Positions 1-64,000 of a DNA stretch of 64,000 bases are shown piece by piece (positions within the stretch are counted from its first letter, which is position 1; each line of letters starts with the position of its first letter). The stretch lies in assembly GCF_003129605.1 (NCBI RefSeq), contig NZ_QBDX01000001.1:434001-498000 (forward strand), read 5' to 3'. Below the pieces are notes generated by a model. It searched no databases. It saw nothing but the letters and a program-made list of their open reading frames with translations, and was not told the origin of the DNA. Source of the stretch: Hyphobacterium indicum. GTDB taxonomy: Bacteria > Pseudomonadota > Alphaproteobacteria > Caulobacterales > Maricaulaceae. Both the position numbers and the translations under genes were made by a program.

Positions 1-530
1 TTGCCGTCGAACACCGGAATCCGGCCGGAACACAATTCACCCGGCTCGGAGGATTGCCGTAATCCCAGACGCAGGAGTGCGCTCACCGGGTCCACGGCAC
101 CGGCCCGCTGGCTTTCATTCGCTGGCGGTTGTCCCATAGATCCGAACGGTGGAACGACATCCGGGGTGGCGACACCTGCGGGGAAATCGATGCCCACGAC
201 CCGGCCGGACCCGCTGGAATGGTTCAGATGCTCATACCGCCAAGGCTGCAGTGCGCCGCCCGTATAGCCGGAAATGCCGGCTTCAATGTCGGCGTCCGAG
301 AACAACGCCGCGAGTCCGGCTGTCGTGAAACGGGCCGTCGCGCCATAATTCTCGCCGCCGATCTGGCCGCTGAGCTGTATATTCGCGACGCGGAATATGA
401 TGACCGAGCCGGAATAGGATATATTGATATTCATCGGTGGTGCGGGCGGCGCATCAACATTGTCACGAGCCGCGGCGACATTCGAGGCAGCGAGAGCGAT
501 CACGCTGGCTGCCAGGATAGGAAGACGCAT
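1..530 (-). CDS. DUF3108-type secreted protein, 3' end cut by window
   Basis: The reading frame opens at an ATG complementary to 528-530 and runs off the left edge without a stop, giving about 176 visible residues. Residues 1-21 form a signal peptide (hydrophobic core ILAASVIALAAS, then NVAAA). After it come a beta-rich region and segments such as TAGLAALFSD, RYEHLNHS and PPFGSMG, followed by AVDPVSALL. This pattern matches my recollection of DUF3108 proteins, which are periplasmic or outer-membrane-associated and have no firm function. It diverges from rpmB, with about 200 bp between the starts. The family call is by eye and moderately sure. The coding frame itself is well supported, with high-GC codon use like its neighbours. 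Confidence 0.7.
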   Translation of the reverse strand, partial: MRLPILAASVIALAASNVAAARDNVDAPPAPPMNINISYSGSVIIFRVANIQLSGQIGGENYGATARFTTAGLAALFSDADIEAGISGYTGGALQPWRYEHLNHSSGSGRVVGIDFPAGVATPDVVPPFGSMGQPPANESQRAGAVDPVSALLRLGLRQSSEPGELCSGRIPVFDG

Positions 531-672
531 AGACACTACTCCGTAAAACACATCCCGCCCGCTGAAGCCGGAAGAAACCCGTATCGCGCATTCAACATGG
601 CTGCAAGATGAATGCGGATCACGCCCGCCAGTGCTTGACGAATGCATCCGCCTTGGGTAAGTCCCGCCGCTC

Positions 673-698
673 CCCGCCGAACGGCTCCGTTTGGCGGG
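673..698 (+). promoter_or_regulatory. strong hairpin in the rpmB 5' leader
   Basis: CCCGCCGAACGG at 673-684 pairs with CCGTTTGGCGGG at 687-698, 11 of 12 positions plus one G-T wobble. The formal loop is 2 nt and would open to about 4-6 nt in RNA. A T-rich stretch (GGTTTTCTTT) follows at 703-712, just before the ribosome site. It resembles an intrinsic terminator or attenuator in the leader of a ribosomal protein gene. A TTGACG at 635-640 could be the -35 of the promoter, but its -10 is poor. Function is inferred only. Confidence 0.45.
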
Positions 699-728
699 AA
701 CGGTTTTCTTTGAACGAAGGTATTGGCC

Positions 729-1016
729 ATGTCACGGCGTTGCGAACTTTCTGGTGTTGGTCCCGCTGTCGGAAACAACGTCTCCCACGCGAACAACAAG
801 ACCCGGCGCCGGTTTCTGCCGAATCTGTGCGACGTGACCCTGTCGTCCGATGCGCTGGGCCAGTCCTACAAGCTGCGCATTGCCGCCAAGACGCTGCGCA
901 GCGTCGACCATGTCGGCGGTCTGGACGCCTATCTGATGAAGTCCAAGGACGACAATCTGTCCGACCGCGTGCTCAAGATCAAACGCGCCCTGAAAAAGAA
1001 GACGGCTGCGGCATAG
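729..1016 (+). CDS. rpmB: 50S ribosomal protein L28
   Basis: This 95-residue protein starts MSRRCELSG and carries the L28 hallmarks: the early basic [22 protein letters not shown] region, then LPNL and a lysine-rich end ([11 protein letters not shown]). L28 is a component of the large ribosomal subunit near the exit tunnel. I chose ATG 729 because GAAGG at 716-720 lies 8 nt upstream; a TTG two codons earlier is not needed. It is followed directly by an intrinsic terminator and preceded by a leader hairpin. The length suits the longer alphaproteobacterial form of L28. Identification is secure. Confidence 0.96.
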
Positions 1017-1040
1017 CTCCCTGGATCAGGTGAAGATTTC

Positions 1041-1071
1041 AACGCCCGTGGCCCCGGCCGCGGGCGTTTTT
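1041..1071 (+). terminator. intrinsic terminator of rpmB
   Basis: AACGCCCG (1041-1048) pairs with CGGGCGTT (1061-1068), with a GC-rich inner GGCC/GGCC helix and a run of Ts immediately after. It sits 25 bp past the rpmB stop, so rpmB is probably transcribed on its own. Confidence 0.85.
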
Positions 1072-1091
1072 CGTTTCGGAGACAGATCATT

Positions 1092-1649
1092 ATGGTCATC
1101 CTGCCCGTCGATATCCAGCAAGGCCTGGATGAATGGTCCTATTGGGGCGGAGATCGCTCGACGCCGGGTTTCGAATCCAATGTTGCGACCCTGCTGGCCG
1201 CGGCGCGCGCACAAGGCCAGACACTCATCCATGTCAAACACAACTCTACAAACCCGGACAGCCCGCTGCGTCCCGGTCAGGCTGGAAATGACTTCAAGCC
1301 CGAAGCCCGGCCAATAGACGGTGAGCTGGTTATCGGCAAAACGGTCAATTCGGCCTTCATCGGCACCGGGCTTGAGCCGCGTCTGAACGCGATGGGCGCA
1401 AACCAGCTGGTCATTTTCGGTCTGACGACCCAGCACTGCGTTTCCACCACGGTGCGGATGGCGGGGAATCTGGGATTCGAGACGTTTCTGGTGGGCGACG
1501 CCACAGCCGCCTTCCCGGTTCGCGACGCCAATGGCCATGTCATGGATGCCGAGACAGTGCACCGCGTTCACCTCGCGAGCATTGACGGAGAATTCGCCAC
1601 CGTCATTTCCACGCAGGAAGCGGTTTCGCTGATCCATCCGGCGGGCTAG
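1092..1649 (+). CDS. cysteine hydrolase, isochorismatase-like family
   Basis: A 185-residue alpha/beta hydrolase of the isochorismatase/nicotinamidase superfamily. The likely catalytic triad is visible: Asp7 in LPVDIQQG, Lys83 in VIGKTVNSAF and Cys116 in LTTQHCVSTT, the last within the family's typical cis-peptide/Cys region. Family members hydrolyse amides or vinyl ethers; the exact substrate cannot be read here. It follows the rpmB terminator and ends 29 bp before a lipoprotein amidohydrolase, so the two may be co-transcribed. The length is typical of small stand-alone members such as YcaC- or pncA-like proteins. Cytoplasmic, with no signal peptide. Confidence 0.88.
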   Translation: MVILPVDIQQGLDEWSYWGGDRSTPGFESNVATLLAAARAQGQTLIHVKHNSTNPDSPLRPGQAGNDFKPEARPIDGELVIGKTVNSAFIGTGLEPRLNAMGANQLVIFGLTTQHCVSTTVRMAGNLGFETFLVGDATAAFPVRDANGHVMDAETVHRVHLASIDGEFATVISTQEAVSLIHPAG

Positions 1650-1678
1650 GCTGCCGCACATCATTCAAGGGGAACACA

Positions 1679-3367
1679 ATGCGCATTGCGATTCTGGCTA
1701 CCGCTTTCCTTCTGGCCGCCTGTTCCATGGAAGGAGCAGAGCGTGACACCGCTGTGACCGTGGAGGCCGCTGACACCATCTTTTCCGGCGGACCGATCTA
1801 CACCGCCGATGAGGGGCAAGAGCAGGTCGAGATCGTGGCCGTGCGCGACGGGCGCATCGTCTATGCCGGCGCGGAAGCCGATATCCCGGATGGCCTGATC
1901 AGCGAGGCGACCACCGCCATCGATCTGGACGGGGCCGCCATGTATCCCGGCTTCACCGACTCACATGTCCATGTCATCGGGCTGGGTGCGCGCGAACGCC
2001 TGCTCAATCTGGAAGGCACAACCTCCATCGCGGATTTGCAGGCAAGGGTAGCCGAGGCGGCCGCGGATCTGCCGGACGGTTCGGTCTTGCAGGGGCGTGG
2101 CTGGATCGAGACCCACTGGCCCGAAGGCCGCTTCCCCACGCGTCAGGATATCGATGCCGTGGCCCCGGATCTTGCCGTTTTCCTCATCCGCGCTGACGGC
2201 CATGCGCTGGTCGCCAATTCGCTGGCGCTGGAACGCGCCGGCATTACGGCTGACAGCGTCGCCCCGGAAGGCGGCGACATTCTCCGCGATGCGGATGGCG
2301 AGCTCACCGGCATGCTCATCGACACGGCCATGGCACCCGTCGGGGCGCTGGGGGGCACATTCGAGGGTGAAGACCGCGCGCAAGTCTATCTGGAAGGGGC
2401 CTGGGCGGCGGCGCGTTATGGCTGGACCGGCGCGCATGACATGTCCGTACCATGGGCCGATGTCGCCATGATCGAGGGCCTTTCGGAAGACTTGCCGGTT
2501 CGTGTTTACATCTCTGCCAATCCCGACGCCTTCGGCCCGCTGGTGCGCGATGGCCATGTCATCAGCGACAACCGCCGCGTCATCGCCCGCGCCATCAAGC
2601 TCTACATGGATGGCGCGCTGGGATCGCGTGGTGCCGCCCTGCTCGAGCCCTACAGCGATGATCCGGGCAATTCCGGCCTCATGCTCAGCCGTGAGGACGA
2701 AACGCTCTCGGGCATGGTCACGGCGCTGCAGGAGGGCATTCAGCTCAACATTCACGCCATCGGTGATCGCGGCAACCGCCTTCTCCTCGACTGGATCGAG
2801 GAGGCCCGGGCCGCAGTGCCGGTGGAACAGCGCGCCATTGCCGAACCGCGCTGGCGCAATGAACACACCCAGATCGTCGACCCGGCAGACATTCCACGCT
2901 TTGCCGAGCTCGGCGTCATCCCGTCCATGCAGCCCAGCCACGCCATCGGCGACCTCTTCTTCGCCCCGGACCGTCTGGGTCCGGACCGTCTGGATGGCGC
3001 TTATGCCTGGCGCGCCCTGATCGATTCCGGCGTGATCATTGCCGGCGGGTCGGACGCCCCGGTGGAACGTGGCGATCCGCGCATAGAATTCTATGGCGCC
3101 GTGGCCCGCCGCGGGCTGGATGGCACGCAGACAGAAGACTGGCGCCCGGATCAGGCCGTCACCCGCGCCGAGGCCCTGCGCATGTTCACGGCCTGGCCGG
3201 CCTATGCCTCCTTCCGCGAGGACGAGCTCGGCCGGATCGCTGAGGGCCTGCGCGCCGATTTCACGGTCTTCTCCGCCGACATCATGACCATTCCGGAAGA
3301 GGAGATCCTCACCGTCGAGCCGGTGATGACGGTGCTTGATGGCGAGATAGTCTGGCGGGCGGAGTAG
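1679..3367 (+). CDS. amidohydrolase family protein (YtcJ-like), lipoprotein
   Basis: 562 residues with an N-terminal lipoprotein signal (lipobox LAAC, Cys15), so it is probably anchored in the envelope. The metal-dependent amidohydrolase fold is evident from FTDSHVHV near residue 95, the conserved AIKLYMDGALGSR strand, LNIHAIGDRGNR, NEHTQIVDP and the late GGSDAPVE motif. These are the ordered motifs of the YtcJ/NfdA-type amidohydrolase-3 family, which act on exocyclic C-N bonds of varied substrates. Start ATG 1679 has AAGGGGA about 6 nt upstream. A lipoprotein version is seen in marine bacteria and suggests periplasmic hydrolysis. The substrate is unknown. The gene ends just before a palindromic repeat. 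Confidence 0.9.
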   Translation: MRIAILATAFLLAACSMEGAERDTAVTVEAADTIFSGGPIYTADEGQEQVEIVAVRDGRIVYAGAEADIPDGLISEATTAIDLDGAAMYPGFTDSHVHVIGLGARERLLNLEGTTSIADLQARVAEAAADLPDGSVLQGRGWIETHWPEGRFPTRQDIDAVAPDLAVFLIRADGHALVANSLALERAGITADSVAPEGGDILRDADGELTGMLIDTAMAPVGALGGTFEGEDRAQVYLEGAWAAARYGWTGAHDMSVPWADVAMIEGLSEDLPVRVYISANPDAFGPLVRDGHVISDNRRVIARAIKLYMDGALGSRGAALLEPYSDDPGNSGLMLSREDETLSGMVTALQEGIQLNIHAIGDRGNRLLLDWIEEARAAVPVEQRAIAEPRWRNEHTQIVDPADIPRFAELGVIPSMQPSHAIGDLFFAPDRLGPDRLDGAYAWRALIDSGVIIAGGSDAPVERGDPRIEFYGAVARRGLDGTQTEDWRPDQAVTRAEALRMFTAWPAYASFREDELGRIAEGLRADFTVFSADIMTIPEEEILTVEPVMTVLDGEIVWRAE

Positions 3368-3382
3368 GCTTGTGTCATTTTT

Positions 3383-3477
3383 CCTCCCCCGTTCACGGGG
3401 GAGGTGGCAGCGAAGCTGACGGAGGGGGCATGCCCCCCTCGGCCTTTCAGGCCACTCCCCCCGCAAGCAGGGGGAGA
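3383..3477. repeat. mosaic palindromic intergenic repeat
   Basis: Three GC-rich hairpins are packed between convergent genes: CCTCCCCC/GGGGGAGG (3383-3404), GAGGGGG/CCCCCCTC (3422-3440) and CTCCCCCC/GGGGGAG (3455-3476). They are linked by GGTGGCAGCGAAGCTGACG. This mosaic is the look of a widespread dispersed repeat of Caulobacter-like genomes (from memory). The element ends 4 bp before the stop of the leftward gene and could also act as a transcription barrier on both strands. No second copy was found in this window. Confidence 0.7.
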
Positions 3478-3480
3478 AAA

Positions 3481-4479
3481 CTACTGGGAATCGCTCCCGA
3501 TCCGACCTTGCGCGAACGCAAAACTCATGAGCAGCGTCCGCTGGCCGGGATTGTAATTGTCGTCCGAGAGGATGAAGAGGCGCATTTCGCCATTCACATT
3601 GCCAACCGCAATGCCTTCGAAATTGTCGACCGTCATGCCCGGCGTAAGGATGGCCAGCGTATCGATATTGCTGCGCTGGTCCTCGGTTTCCAGACCGAAC
3701 TCGTCAAAGCGCATGATGCGGATCGTATTGCCGACGCCGCTGATATAGATGCGCTCGAGCAGATAGATGTCGCCATCCGGTCCGCGATCCAGACCGGTCA
3801 CGCCAAATCCGGGTTCCGCCGGATACGGCAGGCCGGTGGCTTCGCCGTCATCGGGCATCACCCACAGCGTATGGGGCCGGCCGTCAATGATGGGATATTC
3901 CACGCCGGCCCAGAGGCCGTAATCGGCGGACGCCAGTCCCTCAATCCCGCCATTATCACGCAGGCGATCCGTGCCCGGCGGCGGCGTGATCGGGGTGGGC
4001 GTGGCGATGGCGACCCCTGACCAGTCCGGTGAAATGTCATAGCGCGCCATTCGGTGCTCGCGCTCGAAACTGACGGCATAGGCGCCATTGCCAAGTGCGG
4101 CGAGCCCTTCGGCATCAGCGGCCCGGTCTACCAGTGCCTGACCATTGGCATCGAGCATCGGGGCATAAAACGCGTTCGAAAGACCGGTGAGCATGCCGGC
4201 ATCGTCATATTCCAGATGCGCGGTCAGCCAGTAGGCGGAATCGGAAATTGCCAGCAGGCGGCCGCCTTCAATTTCCATGCCGGACAATCCGCCGAAGCGC
4301 TCATCCGGTGAGGCCAGCACCAGCCCGCCGCGATATTCCAGAGCGCCCACATCCTGACGCTCCGGCGCATCGGGATAGAGCGCGACCTTTTCGGCCTCGA
4401 TCAGAATCGGCCCGGCACCGGGATCGCCCGAACAGGCGGCCAGCAATAACAGCGCGGCGAATCCGGTCAGATATTTCAC
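3481..4479 (-). CDS. esterase-like activity of phytase family lipoprotein
   Basis: 332 residues with a lipoprotein signal (LLLLAAC, Cys16). The body has the periodic pattern of a beta-propeller-like phytase-like domain: [57 protein letters not shown] and VDNFEGIAV. These DxEG/xxEGL repeats are typical of the bacterial family annotated as esterase-like activity of phytase. It probably acts in the periplasm or at the outer membrane, with unknown substrate. Its start overlaps the cobT stop by 4 bp (4476-4479), so it is the last gene of the J-protein/cobS/cobT run. The stop lies 4 bp from the palindromic repeat. Confidence 0.85.
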
Positions 4480-6386
4480 ACCTTCGCTCCCAGCTCGGCC
4501 CAGTCGGCCCGTGTCAGCCCGCGTGTACCTCTGGATGATGACGAGGATATGGCGGGCCCGCGCGGGCCCGGCCCGTCCTTGTCGAACAGGGCGGCCAGCT
4601 GTTCGGTCATCGCCCCGCCCAATTGCTCGACATCGGTGATGGTCACCGCGCGGCGGTAATAGCGCGTCACATCATGGCCGATCCCGATGGCCAGCAATTC
4701 CACATCCGAGCGGTTCTCGATCAGCGCGATCATTTCGCGCAGATGCCGTTCCAGATAGGCGCCGGGATTGGCCGATTGCGTGCCGTCATCCACCGGCGCA
4801 CCATCGGAAATCACCATCAGGATGCGCCGCTGTTCCGGCCGCATGGCGAGGCGTTTCCACGCCCATTGCAGGGCTTCGCCGTCGATATTCTCCTTCAGCA
4901 GGCCTTCGCGCATCATCAGGCCGAGATTGACGCGGGAGCGCCGCCACGGCTCGTCGGCATTTTTGTAGACAATATGCCGGATATCATTGAGGCGGCCCGG
5001 ATTGACGGGCTTGCCTGCCTCGATCCAGGCTTCCTTGGCGCGTCCGCCCTTCCACGAGCGCGTGGTAAAGCCGAGAATCTCCGTCTTCACCCCGCAACGC
5101 TCCAGCGTCCGCGCCAGAATGTCGGCACAGGAGGCCGCCGTCATGATCGGCCGTCCCCGCATCGAGCCGGAATTGTCGATCAGCAGGGTGACAATCGTGT
5201 CGCGGAAATCGGTTTCCAGCTCCTGCTTGAAAGAGAGCGGCGACATCGGATCGGTGACCACCCGCGTCAGCCGCGCCGGGTCCAGCACGCCTTCTTCCAG
5301 GTCAAAACTCCAGGAGCGCGTCTGCTGCGCCATCAAACGGCGTTGCAGCCGGTTGGCCAGACGGCCGACGACATTCTCCACCCCTTTCATGTGCTGGTCG
5401 AGATAGCGCCGCAGGCGGGCCAGCTCCTCTTCATCGCACAGATCCTCGGCGCGGATGATTTCATCGAATTTGGTGGTGAAAATGCGATAGCTCTCGGCAG
5501 GCCGGTCCTCGAAGCGGGCATAATTGGGCCGTTCGGCGCGCGCCGCTTCACCGGCCTCCTCATCGCTGTCCAGCTCGCCCAGGGTCTCATCGGACTGGTA
5601 ATCGATCTCGTCATCATCGGCGCTGTCGCCATCGGCATCGACATCCTCGCCCTGATCACTGTCGGGTTCGGAATCGCCATCCTCCTCGCCGGTCTGCTGT
5701 TCGCGCTCGGTGCCGGAATCCTCGTCATTATCGCTGTCGGAGTTGTCCGGATCCCCGCCCAGCTCGTCGGCCAGATCGAGATCGCGGATCACCTCTTCCA
5801 GGGCTTTTGCGAAGGCCTTCTGGTCGTCCGCGCTGTTAGCCAGCGCATCCAGAGCCTCACCCGCGCGGGTTTCCAGATCCTCGCGCCAGACATTCATCAG
5901 GCCTTCGGCCAGCTTTGTCGTCGGGCGGCCGGTGATGCGCTCGCGGATCATCAGGCCCACCGCCTCGTTCAGCGGCGCTTGCTGGCGGTCCTCGACCCGG
6001 TTCCAGCCCTTCTGGACGGCCTTCGCCTCCAGCGCGGCTTCCAGATTGACGGCCACGCCGCGCATTTCGCGCGCGCCCAGACTTTCCACGCGGGCCTGTT
6101 CAGCCGCATCGAAAATCGCCCGCGCCTGTGATCCCGGCGGCAGGGTTTCGGCCCAGGTCTGCTTGTTGTGGTGCAGCAGTTTCAGCGCCATGGCATCCGC
6201 CCGGCCCCGCGCCGCGCGGGCCGATCCGGCATCCACCTCGCCCGGATTGGGCAGGGTCATCTTTCCCTTGGCATAGCTTGCAATCTCGCCGCCAAAGCGC
6301 ACTTCCAGATCCTTGTCCTGGGCAATGGCCCGGGCGGAAATGGCCAGGGCGCGCTTGAACGCATCGGCGAGGGGGTTGTCGGTCAT
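4476..6386 (-). CDS. cobT: cobaltochelatase subunit CobT
   Basis: A 636-residue protein with a helical N-terminal CobT domain (1-200), a very acidic low-complexity linker (about 205-283, almost all D/E/S/G) and a C-terminal von Willebrand A domain. The VWA domain has the MIDAS motif DNSGS at about 404-408 and IGHDV near the end. In the aerobic B12 pathway CobT joins CobS and CobN to insert Co2+ into hydrogenobyrinic acid diamide, as the VWA/AAA pair does in Mg-chelatase. It lies 8 bp after cobS and overlaps the lipoprotein behind it by 4 bp. No cobN or other cob gene lies in this window, so a role in B12 synthesis is by homology only. Confidence 0.94.
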
Positions 6387-6394
6387 CTCACGGC

Positions 6395-7405
6395 TTATGC
6401 CGCGCTGGCCGGCTTGGCGGGGCTCGGCTTCAGCGGCGCTTCAGGCAAATCCTCACCGAAGACGCGCTGGTAGAATTCGGCAATGGTCGGCCGCTCGAGC
6501 TCGTCGCACTTGTTGAGGAAGGTGAGGCGGAAGGCATGGCCGACATCACCGAAGATATCGGCATTCTCTGCCCAGGTCAGAACCGTGCGCGGGCTCATCA
6601 CGGTGGAGATATCGCCATTCATGAAGGCATCGCGGCTCATATCCGCCACCTTCACCATATCGGCGATTGTCTTCTTGCCCTCATCGGTCGCGGCCATCTC
6701 CGGCAGGCGTGACCGGATGATTTCTTCTTCGGTTTCTGCCGGCAGATAATTCAGCGTGGCGACAATCGACCAGCGGTCCATTTGCCCCTGATTGATCTGT
6801 TGCGTGCCGTGATAGAGGCCCGTGGTATCGCCCAGCCCGACCGTATTCGTCGTCGCAAACAGGCGGAAATAGGGGTGCGGGCGGATCACCTTGGTCTGGT
6901 CCAGCAGGGTCAGCGAGCCCGAGGCTTCCAGCACGCGCTGGATCACGAACATCACATCCGGGCGGCCGGCATCATATTCATCAAACAACAGGGCGACCGG
7001 GCGCTGCAGCGCCCAGGGCAGAATGCCTTCCTGGAATTCGGTGACCTGCTTGCCGTCACGCAACACGATGGCGTCCTTGCCGACCATGTCGATGCGGGAG
7101 ACATGGCTGTCCAGATTGATGCGGATCAGGGGCCAGTTCAGGCGTGCCGCGACTTGTTCGATATGGGTGGATTTCCCGGTGCCGTGATAGCCTTGGATCA
7201 TCACCCGGCGATTGCGCGCAAATCCTGCCAGAATCGCCCGTGTCGTGGCCGGGTCGAAGACATAGGCCTCATCCACCGGCGGCGTGTGCTCGTCGGGCCG
7301 GGAAAAGGCCGGCACCTCGAATCCGGGGTCGAAGCCGAACAGGGCTTCGCAATCGGCAATCACATCGGGCTCATTCAGGGGGAATTGGTCGCTCATGGCA
7401 CTCAT
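6395..7405 (-). CDS. cobS: cobaltochelatase subunit CobS (AAA+ ATPase)
   Basis: An AAA+ ATPase that partners CobT in cobalt chelation. With the start used here the protein has 336 residues. Walker A is GYHGTGKST (72-80), Walker B is LLFDEYDAG and the sensor region is FATTNTVG. The N-terminal segment ending in CEALFGFDP is characteristic of CobS. I prefer ATG 7405 (MSAMSDQF) or ATG 7396 over a TTG at 7426, which has no ribosome site; neither ATG has a strong Shine-Dalgarno. It lies between the J-domain gene (about 100 bp upstream) and cobT (8 bp downstream), an order I recall from many alphaproteobacteria. Confidence 0.93.
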
Positions 7406-7507
7406 ATATCGGGCGATCCGGCGCAATCTCCAGCGCGGATTTCATGCGTACGGGATGACTAGCACGGGCCTTGCGGGCGCGGAAAGTGCGCACCTGCTCA
7501 CAAGCTG

Positions 7508-8125
7508 TTACGCCATTCCCGCATTCTTCAGGATCTGGTAGGCGTGGATCACCCGGCCCAGCTGTTCCTCGGAGGACCGGTCGCCGCCATTGGCGTCGGG
7601 GTGAAAGCGTTTCACCATCTGCGCATAGCGTTTCTTGATGATGGCCTTGCTCTCGCTGCCGTCCAGATTCAGCGTTTCCAGCGCCATGGATTGCAGCTTG
7701 CCATAGCGCTTGCGGCGCTCCTCGGGCGGCACATCGCCCTCCGGCCGTTTGCCGAACAGGTTATACGGGTCGGTAAAGCCGTCCCGGAAATCCTTGGACG
7801 CTTTGCCCGCTTTCGCCCGCTTGCCGGTATTGGAGCGGAAATTCCAGGTCGGGCGATGGCCGTAATGTGCCGAGGCATTGAAGGCCGCCACCGCGTCCTC
7901 GTCCATGTCCTCGAAGAAATTCCACGACTTGTTGTATTGCCCGGCATGGCTCTGGCAGAACCAGTGCACATCATCGAGATCGGCCGTGCCCTTCGGTGCG
8001 CGGCTATTGCCATGCGCGCAGCAGCCGGGCCATTCACAGACACGCTCTTCCGGTGCCGCTTGGTCCTTGGGCGGCTTGATCCGGATATCCTTGAACCGCG
8101 GCTTGTATGTAAATTCGCCTTCCAT
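7508..8125 (-). CDS. J-domain (DnaJ-like) protein with N-terminal Cys-rich motif
   Basis: 205 residues. The J domain is at the C-terminus (about 150-202) with helix II KKRYAQMVKRF and the HPD tripeptide at 175-177 that stimulates DnaK. The N-terminal part has CEWPGC at 30-35 and FCQSH at 56-60, a possible zinc-binding knuckle. A central YGHRPTWNFRSN segment is conserved in this alphaproteobacterial family, as I recall. The start at 8125 (MEGEFTYKPRFKD) replaces a longer frame that would run into the bolA promoter. It diverges from bolA and precedes cobS-cobT, suggesting a co-chaperone for the AAA/VWA complex (inference). Confidence 0.9.
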   Translation of the reverse strand: MEGEFTYKPRFKDIRIKPPKDQAAPEERVCEWPGCCAHGNSRAPKGTADLDDVHWFCQSHAGQYNKSWNFFEDMDEDAVAAFNASAHYGHRPTWNFRSNTGKRAKAGKASKDFRDGFTDPYNLFGKRPEGDVPPEERRKRYGKLQSMALETLNLDGSESKAIIKKRYAQMVKRFHPDANGGDRSSEEQLGRVIHAYQILKNAGMA

Positions 8126-8177
8126 GGACCTAAGTATGGGGCGACACCGATTAAGCGGCAACTAAGCGGAGGTGTAA

Positions 8178-8438
8178 TTGTCGGGTGAAATTCAGCAGCG
8201 CATCGAGAAAAAGCTGCGCGAGGCCTTTGCGCCGGAGGCGCTCACCGTCACCGATGAAAGCGCGCTGCATGCCGGGCATGCCGGTGCGCCTGATGGCGGG
8301 CAGAGCCATTTTCATGTCGAGATCCGTGCTGCGCAACTGTCCGGACTGTCGCGCCTGGACCGGCAACGCGCCATCAACAGGGTTCTTGCCGACGAACTCG
8401 CCGGCCCTGTCCATGCGCTCCGCCTGACGGTGAAATGA
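8178..8438 (+). CDS. BolA family protein
   Basis: 86 residues with the BolA fold: an amphipathic helix IEKKLREAF, then SALHAGHAG, the FHVEI strand with conserved histidines, and [18 protein letters not shown]. BolA proteins pair with monothiol glutaredoxins to handle [2Fe-2S] clusters and can act in morphology control. The start codon is TTG 8178, decided by an excellent GGAGG at 8168-8172 five nt upstream; no in-frame ATG precedes the conserved region. It overlaps the DUF188 gene by 4 bp (ATGA) and diverges from the J-protein/cobS/cobT run. Confidence 0.93.
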
Positions 8439-8881
8439 CCCTCTATATTGATGCCGATGCCTGTCCGGTGAAGGACGAAGCGATTCGCGTGGCCGAGCGC
8501 CACGAGACCGAAGTGAAGCTGGTCTGTGATGGCGGGCTGCGGCGGCCGCAAAGCCCGTGGGCGCAGCTGGTCATCGTGCCCGAAGGCGCGGACGCGGCGG
8601 ACAACTGGATCGCAGAGCATATCAGGCCGGGCGATATCTGCGTCACAAGCGACATCCCGCTCGCTGACCGCTGCCTGAAGGCGGGCGCGCTGGCCATTGA
8701 TCACAAGGGCAAGGCCTTTGATGCCGATAATATCGGCGCGGTTCTGGCCACGCGCAATCTGATGTCGGACCTGCGCTCCGCCGGTGCGATGGAAGGCGGC
8801 GGCGGACGGCCCTATTCCCAGCGCGACCGCTCGGCCTTCCTCAACGGGCTCGAAATCCTGTTCCGGAAAGTGAAGCGCTAG
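8435..8881 (+). CDS. YaiI/YqxD (DUF188, UPF0178) family protein
   Basis: 148 residues starting [16 protein letters not shown]. The DADACPVK motif and later [11 protein letters not shown] and GKAFDADNI are diagnostic of the UPF0178/DUF188 family, a PIN-like fold of unknown function with acidic residues suited to metal binding. It is translationally coupled to bolA (ATGA at 8435-8438). Its TAG stop shares the palindrome CTAG with the stop of the convergent CorC-like gene. The family call is secure; function is not known. Confidence 0.92.
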
Positions 8882-10149
8882 GCTTCTTCCGGCAATTCCT
8901 GCACCCGCATCAGGATGATCTGGTTGCGGACCCGCTCGACGATTTCAAAGCGGACGCCATGGAAGCTGAACACCTGTCCGGTCTCGGGGATGGTCTGGCT
9001 TTCATGGATGACCAGTCCCGCCATGGTGACGGCTTCCTCGTCCGGCAGATCCCAGTCCAGCACCCGGTTGACGTCGCGGATCGGCGTGTGCCCGTCAATC
9101 AGCCAGACGCCCTCCGTTTCCAGCCGGACGCCTTCGACCGTGATGTCGTGCTCGTCCTCGATCTCGCCGACAATCTCTTCAAGAATGTCTTCCAGCGTGA
9201 CCAGCCCCATCAGCGCGCCATATTCATCGACCACCAGCGCAAAGTGCTCGCGCTTCTCGCGGAAGGCATTGAGCTGATCCAGAAGCTCTGTCGTTTCCGG
9301 CACAAACCAGGGCTCACGCATGACCGTATTGAGATCAATCGCACTGGCATCGCCGCCCGCATTGAGCAGCGCCCGGGCCAGATCGCGCGCATGCAGCACG
9401 CCGACAATGTTTTCGGCATCATCACGGTAGAGCGGCAGGCGCGTATGCGGGCTGTTCAGCGCTGCCGCGACAATCTCGCCCGGCGGCAGGCCGGCATCAA
9501 TCATGGTGATATTCTTGCGGTGAACCATGACATCATCAACGGTCAGCTCGCGCAGATCGAGCACCCCGCCCAGCATGTCGCGGTCATCCTTGACCACCCC
9601 GCCTTCCTGGTGGTGCAGATCGATATGGCCGCGCAACTCGTCATGCGACGACAGGACCGGGCCCTCGACCCGGGCGCCGAGCAGGCGCAGGGCGAAGCGG
9701 ACAATGGCCTGGACCGTCCCCACGATTGGCGCGAAAATCCGGACAAACAGCATGATGGGCAGGGACACGGCTTGCGCAAACCGGTCGGGATTGGACAGCG
9801 CATAGGTCTTGGGCAGCACTTCTGAAAAGATCAGCACCAGCGCCGTCATGACCAGCGTCGCATAGGGCACGCCGGCGGGACCGAACAGGACCACGAAGAC
9901 CGACGTCGCGATCGCGGACGCCATGATATTGACGAAGTTATTGCCCAGCAGAATGCCGCCGATCAGCCGCTCACGATCCTCGGTGAGCAGCGTCACGCGG
10001 CGCGCCGCATGCTTGCCCTCTTTCTCCAGCTGCAGCATCCGCGCCCGCGACACGGCGGTCAGCGCAGTCTCGGAGCCCGAGAAGAAGGCGGACATGAACA
10101 GGAGGAGCACAATTCCGCCAAGCGAAATCAGGATCCATGTCTCGGTCAT
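8878..10149 (-). CDS. HlyC/CorC family transporter (DUF21-CBS-CorC)
   Basis: 423 residues. The N-terminal DUF21 membrane domain has four hydrophobic helices between about 8 and 160, with the [17 protein letters not shown] signature. A CBS pair (about 205-335) contains [11 protein letters not shown] and [26 protein letters not shown]-terminal CorC_HlyC domain (about 345-415) ends the protein. Relatives (CorC, YtfL, TlyC) are linked to Mg2+/Co2+ efflux; the haemolysin name is historical. It is the last gene of aroK-aroB-corC, with its ATG overlapping the aroB stop (10146-10149). Confidence 0.93.
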
Positions 10150-11237
10150 TGTATCTGGTCTTTCAGAAAGTTGAGGAGATCGGCCGCATCAGCCTGATCG
10201 TGAATAAAGGCATTGCCGATGCCGTGCGCAAGAACAAGGCGGATATGACCGCCGGAATTCTTCTTATCATGCCGCATGCGGTCCAGCATAGCCGTGGCTG
10301 AAAACGGCGCCCCGGGCAGGTCAGGGAGCCGTGTCCGGAGGCCCGCCAGTTCCAGATACGCCCGGACGCGGGCGGCATCCTTTTCCGGGCACAGGCCGAG
10401 GCGGGCCGAATAATCGAACGCCAGCGCCAGCCCTGCCGCGACCGCTTCGCCATGTAACAGGGCGCCCCCGGCCTCGCTTTCCAGCGCATGGCCGAATGTA
10501 TGCCCGAGATTGAGAAGGGCGCGCTGGCCGGCTTCGCGTTCATCGGCGGCCACGATGCCTGCCTTGAAGGTAATCGCCGTCTTCAGATGGGCTTGCAGCT
10601 GCGCTGCGGTCAGCCCGTCGCGTCCGGATTTTTCCAGCCGCTCGAAGAAATCCCGGTCACCGATCAGCGCTGCTTTGACGATCTCGGCAAACCCGGCCTG
10701 GCGCTCCCGCTCCGGCAGGGTGTCCAGGAAGCCGAAATCGGCAATGACCAGGCTGGGTTGATGGAAGGTGCCGATCAGATTCTTGCCCTGCGGCATATTG
10801 ATCGCGGTCTTGCCGCCAACAGAGGAATCCGCCATCGCCAGAAGCGTGGTTGGCACCTGGATGACATCCATGCCGCGCTTGTAAAGCGCCGCCGCCAGTC
10901 CGGCGAGATCTCCGGTCACACCGCCGCCAATCGCCAGGACCGCATCGCCGCGTTCCAGTTCAAGATCGAGCATCTGGCCCAGCACCTGTTCCAGCGTGGC
11001 GAAGGATTTTGCGCGCTCGCCCTCCGGTATCTCGATCGGAGGTCCGGCGAGGCCGGGACCGTCCAGCACATCCGCAACCCGGGAGCGGTGCAGGCGCAGC
11101 ACATTGGCGTCAGCCAGCACAGCATGGCGGCGGGCCCCCGACAGTGCCGGATGATGCCGCGCAGCCCTCAGCGCGCCGGGGCCGAGGAGCACGTCATAGC
11201 CCCGCTCGCCCAGGTCTATCCGGATCCGGTCAGTCAT
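10146..11237 (-). CDS. aroB: 3-dehydroquinate synthase
   Basis: A 363-residue NAD-dependent enzyme that converts DAHP to 3-dehydroquinate, step 2 of the shikimate pathway. Visible are the nucleotide-binding GGGVTGDLAG, TTLLAMADSSVGGKTAIN, and the zinc ligands in FAEIVKAALI (Glu), NLGHTFGHALE (His) and LLHGEAVAAG (His). I chose ATG 11237 (MTDRIRIDLGERGY), which overlaps the end of aroK by 8 bp; the longer frame upstream lies within aroK. There is no good Shine-Dalgarno, so translation is probably coupled to aroK. It overlaps the CorC-like gene by 4 bp. Confidence 0.96.
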   Translation of the reverse strand: MTDRIRIDLGERGYDVLLGPGALRAARHHPALSGARRHAVLADANVLRLHRSRVADVLDGPGLAGPPIEIPEGERAKSFATLEQVLGQMLDLELERGDAVLAIGGGVTGDLAGLAAALYKRGMDVIQVPTTLLAMADSSVGGKTAINMPQGKNLIGTFHQPSLVIADFGFLDTLPERERQAGFAEIVKAALIGDRDFFERLEKSGRDGLTAAQLQAHLKTAITFKAGIVAADEREAGQRALLNLGHTFGHALESEAGGALLHGEAVAAGLALAFDYSARLGLCPEKDAARVRAYLELAGLRTRLPDLPGAPFSATAMLDRMRHDKKNSGGHIRLVLAHGIGNAFIHDQADAADLLNFLKDQIQ

Positions 11238-11796
11238 TGCCGGAGGTGGCCTCGAATCCATAGTCCCTGAGCGCGTCGAGAATGCGTTGAACCGCTGTCG
11301 CATGCGGTCCGGCATCGCCGGCGATCTGAAGATCGGCCTCGGCATAGGCGGCTTCACGCCGGGCCATCAGATCGGCCATGACCGCACGCGGATCCTCGGT
11401 CTGCAACAGCGGCCGCGTATCCCTTCGTGACACGCGCTCCATCAGCGTGTCGAGATCGGCTTTCAGCCAGATGGAAATCGCTTTCTCGCGCACCAGCCGC
11501 CGGGTCTCGTCATTGACGAAGGCCCCGCCGCCAAGCGCGATGACGGCCTGAGGCTCGTCCAGCAGGCGCGCAATCACACGCCGCTCGCCATCGCGGAACG
11601 CTGCTTCGCCAAAATCCGAAAAGATTTCCGAAACCGGCCGGTCCGCCGCTTTCTCGATTTCCTCATCCGCATCAATGAAAGGCAGATTCAGCGCGGCCGC
11701 GAGACGGCGGCCGACCGTCGTCTTGCCCGCCCCCATCAGCCCGACCAGCACAATGGGGCGCGCCGCCGGTGGCAGATCAGCAGAATCTTCACTCAT
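11230..11796 (-). CDS. aroK: shikimate kinase
   Basis: A 188-residue P-loop kinase that phosphorylates shikimate in aromatic amino-acid synthesis. Walker A GLMGAGKTT is at 19-27 and the shikimate-binding FIDADEEIE at 40-48. Arg68 lies in FRDGER, followed by LGGGAF near 88-93 and the lid arginine in RRDTRPLL. It is the first gene of aroK-aroB, the arrangement usual in proteobacteria, and diverges from a small membrane peptide gene about 80 bp away. The N-terminus is about 12 residues longer than in minimal shikimate kinases. Confidence 0.96.
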   Translation of the reverse strand: MSEDSADLPPAARPIVLVGLMGAGKTTVGRRLAAALNLPFIDADEEIEKAADRPVSEIFSDFGEAAFRDGERRVIARLLDEPQAVIALGGGAFVNDETRRLVREKAISIWLKADLDTLMERVSRRDTRPLLQTEDPRAVMADLMARREAAYAEADLQIAGDAGPHATAVQRILDALRDYGFEATSGND

Positions 11797-11877
11797 ATGC
11801 GCATCATATAGTCGTCAGCCTTGGTCTGGAAATTGCCGCATTCACCCGTAATGTGACGATAAGCACTGGAGCATGCA

Positions 11878-12018
11878 ATGCGTAACACACTGATCGCCCT
11901 GATTGTCGGCGCCGCTGTTCTGGTGGGAGGATTTTTTGTCCTCGCCATGATTGGCGGCGGTCTGGAACCGCAAACCGAAGAGGTCCGCGTTGATGTCACC
12001 GACGAATTGTCTCGCTAG
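11878..12018 (+). CDS. 46-aa single-pass membrane peptide
   Basis: The open frame ATG 11878 to TAG 12016-12018 encodes 46 residues. There is one hydrophobic helix (about 4-26, ending VLAMIGGG) followed by a short acidic tail, EPQTEEVRVDVTDELSR, giving an N-in or N-out anchor with an acidic face. A weak TGGAG lies upstream. Its last 26 bases overlap the start of the next gene in another frame, which suggests translational coupling. No family is recognised. The hydrophobic/acidic design and position argue for a real small protein rather than chance. Confidence 0.65.
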   Translation: MRNTLIALIVGAAVLVGGFFVLAMIGGGLEPQTEEVRVDVTDELSR

Positions 12019-13591
12019 CATCCTTGCCCTTGTGATCGCCGGCAGTGCCGCCGGGCAGGATATCGAGGTCCGCCAACTCGGCGCGCTGGATCCTCTGGAA
12101 GTCGGCGTCGCCCAGAACGGGTTGGGCGAAAACCTGTGGGCCGGTTCGACCATCCAGACCGCTCTCAATGCGCTTGAGAACCTGCCCGCCGCATCCGGAA
12201 CAGGATACACCTCGCCGGCGCGGGCCAATCTGGTCGCCCTGGCCCTTTTATCCGGCGGCACGCCTCCACAGGGCGGCCGCGGCAATGAAACGCTGGCCAC
12301 ACTGCGCGCCGACCGCCTGCTGGCAGCCTCCGGCGCGGAAGCCGTCTACAGTCTTCTGGAGCGGACGCCCGGCCTCGACCGCGCCCCGCAACTGGCACAG
12401 CTTCATGCAGAGACCGCTTTTGCGCTGGCGGCGGGTGATGCCGGTTGCCGCACGGCGAATGCGCTGATCACCGGCCGCGAACAACCTTACTGGCTTCGCG
12501 CCCGCGCCTTCTGTCATGCATTGGATGGCGAGGATGCGGCCGCGGAACTTTCGGCCGATCTGGCACGGGCCAGCGCACCGGACGAGAATTTCGACGGTCT
12601 GCTCTACGCCATCACAATCGGCCGGTGGTCGGTGGACAGCGTTTCGGCCGATACCGGGCTCGACTGGGCACTGGCCGCCGTTTCCCCGGCGGAAGGCCGA
12701 CCCGTTGTGGATCTGACAGACGCGCCGCAATGGCTGGTGGAGGCCGCCGAGGCCAATTCTGCACAGGCCGAGCTGACGGCTGAGCCGGCTCTGGCGTTCG
12801 AAGGGCTTGCCATGCAGGAAGGCGTGGCCCGCGAGCAGATGCTGGAACAGCTGATCGGTCAGGACTTTGACCGTCTGGTCGCGGCCAGGGCGCTGGGCCT
12901 CGCCTTGCAGGAAGCTGACCGGGATAATGATTTCATGCGCGTTGCCCGCCGTTATGGCCGCGAGGTCGCGACGCTTCCCATTGCCTATGAGACCATCGAA
13001 TTCGGCGGACGGTTTGCACTCGCAGCGCTGGCTGTGGGCGACATGGCAACAGCGCGCGATTGGCGGCAGGCGCTGGACGAGGGCCCGCCGCTGCGGCAGC
13101 TCCCGACGCATTATGACCCTACCAAGCCGGACATGATCATGGACACACCCTCGCAGGATCGTCCGGAGTGGAATCCGCCTTCGCCCGCCTATCTGGTCGG
13201 CCTCGACCTCGCTTTCGCCGTGGCACAGGATCATATCCGGCGGTCTTCGACGGCGGCATTGATCCAGGCCCGCCTCGAAGCCGGTACAGCCGGTCTGGGC
13301 GATGTCGCCGGTCTGGCCGGTCTTGGGGCAGGTGCGCCGGCCGATCTGCGGCTCGCCCTTTTCAATGCGGAGACTGGGGATGTGTCGAACGCGCTGGCGG
13401 CCATGGATGCCGCTGCACTGGCCGGGGCACGGGCGGAAACCGCCTTGCTGGCCGCTCAAGTGCTCGAGGATGGCCCCGCTGGAGCCTCTCCATTGGAGCT
13501 GATGCGTATTACCGCAGCGCTCGACCGTGTCGGCCTGCGTGATACCGCTCTGTCCATCATGCTCGAACGCCTCATCGTGGAGCTCGCGTGA
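11993..13591 (+). CDS. uncharacterised periplasmic protein upstream of xerD
   Basis: About 532 residues. The start at ATG 11993 (MSPTNCLASILALVIAGSAAGQ) gives a clear signal peptide, with AGAGG-like AGAGG spaced about 9 nt upstream; an earlier in-frame start lacks this. The mature part is rich in Ala/Leu/Glu/Asp helices (many LAxALxxAE repeats), like alpha-solenoid or TPR-like proteins, but no named domain is recognised. It overlaps the 46-aa gene before it by 26 bp and the GTG start of xerD by 4 bp, so all three are probably one operon. Function unknown. Confidence 0.85.
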   Translation: MSPTNCLASILALVIAGSAAGQDIEVRQLGALDPLEVGVAQNGLGENLWAGSTIQTALNALENLPAASGTGYTSPARANLVALALLSGGTPPQGGRGNETLATLRADRLLAASGAEAVYSLLERTPGLDRAPQLAQLHAETAFALAAGDAGCRTANALITGREQPYWLRARAFCHALDGEDAAAELSADLARASAPDENFDGLLYAITIGRWSVDSVSADTGLDWALAAVSPAEGRPVVDLTDAPQWLVEAAEANSAQAELTAEPALAFEGLAMQEGVAREQMLEQLIGQDFDRLVAARALGLALQEADRDNDFMRVARRYGREVATLPIAYETIEFGGRFALAALAVGDMATARDWRQALDEGPPLRQLPTHYDPTKPDMIMDTPSQDRPEWNPPSPAYLVGLDLAFAVAQDHIRRSSTAALIQARLEAGTAGLGDVAGLAGLGAGAPADLRLALFNAETGDVSNALAAMDAAALAGARAETALLAAQVLEDGPAGASPLELMRITAALDRVGLRDTALSIMLERLIVELA

Positions 13592-14514
13592 CGGACGATC
13601 AGCTGATCGATCTGTTTCTCGACATGATGGCGGCTGAACGCGGGGCGGCCCGCAATACGCTGGATGCCTATCGCCGCGATCTGGAAGATATGTCGCTGCG
13701 CCTGTCAGCGCATGGCACCGAGCTGATCGAGGCGGACACACGTCACCTGGAAACCTGTCTGGCGGAAATGGCCCGGGAAGGTCTGGCGGCCTCCACCTCT
13801 GCCCGGCGCCTTTCGGCCACAAGGCGATTTTACCGCTTTCTGCTGTCGGAAGGCACGCGCAGCGATGATCCGGCCCGCGCCATGTCCGGCCCGAAACAGG
13901 GACGGCCCCTGCCCAAAGTCCTGTCCGAGCAGGATGTTGAAGCGCTGTTTGCGGCAGCAGAAACGCTCGACGGCTCGCGTGGTTTACGGGCCCGTGCGCT
14001 GCTGGAAATCCTCTATGCCGGGGGATTACGGGTCAGCGAGCTGGTCAGCCTGCCGCTCAGTGCCATCGCGCGCTCGGAAAGTGCCATCTATATCACCGGC
14101 AAGGGTGGCAAGGAACGACTGGTGCCCCTGACCCCGCCGGCCCTGGAGGCCATTACAGCCTATCTGACGGTGCGTGAGGATCATTTCCCGAAGGCACGGG
14201 CTGCACAATTGGCCAAAGCCCGGCGCTTCCTCTTTCCCTCGTCCAGCGCGGCTGAAGGCCATCTGACGCGTGAACAGTTTGCGCGCATCCTCAAGGACCT
14301 GGCCATTGCGGCCGGGCTCGACCCGGCGAAAATTTCGCCGCATGTCCTGCGCCACGCCTTTGCCACGCACCTTCTGGCGAATGGCGCGGATTTGCGCAGC
14401 GTGCAGGCCTTGCTGGGGCATGCCGACATCTCGACCACGCAGATTTACACCCATGTGCTCGAAGAGCGTTTGCGCACTCTGGTGGAAACGGCGCACCCGC
14501 TGGCCAGGCGCTGA
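13588..14514 (+). CDS. xerD: site-specific tyrosine recombinase XerD
   Basis: 308 residues. An N-terminal SAM-like core-binding domain (1-100) is followed by the catalytic domain with Arg148 (GLRVSEL), Lys172 (GKGGKER), His252/Arg255 (HVLRHAF), His278 (LGHADIS) and nucleophile Tyr287 (TQIYTHV). XerD acts with XerC at dif to resolve chromosome dimers at the septum under FtsK control. The GTG start 13588 overlaps the upstream stop by 4 bp. The lack of adjacent mobile genes and the chromosomal housekeeping context argue for XerD rather than a phage or integron integrase. Confidence 0.94.
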   Translation: MTDDQLIDLFLDMMAAERGAARNTLDAYRRDLEDMSLRLSAHGTELIEADTRHLETCLAEMAREGLAASTSARRLSATRRFYRFLLSEGTRSDDPARAMSGPKQGRPLPKVLSEQDVEALFAAAETLDGSRGLRARALLEILYAGGLRVSELVSLPLSAIARSESAIYITGKGGKERLVPLTPPALEAITAYLTVREDHFPKARAAQLAKARRFLFPSSSAAEGHLTREQFARILKDLAIAAGLDPAKISPHVLRHAFATHLLANGADLRSVQALLGHADISTTQIYTHVLEERLRTLVETAHPLARR

Positions 14515-14913
14515 TAACAACCGCACACACGGCTTGTTCCTTGCATTGGGGATAGCTAGGTTGCGCGGCGCTTCCGCAACCGGATGCATAACAAGACAGG
14601 CCAGAGCCGGGTTTGTTCAACCGGAAGCGGTTTGATGGTGAGGATTTTTTGGGCTGGCAAGGAGAATACCGCAGCATGATGATGACCATCATGCGAGGAT
14701 TTCGACAAAGCCGGCGCGGAAAAGACCGCCAAGCCGGAAGGAGACAACAGCTTGATTGACCCGAGCAAACTTCCATCGTTTCACCTTGGTCTTTCGCGCC
14801 CCGGACGGTGTCGCACAAAACTCACGGTGTTCACACCGCATCGCTTTGCGCTCCTTGCCGGACCACGAAATACCGGCGGTCAAACAATGCCGCTTGAACA
14901 AATCAGGCTCTAA
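14515..14913 (+). other. 400-bp leader of accA with inverted repeat and two coupled mini-ORFs
   Basis: Between xerD and accA there is no large gene. At 14674-14694 lies a perfect inverted repeat GCATGATG-ATGAC-CATCATGC. Two short frames follow. One starts ATG 14676 (27 codons, AAGGAG 14659-14664 upstream) and stops at 14757-14759. The other starts TTG 14752, preceded by AAGGAG, runs 53 codons and stops at 14911-14913, directly against the accA ATG 14914. They overlap by 8 bp. accA itself has only a weak AGG. This could be a leader that couples translation to accA; no protein family is recognised in either frame. Confidence 0.4.
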
Positions 14914-15897
14914 ATGTCAGACCCGACCCGGACCTATCTCGATTTTGAACGCCCCGTTGCAGAACTCGATGCCAAGATCGAGGAGCTGGAAACGCTGGCA
15001 GCGTCCAATTCCGCTGACGTGCCTGATGTGGCGGACGAGATCGCCAAGCTGCGTCAGAAATCGGCAGAACAGCTGGCCAGCCTCTATGAGAAACTCGATC
15101 CCTGGCGCAAGACCCAGGTCGCCCGCCATCCTGAACGCCCGCATTTCCGCGATTACCGCCGCCTCCTGATCGAGGATTTCGAGGAATTGTGCGGGGACCG
15201 CCGCTTCTCCGAAGATCCGGCGATTGTCGGTGGCATCGGCCGTTTTCACGGCCGGTCCGTCGTTGTCATGGGCCATGAAAAGGGCCGCGATACCCAGTCG
15301 CGCCTGAAGCACAATTTCGGCATGGCGCGCCCGGAAGGCTACCGCAAGGCGATCCGCCTGATGGACATGGCCGAGAAATTCAAGATGCCGGTCCTTACAT
15401 TTGTTGACACGGCAGGGGCCTATCCCGGTGTTGGTGCGGAAGAACGCGGCCAGGCCGAGGCCATTGCCCGCTCCACCGAGCGCTGCCTGACGCTGGGTGT
15501 GCCGCTGATTTCGGTAATTGCCGGTGAGGGTGGGTCTGGTGGCGCCGTGGCGCTGGCCAGCGCCAACTCTATCATCATGCTCCAGCATTCCATCTATTCG
15601 GTGATTTCACCGGAGGGCTGCGCTTCCATTCTGTGGAAGGATGCAGCGCGTGCCCGGGATGCGGCCATCGCCATGAAGATCACGGCGCAGGACTTGAAAG
15701 AGCTCAAGATCATCGATCACATCGTCAAGGAACCGATCGGCGGAGCCCATCGCGCGCCCGACGATACGGTCCGCAAGATCGGCGAGAAGATTGATTCGGT
15801 TCTGTCCGGTCTTGAAGGCCTGCGGGCCAGCGATCTGCGCGCCCGCCGCCGCGAGCGCTTCCTCGCCATCGGCCGTCTTGAGGCCAGTGAGGGCTAA
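14914..15897 (+). CDS. accA: acetyl-CoA carboxylase carboxyltransferase subunit alpha
   Basis: 327 residues. With AccD, AccA transfers the carboxyl group from biotin on AccB to acetyl-CoA, making malonyl-CoA for fatty-acid synthesis. The N-terminal helices (LDFERPVAELDAKIEEL) and ATPWRKTQVARHPERPHFRDY-like region are typical. So are the crotonase-fold motifs FVDTAGAYPGVGAEERGQ, VIAGEGGSGGAVALA and YSVISPEGCASILWKDA. The start lies directly after the stop of a 53-codon leader ORF. It is convergent with a GNAT gene, with stops overlapping by 4 bp. Confidence 0.97.
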   Translation: MSDPTRTYLDFERPVAELDAKIEELETLAASNSADVPDVADEIAKLRQKSAEQLASLYEKLDPWRKTQVARHPERPHFRDYRRLLIEDFEELCGDRRFSEDPAIVGGIGRFHGRSVVVMGHEKGRDTQSRLKHNFGMARPEGYRKAIRLMDMAEKFKMPVLTFVDTAGAYPGVGAEERGQAEAIARSTERCLTLGVPLISVIAGEGGSGGAVALASANSIIMLQHSIYSVISPEGCASILWKDAARARDAAIAMKITAQDLKELKIIDHIVKEPIGGAHRAPDDTVRKIGEKIDSVLSGLEGLRASDLRARRRERFLAIGRLEASEG

Positions 15898-16385
15898 AGG
15901 CGCATCTCCAGCCATGGCAGAGTACGGCCCGGAAAAACATCCGAGGGACGGTTGGCGATGAAAACCGCTCCCATGGCTTCGTAAAACCCGCGCGCATCCG
16001 GGTCCGACAATATCGTCATGGTTTCCACGCCCGCTTCGCGCAGCCGCTGGGCGGCTTCCTGGAACAGGACACGCCCGGCCCCGGTTCCGATCGCATCCGG
16101 ATCTATGAACAGCAGGTCGAGATTGCCGGACTTTCCGTCGGGATCGAGCTGACAGACGCCAACAACCCGGTCTTCATGATCCAGCGCCACAAAAGCATGT
16201 CCGGCGCTGACACATTGCGGCTCCACCCGCAGATAGGGGGCACAGGCGTCTATGAAGGCCGCATCATAGCCCCAATGCGCCTTCGACTTCAGACAGAGCG
16301 CGGACAGGGCGTCGCACTCTTCCATCCGCGCATCGCGAATCCGGAGCGGCTCAGGTCGAGACGGTGGGGCCGCTGATGGCGCCAT
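15894..16385 (-). CDS. GNAT family N-acetyltransferase
   Basis: About 163 residues from ATG 16385. The GNAT fold is visible: [22 protein letters not shown] at the start, [18 protein letters not shown] (beta4), then [31 protein letters not shown]. That last segment is motif A, the acetyl-CoA pyrophosphate loop in slightly unusual GTGAGR form. FYEAMGAVF follows, the late motif. The substrate is unknown. The start overlaps the last 35 bp of secA on the same strand, implying coupled translation; a longer in-frame extension would be wholly inside secA. Confidence 0.85.
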
Positions 16386-19104
16386 GACATTGCTTGAATT
16401 TCTTGCCGGAACCGCAGGGGCAGGGCGCATTGCGGGGCACTTTGCCCCAGTTGGCGGGATCATTGGGATTGCCGGCCATGGATGTGCGCCGTTGCGTCGG
16501 GGCAACTCGGGGTGCGACCGGACCGGCATCGGGACCGTCCATCTCGTTGCGGCCCGTGCGCGGATCGATATGGGTGGCTTTCATGTCCGGCAGCGGAGCC
16601 GGCTTGGGCGGGGCGGCCTGGACCCGGACCTTCATCATTACCTTGGTGACATCCTCGCGCAGACTGCTCAGCAAGTGGTCAAACAGCGAGAAGGCTTCGG
16701 TCTTGTATTCATCCAGCGGATTACGTTGGCCATAGCCGCGCAGACCGATGATGGACCGAAGGGATTCCAGGCGCTGCAAGTGTTCGCGCCAGCCCTTGTC
16801 GATGGTTTCCAGCAGGATCTGCTTTTCAACGCGCCGCATCAGCTCCGCGCCGGTTTCGGCCGATTTGGCAGCATAGGCCTTGTCGGCTGCGTCTTTCAGG
16901 CGCTCGATAATCTCCTCGTCGGCAATACCTTCTTCCTCGGCCCAGTCCTTGACCGGCAGGTCGAGATTGAAAATTTCGATGATTGCGGCGTGGAGGCCAT
17001 CCACATCCCATTGGTCCGGGAGCGCTTTCGGCGGGATGAAACGCGCGACAATGTCTTCGGCCGTTTCATTGCGCATATCGCCGATCACGTCGGACACGTC
17101 GTCATCGGTCATGAATTCGATGCGCTGCTCGAAGATCGCCTTGCGTTGATCATTCATAACGTCATCGTATTTCAGCACGTCCTTGCGGATCTCGAAATTG
17201 CGCTGCTCGACCTTTTTCTGCGAGGTCTCGATGGCTTTCGACATCCACGGGTGCTGGATGGACTCGCCTTCCTTGAGACCAAGCGTCCGCATGATCGTAT
17301 CGAGGCGTTCCGGTGCGAAAATCCGCAACAGATCGTCTTCAACGGAAATGTAGAATTTGGTACGGCCCGGATCGCCCTGCCGCCCGGAACGGCCGCGCAG
17401 CTGATTGTCGATGCGGCGGCTTTCATGGCGCTCGGTGGCCAGAACGTATAGCCCGCCTGCCGCCAGCGCCTGTTCCTTCAGCTTTTTCACTTCAGCGGCG
17501 ATTTCCGCGCGCTTGGCCTCGATGGCCTTTTCATCCGGAGCTGCCCCCTTCTGGGTTTGCTCGTCAATCCAGTCGGCGATGCGGTAATCGACATTGCCGC
17601 CCAGCTGGATGTCGGTGCCGCGGCCGGCCATATTGGTGGCAATGGTCACCGCCCCGGGCACACCGGCCTGGGCGATGATACGGGCTTCCTGCTCGTGATA
17701 GCGGGCATTCAGCACCTGATGCTTGATCTTTTTCTTCTTCAGGAATTCCGACAACACTTCGGATTTCTCGATCGAGACCGTGCCGACCAGAACGGGCTGG
17801 CCCTTCTCGACCGCCTGTTTGATATCGGCAACGACGGCCTCGTTTTTCTCCCGCGCCGTGCGGTAGACTTCGTCATCGTCATCCTGCCGGGCGACCGGGC
17901 GATTGGTCGGAATTTCGGCCAGTCCGAGACCATAAATCGAGTGAAACTCGTCGGCTTCGGTGGCCGCTGTGCCGGTCATGCCCGCCAGCTTGCCGTAAAG
18001 GCGAAAATAATTCTGGAAGGTGATGGAGGCCAGCGTCTGGTTTTCCGGCTGGATGTCGGCGCCTTCCTTGGCCTCGATGGCCTGGTGCAGGCCATTGGAC
18101 AGGCGGCGGCCCGGCATCATCCGGCCGGTGAATTCGTCGATCAGGATAACCTTGCGGTCCTTGACGATATAGTCCTTGTCCTTCTGGTGCACCTTGTGGG
18201 CGCGCAGCGCTTGGTTGAGATGGTGAACCACCATCACATTCTCGGCGTCGTAAAGATCGCCATCTTCGAGCAGCCCGCGCTCGCGCAGCAGGTCCTCGAT
18301 CTTGTCATTGCCTTCTTCGGTGATGAGGATGGAGCGCGATTTCTCGTCGATCTCGTAATCCTCCTCACTGAGCAGCGGGATGATGCTGTCCATCGTCTTG
18401 TAGAAATCGGTCTTGTCCTCGGTCCGTCCCGAAATGATCAGCGGGGTCCGGGCTTCGTCGATCAGGATGGAGTCGACCTCGTCAACGATGGCATAATGGT
18501 GACCGCGCTGGACCATCTGATCCAGCGAGTATTTCATATTGTCACGGAGATAGTCGAAGCCGAGCTCGTTATTGGTGGCGTAGGTGATGTCGCAGGCATA
18601 GGCTTGCCGGCGTTGTTCGTCCTGCAACCCGTTGAGAATGACCCCCGTGGTCATGCCCAGCTTGGCATAGACCTGCCCCATCCATTCCGCATCGCGGCTG
18701 GCGAGATAGTCATTCACCGTAACTACGTGAACGCCCTTGCCCTGGAGTGCGTTGAGATAGACGGGGGCTGTCGCCACCAGCGTCTTGCCCTCGCCGGTTT
18801 TCATTTCCGCGATATCGCCCTCGTGCAGGATGATCCCGCCGACCAGCTGCACATCATAATGGCGCTGGCCAAGTGAACGCTTCGCTGCTTCCCGGACCGC
18901 GGCGAAGGCTTCCGGCAGAAGCTTGTCGAGGGTCTCGCCATTTTCCAGCCGCTGCTTGAATTCAGTGGTTTTGCCGGCAAGCTGGTCGTCGGTCAGCGTC
19001 TCGAATTCCGGCTCCAGCGCATTGATCGCCTCGACGCGCGGCTGAAGCTTCTTGATACGGCGGTCATTGGGTGAGCCGAACAGTTTACGGGTGATGGAGA
19101 GCAT
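16351..19104 (-). CDS. secA: preprotein translocase subunit SecA
   Basis: A 917-residue DEAD-like ATPase motor that drives Sec-dependent export through SecYEG. Walker [10 protein letters not shown] is at about 101-109 and the [15 protein letters not shown] Walker B region follows. [24 protein letters not shown], the helicase motif [38 protein letters not shown] and a C-terminal zinc knuckle [13 protein letters not shown] complete the pattern. I chose ATG 19104 ([10 protein letters not shown]), the conserved start, rather than a longer frame reaching the divergent parvulin promoter. Confidence 0.98.
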
Positions 19105-19226
19105 GAAAAAACCTGTGCAAACGGGCGGGATGAGGCCGGAAAGACAGGGTTGCCTGCTTGACGCCACCCCGGAACCGGCTTCACTGGAAACCGGATTTGA
19201 CTTAAGGACGCGCGGTATAGGTGTCA

Positions 19227-20162
19227 ATGAAACGCGGCTGCAATATCCCTACTTCGGCAAGGACTTTGGCGGGTCTTTCATTTTTGCTGGTCTTGGCGGC
19301 CTGTAGCGGATCGCCATCCGGCGAAACAACGGATGCCGGCCTGCCGCCGCCGGACAATGCTGTGGCGCAGATCGACCAGACCATCATCTACAATGCGGCT
19401 GTCCAGCGCGAAGCGTTGGCACAGGGTGTGATTGCTGAGGGGGAACGCCTGCCCCCGGATGATCCCGAATATGAGCGGATTGTCGAGGAATTGATCGATC
19501 AGCGGCTGTTGGCTCTGGAAGCCCGCCGCCGCGGTTTGCAGAACACCCCGGAAGCGCGCCGCCGCCTGGCTGCAGCTGAAGAGCGTATCCTCGGGAATAT
19601 TCTGCTGGAGACCGAAATTGCCGCGCAGGTCACCGAGGAGGCCGCCCAGCGCCTCTATAGCGAGCAGACAGAGCTGTCGCGGCCGGGTGAACAGATCCGG
19701 GCCCGTCATATTCTGGTCGATAGCCGCGAGGATGCTGACGCCATTATCGGCCTCGCCAATGATGGCCGCGATTTCGCCGAGCTGGCCGTGCAGTATTCCA
19801 CCGATATTGCCACCCGCGTCCAGGGGGGAGATCTCGGCTATTTTTCACGCGATGGTGTACTGCCGGAAATCAGCGCGCTGGCCTTCTCGACCGAAGAGGG
19901 CGAGATTACCGGCCCCGTCCGCACCAATGCCGGCTGGCATATTCTCTATATCGTCGACCGGCGCGCCCCCGAAGGCCCGCCTTTCGAGGAAATGCGCAGC
20001 TCGATTGTCCGCTTCCTGACCTTCGAGACGATCTCGACTCTGGTCGAGGAATTGCGCGCCGCCGCCCGCATCGAGGTCATCCAGCCCGGCGCACCGGAAT
20101 CCCTTGTCATCGATCCCGCCGGAACGGCAGAGACGGAACCGCCCGCCGAACCGCAGGATTAG
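19227..20162 (+). CDS. peptidylprolyl isomerase (parvulin/SurA-like) lipoprotein
   Basis: About 311 residues. An N-terminal signal with lipobox LAAC (Cys26) points to an envelope lipoprotein. A SurA/PpiC-type helical region follows ([19 protein letters not shown]). The parvulin domain (about 155-250) starts [13 protein letters not shown] and contains [16 protein letters not shown] and [18 protein letters not shown]. It probably helps fold exported proteins in the periplasm, which suits its position divergent from secA. ATG 19227 follows a possible GTG two codons earlier; neither has a strong ribosome site. The tail is Pro/Glu rich. Confidence 0.88.
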
Positions 20163-20201
20163 TGCGGTCCGCTCACCCAATATTAAGGACAAGTCGCCAG
20201 A

Positions 20202-20612
20202 ATGACTGATGTAAAGCCGGTTTTGCTGGTAGCAGCCTGTGCCCTGCGCGATGCGGATGGCCGGGTAATGCTCGCGCAGCGGCCGGCGGGCAAGGCTTTG
20301 GCCGGCAAGTGGGAATTTCCCGGCGGCAAGGTCGAGGCAGGGGAAACCCCCGAACAGACCATCGTTCGGGAATTGCGTGAGGAGCTCGGGATCGAACCAT
20401 GCGAAAGCTGTCTGCAGCCCTTCGCCTTTGCCTCGCATCCCTACGAGGCCTTCCATCTCGTGATGCCGTTATTCATATGTCGCCGATGGGATGGGTTTAT
20501 CTCCCCGCAGGAAGGGCAGAAAATCGCCTGGACGATGCCCGCCCGGCTGCTGGATTTCGACCTGGCGCCCGCAGATCGGCCGCTCGCCGCAGAAATTCGC
20601 GATCGCTTGTAA
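20202..20612 (+). CDS. mutT: 8-oxo-dGTP diphosphatase MutT-like Nudix hydrolase
   Basis: 136 residues with a perfect Nudix box at 42-64 (GKVEAGETPEQT...RELREELGI; Gx5Ex7REUxEExGU) preceded by ALAGKWEFPGGK, the MutT-specific lead. MutT removes 8-oxo-dGTP from the nucleotide pool and prevents A:T to C:G mutations. The length is typical of MutT. AAGGAC lies upstream of ATG 20202. Its end overlaps, in another frame, the pilin-like ORF that follows. The name is by similarity; other small Nudix specificities remain possible. Confidence 0.88.
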   Translation: MTDVKPVLLVAACALRDADGRVMLAQRPAGKALAGKWEFPGGKVEAGETPEQTIVRELREELGIEPCESCLQPFAFASHPYEAFHLVMPLFICRRWDGFISPQEGQKIAWTMPARLLDFDLAPADRPLAAEIRDRL

Positions 20613-20758
20613 GGCGCTTTGCGGTCGATACGCAGGGGGCCACGGCAATCGAATATTCCATCATCATTGCATTGATTGCATTCCTGACCGTTGCCGCCCT
20701 GGCATTGATCGGTCCGCAAGTCCTGCAGATGCTCACCGACGCCGGAGCAGCATTCTAG
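20606..20758 (+). CDS. Flp/Fap type IVb pilin-like ORF lacking a normal start codon
   Basis: This frame encodes a basic stub (LVRRFAVDTQG), the prepilin cleavage/processing motif GATAIEYS, a hydrophobic helix (IIIALIAFLTVAALALIG) and a short tail ending DAGAAF. That is the layout of Flp pilins, cut by TadV/CpaA before the A of ATAIEY. No ATG, GTG or TTG lies at the expected place. The nearest in-frame ATGs (20477, 20486) are far inside mutT and give an untypical leader. The stop TAG is shared as CTAG with the convergent methyltransferase. It may be a decayed pilin, a frame-shifted sequence, or use an unusual start. The left coordinate is nominal. Confidence 0.5.
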   Translation, partial: LVRRFAVDTQGATAIEYSIIIALIAFLTVAALALIGPQVLQMLTDAGAAF

Positions 20759-21657
20759 CCGCCGGCTTTTTCGCCCGCTGATCTCTCGGCAACGCCCAGC
20801 GCATCCGCCAGTCGCACCGTCGCAGAACCGGGCCGTTTTGGCCGCGGCTGATCAGGATGCGGCGCCCAGCCTCCGGCATGGATGATTTCGAAGCTCGCCC
20901 GGATCTTGCGATCCGCGTCAGCAAAGCGTTCTGAATAGATTTCGGCCATGCGCACAAAGAATTTTCTGCCCCGCGGCGCGCGGGGGCGGTCAGCCAGAAT
21001 ACTGGTTTCGCCCATCTTGCGCAGATCGCGCATCAATACGAACGCATTGCCATAGCGCACCGTGACGCGGTCGACATCGCTTACCGGCATGGCAAACCCC
21101 GCCCGTTGCAGCAGACCCGCCATGTCCACAGTGTCGGCAAACGGCGAGACCCGTGCCGCAGCGCCGCCATATAATTCGGTTTCAGCAGTCATCAGCGATT
21201 GACGCAGCTCTTTGAGGCTGGCGCCGCCGATCACGGCACAGGCAAAGAAGCCGTCACTCTTCAGCGCGCGGTTGATCTGGATCAGCGCACCCGGCAGGTC
21301 ATTCGTCCAGTGCAGGGCGAGCGGGGACAGGACCAGATCAAAGCTTTCATCGGCAAAGGGCAATGCCTCTTCATCGACACACACATCATTGGCCAGCCGC
21401 TCCGCCAGATCGGTCTCAATGAGCTGGCCGATCTTGGCGGCCGCGCGGGGCCGGTCCTTCAGCGCCCGCCCCACAGCGCCGCCCCCGCCGAGGACCAGTG
21501 CGCGGGGAAAATCGCGGGAAATGCTCTCCACCCGGTCCAGCAAATCATCAATGGCGCGTTGCAAAAGGAAGTCATAATCGTGCAGGCTGCCGGCGGCACG
21601 ATTGCGGCGCTGCCTGAGAAGGCGCCGGTCAAACAGGGCGGGAGGCGATGAGGTCAT
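20755..21657 (-). CDS. methyltransferase domain protein (NDUFAF5/BioC-like)
   Basis: 300 residues beginning MTSSPPALFDRRLLRQRRNRAA, a lead typical of the alphaproteobacterial NDUFAF5-like family. The class I SAM-binding site is VLGGGGAVGRAL, less canonical than VLDLGCGxG. It is followed by ALPFADESFDLVLSPLALHWTNDLPGALIQI and LKSDGFF. NDUFAF5 homologues are linked to complex I assembly in mitochondria, so a role in NADH dehydrogenase maturation is possible but inferred. The gene diverges from comF with starts overlapping by 10 bp, a pairing I recall from other alphaproteobacteria. It converges on the pilin-like ORF. Confidence 0.85.
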   Translation of the reverse strand: MTSSPPALFDRRLLRQRRNRAAGSLHDYDFLLQRAIDDLLDRVESISRDFPRALVLGGGGAVGRALKDRPRAAAKIGQLIETDLAERLANDVCVDEEALPFADESFDLVLSPLALHWTNDLPGALIQINRALKSDGFFACAVIGGASLKELRQSLMTAETELYGGAAARVSPFADTVDMAGLLQRAGFAMPVSDVDRVTVRYGNAFVLMRDLRKMGETSILADRPRAPRGRKFFVRMAEIYSERFADADRKIRASFEIIHAGGWAPHPDQPRPKRPGSATVRLADALGVAERSAGEKAGG

Positions 21658-22421
21658 GGCACCGATATGGCGCGTTGGGCGCGGTTAGAAAAGCCGGGAC
21701 TGCGGTCGGCAATCTGATCTGGCCACCGGTTTCGCCGCTGACCGGCTGCAATGTGGCCGCGACGGGCCAGCTGGAAGCGGACAGCTGGGCCGCCATTCAT
21801 TTCCTCGATGCGCCCTGGTGCGACACGTGCGGCCTGCCTTTTGCCTATTGGGTGGGCGAGGGGGCAGAGTGCGGTGCCTGCCTGGCAAGAGCGCCAGCCG
21901 TACACAAGGCGAGGGCCGCCCTTGCCTATACGGACCTGTCCCGCCGGCTGGTACTGGATTTCAAGCATGGCGGACGGCTTGATGCGCTGGATCAGCTCGC
22001 CGCATGGATGGTCCGTGCCGGAACCGGCGTACTCGCCGGAGCACAGGCGCTTATACCGGTGCCGCTGCACCCGACTCGGCTTTTCACCCGGCGCTACAAT
22101 CAATCCCTGCTGCTCGCCAATGCGGTGTCCCGGCGTACGGATATTCCGGTTGAGCCGGGCTGGCTGATCCGCAAGCGCCGCACGCCCACACAGGCCGGGC
22201 AGTCCGGCAAGGCGCGCCGCCGCAATGTCGCCGGAGCCTTCGCCGTGACCGCCCGGGGACACGCCGCCCTGGCGGGCAAGACCGTCGTGCTGATCGACGA
22301 TGTGATGACGACCGGCGCGACATTCGAGGCCTGCGCCAAACCGCTTTTGCGGGCGGGCGCCGTCTTTGTGAACGCGCTGGCGCTTTCGCGCGTTGTGAAA
22401 CCTGCCGATCCCACTACATAA
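21648..22421 (+). CDS. ComF family protein
   Basis: 257 residues. The N-terminal part has a double CxxC-type pattern (CDTCGLPF and CGACLA) for a zinc finger. The C-terminal phosphoribosyltransferase-like domain has VPLHPTRLFTRRYNQSLLLA and the PRPP loop VVLIDDVMTTGAT. ComF/GntX proteins take part in DNA uptake or cross-link repair; the biochemical role is unsettled. ATG 21648 has GGGAGG upstream. It starts inside the 5' end of the divergent methyltransferase and heads a likely comF-grxC-amidase-DUF1178 operon. Confidence 0.9.
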   Translation: MRSWHRYGALGAVRKAGTAVGNLIWPPVSPLTGCNVAATGQLEADSWAAIHFLDAPWCDTCGLPFAYWVGEGAECGACLARAPAVHKARAALAYTDLSRRLVLDFKHGGRLDALDQLAAWMVRAGTGVLAGAQALIPVPLHPTRLFTRRYNQSLLLANAVSRRTDIPVEPGWLIRKRRTPTQAGQSGKARRRNVAGAFAVTARGHAALAGKTVVLIDDVMTTGATFEACAKPLLRAGAVFVNALALSRVVKPADPTT

Positions 22422-22450
22422 GGGAGTGAGTCTCACCGGAGAGCGTTGGA

Positions 22451-22708
22451 ATGGCCAAAGTCACGATCTACACCCGCCCGCTATGCGGATATTGCAGCCG
22501 GGCGGTCAGCCTGCTCAGGAAGAAGGGCGCGGATTTCGAGGAAATCAATGCCGGATTTGACGCCGGCAAGCGCGCTGAAATGGTGCAGCGGTCAAACGGC
22601 GGGCGCACCTTTCCGCAAATCTTCATTGGCGATGAGCATATCGGCGGATGCGATGACATGATGCGGCTGGAACGCGCCGGCCAGCTTGATGCGCTGCTAA
22701 GCGCCTGA
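22451..22708 (+). CDS. grxC: glutaredoxin 3
   Basis: 85 residues with the dithiol active site CGYC at 12-15 (YTRPLCGYCSRA), the TFPQIFIGDEHIGGCDDM glutathione-binding region and the full glutaredoxin length. It reduces protein disulfides with glutathione. It lies between comF (29 bp) and a deaminated-glutathione-amidase-like gene (5 bp), a link that makes sense for glutathione metabolism. Identification is secure. Confidence 0.95.
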   Translation: MAKVTIYTRPLCGYCSRAVSLLRKKGADFEEINAGFDAGKRAEMVQRSNGGRTFPQIFIGDEHIGGCDDMMRLERAGQLDALLSA

Positions 22709-22712
22709 CGCG

Positions 22713-23528
22713 ATGCGTATTGCCCTTGTCCAGATGCGGTCCGGGACGGACATCGCGGCCAATCTTTCCGACGCAGAGCGGCTGATCCGCGATGCTGCCG
22801 GACAGGGGGCGGCTTTTATCGCCACACCGGAAACCACGCATCTGGTTCAGAAGGACGCAGCAAGGCTGTTCGATGTCCTGCAGCATCCGGACGATGATCC
22901 GGCGCTTCCCTTTTTTGCAAAGCTGTCCAAGGAGTTGGGCATCACTCTGCTGATCGGTTCACTGGCCTTGCGCACAGCCGGCCAGCGCGCCGTCAACCGC
23001 TCCCATCTATTCGGCACGGATGGCCAGCTGATCGCGACCTATGACAAGGCGCACATGTTCGATGTCGGCCTCGGGCAGGGTGAAACCTATTCAGAATCAA
23101 CAAATTACGACGCCGGCGACCGGGCTGTTCTGGCCGATATTCCCGGCGCGAAACTCGGCCTGACCATCTGCTATGATGTGCGCTTCCCCTATCTCTACCG
23201 GCAATTGGCGCAGGCCGGTGCGCAGATCATCACCGTGCCTTCCGCCTTCACCCGCCCCACGGGCAAGGCGCATTGGGAGGTGCTTTTGCGCGCCCGGGCC
23301 ATCGAGACCGGCAGCTATATCCTGGCCCCGGCCCAGGGCGGGCTGCATGAGGATGGCCGCAAGACCTGGGGCCGCTCCATGGTGATCGACCCCTGGGGCG
23401 AAGTGGCCGCTCTGCTCGACCATGACAGGCCGGACGTCCTGCTGGCCGATCTCGATCTCTCGAAAGTCGAAGCCGCCCGTACCCGCATTCCCTCGCTGCA
23501 GCACGACCGGACGCTTTCCGGGCCCTAG
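22713..23528 (+). CDS. carbon-nitrogen hydrolase (NIT1-like amidase)
   Basis: 271 residues of the nitrilase superfamily with the catalytic Glu40 (FIATPETT), Lys112 (YDKAHMFDV) and Cys153 (LGLTICYDVRFP). The HMFDV and the VPSAFTRPTGKAHWEVLLRARAIE blocks resemble Nit1/deaminated glutathione amidases, which repair the side product of transaminases acting on glutathione. Placement right after grxC fits this, although other amide substrates cannot be excluded. It is followed at once by the DUF1178 gene. Confidence 0.9.
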   Translation: MRIALVQMRSGTDIAANLSDAERLIRDAAGQGAAFIATPETTHLVQKDAARLFDVLQHPDDDPALPFFAKLSKELGITLLIGSLALRTAGQRAVNRSHLFGTDGQLIATYDKAHMFDVGLGQGETYSESTNYDAGDRAVLADIPGAKLGLTICYDVRFPYLYRQLAQAGAQIITVPSAFTRPTGKAHWEVLLRARAIETGSYILAPAQGGLHEDGRKTWGRSMVIDPWGEVAALLDHDRPDVLLADLDLSKVEAARTRIPSLQHDRTLSGP

Positions 23529-23575
23529 TGACGGGCCAGCTTGGCGATTGGCGCAATCTTCCCCATATAGGGAGC

Positions 23576-24001
23576 ATGATCCGCTATGCGCTCATATGTG
23601 ACGGCTCTCATGAATTCGAAGCCTGGTTCCGCAATTCGGAGGATTTCGACATCCAGTCCGGAGCCGGGCTCGTGGAATGCCCGCATTGCGCCTCGGTGGA
23701 TGTCAGGAAAGCCATCATGGCTCCGGCCATCGCCAAGGGCGGCAGCAGGCCAGCAGCTGATCCGCAAAGGATGATGCTGGAAATGGCCGGCAAGATCCGC
23801 AGCCATATCGCCGAGAATTTCGACTATGTCGGTGATCGTTTCGCCACCGAAGCGCGCGCCATGCATGCGGGCGCAAAGCCGGAAAAGCCCATCTATGGCG
23901 AAACCACGCCCGAGGAATCGAAGGCCCTTGCCGATGAGGGCGTGCCCTGCGCGCCGCTGCCCGATCCGCTGGTGCCGCTTCAGGCGAAGAAGTTGAACTA
24001 A
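23576..24001 (+). CDS. DUF1178 family protein
   Basis: About 141 residues starting MIRYALICDGSHEFEAWFRNSEDF, with CPHCASVDV (a Cys pair for zinc) and the terminal TPEESKALADEGVPCAPLP motif. All are signatures of the DUF1178 family, whose role is unknown. I chose ATG 23576 because the family begins exactly there; a longer frame from a GTG at 23528 would overlap the amidase stop. The stop overlaps the convergent ubiG stop by 4 bp. It looks like the last gene of the comF-grxC-amidase operon. Confidence 0.9.
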   Translation: MIRYALICDGSHEFEAWFRNSEDFDIQSGAGLVECPHCASVDVRKAIMAPAIAKGGSRPAADPQRMMLEMAGKIRSHIAENFDYVGDRFATEARAMHAGAKPEKPIYGETTPEESKALADEGVPCAPLPDPLVPLQAKKLN

Positions 24002-24771
24002 CCCGCCTTCGCCGCCACCATCATGTAATTCACCGACGCATCGCCGGTGATCTCGAATTCGTCCTTGAGCGGATTATAGGTCACGCCTGCGGGTGAACGT
24101 ACCTCCAGACCTTCACCGGTCAGGGCGCGCCGAACTTCCTCCGGCTTGATCAGCTTGTCGAAGCGGTGTGTGCCGCGTGGCAACCAGCGCATCACCCATT
24201 CCGCGCCGAAAATCGCGAACACAAACGCCTTGGAGGTGCGGTTGATCGTGGCGACAATCATCAGCCCGCCGGGCTTGAGCAGCTTTGCGCAATCGCGCAG
24301 GAATGTGTCCGGATCGGCAACATGCTCCACCACTTCCAGATTGAGCACGACATCGAATTGTTCAGCGCCTTCGGCAAGCAATTGCTCGGCCGTGCCATGG
24401 CGATAGTCGATTTTCAGGCCCTGCTCTTCGGCATGGACCTTGGCGGTCTTGATATTGGGTTCGGCGGCATCAACAGCGGTGACGCTTGCCCCCAGCCGTG
24501 CCATGGGCTCGGCAATCAGCCCGCCGCCACAGCCGATATCCAGCAGCTTCAGGCCTTTCAGCGGCTCCACCCCGGCCTCCAGATTGAAATGGCTGATCAG
24601 GGCATCGCGGATATAGCCGATGCGCGCCGGATTGAATTTGTGCAGCGGTTTGAATTTGGACTCCGGATCCCACCATTCCGCCGCCATCCGCGAGAATTTT
24701 TCGACCTCATCCGGGTCGATGGAGGGGCTCGTCAGCTTTTCCGGGGCTTCGGCATGGGCCATGTCGCACAC
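23998..24771 (-). CDS. ubiG: ubiquinone biosynthesis O-methyltransferase UbiG
   Basis: A 257-residue class I SAM methyltransferase that performs both O-methylations in ubiquinone synthesis. Motif I is LLDIGCGGG (76-84). The family-specific AAEWWDPESKFKPLHKFNPARIGYIRD precedes it, and LNLEVVEHVADPDTFL and GLMIVATINRTSKAF follow. The length and order match UbiG rather than UbiE. It stands alone on the minus strand, divergent from lysC. Confidence 0.96.
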   Translation of the reverse strand: MCDMAHAEAPEKLTSPSIDPDEVEKFSRMAAEWWDPESKFKPLHKFNPARIGYIRDALISHFNLEAGVEPLKGLKLLDIGCGGGLIAEPMARLGASVTAVDAAEPNIKTAKVHAEEQGLKIDYRHGTAEQLLAEGAEQFDVVLNLEVVEHVADPDTFLRDCAKLLKPGGLMIVATINRTSKAFVFAIFGAEWVMRWLPRGTHRFDKLIKPEEVRRALTGEGLEVRSPAGVTYNPLKDEFEITGDASVNYMMVAAKAG

Positions 24772-24881
24772 TCATTTCCGCTATGAATTTCTGTTCTGCC
24801 ATAATATGGCCTCGCAGAGGCGCACTTTCGAGCCCGGTGTGAAGCGGTTATACGCCGCAGCACAGTATGCGAGGGTCAGGT

Positions 24882-26099
24882 TTGACCACAAGGGTCATGA
24901 AATTCGGCGGCACATCGGTCGGCTCACTCGACCGGATCCGTGCCTGCGCAGCCATTGTCGCGGCGGAACGTGCCCGCGGCGAAGCCGTGGCTGTCGTGGT
25001 GTCCGCCATGGCGGGCGAAACCGACCGGCTGTTATCGCTGGCCGGCAATCTCGGCTTCGGTCTTGGCGATGAGGAAACCGATGTGGTGCTCAGCGCCGGC
25101 GAACAGATCAGCGCCGCCCTGATGGCCATGGCGCTCGGCCAGAGCGGGTTGGCCTCGCGTTCCTTCCTCGGCTGGCAGGCACGTATCCGCACGGAAGGCC
25201 CGCCCGGTTCGGCCCGGATCAGCGGGCTGGATGCCGCCCCCATCCAGAGCGCCATGGGAGAGGGCTGTGTGCCCGTCATGGCCGGTTTTCAGGGGGCGTC
25301 CATCAATGAGCGTCTGCGCACGCTGGGCCGGGGCGGCACGGATCTGTCCGCTGTCGCGCTGGCGGCCGCACTGGGCGCGCAATGTGATATCTATACCGAT
25401 GTGGACGGCGTATTCACTACGGATCCGCGTATAGAGCCGAAGGCCCGGCGGATTGACAGGATCAGCTATGACGAGATGCTGGAACTCGCCGCCCAGGGCG
25501 CAAAAGTGCTACAGACCCGCTCGGTGGAACTTGCCAAGGCGCGAAGCGTCCCCTTGCGGGTCTTGTCCAGCTTTGCCGAACAGGGCAAGTCAGAGGGCAC
25601 CATGATCATGCAGGCAGAAGATATTGCCGAACGCCGGATCGTCTCCGGAATCGCCTATGCGCGCGACCAGGCCCGCATTGCCCTGCGCGGCCTGTCATCC
25701 GAACCGGGTGCCGCTGCCGCGGTTTTTGCCGGACTGGCCGACGCGGATATCGGCATCGACATGATCGTCCAGTCACCGTCCAGCGAGTCCGGGCGCGCCA
25801 ATCTGGAATTCACCGTTGACCGCCGCGATCTCGACAAGGCGCTGGTCTGCATCGGCGAGAGTGATGCCCGTGATGTTCTCAGCGAAACCGGGCTTGCGAA
25901 AGTTTCCGTGGTCGGTCTCGGCCTGAACCGGCGCGCGGATGTCGCCCGCATCCTCTATGGTGCTCTGGCAAAGCAGAAAATCGCCATCCGCACGGTCTCG
26001 ACCTCGGAAATCAAGATCAGCGTGCTGATCGAGAATGATGCCGTGGAGAATGCCGTCCGTGCCTTGCATGCTGCCTACGGCCTGGACGGTGCGGCATGA
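24882..26099 (+). CDS. lysC: aspartate kinase
   Basis: About 405 residues. It makes aspartyl phosphate, the first step toward Lys, Thr, Met and diaminopimelate. The kinase domain starts VMKFGGTSVGSLDRI and includes SAGEQISAALM, FQGAS, LGRGGTDLSAVALA and YTDVDGVFTTDPRI. Two C-terminal ACT domains (from about 265) allow allosteric feedback. The start is uncertain. TTG 24882 has GAGGG 6 nt upstream and is preferred; ATG 24867 (no ribosome site) and ATG 24897 are alternatives. The stop overlaps the ptsP start by 4 bp (ATGA). Confidence 0.94.
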   Translation: MTTRVMKFGGTSVGSLDRIRACAAIVAAERARGEAVAVVVSAMAGETDRLLSLAGNLGFGLGDEETDVVLSAGEQISAALMAMALGQSGLASRSFLGWQARIRTEGPPGSARISGLDAAPIQSAMGEGCVPVMAGFQGASINERLRTLGRGGTDLSAVALAAALGAQCDIYTDVDGVFTTDPRIEPKARRIDRISYDEMLELAAQGAKVLQTRSVELAKARSVPLRVLSSFAEQGKSEGTMIMQAEDIAERRIVSGIAYARDQARIALRGLSSEPGAAAAVFAGLADADIGIDMIVQSPSSESGRANLEFTVDRRDLDKALVCIGESDARDVLSETGLAKVSVVGLGLNRRADVARILYGALAKQKIAIRTVSTSEIKISVLIENDAVENAVRALHAAYGLDGAA

Positions 26100-28414
26100 T
26101 GGATGAGGTGATGGATACGTCCGGCATAAAGAATTTGCCTCCGGGACCGCGGCGTCTTCTGAAACGCCTGCGCGCCCTCATGGCAGCGCAGGAGAATGCG
26201 CAAAAGCGGCTGGACAACCTCACCGCCATGATCGCCGAGGAAACCGGCTCGGATGTGTCCTCCATCTATCTGGCGCGCCGCAGCGGGTCGCTGGAGCTGT
26301 GCGCAACTCACGGCCTGAAACAGGAAGCGGTCCACAATACCCGCCTGCAACATGGCGAGGGACTGGTCGGGCAGGTCGCCCTGACGGCCAAACCGCTGGC
26401 GGTTGCCGATGCCCCCGCCCACCCGGCTTTCTCCTACCGGCCCGAAACCGGCGAGGAACCGTTCAAATCCTTCATCGGCGTGCCCATCCTGCGGGGCGGC
26501 CGCCTGGTCGGCGTGCTGACCAGCCAGACCATACACGAGCGCCGGCTCGCCGACGGCGAAATCGAGACCCTTCAGACCGTCGCCATGATCCTCGCGGAGA
26601 TCATTGCCTCCGGCGACATCATCGCACCGGAAGACCTCGCCGGTCTGGATGTCCGCCCCTCCCGGTCCGAGCGTTTCCAGGGCGGCGCTTTTTCACCCGG
26701 ACTCGCCATCGGCGTTGCAGTCGTGCACGAGCCGCATGTCTCGCCGGTGCGACTGATTGCGGATGATCCGGAAGACGAGGAAGCCCGGCTCGACATCGCC
26801 ATCAACGAGCTCCGCAAGGGCATTGACGACATGCTGGATGCCGGACGTCTGCCCTTCGGGGGGCCGACCCGCGATGTGCTGGAAGCCTATCGCATGTTCG
26901 CGCATGACCGGGGCTGGCTGACGCAACTCCGGGATGCTGTCCGGCAGGGCCTGACCACAGAGGCCGCCGTTGAACGGGTCCGCAATGAGCATCGCGCGCG
27001 CCTGATGCAGGCCAAGGACATGAATTTCCGTGAGCGCCTGCATGATCTGGAGGATCTCGCCAACCGCCTGTTGCGCCATCTTGATGAGAATTCCGGCGAT
27101 GCCGGTGCGCCACTGCCGGACAATACCATTCTGATTGCCCGCTCCATCGGCCCGGCAGAATTGCTCGACTATGACCGGACCAAGCTGAAGGGGTTGGCGC
27201 TTGAAGAGGGATCGGCGTCCAGCCACGCAGTGATCGTCGCCAAGGCGCTGGGCATTCCGCTGGTCGGACAGGTCGAAGGCGCGCTCGATCGCGTCGAGAC
27301 CGGTGATACAGTCATTCTCGACGGCGAATTCGGCCTCCTGCACATCCGCCCGAATGAAGAGGTCCGCGAAGCCTACACGGATCGGGCGGAAGCGATTTCC
27401 CGCCGTGCCGCCGCTTTTGCAAAGCTGAAGGATGCGCCGTCTGTGACCGCCGACGGCGTTCCGTTCGAGCTGCATCTCAATGCCGGCCTGCTCGTGGAAT
27501 TGAAACGGCTGGAGGAAACCGGTGCCGCCGGAATCGGCCTGTTCCGTACCGAATTCCAGTTCATGGTTTCCCACACCCTGCCCAGCGTCAGCGAACAATG
27601 CGTCCTTTACAAATCCGTGGTGGATGCATGCGGCGACCGCCCGGCCGTGTTCCGGACACTCGATCTGGGCGGTGACAAGGTGACGGCGAGCGCGCCGGCC
27701 ATGCGCGAGCCCAATCCGGCCCTGGGCTGGCGGGCCATCCGCATGGGACTTGATCGCCCCGGTCTTCTGCGGCTGCAATTAAGGGCACTGATCGAAGCGG
27801 CGGACGGCAGGGAGCTGGACGTGCTTTTCCCGATGATCGCCGCGCCCTGGGAATTCTTTGCCGCGCGCGACATGCTGGAAATGGAAATCCGGCGCGCCGA
27901 AAAATACGGGCACAAAAGGCCGCGAAAATGGCGGGCCGGGCTGATGCTGGAAACCCCGGGCATGGCCTTCGCCATAGATGAGGCACTGCCGCGGGTGGAT
28001 TTCGTTGCTGTCGGCGCCAATGACCTCATGCAGTATTTCTTCGCTGCAGACCGGCTGAACGCCCGCGTTTCCAACCGCTATGATATCCTGTCTCCGGCCG
28101 CTTTGCGGCTTTTCCGTTCGGTTCAGAAATCCTGTGCCGAACACAATGTGCCGGTCTCGGTTTGCGGCGAGACGGCCAGCCGCCCGCTGGAAGCTGCGGT
28201 ATTGCTGGCTCTGGGCTATACCAAACTCTCCATGGCCGCTTCCAGTATTGCGCCGGTGCGGACATTGCTCAACGGTCTGGAAGCGGAGAAACTTGGCGCA
28301 TGGCTTGCATGCCGGCTTGATAAGCCGGGTCGCACTTTACGCGACGAATTGTTGAAAGCAGGCCCAGATGCTGGTTTACCGCCCGACTCTGTTGATAACT
28401 CGCGCATCATCTGA
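26096..28414 (+). CDS. ptsP: phosphoenolpyruvate-protein phosphotransferase PtsP (EI-Ntr)
   Basis: 772 residues. An N-terminal GAF domain (about 30-175) senses small ligands such as glutamine. It is followed by the EI helical domain, the phospho-His site SASSHAVIVAKAL (His377) and a C-terminal PEP-binding TIM barrel (GLFRTEFQFM, FRTLDLGGDK, FVAVGANDLMQYFFAADR, VSVCGETAS). EI-Ntr starts the nitrogen PTS phosphorelay through NPr and EIIA-Ntr rather than transporting sugar. It is coupled to lysC by a 4-bp overlap, the lysC-ptsP pairing common in alphaproteobacteria. Confidence 0.95.
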   Translation: MMDEVMDTSGIKNLPPGPRRLLKRLRALMAAQENAQKRLDNLTAMIAEETGSDVSSIYLARRSGSLELCATHGLKQEAVHNTRLQHGEGLVGQVALTAKPLAVADAPAHPAFSYRPETGEEPFKSFIGVPILRGGRLVGVLTSQTIHERRLADGEIETLQTVAMILAEIIASGDIIAPEDLAGLDVRPSRSERFQGGAFSPGLAIGVAVVHEPHVSPVRLIADDPEDEEARLDIAINELRKGIDDMLDAGRLPFGGPTRDVLEAYRMFAHDRGWLTQLRDAVRQGLTTEAAVERVRNEHRARLMQAKDMNFRERLHDLEDLANRLLRHLDENSGDAGAPLPDNTILIARSIGPAELLDYDRTKLKGLALEEGSASSHAVIVAKALGIPLVGQVEGALDRVETGDTVILDGEFGLLHIRPNEEVREAYTDRAEAISRRAAAFAKLKDAPSVTADGVPFELHLNAGLLVELKRLEETGAAGIGLFRTEFQFMVSHTLPSVSEQCVLYKSVVDACGDRPAVFRTLDLGGDKVTASAPAMREPNPALGWRAIRMGLDRPGLLRLQLRALIEAADGRELDVLFPMIAAPWEFFAARDMLEMEIRRAEKYGHKRPRKWRAGLMLETPGMAFAIDEALPRVDFVAVGANDLMQYFFAADRLNARVSNRYDILSPAALRLFRSVQKSCAEHNVPVSVCGETASRPLEAAVLLALGYTKLSMAASSIAPVRTLLNGLEAEKLGAWLACRLDKPGRTLRDELLKAGPDAGLPPDSVDNSRII

Positions 28415-28437
28415 AATTATAAGGAGCTACGCGCGTA

Positions 28438-28494
28438 ATGGGCGATTACGGCGCGGATCAAGAGTATCTGGCCAGAAGAGCCATGGAAAGCTAG
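28438..28494 (+). CDS. possible 18-aa leader ORF before the RodZ-like gene
   Basis: ATG 28438 opens 18 codons (MGDYGADQEYLARRAMES) to TAG 28492-28494, with a perfect AAGGAG at 28421-28426, 11 nt upstream. It stops 4 nt before the start of the RodZ-like gene, in another frame, so it could couple translation. No known family. The strong ribosome site is the main support, and chance is possible. Confidence 0.35.
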   Translation: MGDYGADQEYLARRAMES

Positions 28495-28498
28495 GTGG

Positions 28499-29353
28499 AT
28501 GATGTCCCAAGGGACGTCCAAAACAGGATTTGTGCCTGTCGACGCTGTTTATGCGGACTCGGGCAATGCCTATACGCGCCTGTCGGCTGGCGAGCGGCTT
28601 CGCGAAGCCCGCAGCCGGCTCGGTCTGACACTCGACAGCGCCGCGGCCCGTACCCGCATCCGCCGTGATTATCTCGAAGCTCTGGAAACCATGGATCCGC
28701 GTGGCCTTCCCGCACAGGCGTATGCCATTGGCTATCTGCGGACCTATGCCCGTTTTCTGGAGCTGGACGAGGCAGCGCTGGTCGAGCAATTCAAGGCGGA
28801 AGCCGACACCCAGACCGGCCGTGCCACACCGACCGCCCCCCAGCAGCAACGCGAGATCAAATTGCCGCGCGGCCTGATCGGGGTGGTGGTGATCCTGCTG
28901 CTCGTGACCCTGATCGCCTGGTGGTATTCCAATGCCATATCCGGCGAGACCGTTTTCGACGACATTCCCCCGCCGCCTGATGATGTTCTGGGCGAGACTG
29001 CGGGCAATGCGGTTTTTGCCACCGATCTGCCCCGCGTGGCGTCAGCCGACATCTGGTCTGGCCTGCCTTCCCTGAATCCCACCGAGGATGAAATTCCGGA
29101 TATCATCCTGCGGGCCAGCGCCCCGGTTTTCCTCGAAGTGCGTGACAGCGCAGGGCGAATCCTGTTCTCGCGAGAGTTGGGCGTGGATGAAACCTACCGC
29201 CCGCTGTCCGAGCCGGGTGTCACGGTCACAGCCGCGGATGGCGGCCGCATCATGGTCGAGATCGAAGGCGAGGATGCCCAACCGCTCGGCGAACCCGGCC
29301 AGCCCGTTGCGGACATGCCATTGCTGAACGAACCGCCGACTGACCCGGCATAG
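28499..29353 (+). CDS. RodZ-like helix-turn-helix membrane protein with DUF4115
   Basis: 284 residues. A cytoplasmic helix-turn-helix domain lies at about 28-100 (LSAGERLREARSRLGLTLDSAAARTRIRR, then YLEALE and YAIGYLRTYA). A single transmembrane helix is at about 126-143. A periplasmic DUF4115-like beta domain (about 195-275) has ILRASAPVFLEVRDSAGRILFSREL. This is the RodZ/YfgA architecture, in which RodZ links MreB to the cell wall machinery and shapes the cell. It lies upstream of ispG, as in many proteobacteria. ATG 28499 has GGTGG upstream. Confidence 0.88.
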   Translation: MMSQGTSKTGFVPVDAVYADSGNAYTRLSAGERLREARSRLGLTLDSAAARTRIRRDYLEALETMDPRGLPAQAYAIGYLRTYARFLELDEAALVEQFKAEADTQTGRATPTAPQQQREIKLPRGLIGVVVILLLVTLIAWWYSNAISGETVFDDIPPPPDDVLGETAGNAVFATDLPRVASADIWSGLPSLNPTEDEIPDIILRASAPVFLEVRDSAGRILFSRELGVDETYRPLSEPGVTVTAADGGRIMVEIEGEDAQPLGEPGQPVADMPLLNEPPTDPA

Positions 29354-29410
29354 GGACGCACCCCCTCGCAAGCCGGATCAATCGCGTCTATATCCGGGTT
29401 CAAAGCCCGA

Positions 29411-30550
29411 ATGAGCAAGTCCATGCATGAACAGCATCGCGAAGTCCGCCCCTGGCGCATGATCGAGCGCCGCAAGAGCCGCAAAATCCATGTTGGCAAT
29501 ATTGCCGTCGGCGGGGATGCGCCGATCAGCGTGCAATCCATGACCAACACGCCGACGCAGGATGTTTCGGCGACGATTGGCCAGATCCGCCAGCTGGAGG
29601 AGGCCGGGGCCGATATCGTGCGCGTTTCCTGCCCCGACGAGGAGTCCACCGCGGCGTTTTCGGCAATTGCAAAATCGGTGTCGGTGCCGCTCGTGGCGGA
29701 CATCCATTTCCATTACAAGCGCGGCATCGAAGCGGCGAAGGCCGGTGCAGCCTGCCTGCGCATCAACCCCGGCAATATTGGCAAGATGGATCGCGTGAAA
29801 GAGGTCGTCCAGGCCGCCAGGGATCACGGCTGCTCCATCCGCATCGGGGTGAATGGCGGTTCGCTGGAACGCCACCTGCTGGAAAAATATGGCGAGCCCT
29901 GCCCTGAAGCCATGGTGGAGAGCGCGCTCGATCACGCGAAAATTCTCGATGATCTCGACTTCCACGAATACAAGATTTCGGTGAAGGCGTCCGACCTGTT
30001 CCTGACCGTGGCCGCCTACCAGATGCTGGCCGAAGCCACGGATGCGCCCCTGCATCTCGGCGTCACCGAAGCGGGCGGAGCACGCATCGGCTCGGTCAAG
30101 TCCGCGATCGGCATGGGCAATCTCCTCTGGTCCGGCATCGGCGACACCATCCGCGTATCGCTATCAGCCGATCCCGTCGAGGAGATCAAGGTCGGGTTCG
30201 ACATGCTGAAATCGCTGGGCCTGCGCACACGCGGCGTCAACATCATCGCCTGCCCGTCCTGTGCGCGGCAGGGCTTTGACGTAATCCGCACCGTCGAGGC
30301 GCTCGAAGCGCGCCTGTCGCACATTTCAGAGCCGATCTCGCTGTCGATCATCGGCTGTGTCGTCAACGGGCCGGGCGAGGCCATGTTCACCGATCTCGGC
30401 TTTACCGGCGGCGGCAAGGGCTCGGGCAAGATGTATGTCTCCGGCAAGGCGGATCACAACGTTTCCAACGAGGAAATGGTCGAGCACATTGCCCGCCTGG
30501 TCGAAGCCCGCGCTGAACAGATGCGTGCCGCCAGGGATGCAGCGGAGTAA
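29411..30550 (+). CDS. ispG: 4-hydroxy-3-methylbut-2-enyl diphosphate synthase (flavodoxin)
   Basis: 379 residues, the penultimate enzyme of the MEP isoprenoid pathway, converting MEcPP to HMBPP with a [4Fe-4S] cluster. The N-terminal TIM barrel has [23 protein letters not shown] and [17 protein letters not shown]. Cluster ligands are in [10 protein letters not shown] and [12 protein letters not shown], where the conserved Glu also sits. Alternative start ATG 29423 is possible. It lies 57 bp after the RodZ-like gene, and an ArsC-like gene follows after 4 bp. Confidence 0.97.
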
Positions 30551-30554
30551 ACCC

Positions 30555-30893
30555 ATGAAACTCTACGGGCTGAAGAATTGCGACACCTGCAAAAAAGCCA
30601 TGAAGGCTCTCGACGCCGCCGGGCAGAGCTACACCTTCGTCGATATTCGCGCCGAGGCGGATGTGGCCTCGCTCGCCCCGCAATGGCTGAAGCAGGTTGA
30701 TTCCGCAAAGTTGATCAATACCCGCTCCACTACATGGCGGCAGCTGGACGAGGCCGAGCGCGCCAAGGCCGAAACCGATCCCGTGGGCCTGCTGGCGGCC
30801 AACCCGACGCTCGTCAAACGTCCGGTGATCGAGCGCGGCGATGAGGTTTTCGTCGGCTGGACGAAGGATGTTCAGGCGTCCTTGGGCGTCTGA
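30555..30893 (+). CDS. ArsC/Spx-family (YffB-like) reductase-like protein
   Basis: 112 residues of thioredoxin fold. MKLYGLKNCDTCKKAMKAL carries Cys9 and Cys12 in a CxxC-like site. It is followed by VDIRAEA, LINTRSTTWRQLDE and NPTLVKRPVIERGDEVFVGW, the ordered ArsC-family motifs. It is most like YffB, a small ArsC-like protein of unclear role that may use glutathione; true arsenate reductase activity is not shown. I start at ATG 30555, because a longer frame lies within ispG. It is close-packed with ispG and the aldolase-like gene. Confidence 0.88.
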   Translation: MKLYGLKNCDTCKKAMKALDAAGQSYTFVDIRAEADVASLAPQWLKQVDSAKLINTRSTTWRQLDEAERAKAETDPVGLLAANPTLVKRPVIERGDEVFVGWTKDVQASLGV

Positions 30894-30895
30894 TC

Positions 30896-31981
30896 GTGTC
30901 CGGGCTGCGTGATCAATGCGATATCCGGATCGGTTTTCCGCGCGGCGATGAAGGCACGCCCGCGCAATGGCTGCGGACCATCGCCGATTATCTGGAAAAC
31001 GAAAACGCCACCGACGAAATATATCTCGCCGGCAAGCTTGCCGAAAAGCTGGAGCGCTACTGCGCAGAAATGCTTGGCAAGCCCGCTGCGCTCTGGTTTC
31101 CGACCGGCACAATGGCGCAGGCCGCTGCCGCGCTGATCCACGCAGACGCAACAGGCCGCAAAACCCTCGCTCTGCACCCGACGTCTCACCTTCTCCTGCA
31201 CGAAGATGACGGCGCGCAGCAACTCCTGAAGCTGGATGTCGCGATCCTGGGCGAGTGGCCGCGCGTCATTGACGCACGCGACGTGCAGGCTCTCGACGTC
31301 GATCCCGCCTGCGGCTTCATCGAGTTACCGCAGCGCCATAATGGCGGACTTTGCCCGGATTGGGAAACGCTGACCGGAGCAGTGAGTGCGATCCATGCAA
31401 GAGGTGCCAGAGCCCACATGGACGGCGCGCGCCTGTGGTCGACTCGCGAGGCCCTCGGCGGGCGCAGCTATGCAGACATCTGTGCGCCCTTCGACAGTGT
31501 TTATGCCTCTTTCTACAAGGAAATCGGCGCGCTGGGCGGGGCCATCCTCGCCGGAGAAGCAGATTTCATCGCGCAGGCCAAACTCTGGCGGCACCGGCAG
31601 GGCGGCTTGCTGATCCGGGGCTGGCCGATGATCGCCGATGCGTTGCGCTGCCTGCCGCGCGTCATTGACGCCATGCCGGGCTGTATCGCCGCGGCAAGGG
31701 AGATTGCCGGCCAGATCCGCAACATCGGCTTTGAAATCGAGCCATGGCCGGTTCAGACCAGCATGTTCCATGTCCGCCTGCCGCTCACCAAGGCCGAGTT
31801 CGCGGCGCTTCGCGATGCCATAGCGCGCGAAACGAACGTCTGGATTGGCGGATCCGGCTGGGAGCTGGACGGGCGCCCGGGCATGTCGCTGGAAATAGCG
31901 GTCGATGCACAGCTGGCTGCGGCGGACCGGGGCCGGCTTGTCGAGGCCTTTGCCATGCTGAGACGCCGGATCGCCGCCTAG
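30896..31981 (+). CDS. threonine aldolase/beta-eliminating lyase family enzyme
   Basis: 361 residues of PLP fold type I. The conserved elements are FPTGTMAQAAAALI near the start, HMDGARLW (Asp176, ring nitrogen contact) and SFYKEIGALGGAIL with the likely Schiff-base Lys208. The family (threonine aldolase/beta-eliminating lyase) cleaves threonine or allo-threonine to glycine and acetaldehyde, but related lyases cannot be ruled out. The GTG start at 30896 is only 2 bp after the ArsC-like stop. The stop shares CTAG with the convergent retropepsin/PDZ gene. Confidence 0.87.
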   Translation: MSGLRDQCDIRIGFPRGDEGTPAQWLRTIADYLENENATDEIYLAGKLAEKLERYCAEMLGKPAALWFPTGTMAQAAAALIHADATGRKTLALHPTSHLLLHEDDGAQQLLKLDVAILGEWPRVIDARDVQALDVDPACGFIELPQRHNGGLCPDWETLTGAVSAIHARGARAHMDGARLWSTREALGGRSYADICAPFDSVYASFYKEIGALGGAILAGEADFIAQAKLWRHRQGGLLIRGWPMIADALRCLPRVIDAMPGCIAAAREIAGQIRNIGFEIEPWPVQTSMFHVRLPLTKAEFAALRDAIARETNVWIGGSGWELDGRPGMSLEIAVDAQLAAADRGRLVEAFAMLRRRIAA

Positions 31982-33087
31982 TCCACCAGCGTCACAAGTG
32001 GCAGAGAGATATCGGTATTCTCCCCCTGGCGGCGGACGGTGATCGCGTCCGGCATAGGCTCGCCGCGTGCAACACCGCATCCCCGTTCGGCGACCGGCAA
32101 ACCATCAAAATGGGTCAGCACATCGCCTTCGGCGAGCCCGGCCCCGGCTGCCGCACTGCCCGGCAGGATCGCATCAATGGTTATGGTCCGGCCCGGCGTC
32201 GGGCGCAGTGCCAGACCGTGGGTGACTTCGGCATCCATGGTAATCGGGCCCCCGCTGTCGATCCGCTCGATCCGGACGCGGTCATTCTCGAGGTCGAAGG
32301 TCCAGGTGAAGTGGCGCATCATCATGCCGCCGATAATTTCCGTTTCCGGAAGACTCTCGATCAGGGGTTGTTCGAACACGTGGGGGCCGATACGGGCATT
32401 GCCGGCCAGACGTCCACCGTCCCTGTATTCGATTCGCGAAAAACGGATTGAAGCGCCAACCGGCCGCGGCGTTTCGGTGAGGTTGTAGCGGTCCAGATTC
32501 TGGACTGCCAGCGGTGTACCTCCCGCTCCGGAATCAATCAGCAGGCGCCGGGTCCGCCCGTCGATATCCACCCGCAGGAAAGGCCGCACGCCGGGACCGC
32601 GTGTTGAAAAAACCGTCTCATTATCCGGCCGTGGCAATTCGCCTTCGGTCAGGCGGATCGTGCCGGCCTCATAATCCAGCGTCATGAGAAAATCGCGGAA
32701 AAACGTGTAACCGAGAATACCGTCAATCTCCCGGCCGAGCCCGACGGTAAGATGGTCGAGCTGGCTGAGCCGCACCGGCAAGCGATTAATATCCAGCGGT
32801 CCCATCGTGGCATTGGTGATATTCACACCGTCCAGATCGCTGACATCCATGTTTGCCACCCGTGCGATGGAATCGGGGTCGATATAGGTCCGCTCGGCGC
32901 CGGTATCATAGATCAGCCAGAGCGTCCGGTCCGCATCGCTAGCCGGTCGTCCCTCCTGCGCACTGACCACAATCGGGACGAAAAAATAGTCGCGGCACAT
33001 CTCGGTGGGAATAACGAGCTCTTCCTGCGCCAGAGCGGCGACAGGAAGGATGAGCAAGGCGAAGGTGGTCGAGATGATTTTCAGCAT
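31978..33087 (-). CDS. secreted double retropepsin-like aspartyl protease with PDZ domain
   Basis: 369 residues. A signal peptide (1-20, ending AALA) is followed by two pepsin-like half-domains, with catalytic-type triads YDTGAERT (Asp61) and IDSGAGGT (Asp185), and then a C-terminal PDZ domain (about 295-345, [23 protein letters not shown]). This is the tandem aspartyl protease plus PDZ layout found in many bacterial secreted proteins of unknown target. It probably acts in the periplasm, perhaps recognising C-termini through PDZ. It lies between the aldolase-like gene and the LOG gene on the other strand. Confidence 0.88.
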
Positions 33088-33169
33088 AAGGGGAGTATTG
33101 CCGGACTTCTTTTATGAGAAAAGGGGGCAGGCTCTTTTCATTTTCCATGGAATCCGGCCACATGCACCG

Positions 33170-33760
33170 ATGACAGCACTCAATGCCATCTGCGTCTATT
33201 GCGGCTCGAATGCCGGAACGCGCCCGGAATATGCTGCCGCCGCGAAAGCCATGGGCGAAGCTCTGGCCGAACGGGGCCTCACCCTTGTCTATGGGGGTGG
33301 CAAGGTCGGCCTGATGGGCGCCGTCGCGGATGCCGCCCTGGCCGCTGGCGGCCGCGTGATTGGCATCATCCCTGAATTCCTGGCCCTCAAGGAGGTGGCA
33401 CATGCCGGCCTGACGGAGCTGGTCGTGGTCGACTCCATGCACACGCGTAAGGCCGAGATGGAACGCCGCTCGGATGGCTTCATCGCCCTGCCGGGCGGTA
33501 TCGGCACCATGGAAGAACTCTTCGAGATCTGGACATGGAGCCAGCTTGGTCAGCATAAAAAGCCCTGCGGCCTGCTCGATGTTGACGGCTATTTCAGCCA
33601 TCTCAATGCCTTCCTCGACCGCATGGCGGAAGATGGTTTCGTCAACGCGGATCACCGCGCCATGCTCCACCGCAGCGAAAATGCCAGCCAGCTTCTCGAT
33701 GCCTTTGCCGGCTACGAAGCGCCGCCGGCCGATATCCGCATCAAGGTGCAACAGACGTGA
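33170..33760 (+). CDS. LOG family protein (TIGR00730)
   Basis: 196 residues of Rossmann fold. The LOG signature PGGIGTMEE is at 108-116, with the upstream MHTRKAEM carrying the conserved Arg/Lys. The start is at [16 protein letters not shown]. Family members are lysine decarboxylase-like by name but act as nucleoside-5'-monophosphate phosphoribohydrolases, including cytokinin activation in plants. The bacterial substrate is unclear. ATG 33170 is the start that fits the family. It is divergent from the retropepsin/PDZ gene, with an 82-bp gap, and has no strong ribosome site. Confidence 0.93.
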
Positions 33761-33814
33761 TGACATTACAGGCCGCCGAGTTCACACCGGATTACGATTA
33801 AAGGGGAGACTTCC

Positions 33815-34237
33815 ATGACCGATTCCATTCTCACACCCGCCCTTGCCCTGATCTGCTGGACGCTGGTCATGTGGATCTGGATGTATGCCACCCGTATCCC
33901 GGCCATGCAGAAGGCGAAGATCAACCCGGCGAAACTGCAGGAAAAATCAGAGCTGGATGTCCTGCCGAAGGAAGTCCGCCGCATCGCCGACAATTACAAC
34001 CATTTGCACGAACAGCCGGTGATTTTCTATGCGCTGATCTTCTACGCTGCCCTTGCCGGGTCGGCATCAGTAGTGATGATCTATGCGGCCTGGGCGTATG
34101 TCGCCTTGCGCATCGCGCACAGCCTGATCCAGGCGCTCTGGAATTTCATCCCGGTCCGCTTCTCCGTGTTCATGCTGTCCTCACTCGTTCTCCTGTTCAT
34201 CGCAGCCATCAATGTCGGCTATTTGCTGGGGAGCTAA
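33815..34237 (+). CDS. MAPEG family membrane protein
   Basis: 140 residues with four hydrophobic helices (about 5-27, 68-85, 88-105 and 115-138), the MAPEG layout. ENVIRON-type motifs include NYNHLHEQPVIFYALIFY, where the family-conserved Glu/Asn/His stretch sits, and AYVALRIAHSLIQ. MAPEG proteins are glutathione- or eicosanoid-linked membrane enzymes; bacterial members are uncharacterised. AGGGGAG precedes ATG 33815. It lies between the LOG gene and prfA. Confidence 0.88.
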   Translation: MTDSILTPALALICWTLVMWIWMYATRIPAMQKAKINPAKLQEKSELDVLPKEVRRIADNYNHLHEQPVIFYALIFYAALAGSASVVMIYAAWAYVALRIAHSLIQALWNFIPVRFSVFMLSSLVLLFIAAINVGYLLGS

Positions 34238-34285
34238 CAGCAAAGAGGCGTTTTCAGTTTTCACGGTCGGTGATAACCACGCTCC

Positions 34286-35356
34286 ATGCACGCCCCAGAA
34301 GCCCGTCTGGAACAGGTCCTTGACCGGTTCGATCAAGTTGAAGCCCGCCTCGGCGCCGCCAGTGACGGCGAAGAGATCGTGCGCCTGTCCCGTGAACACT
34401 CCGAGCTGAAGCCCGTCGCCGAAAAAGCCCGCGCGCTGAAAGCCGCCCGTGCCGAGCTGGCCGATCTCGAGGAAATGATGGAAGGCGGCGACCGCGAAAT
34501 GGCGGAAATGGCGCGCGAGGAATTCTACGCGCTGAAGGAACGCCTGCCGGATCTGGAGCACGAGGTGGCCTTGCTCCTTCTGCCAAAGGACAAGGACGAT
34601 ACCGCCAATGCCATGCTGGAAATACGCGCCGGGACAGGCGGGGACGAAGCGGCGCTCTTTGCCGGCGATCTCTACGAGATGTATCGACGCTATGCCGAGT
34701 TGCAGGGCTGGAAGTTCGAACTGGAATCCGCCAGCGAGGGCGAGGTCGGCGGCTACAAGGAGGTCATTGCCTCGATCTCGGGCAATGGCGTATTTGGCCG
34801 CCTGAAATTTGAATCCGGCGTGCACCGTGTCCAGCGCGTCCCCGCCACCGAAAGCCAGGGCCGCGTCCACACCTCCGCAGCCACCGTTGCCATCCTGCCC
34901 GAGCCCGAAGAGATCGATATCGAGCTCAAGGACGATGATATCCGCGTCGATACGATGCGGGCGTCCGGCGCCGGCGGCCAGCACGTCAACAAAACCGATT
35001 CCGCCGTCCGCATGACCCACATACCCACCGGAATCGTGGTGCTGTGCCAGGAAAAGTCCCAGCACCAGAACCGCGCCCGCGCCCTGCAGCTGCTCAAGAC
35101 CAAACTCTATGACATGGAGCGCGAGGCGGCGGATGCAGAGCGTGCCAATGCCCGCAAATCCCAGGTCGGCTCCGGCGACCGGTCGGAGAAAATCCGCACC
35201 TATAATTTCCCCGAAAACCGGGTCTCCGACCACCGTATCAAGCTGACCCTCTACAAACTGCAGGACATCCTTTCCGGCAATGCGCTCGACGAGGTGATTT
35301 CCGCTCTCATTGCCGAGGATGAAGCTGCCCGTCTTGCTGCCCTGGCGGATGCATGA
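34286..35356 (+). CDS. prfA: peptide chain release factor 1
   Basis: 356 residues. RF1 reads UAA/UAG stop codons and hydrolyses peptidyl-tRNA. The codon-reading PAT motif is at 187-189 and the catalytic GGQ at 230-232 ([16 protein letters not shown]). [20 protein letters not shown] is typical. The Gln of GGQ is the target of PrmC methylation, and prmC follows two genes down. The gene overlaps the MOSC gene by 4 bp. Confidence 0.98.
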
Positions 35357-36114
35357 CCGGGCGCGTCGCTGCGCTGGCCCGCCACCCGGTGAAGGGCTTT
35401 ACACCGGAACCGCTGTCCTCTGTTCATTTGCGCGCCGGTGCACACTTTCCCGGCGACCGGCTCTATGCCGTCGAGGACGGCCCGTCCGGCTTCGATCCGG
35501 AAGCGCCTGAGCACATAAAGAAGATGGCCTTTACCGTTCTGGCGAAATTGCCGGAGGTCGCGGCGGTCCGCACGAAATGGAATGAGGACGAAGGCACACT
35601 GACAGCCTGGCATCCGGATTTCGGGGAAATAACTATAGATCTCGAAGATGATTCCGGCCGCTCGGTTTTCGCCACCTGGCTCTCCGGCGTGCTGGCAGGC
35701 AAGGTGAGGGGGCCGCTGAAAGTGCTCGCAGCTCCGAATGCTCACCGCTTCATGGACAGCCGCACCGGCTTTGTTTCCCTCATTAATCTGGAAAGTGTCC
35801 GCGATTTCGAAGCGAAGATCGGCCGCCCCGTCGATCCGGCGCGTTTTCGCGGCAATGTCATGGTTGAGGGTTGGCCGGCCTGGTCGGAACTGGAGATGGC
35901 GGATCAGGAGATCGTTATCGGCGGGGCCCGCTTGCGGGGACTCAAACCGATTGAGCGCTGCACCGCCACCCATGTCGATCCGCACACGGCAGTGCGGGAC
36001 ATTGATGTCGTTCCGCTCCTGCGCCAGCATTATGGCCACTTCGATTGCGGGCTGTATGCGGAGGTAGCTATCAGCGGAAATATCCATACCGGCGACGCTG
36101 CCGGACCACTGTAA
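35353..36114 (+). CDS. MOSC domain-containing protein
   Basis: 253 residues. An N-terminal beta-barrel segment starts [20 protein letters not shown], and a MOSC C-terminal domain has [23 protein letters not shown] (Cys at about 201, the sulfur-carrying position of Moco sulfurase/mARC-type domains) and [16 protein letters not shown] proteins handle molybdenum-cofactor sulfur or reduce N-hydroxylated compounds. It is wedged between prfA and prmC with overlapping start/stop codons on both sides, so it must be co-translated with them. A functional link to translation termination is not obvious. Confidence 0.88.
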
Positions 36115-36908
36115 TGATTGACGCGGCTCGCAAGGCGCGCTGGATCGCGCAGCTGAAATCCGCTGGCATCGATGAAGCGGCCCTGGATCTGCGCCACATT
36201 CTGCTGGCCGCCGCAGATGATACCGCTGTGGACACCATGGTCACCCGCCGCGCCAGTCGCGAACCGCTTTCCCACATTCTCGGTGACAAGCCGTTCTGGA
36301 CGCTGGACCTGAAGGTCACGCCCGACGTGCTCACCCCGCGGGCCGACACCGAAACACTGGTTGAGACATGCCTGAAGCAGATCAGCAGCAGAAATGCAGC
36401 ACTGCGCATCGCCGATTTCGGGACCGGGTCCGGCGCCATTCTGCTGGCGCTCCTGTCCGAATGGCCCAACGCAACAGGGCTCGGCATCGATATCAGCGAA
36501 TCGGCCTTGGCGATTGCGATGGAAAATGCCGTTCGGAACCGGCTTTCAGACCGCGCTGATTTCCAGACCGGGAACTGGGCTGAGGGCATTTCCGATAACA
36601 GTCTCGACCTGGCTGTTTCCAATCCGCCCTATATCGCCAGCGCCGTGCTGGAGACACTGGACCCGGAAGTGCGTGAGTACGAGCCCCGCATCGCCCTCGA
36701 TGGCGGCGCAAACGGCCTCGATATCTATCGCATTCTTTTGCCAGAACTTTTTCGGGTTCTGAAATCCGGCGGACGCATGGCTGTCGAAATCGGATATGAT
36801 CAGGCAGAGGCCATTATGGCGCTGGCAGAAAAGGCCGGATTTGCCGGGATTGCCCTCGCGCGGGACCTCGGCGGGCAGCCACGTGTCGTCTCCGGGCTGA
36901 AACCGTAA
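36114..36908 (+). CDS. prmC: release factor glutamine methyltransferase
   Basis: 264 residues. It methylates the Gln of the GGQ motif in RF1/RF2. PLSHILGDKPFWTLDLKVTPDVLTPRADTETLVE is the N-terminal hallmark. The SAM motif is DFGTGSG (101-107) and the active-site NPPY at 170-173 (AVSNPPYIAS). The start ATG 36114 overlaps the MOSC stop by one base (TAATG), so the earlier in-frame start is not needed. Together with prfA it forms the release-factor module. Confidence 0.96.
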   Translation: MIDAARKARWIAQLKSAGIDEAALDLRHILLAAADDTAVDTMVTRRASREPLSHILGDKPFWTLDLKVTPDVLTPRADTETLVETCLKQISSRNAALRIADFGTGSGAILLALLSEWPNATGLGIDISESALAIAMENAVRNRLSDRADFQTGNWAEGISDNSLDLAVSNPPYIASAVLETLDPEVREYEPRIALDGGANGLDIYRILLPELFRVLKSGGRMAVEIGYDQAEAIMALAEKAGFAGIALARDLGGQPRVVSGLKP

Positions 36909-37133
36909 ACCGCAACCGACAAAGCCCCTTGGAAAATGATCCAATGCGGGCTAGCTTGCCACCCAAGTTGAGGGAAGGCGCACCGGGCAAGGCTGTCGGG
37001 CGCACAGATTTCCCCTCCAGCTTATCGTCCGTTTTCGTTATCGGTATTGATCTTCAACGGATGATGCGCGCCGCTAGTACACGGGGGAACGCGGCTTGGC
37101 TTGCAGCCTGACAATAATGAGGAATTGACGACG

Positions 37134-37784
37134 ATGAAGCGTCAGCGCGGACGGGGCCGGGGAAAACCTGGCGGCAATCAAGGTAACCGCTCGTTTGAAA
37201 GCAATGGTCCGGACGTCAAAATCCGGGGCAATGCCTCAACGGTTTACGAGAAATATATGCAACTTGCCCGTGACGCATCGTCGTCGGGGGACCGGGTCAT
37301 GGCCGAAAACTACTACCAGCACGCGGATCACTATTTCCGTGTGGTGGCCGAGCAGCAGGCAGCTCTGATCGAGCAACAGCAGCGCCGGGAACGCCAGCAG
37401 GGCCAGCAGGGTCAGCACAATAATAGCAATAATAACCAGAATGATGGCGGAAATGACCGCCGCCGCAATTACCGCAATCGCAATGAGGCGGATAACAATG
37501 CGGACGATCAGCCCTCCCGCGGCGCGCAAGATGAAAACAGGGGCGACCAGCCGGACAATGAAACGCCGCGCCGTGGCCGCCGTCCGCGCCGCCAGCCGAT
37601 GGAAAGCCAGCGCGATCCGCTTGAAGTGGTTGATCCGGAAGCCGGTGGCAAGCCGGAGATGACCAGCTCCGGGGATGAGGATGACCAGCCCAAGCCGCGC
37701 CGTGGCCGCCGTCCGCGCAAGGCGGCAGACGCAGAGGGTTCCGGAAATGCCTCAGGCGACGGATCCAACACTGAAGCGGCCTGA
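37134..37784 (+). CDS. DUF4167 domain protein with low-complexity basic tail
   Basis: 216 residues starting MKRQRGRGRGKPGG. The conserved N-terminal domain (about 25-85) contains FESNGPDVKIRGNASTVYEKYMQLARDASSSGDRVMAENYYQHADHYFRV, the DUF4167 signature. A Gln/Asn-rich segment follows, then two near-identical basic repeats (PRRGRRPRRQ and PRRGRRPRKA) separated by acidic stretches. The design suggests an RNA-binding or ribosome-associated protein, but function is unknown. ATG 37134 has GAGGAA upstream. Common in alphaproteobacteria next to the prfA-prmC region (recollection). Confidence 0.9.
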   Translation: MKRQRGRGRGKPGGNQGNRSFESNGPDVKIRGNASTVYEKYMQLARDASSSGDRVMAENYYQHADHYFRVVAEQQAALIEQQQRRERQQGQQGQHNNSNNNQNDGGNDRRRNYRNRNEADNNADDQPSRGAQDENRGDQPDNETPRRGRRPRRQPMESQRDPLEVVDPEAGGKPEMTSSGDEDDQPKPRRGRRPRKAADAEGSGNASGDGSNTEAA

Positions 37785-37807
37785 TCAAGCTGATCGCAAG
37801 CCTTCTG

Positions 37808-37835
37808 AAACCCCGGCCGGTGTGCCGGGGTTTTT
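37808..37835 (+). terminator. intrinsic terminator after the DUF4167 gene
   Basis: AAACCCCGGC pairs with GCCGGGGTTT around a short loop, followed by further Ts (TTTTTGTTTG). It lies 24 bp past the DUF4167 stop and just upstream of the clpB promoter. Confidence 0.9.
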
Positions 37836-37850
37836 GTTTGCGCCCACACC

Positions 37851-37879
37851 CTTGTGTGATCAATCCGCAACACCTATTT
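37851..37879 (+). promoter_or_regulatory. RpoH (sigma-32) heat-shock promoter of clpB
   Basis: CTTG at 37851-37854 and CCTATTT at 37873-37879, separated by 18 bp, match the alphaproteobacterial RpoH consensus CTTG-N17/18-CYTATNT. It lies 80 bp before the clpB ATG and directly after a terminator, as expected for an independently heat-induced unit. The match is from the sequence; the regulation is inferred. Confidence 0.82.
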
Positions 37880-37958
37880 CAGCTTCAGGATAGGGGCCGG
37901 GCCTGGCGAAGGACGGCCCCGGAATTGCAATCTCGCCTGATCGGGGGATGGAACAGAC

Positions 37959-40571
37959 ATGAATTTTGAAACCTATACGGACCGGGCACGGTCCATCATC
38001 CAGAATGCTCAGCAATCGGCTCTGGCCGCACGTCACCAGCAATTCACGCCGGAACATGTGCTTGCGGCACTGATGGACGATGAGGGCAGCCTGGCCGTCA
38101 ATCTCATCAAGGCTGCCGGGGGCAATCCGGCGCAGGTCCAGGATCTGACGGCAGAGGCGCTGAACCGCCTGCCCAAGGTCGAAGGCACCGGTGCCGGCCA
38201 GATCTATCTGGCACCGCAGACCGCCGAGGTCTTCAAGACGGCGGAGGAAGCGGCAAAGAAAGCCGGGGATCAGTATGTCTCGGCCGAGCGGCTGCTGCAG
38301 GCCCTGTCCATCGCCAAGGGAGCGCATGCCGCCGATATTCTGAAGACTGCGGGTACCACGCCGCAATCCCTCAATACCGCCATCAACGACATGCGCGCGG
38401 GCCGGACGGCGGACAGCCAGTCGGCGGAAGACAGCTATGAAGCTTTGAAGAAATATTCCCGCGACCTCACCGAGGCCGCCCGGGCCGGCAAGCTGGATCC
38501 GGTTATTGGCCGCGATGAGGAAATCCGCCGCGCTATCCAGGTTCTCTCCCGCCGCACCAAGAACAACCCCGTCCTCATCGGCGAGCCCGGCGTCGGCAAG
38601 ACCGCTATCGCAGAAGGTTTGGCGCTGCGCATCGTCAATGGTGACGTGCCCGAAGGCATCAAGGAGAAAAGACTCCTCGCTCTCGATATGGGTTCGCTCA
38701 TTGCGGGCGCGAAATACCGCGGCGAGTTCGAGGAGCGCCTGAAAGCCGTGCTTGGCGAGGTTGAGGCTGCGGGCGGCAATATCATCCTCTTCATTGATGA
38801 AATGCACACCCTTGTCGGGGCCGGAAAGACTGACGGGGCGATGGATGCCTCAAACCTCCTGAAGCCCGCCCTCGCACGGGGTGAATTGCACTGCATCGGC
38901 GCCACCACGCTGGATGAATACCGCAAGCATGTGGAAAAGGACGCCGCCCTGGCGCGGCGCTTCCAGCCGGTCTTTATCGGCGAACCGACGGTGGAGGACA
39001 CGATCTCCATCCTGCGCGGCCTCAAGGACAAGTATGAGGTCCACCACGGCGTGCGCATTTCCGACGGCGCGATTGTCGCCGCAGCGACGCTGTCCAACCG
39101 CTACATCACCGACCGCTTTCTCCCGGACAAGGCCATCGACCTGATGGACGAGGCCGCATCGCGCCTGCGCATGCAGGTCGATTCCAAGCCCGAGGAGCTC
39201 GACGAGATCGACCGCCGCATCATGCAGCTGAAGATCGAGGCCGAAGCGCTGAAAAAGGAAAAGGACGACGCCTCGAAAGCGCGGCTGGAAAAGCTGGGCA
39301 AGGAAATCGCCGAACTGTCCTCCAGGTCCGATGAAATCACCGCCGCTTGGCGCGCGGAAAAGGATAAGCTCGCCTCCTCGACCGAGGTCAAGGACCGCCT
39401 CGACCGCGCCCGCGCGGAACTTGCTGATGCCGAGCGCCGGGGCGATCTCGGCAAGGCATCCGAGCTGAAATACGGCATCATTCCAGAGCTTGAAGCCAAG
39501 GTGTCAGAATCCGACAATGCCGAGGACGGGGCGCTGGTGAAGGAAGTCGTCGATGAGGAACAGATTGCCGGCGTTGTCTCGCGCTGGACCGGTGTGCCGG
39601 TCGACAAGATGCTGGAAGGCGAGCGCGAGAAACTCCTGAAAATGGAGGACGCCCTGCGCGGCCGCGTCGTCGGGCAGGATGAAGCCCTGGCCGCTGTCTC
39701 CGACGCCGTCCGCCGGGCCCGCGCCGGTCTGCAGGATCCCGGACGCCCGATCGGCTCCTTCCTCTTCCTGGGCCCCACGGGCGTCGGCAAGACCGAGCTG
39801 ACCAAGACACTGGCCAATTTCCTGTTTGACGACGAACACGCCGTCACCCGTATGGACATGTCCGAATACATGGAGAAGCACTCCGTCGCCCGCCTCATCG
39901 GCGCACCGCCGGGTTATGTCGGTTATGATGAAGGCGGTGCCCTCACCGAGGCGGTCCGCCGCCGGCCCTATCAGGTCATCCTGTTTGACGAGATCGAGAA
40001 GGCGCACCCTGATGTCTTCAACGTGCTCCTGCAGGTGCTCGATGACGGCCGTCTGACCGACGGGCAGGGCCGCACGGTCGATTTCCGCAATACGCTGATC
40101 ATCATGACGTCGAATCTGGGGGCTGAATTCCTGATGCAGGCCGAGGATGTCGACGACGCCCGCGAGAGTGTCATGGGCGCTGTGCGGGCGCATTTCCGCC
40201 CGGAATTTCTCAACCGAGTGGACGAGATCATCCTCTTCCGCCGCCTCGCCGAAGAGCATATGGGGGCAATTGTCGACATCCAGATGAAGCGCCTCGCCAA
40301 ACTCCTCGCTGACCGCCGCATGACCATCGAGCTCGATGAGGCCGCCCGGACCTGGCTGGCCACAAAAGGCTTTGATCCGGCGTATGGCGCGCGGCCGCTG
40401 AAGCGCGTCATCCAGAAGGAGCTCCAGGACCCGCTCGCCCGGCTCTTGCTGGAGGGCGATCTGAAAGATGGCGATGCGATCAAGGTTTCTGCAGAAGGCG
40501 GGCATCTGGTGATCAACGGGCATGTCATTGCCCGTGAAGCCGCCGCCCCGCCGGATGTGATGGTGAACTGA
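37959..40571 (+). CDS. clpB: ATP-dependent disaggregase ClpB
   Basis: 870 residues. ClpB is a hexameric AAA+ machine that works with DnaK to rescue aggregated proteins. It has an N domain (1-145), AAA-1 with Walker A GEPGVGKT, a middle-domain coiled coil (about 405-525, [23 protein letters not shown]), and AAA-2 with Walker A GPTGVGKT and [32 protein letters not shown]. The end has the arginine-finger and sensor-2 GARPLKR. The M domain distinguishes ClpB from ClpA. It has its own RpoH promoter and terminator. Confidence 0.98.
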
Positions 40572-40583
40572 TCGAGCGGACCA

Positions 40584-40618
40584 AAAGAGCCTGTGCCAAA
40601 AGACACAGGCTCTTTTTC
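40584..40618. terminator. bidirectional intrinsic terminator of clpB and the SnoaL-like gene
   Basis: AAGAGCCTGTG (40585-40595) pairs with CACAGGCTCTT (40604-40614), an 11-bp stem with an 8-nt loop, and TTTTTCT follows. On the other strand an A-rich stretch allows termination of the leftward gene that stops at 40618. Shared by convergent genes. Confidence 0.92.
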
Positions 40619-41046
40619 TATCCGGCATTCGCCTGAAGCTGCATGAACACGCCCAGCCGGTCGCAGACTTGCCAATGGCCGTTGAGCCGCAAACCCTCAA
40701 AACCATAGACCGTCAGCCCCGTCATCTTGATGACCTTGCCGCTGGCGGTGAAGCCGGAAACGTCGCCCAGATGGGTCCCTTTCCAATGCCAGGATACGGC
40801 GACTTCATCCCCGTCCGCCAATATCGAGACCGGCGTGAAAGCCTGATCCGGAAAAGGCGCGCGAGAGGTTTCGATGCGGTGCCGGAAACCGGCATGATCC
40901 AGTGTCTGCCCATGCCAGGGGTCACCGGGGTCATTGCGGATCACATATTGCGGTGCAATGAAGTCCGGAATCGCGTCGTATTCACCGCCACTCCAGATCC
41001 GGTCTAGAAATTCGGTCAGCCGGGCTTTGCGTTGTGCATCTTGCAT
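40618..41046 (-). CDS. SnoaL-like ester cyclase family protein
   Basis: 142 residues of the NTF2-like superfamily, with an initial helix (ARLTEFLDRIWSGGEYDAIPDFIAPQYVIRNDP), then HGQTLDHAGFRHRIETSRAPFPD and a beta sheet (VAVSWHWKGTHLGDVSG, HWQVCDRLGVFMQL). This is typical of SnoaL-like polyketide cyclases/ester cyclases and related small-molecule binders. The substrate is unknown. The start at ATG 41046 overlaps the upstream stop by one base (TGATG). It is coupled to the Glyoxalase_8-type gene. Confidence 0.8.
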   Translation of the reverse strand: MQDAQRKARLTEFLDRIWSGGEYDAIPDFIAPQYVIRNDPGDPWHGQTLDHAGFRHRIETSRAPFPDQAFTPVSILADGDEVAVSWHWKGTHLGDVSGFTASGKVIKMTGLTVYGFEGLRLNGHWQVCDRLGVFMQLQANAG

Positions 41047-41498
41047 CACACCGTCTCCCGCATGTTCAACCGCAAATGCGGTTCGCCATCAGAGGTGCGG
41101 GTCACCGTCGAACCATCCGGCCTGATCGTCGCCTGAATACGCTTTCGATAAGCCGAAAAGCTGTCGAACTTTACGACATCGACCGCTTCGTCGAGATCGA
41201 GCGAAATCCGCAGATAGCCATCATCTGCCAGCGTCTGCAGGCTGAGGATACGGGCCTTGAAGGGCTGGCCCAGATAAAGGCCGGACACATTCTGGCCGAC
41301 CGCCAATGGCACCGGCGGACGGTTTCCGGCGGCAGCATGAAGCGTGTTCCAGTCGCGATAGCCTAATTGCCTGGCAACCAGCTCCAGTGCTTCGCCATGC
41401 TTGATGAAATCGCCGTCTTCCGCGAGCGCGCTTCGCAGTCGTCTGGCTTGCGCTTTCAGCGCTTCAAGTGAGGGCAGGGATTGGGCAGGGGGCATCAT
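41046..41498 (-). CDS. glyoxalase superfamily (Glyoxalase_8-type) protein
   Basis: About 150 residues. The N-terminal part LKAQARRLRSALAEDGDFIKHGEALELVARQLGYRDWNTLHAA matches the domain at the N-terminus of proteins annotated as Glyoxalase_8/glyoxalase superfamily. The rest (VSGLYLGQPFKARILSLQTL, DEAVDVVKFDSFSAYRKRI) is a small beta domain. I chose ATG 41498 because AAGGA lies 6 nt upstream; the longer frame from 41666 has no ribosome site. It is coupled to the SnoaL-like gene. Function unknown. Confidence 0.78.
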   Translation of the reverse strand: MMPPAQSLPSLEALKAQARRLRSALAEDGDFIKHGEALELVARQLGYRDWNTLHAAAGNRPPVPLAVGQNVSGLYLGQPFKARILSLQTLADDGYLRISLDLDEAVDVVKFDSFSAYRKRIQATIRPDGSTVTRTSDGEPHLRLNMRETV

Positions 41499-41675
41499 AT
41501 CGATCCTTGTCAGGATCCCGAACATTTTGAAGGGGGCTCGCATTGCCTTCATTCCGGGATCTTTCAAGAAACCGAAAATAAAATTCGAGAGGCTTTCACC
41601 AGAGACAAGAGTCCTGCGAACGGCCGGCAGCCTTGGCCGGCGGGCTGAATACGTCCGCCCGGCCAAGGCGTCAAG

Positions 41676-42557
41676 TTATTCCTCCGGTGCACGGCGCATG
41701 ATACGCCGTCTTGGATTGGCCGGCTCGGCGGTTCCGCTGATGGCGAAACGCTGTTCGCTCCAGTCGATCTCCAGATAGAGCCCGCGGAGGGCACCAGAGC
41801 CCATATTGGCAAAGGGCAGGGGAAAGCCGGTTATATCCGAGAGCGGGATTTCCGCATCGCCGACGCGGGCAACAGCATCGATGGGGGCACCCATGATCTG
41901 CATTACACGATCAATAGTGCGGGCTTCGCCTACCACTTGCAGGGGGCCAGCCAGTGGCAGGTCATCAATGCGGTCCTTGGGAAAGTTCAGAACCGACGGA
42001 TTACCGGTATCTATATGCACCGGCACAGTTACATCGCCAATCGTCAGCGGTATCTCGATGATCGGCGCAGTGGCAGAAAAATCCATCCAGCTCGCACCCT
42101 CGCCATGATGCATTGCGCCGCCAATCTCGACCCGGTTTCTGGAGAAGTCGAATGCTACGCGGCCATGACCGGCGAACGCATTCGGACCGATGACGCCGAC
42201 ACTGCCCATCTGGCCCGGATCCCCGAAATCGATAATGATCGAACGGATATTGCCGGCTTGCGCCCCGCCGAGATCAACGCTTTCCAACATAGTGTATTCG
42301 ACCTCGACGGGTTCGCCGCCAGCCGGGCTGCCAACCTGCCCCGTGCCGGTAATTTCCAATCCTAATTCCTCGACCATGTCAGATCGGATCATGGCACCGC
42401 TCGCGCCGGTATCGAATACAAAGGGGTAAGGGCCCTGGCCATTGACGGTCAGTTCAATGACCGGTCTTCCGCTGGACAAGTCGAACGGGATGCTGTGTGT
42501 GGGGTCATCGGCGGCGCTGATCGCCAAGCCTGTGACTGCTAGGAAGGTTGATATCAT
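41676..42557 (-). CDS. retropepsin-like aspartic protease, periplasmic
   Basis: 293 residues. A short signal sequence (MISTFLAVTGLAISAAD) is followed by two aspartyl-protease-like half-domains, FVFDTGASGAMI (first Asp near 49) and VHIDTGNPSVLN (second near 183). In layout it resembles the other retropepsin-like gene at 31978-33087 but lacks a PDZ domain. It ends basic (RRRIMRRAPEE). Its start diverges from a PadR-type regulator, with a 17-bp perfect palindrome between them, which suggests it is the controlled gene. Substrate unknown. Confidence 0.83.
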   Translation of the reverse strand: MISTFLAVTGLAISAADDPTHSIPFDLSSGRPVIELTVNGQGPYPFVFDTGASGAMIRSDMVEELGLEITGTGQVGSPAGGEPVEVEYTMLESVDLGGAQAGNIRSIIIDFGDPGQMGSVGVIGPNAFAGHGRVAFDFSRNRVEIGGAMHHGEGASWMDFSATAPIIEIPLTIGDVTVPVHIDTGNPSVLNFPKDRIDDLPLAGPLQVVGEARTIDRVMQIMGAPIDAVARVGDAEIPLSDITGFPLPFANMGSGALRGLYLEIDWSEQRFAISGTAEPANPRRRIMRRAPEE

Positions 42558-42570
42558 CGGTAGACCTCAA

Positions 42571-42587
42571 TATTACGAATCGTAATA
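42571..42587. promoter_or_regulatory. perfect 17-bp palindrome, probable PadR operator
   Basis: TATTACGA-A-TCGTAATA is an 8-1-8 perfect inverted repeat in the 68-bp gap between the divergent retropepsin-like gene (start 42557) and the PadR-type gene (start 42626). It is AT-rich against a GC-rich background, and sits where a repressor would cover both promoters. PadR family proteins commonly bind such palindromes and control themselves and a neighbour. The link to this regulator is inferred. Confidence 0.7.
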
Positions 42588-42625
42588 ACCGTGTCTGATA
42601 AACTCCGATCTGGAAAGTGAAATTT

Positions 42626-43123
42626 ATGTTATCGACACCGCCATTAACTGAGCTGGAGGGCGCCGCACTGGCTTTGATAAAGCGTGAAACCGCTCTAACG
42701 GCCTATGAGATCAAGGAAGGATTTCGTCGATCGCCCTCATCCTACTGGTCGGGCAGTGCCGGGGCCGTGTATCCGATGATGAAACGGCTTGAAGGCGCGG
42801 GGCTGGTAGTGTCGTTGGATGAATCCAATTCTCGCCGGCCGAGAAAAGTATTCCGCCTGACAAACGGAGGCGAGGCTGCCCTGCGGTCATGGCTGATCGA
42901 CGAGGAAAGGGCGGCAGATGCCGGTTATGACCCACTGCGCACACGTCTGCCGTTTCTGGTTCACGTCGAGCGACGTGCAGCGCGGGAACTTCTCGATAGT
43001 GTTGAAGCGCGAACACGCGAGATGCCGGCACCATCAGAAGACAGGCATGCTGCATTGGTCCATGAAAGCTGGCGCGTCATGCGTCTGGCCTGGATCGCCG
43101 AGCTCAAGTGCCAGTTTGGCTGA
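42626..43123 (+). CDS. PadR family transcriptional regulator
   Basis: About 165 residues. A winged helix-turn-helix lies in the first 80 residues (LTELEGAALALIKRE...TAYEIKEGFRRSPSSYWSGSAGAVYPMMKRLEGAGLV), with the SAGAVYPMMKRLE recognition helix typical of PadR. A C-terminal helical part (VEARTREM...HESWRVMRLAWIAELK) matches the PadR dimerisation region (PadR_C/Vir_act). It is likely an effector-responsive repressor. ATG 42626 has GGAAAG upstream. It diverges from the retropepsin-like gene across a palindrome and stops right against the M23 gene end. Confidence 0.88.
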   Translation: MLSTPPLTELEGAALALIKRETALTAYEIKEGFRRSPSSYWSGSAGAVYPMMKRLEGAGLVVSLDESNSRRPRKVFRLTNGGEAALRSWLIDEERAADAGYDPLRTRLPFLVHVERRAARELLDSVEARTREMPAPSEDRHAALVHESWRVMRLAWIAELKCQFG

Positions 43124-44599
43124 TTACTGCGCGCCTTCGTGATTTTGAGCCGATACGATGCGGGACGCTGCGACATCACCGATCTCGGCCGCATTACGGG
43201 CGCTGTCGCGGATGGCAATGATGCGGTCGCGTTCAGCTTCGAACAACGGGATTTCTTCCGATTCCAGCGTTCGGCCGGTAGGCAGGTCCAGCGCCATCGG
43301 GTTCACCGACGTGCCGTTGTGATGGACTTCATAATGAAGGTGCGGGCCGGTCGATCGGCCGGTCGTGCCGACATAGCCGATAATCTGTCCCTGCTGCACA
43401 CGGGCACCCGCCGTGATCCCGCGCGCAAAGCCCTGCATATGGGCATAGGCGGTCTGGAATCCATTCGTATGCCGGATCCGCACATAGTTTCCGAAGGAAC
43501 CAAAACGGTCAGCGCGCTCAACCACGCCATAGCCGGCGGCGAAGATCGGCGTCCCCCGGGGCGCGGCAAAGTCGGTACCGCGGTGCAGGCGGTTATATCC
43601 CAGCACCGGGTGGCGCCGCATTCCATAGTGCGACGAGAGCCGCGCGCCATTGATGGGCGTCATCATCAACAGGCGCTGGGCGCTTTCGCCGTCCGCGTTG
43701 AAATAGGCAATCTGCCCGTCAGCGGATTCATAGCGGTAATATTCCAGCGGATCGCCGCGTCCGGCATACATGACATAAAGGATATCGCCCGTGCGCATGA
43801 CATTGCCGTCTGAATCCAGGAAGCGCTCGAAAACCACGTCAAAGCGGTCGCCCTCGCGGATGGAGCGCTGGAAGTCGACGGCATAGGCGAGAATTCCGGC
43901 GAGCTCGACCACGATACGGTCCGTGGCACCGGCGGCGAGTGAATCGACATAGAGGCTGGTCGTGATGGAGCCTGACGAGCGCACAAGTTCGCGTTCGAAT
44001 TCGGCCGTCATTTCCCGCGCCCGGTAGGACCCGTCTTCCAGCCGTGACACGGTGATCGAGCGTTCGATATCGGGGCGGAAGGAAAACCCGGCAAGGCGGG
44101 GTCCGCCCTCTTGCTCTGCGGTGGTCCGCGGCGTTTCCAGATAGACTGTAATTTCCTGTCCAGCCCGCAGGCGGCGGACTTCAAAAACCGGATCAAGGGA
44201 ATTGACGGCGCGGGCGACATCCCCGCCCGCGGCACCGGTATCATTGAGGACACCGGCCAGCGTGCCACCACTGGGCACGGTCGCCAGGATTGTCTGCGTA
44301 TCCAGGGGACAGGCCACACAATCGGTGTAGAAGGCGGCATGTTCCAGATCGCGAAGGTTTTCAACCGGCGTGATTGTGTATTCCGGGGCGTTTCTGACCA
44401 GATCAATGGATTGGTTTTCGGCAGCTGCTTGTGCCGCGAGCGTGTCCGGAGGCTGTGCAGCACCAGCACTTCCATCCCCGCCAACCCGGCTGAAGATCAA
44501 TGCAATCAACAGGATGAGTGAAAGCACAATACTCGCGATGATCGCCGCGGACCGGCGGCGAACAGCATCAAGGGAACGTACATCAAAACCGGACATCAC
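43124..44599 (-). CDS. M23 family metallopeptidase, membrane-anchored
   Basis: 491 residues. It has a basic N-terminus, a transmembrane helix (about 18-40, IIASIVLSLILLIALIFS) and a large middle region with two or more degenerate LysM-like/SH3-like stretches. The M23 (LytM) zinc peptidase domain (about 320-440) carries LHRGTDFAAPRGTPIFAAG (His and Asp ligands) and TGPHLHYEVHHNG (HxH). Intact metal ligands suggest a true glycyl/DD-endopeptidase that cuts peptidoglycan. The gene diverges from chpT; its stop abuts the PadR stop. Related Caulobacter LytM factors act in division and envelope growth. Confidence 0.88.
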   Translation of the reverse strand: MMSGFDVRSLDAVRRRSAAIIASIVLSLILLIALIFSRVGGDGSAGAAQPPDTLAAQAAAENQSIDLVRNAPEYTITPVENLRDLEHAAFYTDCVACPLDTQTILATVPSGGTLAGVLNDTGAAGGDVARAVNSLDPVFEVRRLRAGQEITVYLETPRTTAEQEGGPRLAGFSFRPDIERSITVSRLEDGSYRAREMTAEFERELVRSSGSITTSLYVDSLAAGATDRIVVELAGILAYAVDFQRSIREGDRFDVVFERFLDSDGNVMRTGDILYVMYAGRGDPLEYYRYESADGQIAYFNADGESAQRLLMMTPINGARLSSHYGMRRHPVLGYNRLHRGTDFAAPRGTPIFAAGYGVVERADRFGSFGNYVRIRHTNGFQTAYAHMQGFARGITAGARVQQGQIIGYVGTTGRSTGPHLHYEVHHNGTSVNPMALDLPTGRTLESEEIPLFEAERDRIIAIRDSARNAAEIGDVAASRIVSAQNHEGAQ

Positions 44600-44605
44600 T
44601 GGCCT

Positions 44606-44621
44606 TTAATGGATAGCTAAC
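44606..44621. promoter_or_regulatory. CtrA-box-like motif upstream of chpT
   Basis: TTAA-TGGATAG-CTAAC fits TTAA-N7-TTAAC with one mismatch. It lies between the M23 start (44599) and chpT (44790), in a 190-bp gap that holds no other gene. Because ChpT feeds phosphate to CtrA, an autoregulatory loop is plausible (inference). Confidence 0.5.
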
Positions 44622-44789
44622 TTGCTTCGTTCAACGATTAGCAAGAACCGCGCCCGCGGCGGGTTCATACAGTCAGTTTCCAACGCGGGCACCACAATGA
44701 CGTGACGTAAGGAAGTTGCCAAGAGCTTACTGACAGTGAGAATTTTCAGGGTCAGGACTTCGCGGCAGAATCATGTATCAGGATAACAC

Positions 44790-45464
44790 ATGACCCAGAT
44801 CAAACCCGCCGAACTTGCCCCCGAACAAATGGCCGCGCTGTTGTGCGCCCGTCTCTGCCACGACCTTGTCAGCCCGGTTTCGGCCATGGGCATGGCCTTC
44901 AGCGTGCTCGATGACGAGGATGCCGACTCCATGCGCGAGGATGCCATCGAGCTGGTGCGCGAAAATGCCCGGCAGGCCGAGGCCAAGCTGGAATTTGCCC
45001 GCATCGCCTTTGGCGCAGCGGGATCGGCACCGGGGATCATGGAATCCGATGAGCTTAAGCGCCTGGCAGAGAACTACTTCTCCACTCTGCGTCCGGACCT
45101 CGTCTGGAAAGTCAGTGCGCGTGGGCTGGAGAAAACCGCCGCCCGCCTTCTGCTCAATCTGTGCATGACGGCTGCGACATCCGCTGCGCGCGGCGGAACG
45201 GTCACGGTCGAAGCCAATGATGACGGAGCAGGGGGTGTACGCCTGCACCTGGTTGCGGAAGGCCCGAAAGCGGACCTCAAGCCGGACTTTGAAGGCGCGC
45301 TGGAAGGTCACGAGCCCGAGGACGGTTTCAATGGCCGCTCCATCCAGCCCTATTACACCGGTCTGATCGCCCGCTCGGCGGGGGGGCGCGTCACCGCGCA
45401 AAAAAGCGAGGACCGGGTGGAATTCGTTGCGCTTGTGGCTCCGAAAGCCTCGCTCGCAGCCTGA
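44790..45464 (+). CDS. chpT: histidine phosphotransferase ChpT
   Basis: 224 residues. ChpT is the relay protein that carries phosphate from CckA to CtrA and CpdR. The phospho-accepting region is LLCARLCHDLVSPVSAMGMAF with His24, followed by a degenerate HATPase-like C-terminal domain (AARGGTVTVEANDDG, HLVAEGP). The domain order matches the ChpT family. The three-gene row chpT - CheY-like - CheR is conserved with Caulobacter (recollection). A CtrA-like box lies upstream. Here ctrA itself is only two genes away, which is tighter than in Caulobacter. Confidence 0.93.
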   Translation: MTQIKPAELAPEQMAALLCARLCHDLVSPVSAMGMAFSVLDDEDADSMREDAIELVRENARQAEAKLEFARIAFGAAGSAPGIMESDELKRLAENYFSTLRPDLVWKVSARGLEKTAARLLLNLCMTAATSAARGGTVTVEANDDGAGGVRLHLVAEGPKADLKPDFEGALEGHEPEDGFNGRSIQPYYTGLIARSAGGRVTAQKSEDRVEFVALVAPKASLAA

Positions 45465-45544
45465 TCTCTCAAACCCCTGTTAACCAAAACGGGTGACGAT
45501 TCTTCTCCAGACGCCTGTTCGTGCGTCAGGGAGAGAAGAGCGAC

Positions 45545-45916
45545 ATGAAAACCTGCCTTGTCGTCGACGATAGCCGGGTGATCCGCAAGGTCGCCCGCCG
45601 GATCATCGAAGGGTTCAAATTCCAGTGTGATGAAGCGGCAGACGGCGCAGAAGCGCTGGCCTATTGCCGCAACAGGATGCCGGACGCCATTCTGCTTGAC
45701 CGCAACATGCCGGTCATGAACGGCATCGATTTCGTCAAGGCGCTGCGCCAGGAACCGGACGGCAGTCAGCCCATCGTGGTCTTCTGTACGACCGAAAATG
45801 ATGTGCCCTCGATCACCGAAGCGCTGCGCGCCGGGGTCGACGAATACATCATGAAGCCCTTCGACACCGACATTGTGCAGTCGAAATTCCAGCAAGTCGG
45901 CCTGATCGGGGAATAG
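45545..45916 (+). CDS. CheY-like single-domain response regulator
   Basis: 123 residues, a lone receiver domain. Asp8 and Asp9 (VVDDSR), phospho-acceptor Asp52 (LLDRNMPVMNG), the Thr pair in FCTTEND and Lys in YIMKPFD are all present. It sits between chpT and a cheR-like gene, the order of the Caulobacter chpT-cheYIII-cheRIII cluster (recollection). It may act in motility or surface sensing rather than chemotaxis proper. I chose ATG 45545 because GGGAGAGAAGAG lies just upstream; the longer GTG start is not needed. The upstream gap holds a TTAAC half-site near 45482. Confidence 0.9.
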   Translation: MKTCLVVDDSRVIRKVARRIIEGFKFQCDEAADGAEALAYCRNRMPDAILLDRNMPVMNGIDFVKALRQEPDGSQPIVVFCTTENDVPSITEALRAGVDEYIMKPFDTDIVQSKFQQVGLIGE

Positions 45917-45920
45917 CGCC

Positions 45921-46757
45921 ATGTTGGACACAGCCGCCATCAACACCATTTCCGCTGAAGCGCGCCGCCGCGCCGGCATCGCCATCCCGCAGGCCCAGAC
46001 CTATCTGGTCGAGGCCCGCCTGGCACCGGTCGCGCGGTCGGAAGGCTATGACAGCCAGGCCGACCTTGTCCGCGCCCTGGAAAGCACGAGGGATGACCGC
46101 CTCTGGCGGCGCGTGGTGGAAAGCCTGGCCGATCACGAGACCTGGTTTTTCCGCAATCCGGCCCCGCTTGACCATTTCATGTCCGACATTCTGCCGGTGC
46201 TGGCGCGGGTCAAGGCGCGCAAGGCCCCGATCCGCATCCTCAGCGCCGGGTGCGGCACCGGACAGGAAGTCTGGTCGCTCGCCATGCTGATGGAAGAGCA
46301 GAAAGCCCGCCTGGGTGCCATGGATATCGAGATTATCGGCACCGATATATCCCGCCGCGCCATCGAGCGCGCGCAGTCCGCGGCCTATTCCCAGTTCGAG
46401 GTTCAGCGCGGCCTCTCCATCCAGCGTCTGATCGAGCATTTCGAACCCTATGGACAGCAATGGGTGCTGAAAGACTCGGTCAAGCGCTGGGCCCGGTTCG
46501 AACGCGATAACCTCTTGAAACCATCAGAGAGTCTGGGCGAATTTGACATCATATTCTGCCGCAATGTGCTCTCGGGCATGACCCCGGATGCCCGCCGCCA
46601 CACCTTGCGGATGCTGGCCGAGCGCTCCGGCCCGGCCGGATATCTGGTGCTGGGGCAGGGGGAAACGATTTCCGGTGCCGGTGAGCTTTATCGCTCCCTG
46701 TCGGGCATCAAGGGAGTCTATGCCCGAACCATGGAGGTGGCCCGGCAGGCCGCCTGA
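45921..46757 (+). CDS. CheR-type protein-glutamate methyltransferase
   Basis: 278 residues. An N-terminal helical CheR_N part is followed by DHETWFFR (71-78), the SAM-binding LSAGCGTGQEVWSLA (108-122), GTDIS, and the CheR-typical FDIIFCRNVL. CheR methylates glutamates of chemoreceptors. There is no C-terminal extension, so it is a simple CheR. It starts 5 bp after the CheY-like stop. No receptor or CheA gene lies in the window, so its partner is elsewhere or its role is different (as for cheRIII of Caulobacter). Confidence 0.9.
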   Translation: MLDTAAINTISAEARRRAGIAIPQAQTYLVEARLAPVARSEGYDSQADLVRALESTRDDRLWRRVVESLADHETWFFRNPAPLDHFMSDILPVLARVKARKAPIRILSAGCGTGQEVWSLAMLMEEQKARLGAMDIEIIGTDISRRAIERAQSAAYSQFEVQRGLSIQRLIEHFEPYGQQWVLKDSVKRWARFERDNLLKPSESLGEFDIIFCRNVLSGMTPDARRHTLRMLAERSGPAGYLVLGQGETISGAGELYRSLSGIKGVYARTMEVARQAA

Positions 46758-46789
46758 AAGTGACAGCCCCCGGGTAAAGAATTCAGACA

Positions 46790-46821
46790 AAGAAAAAGCC
46801 CGGAGCGGGGGCGCCAGGCTT
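46790..46821 (-). terminator. possible terminator between cheR and ctrA
   Basis: On the minus strand AAGCC and GGCTT flank a GC-rich loop and are followed by TTTTCTTTG, beyond the ctrA stop at 46852. The stem is only about 5-7 bp, so confidence is modest. Confidence 0.45.
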
Positions 46822-46851
46822 GTCCTTGAGTTTGGTAAGAGGAGAGGCGGG

Positions 46852-47547
46852 TTACGCCACGTCCTTCTGCTCGACCGGGTCGCGCAGCACATAGCCCCGT
46901 CCCCAGACGGTTTCGATGTGATGCTGTCCGCCAGTGGCAGCCGCCAGTTTCTTGCGCAGCTTGCAGATGAAGACGTCAATAATCTTCAATTCCGGCTCGT
47001 CCATCCCGCCATAAAGGTGGTTCAGGAACATTTCCTTGGTCAGCGTATTGCCCTTGCGCAGCGAGAGCAGTTCCAGCATCTGGTATTCCTTGCCGGTGAG
47101 GTGAACGCGATGTCCGTCCACTTCCACGGTCTTGGCGTCCAGATTGACGCCGATATCGCCGGTCTTGATGATCGACTGGGCATGACCTTTCGAGCGGCGG
47201 ACAATGGCGTGGATGCGCGCCACCATCTCGTCCTTGTGGAACGGCTTGGTCATGTAATCATCGGCGCCGCAGCCGAGGCCGCGCACCTTGTTGTCGATGT
47301 CGGCATTGCCGGTGAGGATGAGGATCGGCGTGTCGATCTTCGCCATCCGCAATGTCTTCAGCACGTCAAAGCCGGGCATGTCCGGCAAATTCAGGTCCAG
47401 AAGAATGATGTCGTAATCATAGAGTTTGCCGAGATCGACACCCTCTTCCCCCAGATCCGTCGTATAGACATTGAAGCCTTCCGACTTGAGCATCAGATCG
47501 ATGGATTGCGCTGTCGCGCGATCGTCTTCAATCAGCAAAACCCGCAT
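46852..47547 (-). CDS. ctrA: cell cycle response regulator CtrA
   Basis: 231 residues. It has a receiver domain with phospho-acceptor Asp51 ([12 protein letters not shown]) and Asp7/Asp8, and an OmpR/PhoB-type winged helix DNA-binding domain ending with [11 protein letters not shown]. The [30 protein letters not shown] segment is the CtrA fingerprint. CtrA is the master regulator of the alphaproteobacterial cell cycle: it silences the origin and drives flagellar, pilus and division genes. The C-terminus is DVA; in Caulobacter a C-terminal AA is the ClpXP signal, so the last residues are slightly different. It is convergent with cheR and divergent from a secreted orphan. Confidence 0.97.
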
Positions 47548-47766
47548 GGATATTCTCCGCCCCGCTAGTCCGGCGAATCACTTCGCCGTTGGTTCCATGG
47601 TTAACGTGCTTCGGACGGTAGATGCAAAGCGTTAACGAAAGTTAACCGCGAATTGACTCAAATAGCAGAATCGAGTCCGTCCTCGATTCGTTCCGCTTTG
47701 ATTTTTGACTCGGCTTTTTGCCTGTCTATGCATAAGGTTGAGTCAGATCAGCGGAGGCAATGCGCC
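47548..47766. promoter_or_regulatory. ctrA/secreted-orphan shared promoter region with GANTC cluster
   Basis: Seven GANTC sites lie here: 47575, 47655, 47668, 47673, 47685, 47707 and 47740 (first base of each). About 0.7 are expected by chance in a region of this length. Six of them fall within 90 bp. GTTAAC occurs at 47600-47605, 47631-47636 and 47641-47646; the last two give TTAA-N6-TTAA, one base short of the CtrA-box spacing. In Caulobacter, ctrA is controlled by CcrM methylation of GANTC plus GcrA, and by CtrA itself. The design is probably shared here (inference). Confidence 0.75.
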
Positions 47767-49587
47767 ATGCAGCTCGGGCTCGGCACGCTCATCGCGTTAA
47801 TATTACCTGCAGCTGTTTTTGCGCAAGGCACCGTTAGTTGGTCGATTTTGCCCAATGCGCGAACCGGTGCGCCAAACGAAGAACTGACCTTTCTTGCGAC
47901 CATTTCCAATTCCCGCGATGTGACGATGACCTGCCAGCCGCGCTTTGGCGGCTTCTTCACGCGTCCGGGTGGTGTGAGTGGCCGGGCGCAATTCTTCACC
48001 TATGACGGCACCACTCTCGGTGATACGGCGAACGCCTTTGTCGATATCCCGGCTCAGTCGAGCCAGAATTATGTGGTGGTACTGACGGTGGACCGCGCCT
48101 ATAGCGGTAATGTCCTGATCCCGATCCGTTGCACTGATCCTGACAATGTCATCCATGATTTGCGCCGCATCCCGCTGGTCAACGATTTCCAGGTTGTGAT
48201 CGAGGCCGGGAACCCGCCCGATATTGTCATGATCGGTGATACGCTTTCAAATGATGGTGTCGCCCGAGTCGGAGAGACAGGGCCGCGCGCGGCACTGATG
48301 ACACTGGCAGCGGTCAACATTGGCGGCCCAGCAACGGACTTCATTGTCGTGCCGGAAGTTACTGGTTTCTCGACGCTCCAGGCGGGTTACCGCCCCACGA
48401 TTTGCGAAACCGACGCCAATGGCCATTGCATCGGCCCGGAAGATACCTTTGTGAGCGTCGCGGATTGGCCCACGAATGAGGTGCGGCTCTTCGCCGTGCG
48501 CCTGCGTGTGCCGCCGCAGAACGGCGTGCCCAATTATCCTGATCAGCTGCGCTTGCGGGTGCGGGCAGCGCCCGAGCCGGACACAACCGGGCTTGATCGG
48601 CCTGCTGATTTCGCGGGCGACTGGAACCAGCTTCTGGATGCCATGTTCGGCGGGTACAGCTCTGGCGTGGAAGCCAGGGCACAGCCTCCGTTTGACGATA
48701 TTATTGCGCCCGTTCAGCAATGCGTCACACAGGTCAATGGTGATACCGGCGGCGAGTTTGCGCGATCCGGCGGTTTCCTTCTGGTGTCGCAGGAACAGGG
48801 CAGTGGCGGACCGGTCGAACTGGACGGATTTCTGGAATTCGCCGACGGCCAGTTCCAGACGGGGGTCATTGGTTTCTTCCGTCCCGTTCAGCTGGAATTT
48901 CCGTCCGAATCCGGTGCTGGCACAGTCAGTATTGCGGGCGGCGGCACCGGCACGGTTCAGGAAACCGATCGGGCATTTCCCGCGACATTGATCGCGCAGA
49001 ACGGCGATCGCGGTGTCAGAATTCACTGGGACGCGCAGGGCGGCGGGCTGGTCGATATTGCACAGGCCGGGTCAACGCGATGTGCCGGGGCACCGCCTAT
49101 TCCGGATATGCCGGCAGAAGAACCGAACCAGGCCCGAAGACTGCTGGCCGGCTTCTTCGGCGGTGGGACGGATAATGAAGTTCACGCGACCCCGGCGATC
49201 AACGGTGAGTCCCCGGTCGTGTTAGGCGAAGAAAATGGTGTCGGCTTTGTCGCAATCGGCACGGGCGACGCGCCGGCCCTGCTGGATGGCTTTGTGCCGC
49301 ACGAGCCGCCCGTCAGCGGTCTGACCCTGACACAGATCGATCTCATGTATGACGCATCGCTCGGCGCGTTGCGAATTGCCAATCAGGCCGGTTATGGCGG
49401 GGTATTTGTTCCGGCAGATGTTGATACCAGTGGTAATACACCTGCGTTTCGCTGCGGCGTCATGAGTTTCACGGGAACAATCCCGACCCGCGACACGCCC
49501 GGCTCCAACCAGGATGGCGGCGTAACGATCCTTCTTCCCCTCGACGAGGACCCGGATGAGCTCGGCGACGGAGAGTGCATTCAGTAA
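47767..49587 (+). CDS. orphan secreted protein divergent from ctrA
   Basis: About 606 residues. ATG 47767 (MQLGLGTLIALILPAAVFAQG) gives a textbook signal peptide, and GGAGG at 47753-47757 supports it; an earlier in-frame start does not add a signal. The mature chain is beta-rich, with TVSWSILPNARTGAPNEELTFLATISNS at its start, and mostly without Cys clusters. Two similar-looking halves (around 190-330 and 390-600) are possible. I recognise no family and no catalytic motif. It shares the GANTC-rich region with ctrA and could be cell-cycle regulated. It is followed by a zf-TFIIB gene 89 bp later. Confidence 0.85.
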   Translation: MQLGLGTLIALILPAAVFAQGTVSWSILPNARTGAPNEELTFLATISNSRDVTMTCQPRFGGFFTRPGGVSGRAQFFTYDGTTLGDTANAFVDIPAQSSQNYVVVLTVDRAYSGNVLIPIRCTDPDNVIHDLRRIPLVNDFQVVIEAGNPPDIVMIGDTLSNDGVARVGETGPRAALMTLAAVNIGGPATDFIVVPEVTGFSTLQAGYRPTICETDANGHCIGPEDTFVSVADWPTNEVRLFAVRLRVPPQNGVPNYPDQLRLRVRAAPEPDTTGLDRPADFAGDWNQLLDAMFGGYSSGVEARAQPPFDDIIAPVQQCVTQVNGDTGGEFARSGGFLLVSQEQGSGGPVELDGFLEFADGQFQTGVIGFFRPVQLEFPSESGAGTVSIAGGGTGTVQETDRAFPATLIAQNGDRGVRIHWDAQGGGLVDIAQAGSTRCAGAPPIPDMPAEEPNQARRLLAGFFGGGTDNEVHATPAINGESPVVLGEENGVGFVAIGTGDAPALLDGFVPHEPPVSGLTLTQIDLMYDASLGALRIANQAGYGGVFVPADVDTSGNTPAFRCGVMSFTGTIPTRDTPGSNQDGGVTILLPLDEDPDELGDGECIQ

Positions 49588-49676
49588 CGGGAGGGACAGC
49601 TTTCCTGCAATTCCCCCTTATCGGGCAGTCCGGTTTCACTAGATATCGGAGTAATCCGCTTGAAGGAGCTCGCCCC

Positions 49677-49940
49677 ATGAAATGCCCGATCGATGGTGAA
49701 ACCCTGGTGATTGCAGACCGGTCCGGCGTCGAGATCGACTATTGCCCGAAATGCCGCGGCGTCTGGCTGGATCGCGGCGAGCTGGACAAGATCATCGAGC
49801 GCGCCGAAGCACCGCGCGCTGCCGCACCGCAATCGGCGCCGTGGGATGGTGATCGCCCGCGTGACCCCCGGCGTCAGGACGAACGCCGGCCCAAGCGCCG
49901 GGAGAGCTTTCTGTCAGAACTGTTCGATTTCGAACTCTAG
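49677..49940 (+). CDS. zf-TFIIB domain-containing protein
   Basis: 87 residues. The N-terminal zinc ribbon has MKCPIDGETL and YCPKCRGVWLDRGELDKI, four cysteines in the zf-TFIIB pattern with the GVWLDRGEL extension. A charged tail (DRPRDPRRQDERRPKRRES) ends FLSELFDF, a common ending in this small family. Function is unknown. The start at ATG 49677 has a perfect GAAGGAG; the longer upstream frame is rejected. Confidence 0.9.
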   Translation: MKCPIDGETLVIADRSGVEIDYCPKCRGVWLDRGELDKIIERAEAPRAAAPQSAPWDGDRPRDPRRQDERRPKRRESFLSELFDFEL

Positions 49941-49948
49941 CTGCGGCG

Positions 49949-49964
49949 TTTACGTGGTCCTAAC
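49949..49964. promoter_or_regulatory. weak CtrA-box-like motif upstream of fliI
   Basis: TTTA-CGTGGTC-CTAAC resembles TTAA-N7-TTAAC with two mismatches and has the same right half (CTAAC) as the site before chpT. It is 58 bp before the fliI start. In Caulobacter the fliI operon is a CtrA-controlled class II flagellar unit (recollection), so this deserves a test. Confidence 0.35.
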
Positions 49965-50021
49965 CGCAATTTGCTAGCCTGATCCTTCATTGCGCTCAAA
50001 ACGGGCGTTCGAGGATCAAGA

Positions 50022-51347
50022 ATGCAGGCGCTGATCGACCGAATCGAATCACTGGACCCGCGCGTCATGACCGGACGCGTGACGGGGATCAATGGTTTGC
50101 TGGTCGAGGTTGAAGGCCCGGCTGCGGGTCTCGCGCTCGGCTCCCGCGCACACATTGATACGGCCCGGGGCGAAGCCACTTGCGAAGTGGTCGGCTTCAA
50201 GGGGCAGTCAGCCATCATGATGCCGTTTGAGCCCGTCGATGGTGTCCGCCCTGGCGCGCCCGCCCGGCTCGATCCCGATGTCGCCACCGTCCGCCCGTCT
50301 TCGGGCTGGCTCGGCCGGGTCATCGACAGTTTTGCCAATCCGCTGGATGGCGGTGAGCCGCTGGCCAAGGGCGCGGTCTCCTATCCGCTGCGCGGCCGCC
50401 CGCCCTGTGCCCATGGCCGGGGCCGACTCGGTCCGCGCATGGATCTCGGCGTCCGCGCGCTCAATGTCTTTACCCCCATGCGGCGCGGTCAGCGGCTGGG
50501 CGTCTTTGCTGGCTCCGGCGTTGGCAAGTCAGTGATGATGTCGATGCTGGCGCGCAATGCCGACGCCGATGTCATCGTCATCGGCCTGGTCGGAGAACGT
50601 GGCCGCGAAGCCCGCGAATTCGTCGAGGATGTGCTCGGCCCGGAAGGCCGCCGCAAGTCCGTTGTCATCACTGAAACCTCGGACGCTCCGGCTCTGGCCC
50701 GTCGTCAGGCCGCGCAACTGACCCTGACCGTGGCCGAATATTTCCGCGACAAGGGCAAGAATGTGCTCTGCCTGATGGACAGTGTTACCCGCGTCGCCCT
50801 GGCACAGCGTGAAATCGGCCTTGCGGCCGGTGAGCCGCCGACCACGCGGGGCTATACGCCTTCTGTCTTTGCCGAGTTGCCGCGGCTTTTGGAGCGGGCA
50901 GGGCCGGGACCATCGGGCACAGGCTCAATCACCGGAATTTTCACCGTTCTGGTGGATGGCGATGATCACAATGAACCGGTCGCCGATGCGGTGCGTGGTA
51001 TTCTGGACGGCCATATCGTGATGAGCCGCGAGATTGCCGAACGCGGCCGCTATCCGGCGATAGACATCCTGCGCTCGGTCAGCCGGGTCGCTCCTGAAGT
51101 CTATGAGAATAACGAGGCCGAACTGGTGCGCGAAGCCCGCCGCAGTCTCGCGACCTATGCAGACATGGAAGAATTGATCCGCCTCGGCGCTTATGCCGCC
51201 GGATCGAATAAAGAGACGGACCAGGCCATTGCGCTCAACGGTCCGCTCGAAGCATTCCTCGGCCAGGGGAAAGACGAAGCCACATCCATTGATGAGAGCT
51301 TTGCACGCCTGGCCGGGATTTTGGGTGGTGATGGAGGTATCTCATGA
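50022..51347 (+). CDS. fliI: flagellar protein export ATPase FliI
   Basis: 441 residues. FliI powers the flagellar type III export gate, with FliH as regulator and FliJ as coupling stalk. It has the F1-beta-like core: Walker A GSGVGKS (164-170), Walker [12 protein letters not shown], and the [25 protein letters not shown] arm, with [18 protein letters not shown] following. The shorter N-terminus and the ACHGR-free [13 protein letters not shown] motif are typical of FliI. It overlaps fliJ by 4 bp. fliH lies in the distant flagellar operon at 62342. Confidence 0.96.
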
Positions 51348-51760
51348 CACGGTCTCATGAGCCATTGATCCGGCTGGCCCGGTTCAAGGTCGAGGAATTA
51401 CAGAAGCAGCTGGCCGATATTGATCGCGTGCGCACCTCGCTCAACGATCAGATCGAGCGGCTGGAAGCATCCGTGCCGGAAGAACAGGCAGCGGCAACCG
51501 ACAACAAGGACGGCTATATCGCCTATGGCAGCTATGCCCAGGCGGTGATCAAGCGGAAGCAGAATATCCGCGCCTCCCTGGACGAGGTTGACCAGCAGGC
51601 CGAAGGCATCCGCGAGCGTCTTGAAGGCGCCTTCCGCGAGCTCAAGAAGTATGAATTGCTGGAAGAACGCCGGGTCGCCCGTATCGAGGACGCCTTGCGG
51701 GCCGAGGAGCAGGCGGAGCTCGACGAAATCGCGCAAACACGCCGCCGCAACGCGCATTGA
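51344..51760 (+). CDS. fliJ: flagellar export protein FliJ
   Basis: 138 residues, nearly all coiled coil ([35 protein letters not shown], then [40 protein letters not shown]). FliJ is the antiparallel helical stalk that joins the FliI ring and the FlhA gate. The identification rests on its coiled-coil nature, length and position right after fliI, with overlapping ATGA codons. Sequence conservation of FliJ is low, but this is a standard arrangement. Confidence 0.9.
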
Positions 51761-51777
51761 ACCACTGAAATGCCGTT

Positions 51778-51838
51778 ATCCTCCGGCTTGACCGGAGGAT
51801 CTCGATAAGGCTGGGATCCCCCGAATAAATCGGGGGAT
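51778..51838. repeat. double palindromic intergenic repeat after fliJ
   Basis: ATCCTCCGG-CTTGA-CCGGAGGAT (51778-51800) and ATCCCCCG-AATAAAT-CGGGGGAT (51816-51838) are two perfect stem-loops 15 bp apart. Both sit between the convergent fliJ and TonB receptor genes. The style, GTCATCC-like tandem hairpins, is that of dispersed repeats in many alphaproteobacteria (recollection) and it can end transcription on both strands. Confidence 0.72.
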
Positions 51839-51858
51839 GACGCAGTTACTGATCAGGC

Positions 51859-53961
51859 CTACCGCCCGCCTGACCAGCTGACATCGATACGGAAGCTGCG
51901 CCCCGCCTCGCTGGTGCCGGCAAAGACGCGGGCATAATCCGCGTCAAAGACATTATCGATCCCCGCCGACAGCGTGACCGGTGACGTTTCCGCCGGACGC
52001 CAGCGCGCATAAAGATCCAGTGTCGCATAGCCATCGCGTGCCTCGGCCAGAGTCGCTGTCTTGTCAAAATCATCGGCGATCTCGGCGCGTGCGCCCAGTA
52101 CCAGGCGATGCTGGTCGAGCCGCCAGCGGCCATCAACGAACAGGCGTGCCGGTGTCAGGGAGCCAACGGGCGCGCCCGTGGCATCATCCTCGCCATCGGT
52201 TTCCGACAGGGCCGCCGTCAGGCCGAAGATCCCGCTTTCATAATCGAGCTGGATTTCATACCCGGTGAGTGTCGCCGAAGAGACATTGGCGCTGTTTGTC
52301 GTGCCAGCCGAACAGGGCAGGAAAGGCGGTGCAAAACAGGTGGGGTCGAAGGCAAAATTGACCGACAGATTGATCAGGTCTTCGGCCTGTGTCTCGAACC
52401 AGGAACCCTTGATTTCCAGCCGGTCTCCGGCACGAAAGGCGCTGTCGAAGCCCAGACCTGCCCCGATCTCGATCGTTTCGGTCGTTTCGGGACTCAGTGC
52501 CGGATTGGCGATGAATTCATTGGAGATGAAGACCGGCGCACCGAGTATGGGGTGAGGCAGCGAGAAGTGCGTGCCATCAAGATAGATCTCGTTGATGGAC
52601 GGCGCACGGAAGGCTTGCGCCCAGTTGGCAAAGATCAGGACCGTATTGTTCGGCGCATAGCTGACCCCGAAGCGTCCGGAGGCCTGATCATCGCTATTGC
52701 GACCCGCGACGGCGGACGTGCTTTCATAATCATCAAAGCGGACGCCCGGAAGGAAGACGATTTCACCGGGCAGGCCCAGCGGCTGATAGGCGGTGACTTC
52801 AAGCTGCGCAAACAGCCCGGAAAATTCCGTCGTCGCATCCGGCACACCACCCCGCACATTGCCGGGCGCGGTGGAGTCAAAGCCCGCCTGTTCATCGCGA
52901 TAGATTTCACCTCCTGCAGTGAGAGCGGCGTCGGCTGACCCGAGCCGGAATTCGAAGCGCTGATCGGCGCGCACGCCCCAGCTGTCCAGTTCGCGATCAA
53001 TGATGCGGCCCCCCACGGTCTCCGTCTCCTCAACAGCAGACGATGACTGGAACAGGGTCAGGGTCAGATCCAGCGGCGTTCCGGCCGGCGAGATGTCGCC
53101 GGACAGACGGAATGTGTCGGTGGTGATGTCCTTGTCGACCAGCGGATTGAGCTGCCCGGTGGGATTGTTGCCCTGACCATTATTGGGCTCGGTCGCTTCG
53201 GCCCGCAACGCTTGCCATGAACCTTCGAACCGGACGCCCGGCGCAGCATCAAGGCCCAGCTTGAACAGGCCGGAAACCGACTGGTCATCGGCCGGCAGGT
53301 CATTCCCGGACCCGAGGCGGATATCTCCGCTCTCCCGGCGCGACAGATAGGCCAGCACGTCCAGCGGACCATTCACGCCATAGACGGCACCGGAAACAGA
53401 AAATTCCTCATCCACTGACCGGTAACCGGCGGTTGCCCGGGCCCCCAGCATCTGCCCGTCGCCGAGCAGGTCGGCCGCATCCGCTGTTTCAAACGCGATA
53501 ACACCGCCGGACGCGCCGGAACCATAGAGCGCCGAAGCCGGGCCGCGGACCGATTCAACCGAGGAGAGCAGGGCCGGGTCGACAAAGAAAATTCCATCGT
53601 GCGCGGAGTTGAAATTCTGCCGCGCCCCGTCCAGCAGCAGGGTGACGTTTTCACGTGACTGCCCGCGGATGGTCAATGTCTGTCCCGTCCGGCGTGGCCC
53701 GCCGCCGGCGTCGACACCGGGAATTTGCCGCAGAAGGGTTTCCAGTGAATAGGGATCGGTCAGTTCCAGCGTTTCCTGGTCGATGACCGAGACCTGCCCC
53801 GGGTAGCTGAAAGCGGGAATTTCGGTCCGCGTCGCGCGGACAATGATCACATCGTCATTCCCGCTGGCTTCAGGTGTTTGCCCGGCGTCCTGTGCGAAAG
53901 CCGGAGCAGCGATGGACAGGAAGGCGGTGCTGCTGATCGCAGCGAGCAGGACAGAACGCAT
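51859..53961 (-). CDS. TonB-dependent receptor, heme/hemoglobin-type
   Basis: 700 residues. After a signal peptide (1-23) comes a plug domain with VIDQETLELTDPYSLETLLRQIPGVDAGGGPR, LLLDGARQNFNSAHDGIFFVDPALLSSVESVRGPASALYGSGASGGVI. A 22-strand barrel follows, ending in the outer-membrane C-terminal strand (FRIDVSW). FRAP (AQAFRAPSINEIYL) and NPAL are the signature of the hemoglobin/heme receptor group (HmuR/HutA type). It most probably imports heme or hemoglobin iron using TonB-ExbBD. It diverges from a DUF6607-like lipoprotein across two Fur-box-like sites. Confidence 0.88.
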   Translation of the reverse strand: MRSVLLAAISSTAFLSIAAPAFAQDAGQTPEASGNDDVIIVRATRTEIPAFSYPGQVSVIDQETLELTDPYSLETLLRQIPGVDAGGGPRRTGQTLTIRGQSRENVTLLLDGARQNFNSAHDGIFFVDPALLSSVESVRGPASALYGSGASGGVIAFETADAADLLGDGQMLGARATAGYRSVDEEFSVSGAVYGVNGPLDVLAYLSRRESGDIRLGSGNDLPADDQSVSGLFKLGLDAAPGVRFEGSWQALRAEATEPNNGQGNNPTGQLNPLVDKDITTDTFRLSGDISPAGTPLDLTLTLFQSSSAVEETETVGGRIIDRELDSWGVRADQRFEFRLGSADAALTAGGEIYRDEQAGFDSTAPGNVRGGVPDATTEFSGLFAQLEVTAYQPLGLPGEIVFLPGVRFDDYESTSAVAGRNSDDQASGRFGVSYAPNNTVLIFANWAQAFRAPSINEIYLDGTHFSLPHPILGAPVFISNEFIANPALSPETTETIEIGAGLGFDSAFRAGDRLEIKGSWFETQAEDLINLSVNFAFDPTCFAPPFLPCSAGTTNSANVSSATLTGYEIQLDYESGIFGLTAALSETDGEDDATGAPVGSLTPARLFVDGRWRLDQHRLVLGARAEIADDFDKTATLAEARDGYATLDLYARWRPAETSPVTLSAGIDNVFDADYARVFAGTSEAGRSFRIDVSWSGGR

Positions 53962-53982
53962 GAATAATCACCCCGATAGTGT

Positions 53983-53997
53983 TGCGAATAGTTCGCA
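53983..53997. promoter_or_regulatory. Fur-box-like inverted repeat near the TonB receptor start
   Basis: TGCGAA-TAG-TTCGCA is a perfect 6-3-6 inverted repeat 22 bp before the receptor ATG. It resembles Fur-box halves (TGCGAAT-type) of proteobacteria. Because the receptor is of heme type, iron repression is likely; the call is by eye. Confidence 0.6.
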
Positions 53998-54037
53998 TTA
54001 GCGATTTGCGCCCTTCTGCCGCATCACTTTTGCGATT

Positions 54038-54056
54038 GCAAGTAAGAATCGTTTGC
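54038..54056. promoter_or_regulatory. Fur-box-like site upstream of the DUF6607-like gene
   Basis: GCAAGTAAGAATCGTTTGC has GCAA...TTGC flanks and a central GAATCG, matching the GCAAATGAGAATCGTTTGC style of Fur boxes in proteobacteria with two differences. It lies 44 bp before the DUF6607-like ATG and 77 bp from the receptor start. Shared iron control of both divergent genes is inferred. Confidence 0.6.
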
Positions 54057-54099
54057 GATAACAGTCAGCCAGCTTCATGATCAGATGACGGGGAATTCC

Positions 54100-55122
54100 A
54101 TGACTTCCAGACTGTTTCTCGCGGGCGCGCTCATGTTGGGACTGACCGCTTGCGCGACGACCAACACGGCTGACATGCCCGGGGCGCAGACCCCGCCTCC
54201 CGCCTATCAGCACAGTCAGGCGGAGTTCGAACGCGACCGCGAAGCCATACTCGCCATGACCGGCGAATACGATGTCACCTTCGACTTCCGTGAAGTCGTG
54301 GCGTTGCAGCCCGGCTATGAATTCGCCGAACCCAAGCTCAGCGGGGCATGGGAAGTGGTCCGTGTCATTGAGGACCGCGGTGATTTCATTTCACTCCAGC
54401 ATTTCCTGCTGGTCGGTGAGGAAGAGGCTCCCATGGTGATCAAGCACTGGCGTCAGGACTGGGAATATGAACCCGCCCGCATCATGGCGTTCCGGGGTCA
54501 TGATAACTGGGACATGGTCGATGTGCCGGCTTCTGAGGCCGCCGGTGCCTGGTCGCAGAGCGTCTATCAGGTTGACGACAGCCCGCGTTATGCGGCCGTC
54601 GCGCGCTGGGACCATGAGGCGGCGATTTCAACCTGGGAGCCGGACCTGTCCTGGCGCCCGCTGCCGCGCCGCGATGACACGACGCGGTCGGATTATCATG
54701 CCATCGAGGCGGTCAACCGCCACGTCATCACCGCCTGGGGCTGGGTGCATGAACAGGACAACACGAAACTGATCGTTGACGAGGATGGAGCCTCAACCCC
54801 GCTCGTCCGGGAAGTGGGTGTGAACACCTATGTCCGCACCGATCTCGCCCATGATGACGCGGCCGACGAATATTGGGCCGCGACACAGGATTACTGGACT
54901 TTGGTCCGCGCCTACTGGGACAATCTGGAAGCCAGTGCGGATGGCTTCCATGTCGAGGATGATGCCGAAGGCACGCTGCTCTACGGCCCGATGCTGGATG
55001 CCTCCATGCGCCTCTTCTTCGGGGCGGAAACCACCGGGGAAGCCTGGACCGAAGCGCAGGAATTGCTGAACGCCCAGGTCGAAATCGACGGAGCCGCCGA
55101 CAGGACGGCGGCCGCTGAATAA
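54100..55122 (+). CDS. DUF6607-like lipoprotein
   Basis: 340 residues from ATG 54100 (MTSRLFLAGALMLGLTAC, lipobox LTAC, Cys18). ATG 54085 is an alternative, but the lipoprotein signal starts at the later Met. The mature part has many Trp and Tyr residues (IKHWRQDWEYEPARIMAFRGHDNWDM, WSQSVYQVDDSPRYAAVARWDHE, VNRHVITAWGWVHEQDN). These match my recollection of DUF6607, a family found beside TonB-dependent heme receptors. Aromatic-rich pockets would suit binding of a flat ligand such as heme (inference). It is divergent from the receptor across Fur-box-like sites. Confidence 0.75.
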   Translation: MTSRLFLAGALMLGLTACATTNTADMPGAQTPPPAYQHSQAEFERDREAILAMTGEYDVTFDFREVVALQPGYEFAEPKLSGAWEVVRVIEDRGDFISLQHFLLVGEEEAPMVIKHWRQDWEYEPARIMAFRGHDNWDMVDVPASEAAGAWSQSVYQVDDSPRYAAVARWDHEAAISTWEPDLSWRPLPRRDDTTRSDYHAIEAVNRHVITAWGWVHEQDNTKLIVDEDGASTPLVREVGVNTYVRTDLAHDDAADEYWAATQDYWTLVRAYWDNLEASADGFHVEDDAEGTLLYGPMLDASMRLFFGAETTGEAWTEAQELLNAQVEIDGAADRTAAAE

Positions 55123-55132
55123 TAGACCAGCA

Positions 55133-55169
55133 CACTGTCACCCTCCGATTCCGCCAGAGGGTGACAGTG
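55133..55169. terminator. long inverted repeat between convergent genes
   Basis: CACTGTCACCCTC (55133-55145) and GAGGGTGACAGTG (55157-55169) form a perfect 13-bp stem with an 11-nt loop. There is no strong T-run on either strand. It lies between the DUF6607-like stop and the leftward orphan stop at 55178, and could end transcription or be a dispersed repeat. Confidence 0.6.
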
Positions 55170-55177
55170 GCGACGGC

Positions 55178-55633
55178 TTATTGTGAGAAAAAGCCCTCAA
55201 ACAGCGGCGCGGCAGCTTCGCCGTAATAGAGGGCTTCGGGTACATCCCGGCGCAAGGCTGCGCGTTGTTCAAAGAATGCCGCGAAGACGGGTGCCTGAAC
55301 ATCCGGCATTCCGAATGCATCGACGAAGGCGGCTTGCAGCGGATCCAGATCGCTTTCCTCGACAAGCACCCAGACATGGGTCAGTGCGCCATCGGCGAAC
55401 ACAAATTCGGCCAGGCGCCCAGCGCCAAAATAGTCATAGCCATGGCAGTCGACCTGAACGTGGCTGGTCGTCGCAAGCGGCATTTCCGCCGGATTCATCT
55501 CCCGCACTGTATGCGTCTCACACAAGGCTGAAAAATCATGGGCGTCCTGTCCGGTGCCAAACTGGAAATCGACCGGGAGGGCAGGATTGAAATTTGCAGC
55601 GCTGAGCGCCGCAGCGAGGAAAGCGTACAACAT
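55178..55633 (-). CDS. orphan secreted protein of 151 residues
   Basis: ATG 55633 with AAGGAG 6 nt upstream gives MLYAFLAAALSAANFNPALP, a short hydrophobic leader. The mature chain has FGTGQDAHDFSALCETHTVREM, VQVDCHGYDYFGAGRLAEFVFADGALTHVWVLVEESDL and a helical, Phe-rich end. Two Cys residues could form a disulfide. No family is recognised. A longer frame upstream starts from TTG and is not used. It is convergent with the DUF6607-like gene and the last of three leftward orphan genes. Confidence 0.72.
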   Translation of the reverse strand: MLYAFLAAALSAANFNPALPVDFQFGTGQDAHDFSALCETHTVREMNPAEMPLATTSHVQVDCHGYDYFGAGRLAEFVFADGALTHVWVLVEESDLDPLQAAFVDAFGMPDVQAPVFAAFFEQRAALRRDVPEALYYGEAAAPLFEGFFSQ

Positions 55634-55693
55634 AAGGAACTCCTTCAGAGATAATGCTCCGTTGGATGCACGCCAGTCGCAATGTGGATGCAA

Positions 55694-56299
55694 TCAGTTG
55701 CCGCCAGTGAGCAGAACCGGTCCATGACGGGGGTCCTGTGCCGTTTCTTGCGGAATGTCCGGCGTTTCTGCAACATTTCCCTCAGGCTGAATGACCAACG
55801 TCTCTGTCGCAACTGGCACCGCCGCTTCGAGGGTAGCCGCTTCGGTAACAGGCCTGACGGGGCCCAGGGCAGGACACATTCGCGGGTCGCAGGACCGAAG
55901 CGTCAGGATCAAATCCTCGGCTTCCGAAATCTCTCCGCTTTCCGATGCTTCGATCCAGGCATGAAGAAATCGCGGAATACCGGCCGATTCGGCCCAGACG
56001 CGTTCAATGTAATAATCGATCCGGCCCTCACCATTAGCCTGCCAACGCACCGTCTCCAGACCCTGACGCCGTTCCGACCACTGGCCGCCATAGACAACCT
56101 CGGTGGACTGGCCGACCGCCACGAATGCGTTCGAGCCGTCCGCCATTTCGAACCGGTAGATGACAGGATCGGACTGATCCTGTGCGACTTCCATACGGGC
56201 ATCGGCGGGCATCCGCACACAGAAACTCCAGCCCGGCATTGAGCATCCCGTCGGCAGAAAGAGGCTTGCAAGCAGGGAAGTCAGGAGCGGGATCATCAC
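55694..56299 (-). CDS. orphan envelope protein, possible lipoprotein
   Basis: 201 residues. The N-terminus MMIPLLTSLLASLFLPTGCSM looks like a lipoprotein signal with a loose lipobox (LPTGC). The mature part is beta-rich with FCVRMPADARMEVAQDQSDPVIYRFEMADGSNAFVAVGQSTEVVYGG and EGRIDYYIERVWAESAG. Several Cys are present, including CDPRMC. The end is Pro/Glu-rich. No family is recognised. It starts at or near the stop of the small membrane gene (ATGATG at 56294-56299), so the two are coupled. Confidence 0.7.
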   Translation of the reverse strand: MMIPLLTSLLASLFLPTGCSMPGWSFCVRMPADARMEVAQDQSDPVIYRFEMADGSNAFVAVGQSTEVVYGGQWSERRQGLETVRWQANGEGRIDYYIERVWAESAGIPRFLHAWIEASESGEISEAEDLILTLRSCDPRMCPALGPVRPVTEAATLEAAVPVATETLVIQPEGNVAETPDIPQETAQDPRHGPVLLTGGN

Positions 56300-56616
56300 C
56301 TTCGCCCGAAACGCCCCCGCGCCGCAAACAGAAGGCCGATCAGAACAAAATAGATGAACAACCGGGCCAGCAGCACCAACCCGCCACGCTCATCAAGCCG
56401 TGCCAGCATCAGGTCGAAGGCAAAGTCCGGCGTCACCCCGGTGGCGATGCGCAGGAAGTAGGGGGTAATCGTGTCGGCCACGAAAGCCAGGCCGACAACG
56501 ACCGGCAATTGCGTGGCGCGGCGCATGATCAGCGCGCCAAACAGTGACCAGACGAGGATCAGCCACCAGTCCGTGGCTGTGAAACCGCCCGAAAGTCTGT
56601 CGAGTATTGCGTCCAT
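56296..56616 (-). CDS. small membrane protein of 106 residues
   Basis: 106 residues with three hydrophobic stretches (about 17-30, 37-55 and 78-98: WWLILVWSLFGALIM, LPVVVGLAFVADTI, LVLLARLFIYFVLIGLLF) and a basic end (ARGRFGRR). It looks like a small multi-pass inner membrane protein. No family recognised. It overlaps the following orphan gene and lies 9 bp after flhG, so it might be read from the flagellar operon. Confidence 0.72.
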   Translation of the reverse strand: MDAILDRLSGGFTATDWWLILVWSLFGALIMRRATQLPVVVGLAFVADTITPYFLRIATGVTPDFAFDLMLARLDERGGLVLLARLFIYFVLIGLLFAARGRFGRR

Positions 56617-56625
56617 GGGACTACC

Positions 56626-57423
56626 TTACGCGGCTTCGCGCCCTGCGGCGAGGGCCGAGGCAAGATTGGCGATATCGCACATGGCGTCACAATCCGGCGA
56701 CCGCTGGCTCAATGGCATCTGGGCGCGGATTGTCAGCGGTACATGTTCGTCGCGCGCGACTATGCCCGCAAGCGCCGGCGCAAAGCCGAGAAAACTCTGG
56801 CAGGTCTTGCGGAAGGCGGCATAGGCTTCGCGGGCCTTGTCGGCGGTCGGCGCGTTGTTGACGACCACCAGCGGTGCTGCGCTTTCGTCGCGGATACGCA
56901 AACGTTTGACGAAAGCATAGGCGTCGGTCAGCGAGGTCGGCTCATCATTGATGACGATCAACACATCGTCGGCCGCCATCGCCATGCGCATGGTGGAATC
57001 GTCGGCACCCGCGGCCAGGTCCAGCACGGCCCGCTCATAGGAAAGAGCGATAGTCGCACAGGCCGCCGCCAGCCGGTTCACGGCATCCGGTCTCAGCCCT
57101 GCCAGCCCGCCAGACCCTGATCGTCCGGCGATCACGTCAAACCCGCCGCGTTGCCGCGCTCCGCCCAGGACAGGCTGACAGGCATCTTCCAGCAAGACCT
57201 GACCGGACATGACCGCGGCCAGGTCGGCATCCGGCGACAGGCCCAGTTGCACATCGATATTGGCCATGCCGAGATCGCCATCAATCAGCAACAGGCGTTC
57301 GCCCTGTGCCGAGAAGGCTTGCGCCAGTCCGGCGGCAATGACGGTTTTCCCGACGCCGCCCTTTCCGGAGGCAACCGCGAGAATGCGTCCGGCCGGCGCC
57401 TTGCTGTCGGGAAGGAAACTCAT
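56626..57423 (-). CDS. flhG: flagellar number regulator FlhG/FleN (MinD-like ATPase)
   Basis: 265 residues of the ParA/MinD family. The deviant Walker A is SGKGGVGKT (19-27), with LLLIDGDLGMANIDVQLGL as Walker A' and LDLAAGADDSTM as the switch. FlhG/FleN limits the number and places flagella with FlhF, and can also restrain FleQ-type regulators. Position directly after flhF, overlapping by 4 bp, supports FlhG over a septum MinD. It is the last flagellar gene of the run, before orphan membrane genes. I recall that Caulobacter lacks this pair, so its presence here is notable. Confidence 0.85.
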   Translation of the reverse strand: MSFLPDSKAPAGRILAVASGKGGVGKTVIAAGLAQAFSAQGERLLLIDGDLGMANIDVQLGLSPDADLAAVMSGQVLLEDACQPVLGGARQRGGFDVIAGRSGSGGLAGLRPDAVNRLAAACATIALSYERAVLDLAAGADDSTMRMAMAADDVLIVINDEPTSLTDAYAFVKRLRIRDESAAPLVVVNNAPTADKAREAYAAFRKTCQSFLGFAPALAGIVARDEHVPLTIRAQMPLSQRSPDCDAMCDIANLASALAAGREAA

Positions 57424-58427
57424 GCCACATCTCCCTCAAGGCTGACATCATCAGGCAGATCGTGAAGGTCCAGCAGCGTGCGGGCCAGCCGCAATGGCGT
57501 CGCCGGTGCCAGGCCGGATCCGATATAGGGGCTGGCCGAGACATGCGCAAAAGCCAGTCCCGCCTCTCCTGTAGCCAGAATAGCCCCCTTGCGGCGCGCA
57601 CAATCCGCCTTGCCGATAATCGTCCGGCGGGCCCCGACAGAGGCATAGAGCGAGGCGGCTTCTGCCGCATCCTCTGGGGCCTGCCCGGCATCGGCGACGG
57701 CAATGATTTCCGCTTCGGCGGCCGCGGCAAAAGCCGCCATCATGTCCAGATCATCCAGATCGAAGGGATTGCCCGCCGGGGCATCAATCAGGAGCAGCTG
57801 ATCTCCGGCATCCTGGGCATAGGCTTCGGCCTCGCGCGGATCGTCGGCCATCGCATAATCAAAGCCCAGCTTGGCGGCCAGCTCGGAAATGCGGGCTTCG
57901 GCGCCGGCGCGCTCGCAATCCGTCGCCAGGATCAGCACCGGCACATCAGCAGCCGCAGCGCGTGCCGCAATCCGCGCCAGCGTAGCGGTCTTGCCCGCGC
58001 CCGGGGCTCCGGCAAACAGGTAGGACAGGCCGGATTCGACCTCCAGCGGCGCAAACCGGTACCGGCTTTCCAGCGCTTGCGCCAGCGCATGGGCGGCGGG
58101 CGCCTCTTCCTGCAATTCACAGAACCGCGCCAGGGCCTCGATGGCAGCATCGGGCACGCGGTGAAAGCCGAGCGCGCGGATGATCCGGTCAAGCCCGTCG
58201 CTATCATCACCGCGTTGACGCCGTATGTCGTTATGAATACGGGCAGCCCGTTCGCGCGGCGCTTCGATGACATCGCCGCCGCGCGGCGCATCGGACGCGG
58301 CCCGGACCTGGACGCCGCCACCCGGTGCATCGCCGGTCGCGACAATGATGGCATCCTCGCCGAGGTCGCGGCGGACATGGGCCATCGCCTCGGCAAGGGA
58401 AGGGGCGGAAAAGGTCTTCAGGCGCAT
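57420..58427 (-). CDS. flhF: flagellar biosynthesis SRP-type GTPase FlhF
   Basis: 335 residues. It has an N-terminal B-like region (MRLKTFSAPSLAEAMAHVRRDLGEDAIIVAT), a helical N domain (about 75-125) and an SRP GTPase G domain with P-loop GAPGAGKT (140-147). G3 is DAPAG (215-219) in place of DTAG, and G4 is GKAD (272-275) in place of TKxD. These changes are mild and GTP binding is probable. FlhF sets the site of flagellum assembly. It is coupled to flhG (ATGA) and follows flhA by 3 bp. The identity is based on length, N-terminus and position. Confidence 0.85.
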   Translation of the reverse strand: MRLKTFSAPSLAEAMAHVRRDLGEDAIIVATGDAPGGGVQVRAASDAPRGGDVIEAPRERAARIHNDIRRQRGDDSDGLDRIIRALGFHRVPDAAIEALARFCELQEEAPAAHALAQALESRYRFAPLEVESGLSYLFAGAPGAGKTATLARIAARAAAADVPVLILATDCERAGAEARISELAAKLGFDYAMADDPREAEAYAQDAGDQLLLIDAPAGNPFDLDDLDMMAAFAAAAEAEIIAVADAGQAPEDAAEAASLYASVGARRTIIGKADCARRKGAILATGEAGLAFAHVSASPYIGSGLAPATPLRLARTLLDLHDLPDDVSLEGDVA

Positions 58428-58430
58428 GGT

Positions 58431-60542
58431 CTAGACATGCCCCATGGTTTTCAGCCGCGCACTCGGATGGATTTCATTCTGACCCATCACGATCGTGTTC
58501 GGACGGAAGCGTTCCACAAGGGACCGCACATAGGGCCGTGTGCCCGGACTGGTCAGCAGCACCGGCGTCTCGCCCTGCGAGGCCGCCCGCTCGAATGCAT
58601 CGCGGACAGCGGCAACGAATTCATGCAGTTTTGACGGAGCCAGTGCCAGTTGCTTGCGGTCGCCTTCGCCGACCATGGCTTCGGCAAACGCCTGCTCCCA
58701 TTGCGGAGACATGGCCAGAACCGGCAATTGTCCATCGAGACCGGCATTCGCATGACAGATCTGACGCGCCAGCCGGCCGCGCACGTGCTCGGTGATGGCA
58801 TCGATATGCTGCGAGAAGGCGCTGGCTTCGGCGATGCCTTCCAGAATGGTCGGCAGATCGCGAATGGAGATGCGCTCTTTCAACAGGTTTTGCAGCACAC
58901 GCTGGATACCGGCGCGCGTGATCTGGGAGGGCGCAATATCGTCCACCAGCTTTTTGTGCTCCTTGGACAGGCCGGCAATCAGCTTCTCGACCTCCGCATA
59001 GGAAAGGAGCTCGGCCATATGCTCGCGCAGAATCTCGGTCAGATGCGTGACCAGGACCGCTGACGGGTCGACAATCGTATAGCCGCGGAATGTCGCTTCC
59101 TCGCGCAGATTTTCGTCGATCCATGTGGCAGGAAGGCCAAAGGCCGGTTCCTTGACATGATCGCCGGGCAGATCGATTTGCTGGCCTTGCGGATCCATGA
59201 CGAGCAAGTGTTTCAGCTTCACCTGGCCCTTGCCGGCTTCCATTTCCTTGACCCGGATCGTGTAGTCATTCGAGCCGAGACGCATATTGTCGATGATGCG
59301 TACGGACGGAGTGACAAAGCCGGTTTCCTCGGCCATTGAGCGGCGCAGGGCGCGGATCTGGTCCGTCAGCTTGCGGCCTTCCACATCATTGATCAGCGGC
59401 AACAGCCCATAGCCGAGCTCGATCTTCAATTCGTCCAGCGCCAGAGTTTCCCCAATGGGCGGCTCGGCCGCCTCGGACGCGGCATTTTCCTGCGCACTTT
59501 TTGCCACGACTTCGGCTTTGGCACTGTCCGATTTCCGTTTCGCCGTTAGGGCTAGGCCGACGGCCCCCGCCGCCATCAGGGCGAACGGAATGAACGGCAT
59601 GCCGGGCAGAAGACCGATGACACCGGCCGTCGCCGCGACCATGTAGAGGCCTTGCGGATTGCCGGCGAGCTGAGTGTAGAGCGCCTTGTCGGCTTCACCT
59701 TCGACACCAGCTTTGGAGACCAGAAGACCGGCCGCCACCGAGATGATCAGTGCCGGGATTTGCGAGACCAGGCCGTCGCCGATCGTCAGTGTGGAATAGG
59801 TGGAGGCAGCCGTCCCGAAATCCATGCCGGACTGCGCAATCCCGATCACCATGCCGGCGATCAGATTGATCGCGGTGATCAGAAGACCGGCAATGGCATC
59901 GCCGCGCACGAATTTCGAGGCACCGTCCATGGCGCCGAAGAAATTGCTTTCGCCTTCCAGTTCCTTGCGCCGCCGGCGCGCTTCGTCCTCATTGATCAGC
60001 CCGGCCGACAGATCGGCATCAATCGCCATCTGCTTGCCCGGCATGGCGTCCAGTGTGAAGCGGGCTGCGACCTCGGCAATGCGGCCAGAACCTTTTGTGA
60101 TTACAACGAAATTCACGATCACCAGGATGATGAAGACAATCACGCCGATCACGACATTGCCTTGCATCACAAAGGCCCCGAACGCCTCGATCACCTGACC
60201 GGCGGCATCCGTGCCCTCTGCGCCATTCGACAGGATCAACCGCGTCGAGGCGATATTCAGGCCGAGACGGAGAAGTGTTGCGATCAGAAGCACCGCCGGG
60301 AAAGCGGAAAATTCCAGCGGCTTCTTGATGAAAAGCGACGTCATCAGGACCAGCACGGAAAGCGAGATCGAAATCGCCAGCGCGATATCCATCAGCAAGC
60401 GCGGCATGGGCAGGATGAGCATGACCAGAATGGCCATGATGCCCACGCCGAGCGCGATATCGCCGCGCAGACCCTTTTTCAGGAATCCCAGCAGATCAAA
60501 CCCGCGGACGCCGGTTTGGGAAGAGGCCGTTGTGTCAGCCAT
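58431..60542 (-). CDS. flhA: flagellar export gate protein FlhA
   Basis: 703 residues. FlhA is the nonameric gate of the flagellar type III export system. It has about eight N-terminal transmembrane helices (30-330), the FHIPEP signature region [42 protein letters not shown] and [38 protein letters not shown]. A long cytoplasmic C-terminal domain ends [10 protein letters not shown]-like. It lies in the order flbD-flhA-flhF-flhG with short gaps (5 bp and 3 bp). Confidence 0.97.
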   Translation of the reverse strand: [703 protein letters not shown]

Positions 60543-60547
60543 TCAGA

Positions 60548-61912
60548 TCAGGCCGCTCCCGCGCGGGTGTCACCGGGGGCAGGTACGGAAATGCCCTGCT
60601 CGGTATAGAGTTTCAGCTTGTTGCGGAGTGTCCGGATTGAAATGCCCAGAATATTGGCAGCATGGGTCCGGTTTCCAAGGCAATGGTCCAGCGTTTCCAG
60701 GATCAGGTCCTGCTCCACATCCGCAACCGTCCGGCCGACCATATTGCGCTGCGCGACATCGGCGGTCTCGGCAGCTCTGGCGGCCGGGTTCGAGGCATTT
60801 CCGGTAAACAGCGAACCGTCCGGCATGCGGATGGCTTCCGGCCCGATTTCCTGGCCCGAAGCCAGCAGTACGGCGCGATGCATGGTGTTTTCCAGCTCGC
60901 GCACATTGCCCGGCCATTCACGGGCGAGAAGCGCTGTCTTGGCACTCTCCGAGATCGGGCGGTCGCCCAGACCGTTTGCGGCCGCATATTTGCGGGCAAA
61001 ATGTTCGGAAAGGGCGACGACATCCGCCGGCCGCTGGCGCAGGGGCGGCAGCGCCAGATTGACGACATTCAGTCGGAAAAGAAGGTCTTCACGGAAAGAT
61101 CCGTCGGCCACAGCCTTGCGGAGATCGCGGTTCGAGGTCGCCAGCACCCGGATATCGATCTTGACCGGACCGGAGCCGCCAACGCGGTCGATCTCGCGTT
61201 CCTGCAGGGCGCGCAGCAGCTTGGCCTGGAGGCGCGCATCCATTTCCGAGATTTCGTCCAGCAGCAGCGTACCGCCATTGGCTTCCTCGAACTTGCCAAC
61301 ACGGCGGGCAACAGCACCGGTGAAAGCCCCTTTTTCATGACCGAAGAGCTCCGATTCCAGCAGGTTTTCCGGAATCGCCGCGCAATTGACGGAGATGAAG
61401 GGCGCGGCGGCGCGCCTGGACTTGTTGTGGACATAGCGCGCCATGACTTCCTTGCCGGACCCGCTCTCGCCCGTAATCAGCACGCTGGCATCGGAGCCGG
61501 CAATCTGGTTGGCGAACTCGATCACCTTCTGCATCGACGGATCCCGCGCAATCATCGGCTGCTCGTCATCGGCGACGGCCGCCAGCACGGCGGCAATGAG
61601 ATCGGCTTCCGGCGGCAGCGGAATGAATTCCTTGGCTCCGGCGCGGATCGCCATGGCGGCAATATCCGGTCTGACATTCACACCGCAGGCCACCACCGGG
61701 ACGGTGATCCGTTCCGCTTCATTGGCGGCAATCAGCGCGGCGATATCCAGTGACGCATCGACCATGAGGAGATCGGCACCGCGGCCGGCGCGCAAATGGC
61801 TGGTCGCCTGGTTGATGGTGTCGACCTGCGCGACTTTTGCGCCGCGGTCGATGGCAATCTTGGCAGCGGTATGGAGTTGGCCTCCGAGGCTTCCGACGAT
61901 GAGCAAGCGCAT
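60548..61912 (-). CDS. flbD: sigma-54-dependent flagellar regulator FlbD
   Basis: 454 residues. An N-terminal degenerate receiver (about 1-115) lacks the usual acidic pair, as in Caulobacter FlbD. The AAA+ activator core contains GESGSGKE, GHEKGAFTGAVARR (the GAFTGA that touches sigma-54) and LLLDEISEM. A Fis-type helix-turn-helix ends the protein (TLDHCLGNRTHAANILGISIRTLRNKL). FlbD turns on late flagellar genes and represses early ones. It sits just before flhA in the flagellar operon, next to fliN, as in Caulobacter (fliFG-flbE-fliN-flbD). Confidence 0.93.
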   Translation of the reverse strand: MRLLIVGSLGGQLHTAAKIAIDRGAKVAQVDTINQATSHLRAGRGADLLMVDASLDIAALIAANEAERITVPVVACGVNVRPDIAAMAIRAGAKEFIPLPPEADLIAAVLAAVADDEQPMIARDPSMQKVIEFANQIAGSDASVLITGESGSGKEVMARYVHNKSRRAAAPFISVNCAAIPENLLESELFGHEKGAFTGAVARRVGKFEEANGGTLLLDEISEMDARLQAKLLRALQEREIDRVGGSGPVKIDIRVLATSNRDLRKAVADGSFREDLLFRLNVVNLALPPLRQRPADVVALSEHFARKYAAANGLGDRPISESAKTALLAREWPGNVRELENTMHRAVLLASGQEIGPEAIRMPDGSLFTGNASNPAARAAETADVAQRNMVGRTVADVEQDLILETLDHCLGNRTHAANILGISIRTLRNKLKLYTEQGISVPAPGDTRAGAA

Positions 61913-61949
61913 GGTTAGCCCTCCTTGCCGTTACAGGATGAAATCGCGG

Positions 61950-62330
61950 TCATGCGGCGTCTCCATCCTTGATGATTTCTGTCATGGTCACACCGAGCCG
62001 GTCATCGACAACGACGATCTCGCCGCGCGCGACCAGCCGGTCATTGACGTAGATATCGATGGCTTCCCCGACTTTGCGTTCCAGCTCGACCACTGAACCG
62101 GCCTTCAATTTCAGAAGCGAATTCAGCTCGATATGGGTTTTCCCAAGCACGGCGGAGACATTGACGGGGACATCAAATACCGGTGACAGGTCCGTCGCGG
62201 TCTTTTCGTCCTCATCCGCCAGGGTCTGGGAAATCTGAGAAGCGTCGCTGCCTTCGGTCGTCGTGGCCGGCACATCGGTGCTGGTGTCGGATTCAAACTC
62301 CGGCAGATCGAGATCACTATCCTGGGACAT
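61950..62330 (-). CDS. fliN: flagellar motor switch protein FliN
   Basis: 126 residues. An acidic, low-complexity N-terminus (DLDLPEFESDTSTDV) is followed by a SpoA domain (about 45-122) with FDVPVNVSAVLGKTHIELNSLLKLKAGSVVELERKVGEAIDIYVNDRLVARGEIVVVDDRLGVTMTEI. FliN forms the C-ring with FliG and FliM and binds FliH-FliI. It lies 11 bp after fliH and 37 bp before flbD. Confidence 0.95.
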   Translation of the reverse strand: MSQDSDLDLPEFESDTSTDVPATTTEGSDASQISQTLADEDEKTATDLSPVFDVPVNVSAVLGKTHIELNSLLKLKAGSVVELERKVGEAIDIYVNDRLVARGEIVVVDDRLGVTMTEIIKDGDAA

Positions 62331-62341
62331 TCCGGTCTCCT

Positions 62342-63016
62342 TTATCCTGTCGCCGCCTGAGCGCCATCCGCGGCGGGGGCGCTGTCGCTGTCAGTGGCGG
62401 AATCATCGTCCGGCGCGGCCAGCCAGTCGGCGATCAGCGCGTCTATCCGGGCTTCAATGTCTTCCTGTGAGCGGTCAATACTGCCGCTGCCCCATTCGAG
62501 GCGGCAATCCGCACCGGTCATTTCGGGGTTGGCGCGGACAATGACAGCGCCGTCAAACCCGGCCTCGGCAGCGGTTTTCTCGAGCAACTCCGCGACCGGC
62601 CCGGCAATCACCTCGGCGCAATGCACATTGAATCTCGGCTCACCGCGTACATCTTTCATAACGCTGGTACAGAACGCAGCGACGGCATCGCCTGCATTGG
62701 CAGCAATCGCTGCACCTGCGAGTTTTTTCGCGGCGGTGAGCGCCAGTTTCGCGGAATCGCCGCGCAGTGCATCGGACTCGGTCTGCAGCCGCGCCAGAAT
62801 CAATTGCATCTGGGACGCGATTGCGCGCACCGCATCCGCCTGCACAGAGGCAGCTTTGGCAGTCTCCGAATTTTCGCCTTCGGCAAAGGCCTGCTGGCGC
62901 ACTTGCTCGACTTCGGCCGCTGTCAGGAGTTGCTTGACCCGGTCGCCATCGCGCAGCACTTCGCCATCGGCCGAGAAGACCCTGTCGAAGTCGAATTTTG
63001 GAAGCGAATGGGTCAT
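62342..63016 (-). CDS. fliH: flagellar assembly protein FliH (FlbE)
   Basis: 224 residues, starting MTHSLPKFDFDRVFSADGEVL. The middle is a long charged/Gln-rich helix (VEQVRQQAFAEGENSETAKAAS, then helical) and the C-terminal part is a FliH/HrpE-like domain. The tail is acidic and low in complexity. FliH dimer ties FliI to the export gate and regulates its ATPase. The assignment is by position between fliG and fliN, as in the Caulobacter fliF-fliG-flbE-fliN-flbD operon, and by weak family features. Confidence 0.82.
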   Translation of the reverse strand: MTHSLPKFDFDRVFSADGEVLRDGDRVKQLLTAAEVEQVRQQAFAEGENSETAKAASVQADAVRAIASQMQLILARLQTESDALRGDSAKLALTAAKKLAGAAIAANAGDAVAAFCTSVMKDVRGEPRFNVHCAEVIAGPVAELLEKTAAEAGFDGAVIVRANPEMTGADCRLEWGSGSIDRSQEDIEARIDALIADWLAAPDDDSATDSDSAPAADGAQAATG

Positions 63017-63028
63017 TCAATCCTTGTC

Positions 63029-64000
63029 CTAGTAAATCAGCTCGTCTTCGCCGCCGCCTTCGGCCAGCAGGATTTCGCCCTTCGCGGCGAGGTCCTTGGC
63101 AGTGGCGACCATGGCAGTTTGCGCCTGATCGACATCCTTGAGCCGTACCGGCCCCAGGGCGGCCATGTCGTCTTTCAGGATTTTCGCCGCGCGTTCCGAC
63201 ATGTTCGAGAAGAACAGGTCGCGCAGACTGTCCGATGCGCCTTTCAGTGCCAGGCCCAGCTGGCCCTTGTCGACGGCGCGCAGAAGGGTCTGGATGCCGC
63301 CCGGGTCGAGCTTGGAAAGGTCCTCGAAGACGAACATTAGCGCGCGGATTTTCTCGGCGCTGTCGCGATTGCGTTCTTCCAGTGCGGCCAAGAAGCGGTT
63401 TTCCGTCTGGCGATCGAAATTATTGAATATGTCCGCCATCATTTCATGGCTGTCGCGCTTGGATGTCCGCGCCAGATTGGACATGAATTCGGTCCGTAGT
63501 GTCTCCTCGATCTTGTCGAGGATTTCGCGCTGCACGGGCTCCATCCGGAGCATCCGCATCACCACTTCAAGGGCGAAGTCCTCGGGCAGGGCGCCCAGCA
63601 CCCGCGACGCGTGCTCGCCCTTCACCTTGGACAGAATGACGGCGACGGTCTGCGGGTATTCATTCTTGAGGTAATTGGCCAGCACCACCTCGTTCACATT
63701 CCCCAGCTTGTCCCACATGGTCCGGCCGGCCGGTCCACGCAGCTCTTCCATGATGCCATCGACTTTTTCGTCGGGCAGGAAGGTGTTGAGCAGGCGTTGG
63801 GTCGCTTCAAACGACCCCATCAGGGAGCCGCCCTGCGAAATCTGGCTGGCGAAGTCGACGATCAGTTTCTCGACTGCCTTGGCGGAGACGCTGCCGAGAT
63901 TGGACATGGCCTGGGAAATCTCGCGGATTTCCTCCTCGTCCATCATTTCCCAGAGGGAATGTTGCTCCTCGCCGAGTGCCAGCAGAATGACGGCCGCCCG
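63029..64000 (-). CDS. fliG: flagellar motor switch protein FliG, 5' end cut by window
   Basis: The frame is open to the right edge and gives 323 visible residues; the true start lies outside. The first residues seen are [24 protein letters not shown], near the beginning of FliG. FliG_N, middle (LVGSPEGKA-type [42 protein letters not shown]) and C-terminal ([71 protein letters not shown]) domains follow. The charged torque helix is present. FliG couples stator to rotor. It is the first visible gene of the operon. Confidence 0.96.

Follow-up and report, generated by a model that had tools for sequence, protein, structure and literature searches.

A GANTC cluster upstream of ctrA in Hyphobacterium indicum that probably belongs to a conserved ctrA regulatory region

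Control of ctrA by GcrA and CcrM is a known class of mechanism, and methylation control of this gene is known mainly from the single P1 site of Caulobacter crescentus, where mutation has had little effect (PMC3667746, PMC3973325). The activity of Caulobacter ctrAP1 was reported as unchanged after mutation of its GANTC (PMC3667746), and a ctrA promoter that could not be methylated was described as giving no abnormal phenotype (PMC3973325). In that region a GANTC at −28 or −29 of P1 lies 14-15 bp before a TTAA half-site at −14, and a full CtrA box stands at −39 of P2 and −14 of P3 (PMC4287350); a second GANTC follows the P2 start (PMC4287350, PMC3667746). An extended GcrA motif, YGAKTCK, is given for Caulobacter, with no such preference in Brevundimonas (PMC7987155). 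Multiplicity of GANTC upstream of ctrA is already known as well: within 300 bp upstream, at least one site was counted, and up to six in Caulobacterales or five in Sphingomonadales (PMC8116508). Where that account deals with multi-site ctrA regions it gives numbers, and describes no fixed spacing, clade split or leader hairpin. Two further systems are close to the present case. The mipZ promoter carries two juxtaposed GANTC sites that are bound by GcrA (PMC3667746), and the 5′ UTR of Caulobacter ctrA P2 is bound by the ncRNA CcnA, in a system where the ribosome site is predicted to lie in a stem and a GGGG is contacted (PMC8959179).

We analysed a window of 64,000 nucleotides from H. indicum, in which a gap of just under 220 bp separates ctrA from a divergent gene for a secreted protein. 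The gap holds seven GANTC sites. The first-pass annotation had placed seven sites at 47575-47744 and six of them within 90 bp; both counts were confirmed, the last six (47655-47744) spanning exactly 90 bp. The features of the gap are as follows.

46852..47547, minus strand: ctrA, a response regulator of 231 aa; start codon (ATG) at 47545-47547
47571..47588, minus strand: leader hairpin CGGCGAA-GTGA-TTCGCCG in ctrA sense, ctrA −41 to −24, with covarying arms; contains the GANTC at 47575
47575..47579, unstranded: GANTC site 1, ctrA −32; TGATTCG in ctrA sense
47597..47604, minus strand: CtrA half-site TTAACCAT, 41 bp downstream of the CtrA box start
47615..47620, minus strand: TACCGT, putative −10 of ctrA P2, judged from spacing
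47632..47645, minus strand: CtrA box TTAACTTTCGTTAA (TTAA-N6-TTAA), at predicted −39 of P2 and −14 of P1
47653..47678, minus strand: tri-GANTC element GGACTCGATTC-N8-GAGTCAA, separated from the CtrA box by 7 bp
47655..47659, unstranded: GANTC site 2, ctrA −112; predicted −28 of P1
47668..47672, unstranded: GANTC site 3, ctrA −125; matches YGAKTCK
47673..47677, unstranded: GANTC site 4, ctrA −130; abuts site 3
47685..47689, unstranded: GANTC site 5, ctrA −142, at the edge of the conserved block; matches YGAKTCK on the other strand
47705..47732, plus strand: possible secreted-gene promoter, TTGACT (47705-47710), 16 bp, TATGCA (47727-47732), from the sequence and its likeness in the congener G007
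47707..47711, unstranded: GANTC site 6, ctrA −164; overlaps the possible −35 of the secreted gene
47740..47744, unstranded: GANTC site 7, ctrA −197; near the predicted transcript start of the secreted gene
47767..49587, plus strand: divergent secreted protein gene, 606 aa, ATG at 47767; no Pfam match

The placing of a GANTC and a CtrA box resembles that of the Caulobacter promoters, and the N6 spacing of the box is found also at Caulobacter podJ (PMC4287350). Unlike Caulobacter ctrA, however, this locus has five ctrA sites where Caulobacter has two, a fixed element holds three of the five, and one CtrA box would serve both putative promoters, with the TTAACCAT half-site downstream of the predicted P2 −10. 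Sites 3 and 4 are adjacent like those of mipZ, but here a third site follows at 8 bp, and a CtrA box stands 7 bp from the element. The ctrA leader is structured, as is the one bound by CcnA, but the covarying stem here is upstream of the ribosome site and includes the TTCG of TGATTCG. We consider it probable, although well short of certain, that the cluster is the regulatory region of ctrA, with two overlapping promoters, one CtrA box and a GcrA/CcrM/CtrA switch, and that the divergent gene adds a minor part of its own.

GANTC is rare in this DNA. The window contains 117 sites against 325 expected from shuffles, and a genome sample of 464 kb, consisting of the window and twenty 20-kb stretches and amounting to about 17% of the 2.79-Mb genome, contains 982, or 1 per 472 bp. 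At that rate about 0.36 sites are expected per 170 bp. The densest 170-bp stretch in the sample is the cluster in the ctrA gap. The runner-up holds six sites in 170 bp, including GAATCGATTC (L223:17481 onwards, G000:C4:557481, where G000 is the window genome); it lies upstream of a gene for a MotA/TolQ-like membrane protein and an OmpA-like gene, both names being read from translations.

Both proteins of the proposed CcrM methylation and GcrA control are encoded in this genome. CcrM was found at L010 1423-2505, with PF01555 at 211 bits and the RAMA domain PF18755 at 68 bits, and GcrA as the single match to PF07750 (182 bits, E 1.4e-53). Lack of conservation of the sites at orthologous promoters had been named in advance as one of the findings that would tell against the proposal, and on this point it holds. 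We searched 99 family genomes and obtained a CtrA match in 98, at 82-100% identity (cut at contig ends in G019 and G071). At least one GANTC was present within 250 bp upstream of ctrA in all 98, with a mean of 3.34 per 250 bp versus 0.31 in DNA further upstream. Seven family genomes hold seven sites upstream of ctrA, a top count that the window genome therefore shares with others. Of 80 named CtrA loci, mostly from other groups but including members of this family, 77 had at least one site within 300 bp, the maximum being nine; one of these loci had only 216 bp.

The five sites at −142, −130, −125, −112 and −32 of ctrA are kept in the window genome and its four closest congeners (G007, G045, G054 and G064), and those at −164 and −197 (47707 and 47740) occur only in the window genome and G007 among these five. 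In the block from −147 to −108, none of the 20 GANTC columns varies among the five subclade genomes, compared with 8 of the remaining 20 (Fisher p 0.003). When the comparison is extended to −147 to −1, where little varies overall, the counts are 0 of 25 and 11 of 122 (p 0.21). Beyond −147 the likeness between the five genomes is lost (12 of 13 columns vary between −160 and −148), and the conserved ctrA block therefore ends at the outermost of the five ctrA sites.

From this block, all 22 selected genomes, representing four genera, share GGACTCGATTC-N8-GAGTCAA-N6-GTTAAC without exception. The only criterion of selection was a GANTC at three offsets from the CtrA box (−32, −27 and −14); the central base of each site (C, T and G), the G in front and the AA behind had not been selected for and are invariant nonetheless. 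The N8 drifts, its top base being common to 7-18 of the 22 genomes. By genus, the element is present in 10 of 10 genomes of g5, 6 of 6 of g14, 5 of 8 of g1 and the single genome of g13; the ctrA upstream layout of g5 is also that of an Oceanicaulis MAG (L112), which carries GACTCGATTC with identical GANTC spacing. Literature searches, none of them worded for its own letters, returned no description of the fixed element. As a general promoter module the adjacent pair GACTCGATTC was rejected, since it occurs once in the 2.79-Mb genome and its reversed control twice.

The family shows two layouts of these sites. In 51 of 56 sister-clade genomes a GANTC lies about 17-18 bp into the box region, between the predicted P2 −35 and −10, and the tri-site element is absent; judged from these letters, P1 and P2 look merged in that clade. 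A GANTC in the spacer mostly goes with an absence of sites from the 80 bp upstream of the box (45 of 52 genomes), and its absence with at least one site there (42 of 46); 7 of the 98 rows behind these counts were anchored by hand and 2 by a fallback rule, the box search having missed or misplaced them. The ctrA tree shows two clades, neither of them strongly supported: clade A (38 rows, support 86/98) takes in 37 of the 39 genomes with at least two upstream sites, and its sister (56 rows, support 81/93) takes in 51 of the 52 with a spacer site. The spacer state changes four times on the tree and yields 3-4 independent pairs (sign test, median p 1). With so few changes, the trade-off is essentially one split between clades and does not amount to statistical proof.

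The seven sites are not one unit shared by both divergent promoters, as had been suggested: five are ctrA's, and two are common to one congener only. Nor is the secreted gene quite an orphan, having relatives in all 8 genomes of the genus and four matches in the window genome (five in G007). The family (L191-L210) has open frames of 426-1063 aa with a common N-terminal region of about 270 residues; the window protein itself had no Pfam match. We checked all 20 secreted-gene matches. The three beside ctrA share its cluster, two of them with sites 6 and 7, and the other 17 have few GANTC in the 150 bp upstream (none in 10, one in 7), although their starts were assigned by rule and may be wrong in places, and these 17 are for the most part distant relatives. 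As each of the 17 relatives checked elsewhere has at most one upstream site, the cluster belongs to ctrA, and its reading as a property of the secreted gene was rejected. In G045 a 50%-identical copy at the same place lacks sites 47707 and 47740.

A TTGACTC overlapping a possible −35 of the secreted gene had also been noted. This heptamer occurs twice, at 47653 and 47705, and the suggestion stands for the second copy, which by inspection has a fitting −10-like stretch, but not for the first. At 47653 no −10 was seen at 16-18 bp, and GTCAA is kept there in 32 of 38 clade-A genomes. The distal sites flank TTGACT-N16-TATGCA, and G007 has a similar sequence beside ctrA, before an 88%-identical copy of the secreted gene, which is one comparison. 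A consensus scan reported no plus-strand promoter in the gap, the TTGACT-N16-TATGCA pair included.

The ATG-proximal site is the most widely kept. In 92 of 98 family genomes a GANTC stands over 35 bp downstream from the start of the CtrA box, and 83 of 98 have TGATTCG. In clade A, where 37 of 38 genomes have GATTC, the mean uninterrupted stem around it was 6.73 pairs, versus 4.99 when 5′ arms were swapped across genera (0/2000); swaps within genera, on 29 distinct rows, gave 6.72 versus 5.55 (0/5000). G-T pairs were allowed in the stem counts, which suits RNA; the hairpin may alternatively be a DNA cruciform. Genera g5, g14 and g7 each pass the within-genus test alone (0/5000), and in g9 alone the hairpin is no better than the swaps (1327/5000). 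In the other 44 genomes pairing of the GATTCG arm is not above that of swapped arms (1878/2000 as good). A hairpin directly upstream of GATTCG was found in these others (42 distinct rows), with 6.29 pairs versus 5.15 in shuffles (0/200), or 5.74 versus 4.70 for halves (0/500), the shuffles being mononucleotide and any hairpin in 32 bases being accepted. The covarying ctrA leader hairpin thus comes in two layouts, with TGATTCG in the loop and 3′ arm or just downstream (L071, L072, L079, L105, L109 and others). A MAFFT alignment of 25 chosen leaders was ungapped despite differing loop lengths. Rfam gave no match at E up to 1 in 47400-47900, and literature searches found no description of a covarying ctrA leader hairpin, the nearest account being that of CcnA at the Caulobacter leader.

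Several other explanations of the sites were weighed. That a low-GC gap free of coding constraint simply accumulates GANTC would agree with the scarcity of the motif in coding DNA and its enrichment in intergenic DNA of alphaproteobacteria with CcrM (PMC3973325), and dinucleotide shuffles of the 220-bp gap do average about 1.3 sites. Among 20,000 such shuffles, however, none reached seven and 12 reached six, and one of 20,000 mononucleotide shuffles reached seven; the positions, moreover, are conserved over four genera. Chance is very improbable for the cluster as a whole, and for the five ctrA sites we reject it on the shuffles, the 464-kb sample and the positional conservation; for the distal sites 47707 and 47740, conserved in one comparison only, it may still apply. 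The inverted repeat GAATCGAG-GACGGA-CTCGATTC (47668-47689) could be read as a terminator that shields ctrA from upstream read-through, and the consensus scan does give one terminator-like site here, directed towards ctrA, with 0.3 expected in shuffles. Its T run is poor, and the base at −136 disrupts the arm in two congeners (G007 and G054) and reduces a pair to G-T in G045, while the GANTCs stay; with the arm thus affected in three of the four closest congeners, we give this reading hardly any credence. A better case can be made for a different sequence-specific regulator that reads GGACTCGATTC/GAGTCAA, methylated or not, with GANTC secondary. It would explain the invariant middle bases and the flanking G and AA, which methylation alone does not need, and the single occurrence of GACTCGATTC in the genome, by which the pair is not a general GcrA module. 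At the place of site 2, all 10 g9 genomes have [GCT][AG]GTCAA and no GANTC, with GTCAA at −12 to −8 of the CtrA box, so that the letters there are kept for something besides methylation. Yet three genomes of the window's own genus (G024, G074 and G082) lack the element and keep 3-5 GANTC within 80 bp upstream of the box, as if number and not letters were conserved, and Caulobacter GcrA is said to have extended letter preferences (PMC7987155), which is compatible with fixed letters. We regard such a regulator as unlikely.

For site 1 a competing explanation is that it is kept only as part of an RNA leader hairpin and ribosome-site region, the CcrM site being a by-product. The arms covary around an invariant GATTC in both kinds of swap, and the site may for that reason be kept for RNA as well. 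Against RNA as the sole cause, GATTCG is near-invariant outside clade A and g7 although arm pairing there is no better than in swaps, g9 alone fails the within-genus test, and the letters TGATTCG are those of the extended GcrA motif. We lean against this explanation, while granting that it is quite possible.

We return to the reading of the cluster as a ctrA regulatory region with two overlapping promoters. The sequence itself gives the sites with their spacing and conservation, the genes for CcrM and GcrA, and the covarying hairpin, and from these we infer start sites, GcrA binding, methylation and an order of events. If the CtrA box is placed as in Caulobacter (PMC4287350), P1 would start near 47631, with the GANTC 47655 at about −28 and the box at −14, and P2 near 47606, with the same box at −39. 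The GANTC-to-TTAA distance is 14 bp in the 22 element genomes, among 93 with an anchored box. In the full box, GTTAAC is conserved in both promoter sets and the second half reads TTAA versus TTTA, a comparison that omitted nine rows whose box was missed or misplaced. The spacing from box to half-site is 41-43 in 89 of 93 genomes with a detected pair, and no pair was detected in 5. TA at the place of the P2 −10 is kept in the spacer-GANTC genomes, g1 and g9, and not in g5, g14 and g15. The consensus scan gave no promoter at the putative P1 or P2; its only one was TAGACA-N16-AAAAAT on the minus strand (47728-47701, 9/12), directed towards ctrA and outside the conserved block. Alphaproteobacterial promoters often depart from the consensus.

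After fork passage, GcrA would read the methylated or hemimethylated tri-site GANTC and recruit RNA polymerase to P1; newly made CtrA~P would then bind the box, turning P1 off and P2 on. The additional GANTCs (47668 and 47673 at fixed spacing, and 47685) may form a multi-site target for GcrA or CcrM. GANTC 47575 would lie in the transcribed leader, within a separately selected hairpin that probably acts on ctrA mRNA. With respect to the extended GcrA motif, 47655 (TGAGTCA) does not fit YGAKTCK, and 47668, 47685 (on the other strand) and 47575 do.

The first-pass annotation had further proposed that the dense cluster could make transcription hypersensitive to hemimethylation after the fork has passed. 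In the window genome, which consists of four contigs, and in the closed congener G007, hemE and parB are 11 kb apart. G007 has hemE/parB at 2.30-2.31 Mb of 2.69 Mb and ctrA at 0.249 Mb, a distance of about 0.63-0.64 Mb; with the origin taken from these markers and not from skew, ctrA is about 47-48% along the replichore and not near the origin. In this it differs from Caulobacter, where ctrA is origin-proximal (PMC8116508). A hemimethylated interval at such a mid-replichore position would be shorter than for an origin-proximal gene. Together with the weak effect of site mutation in Caulobacter, this leaves the strong form of the proposal unsupported, although it may still hold.

Three things appear to be new: the fixed element of three sites, the change of layout across a whole clade, and the covarying hairpin of the leader, which has letters in common with the most conserved GANTC. 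One may go further and see two undescribed devices here, a three-site methylation sensor locked to the CtrA box (in the sister clade, a single spacer GANTC) and a dual-code leader whose seven letters TGATTCG would serve at once as a methyl mark in DNA and within a selected RNA hairpin; we are doubtful of this stronger claim. If the dual-code leader is real, replication-timed marking and control of ctrA translation would constrain each other. The hairpin suggests that ctrA is also controlled at the level of its mRNA, for which our literature searches found no test in this family, and conservation of a GANTC alone is then no proof of an epigenetic role. The natural series, with one to seven sites and two clade layouts, provides a ready test of whether the number and place of sites set the timing of a master regulator.

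Some genomes depart from the two layouts. In G088 (L037) both are present, the three-site element together with a GANTC in the spacer of the CtrA-box promoter. In three g12 loci (L091, L093 and L096), from genomes of 1.8-2.0 Mb, ctrA lies on a long branch; the CtrA box has seemingly been lost there, and the two GANTC sites and the TTAAC half-site are kept.
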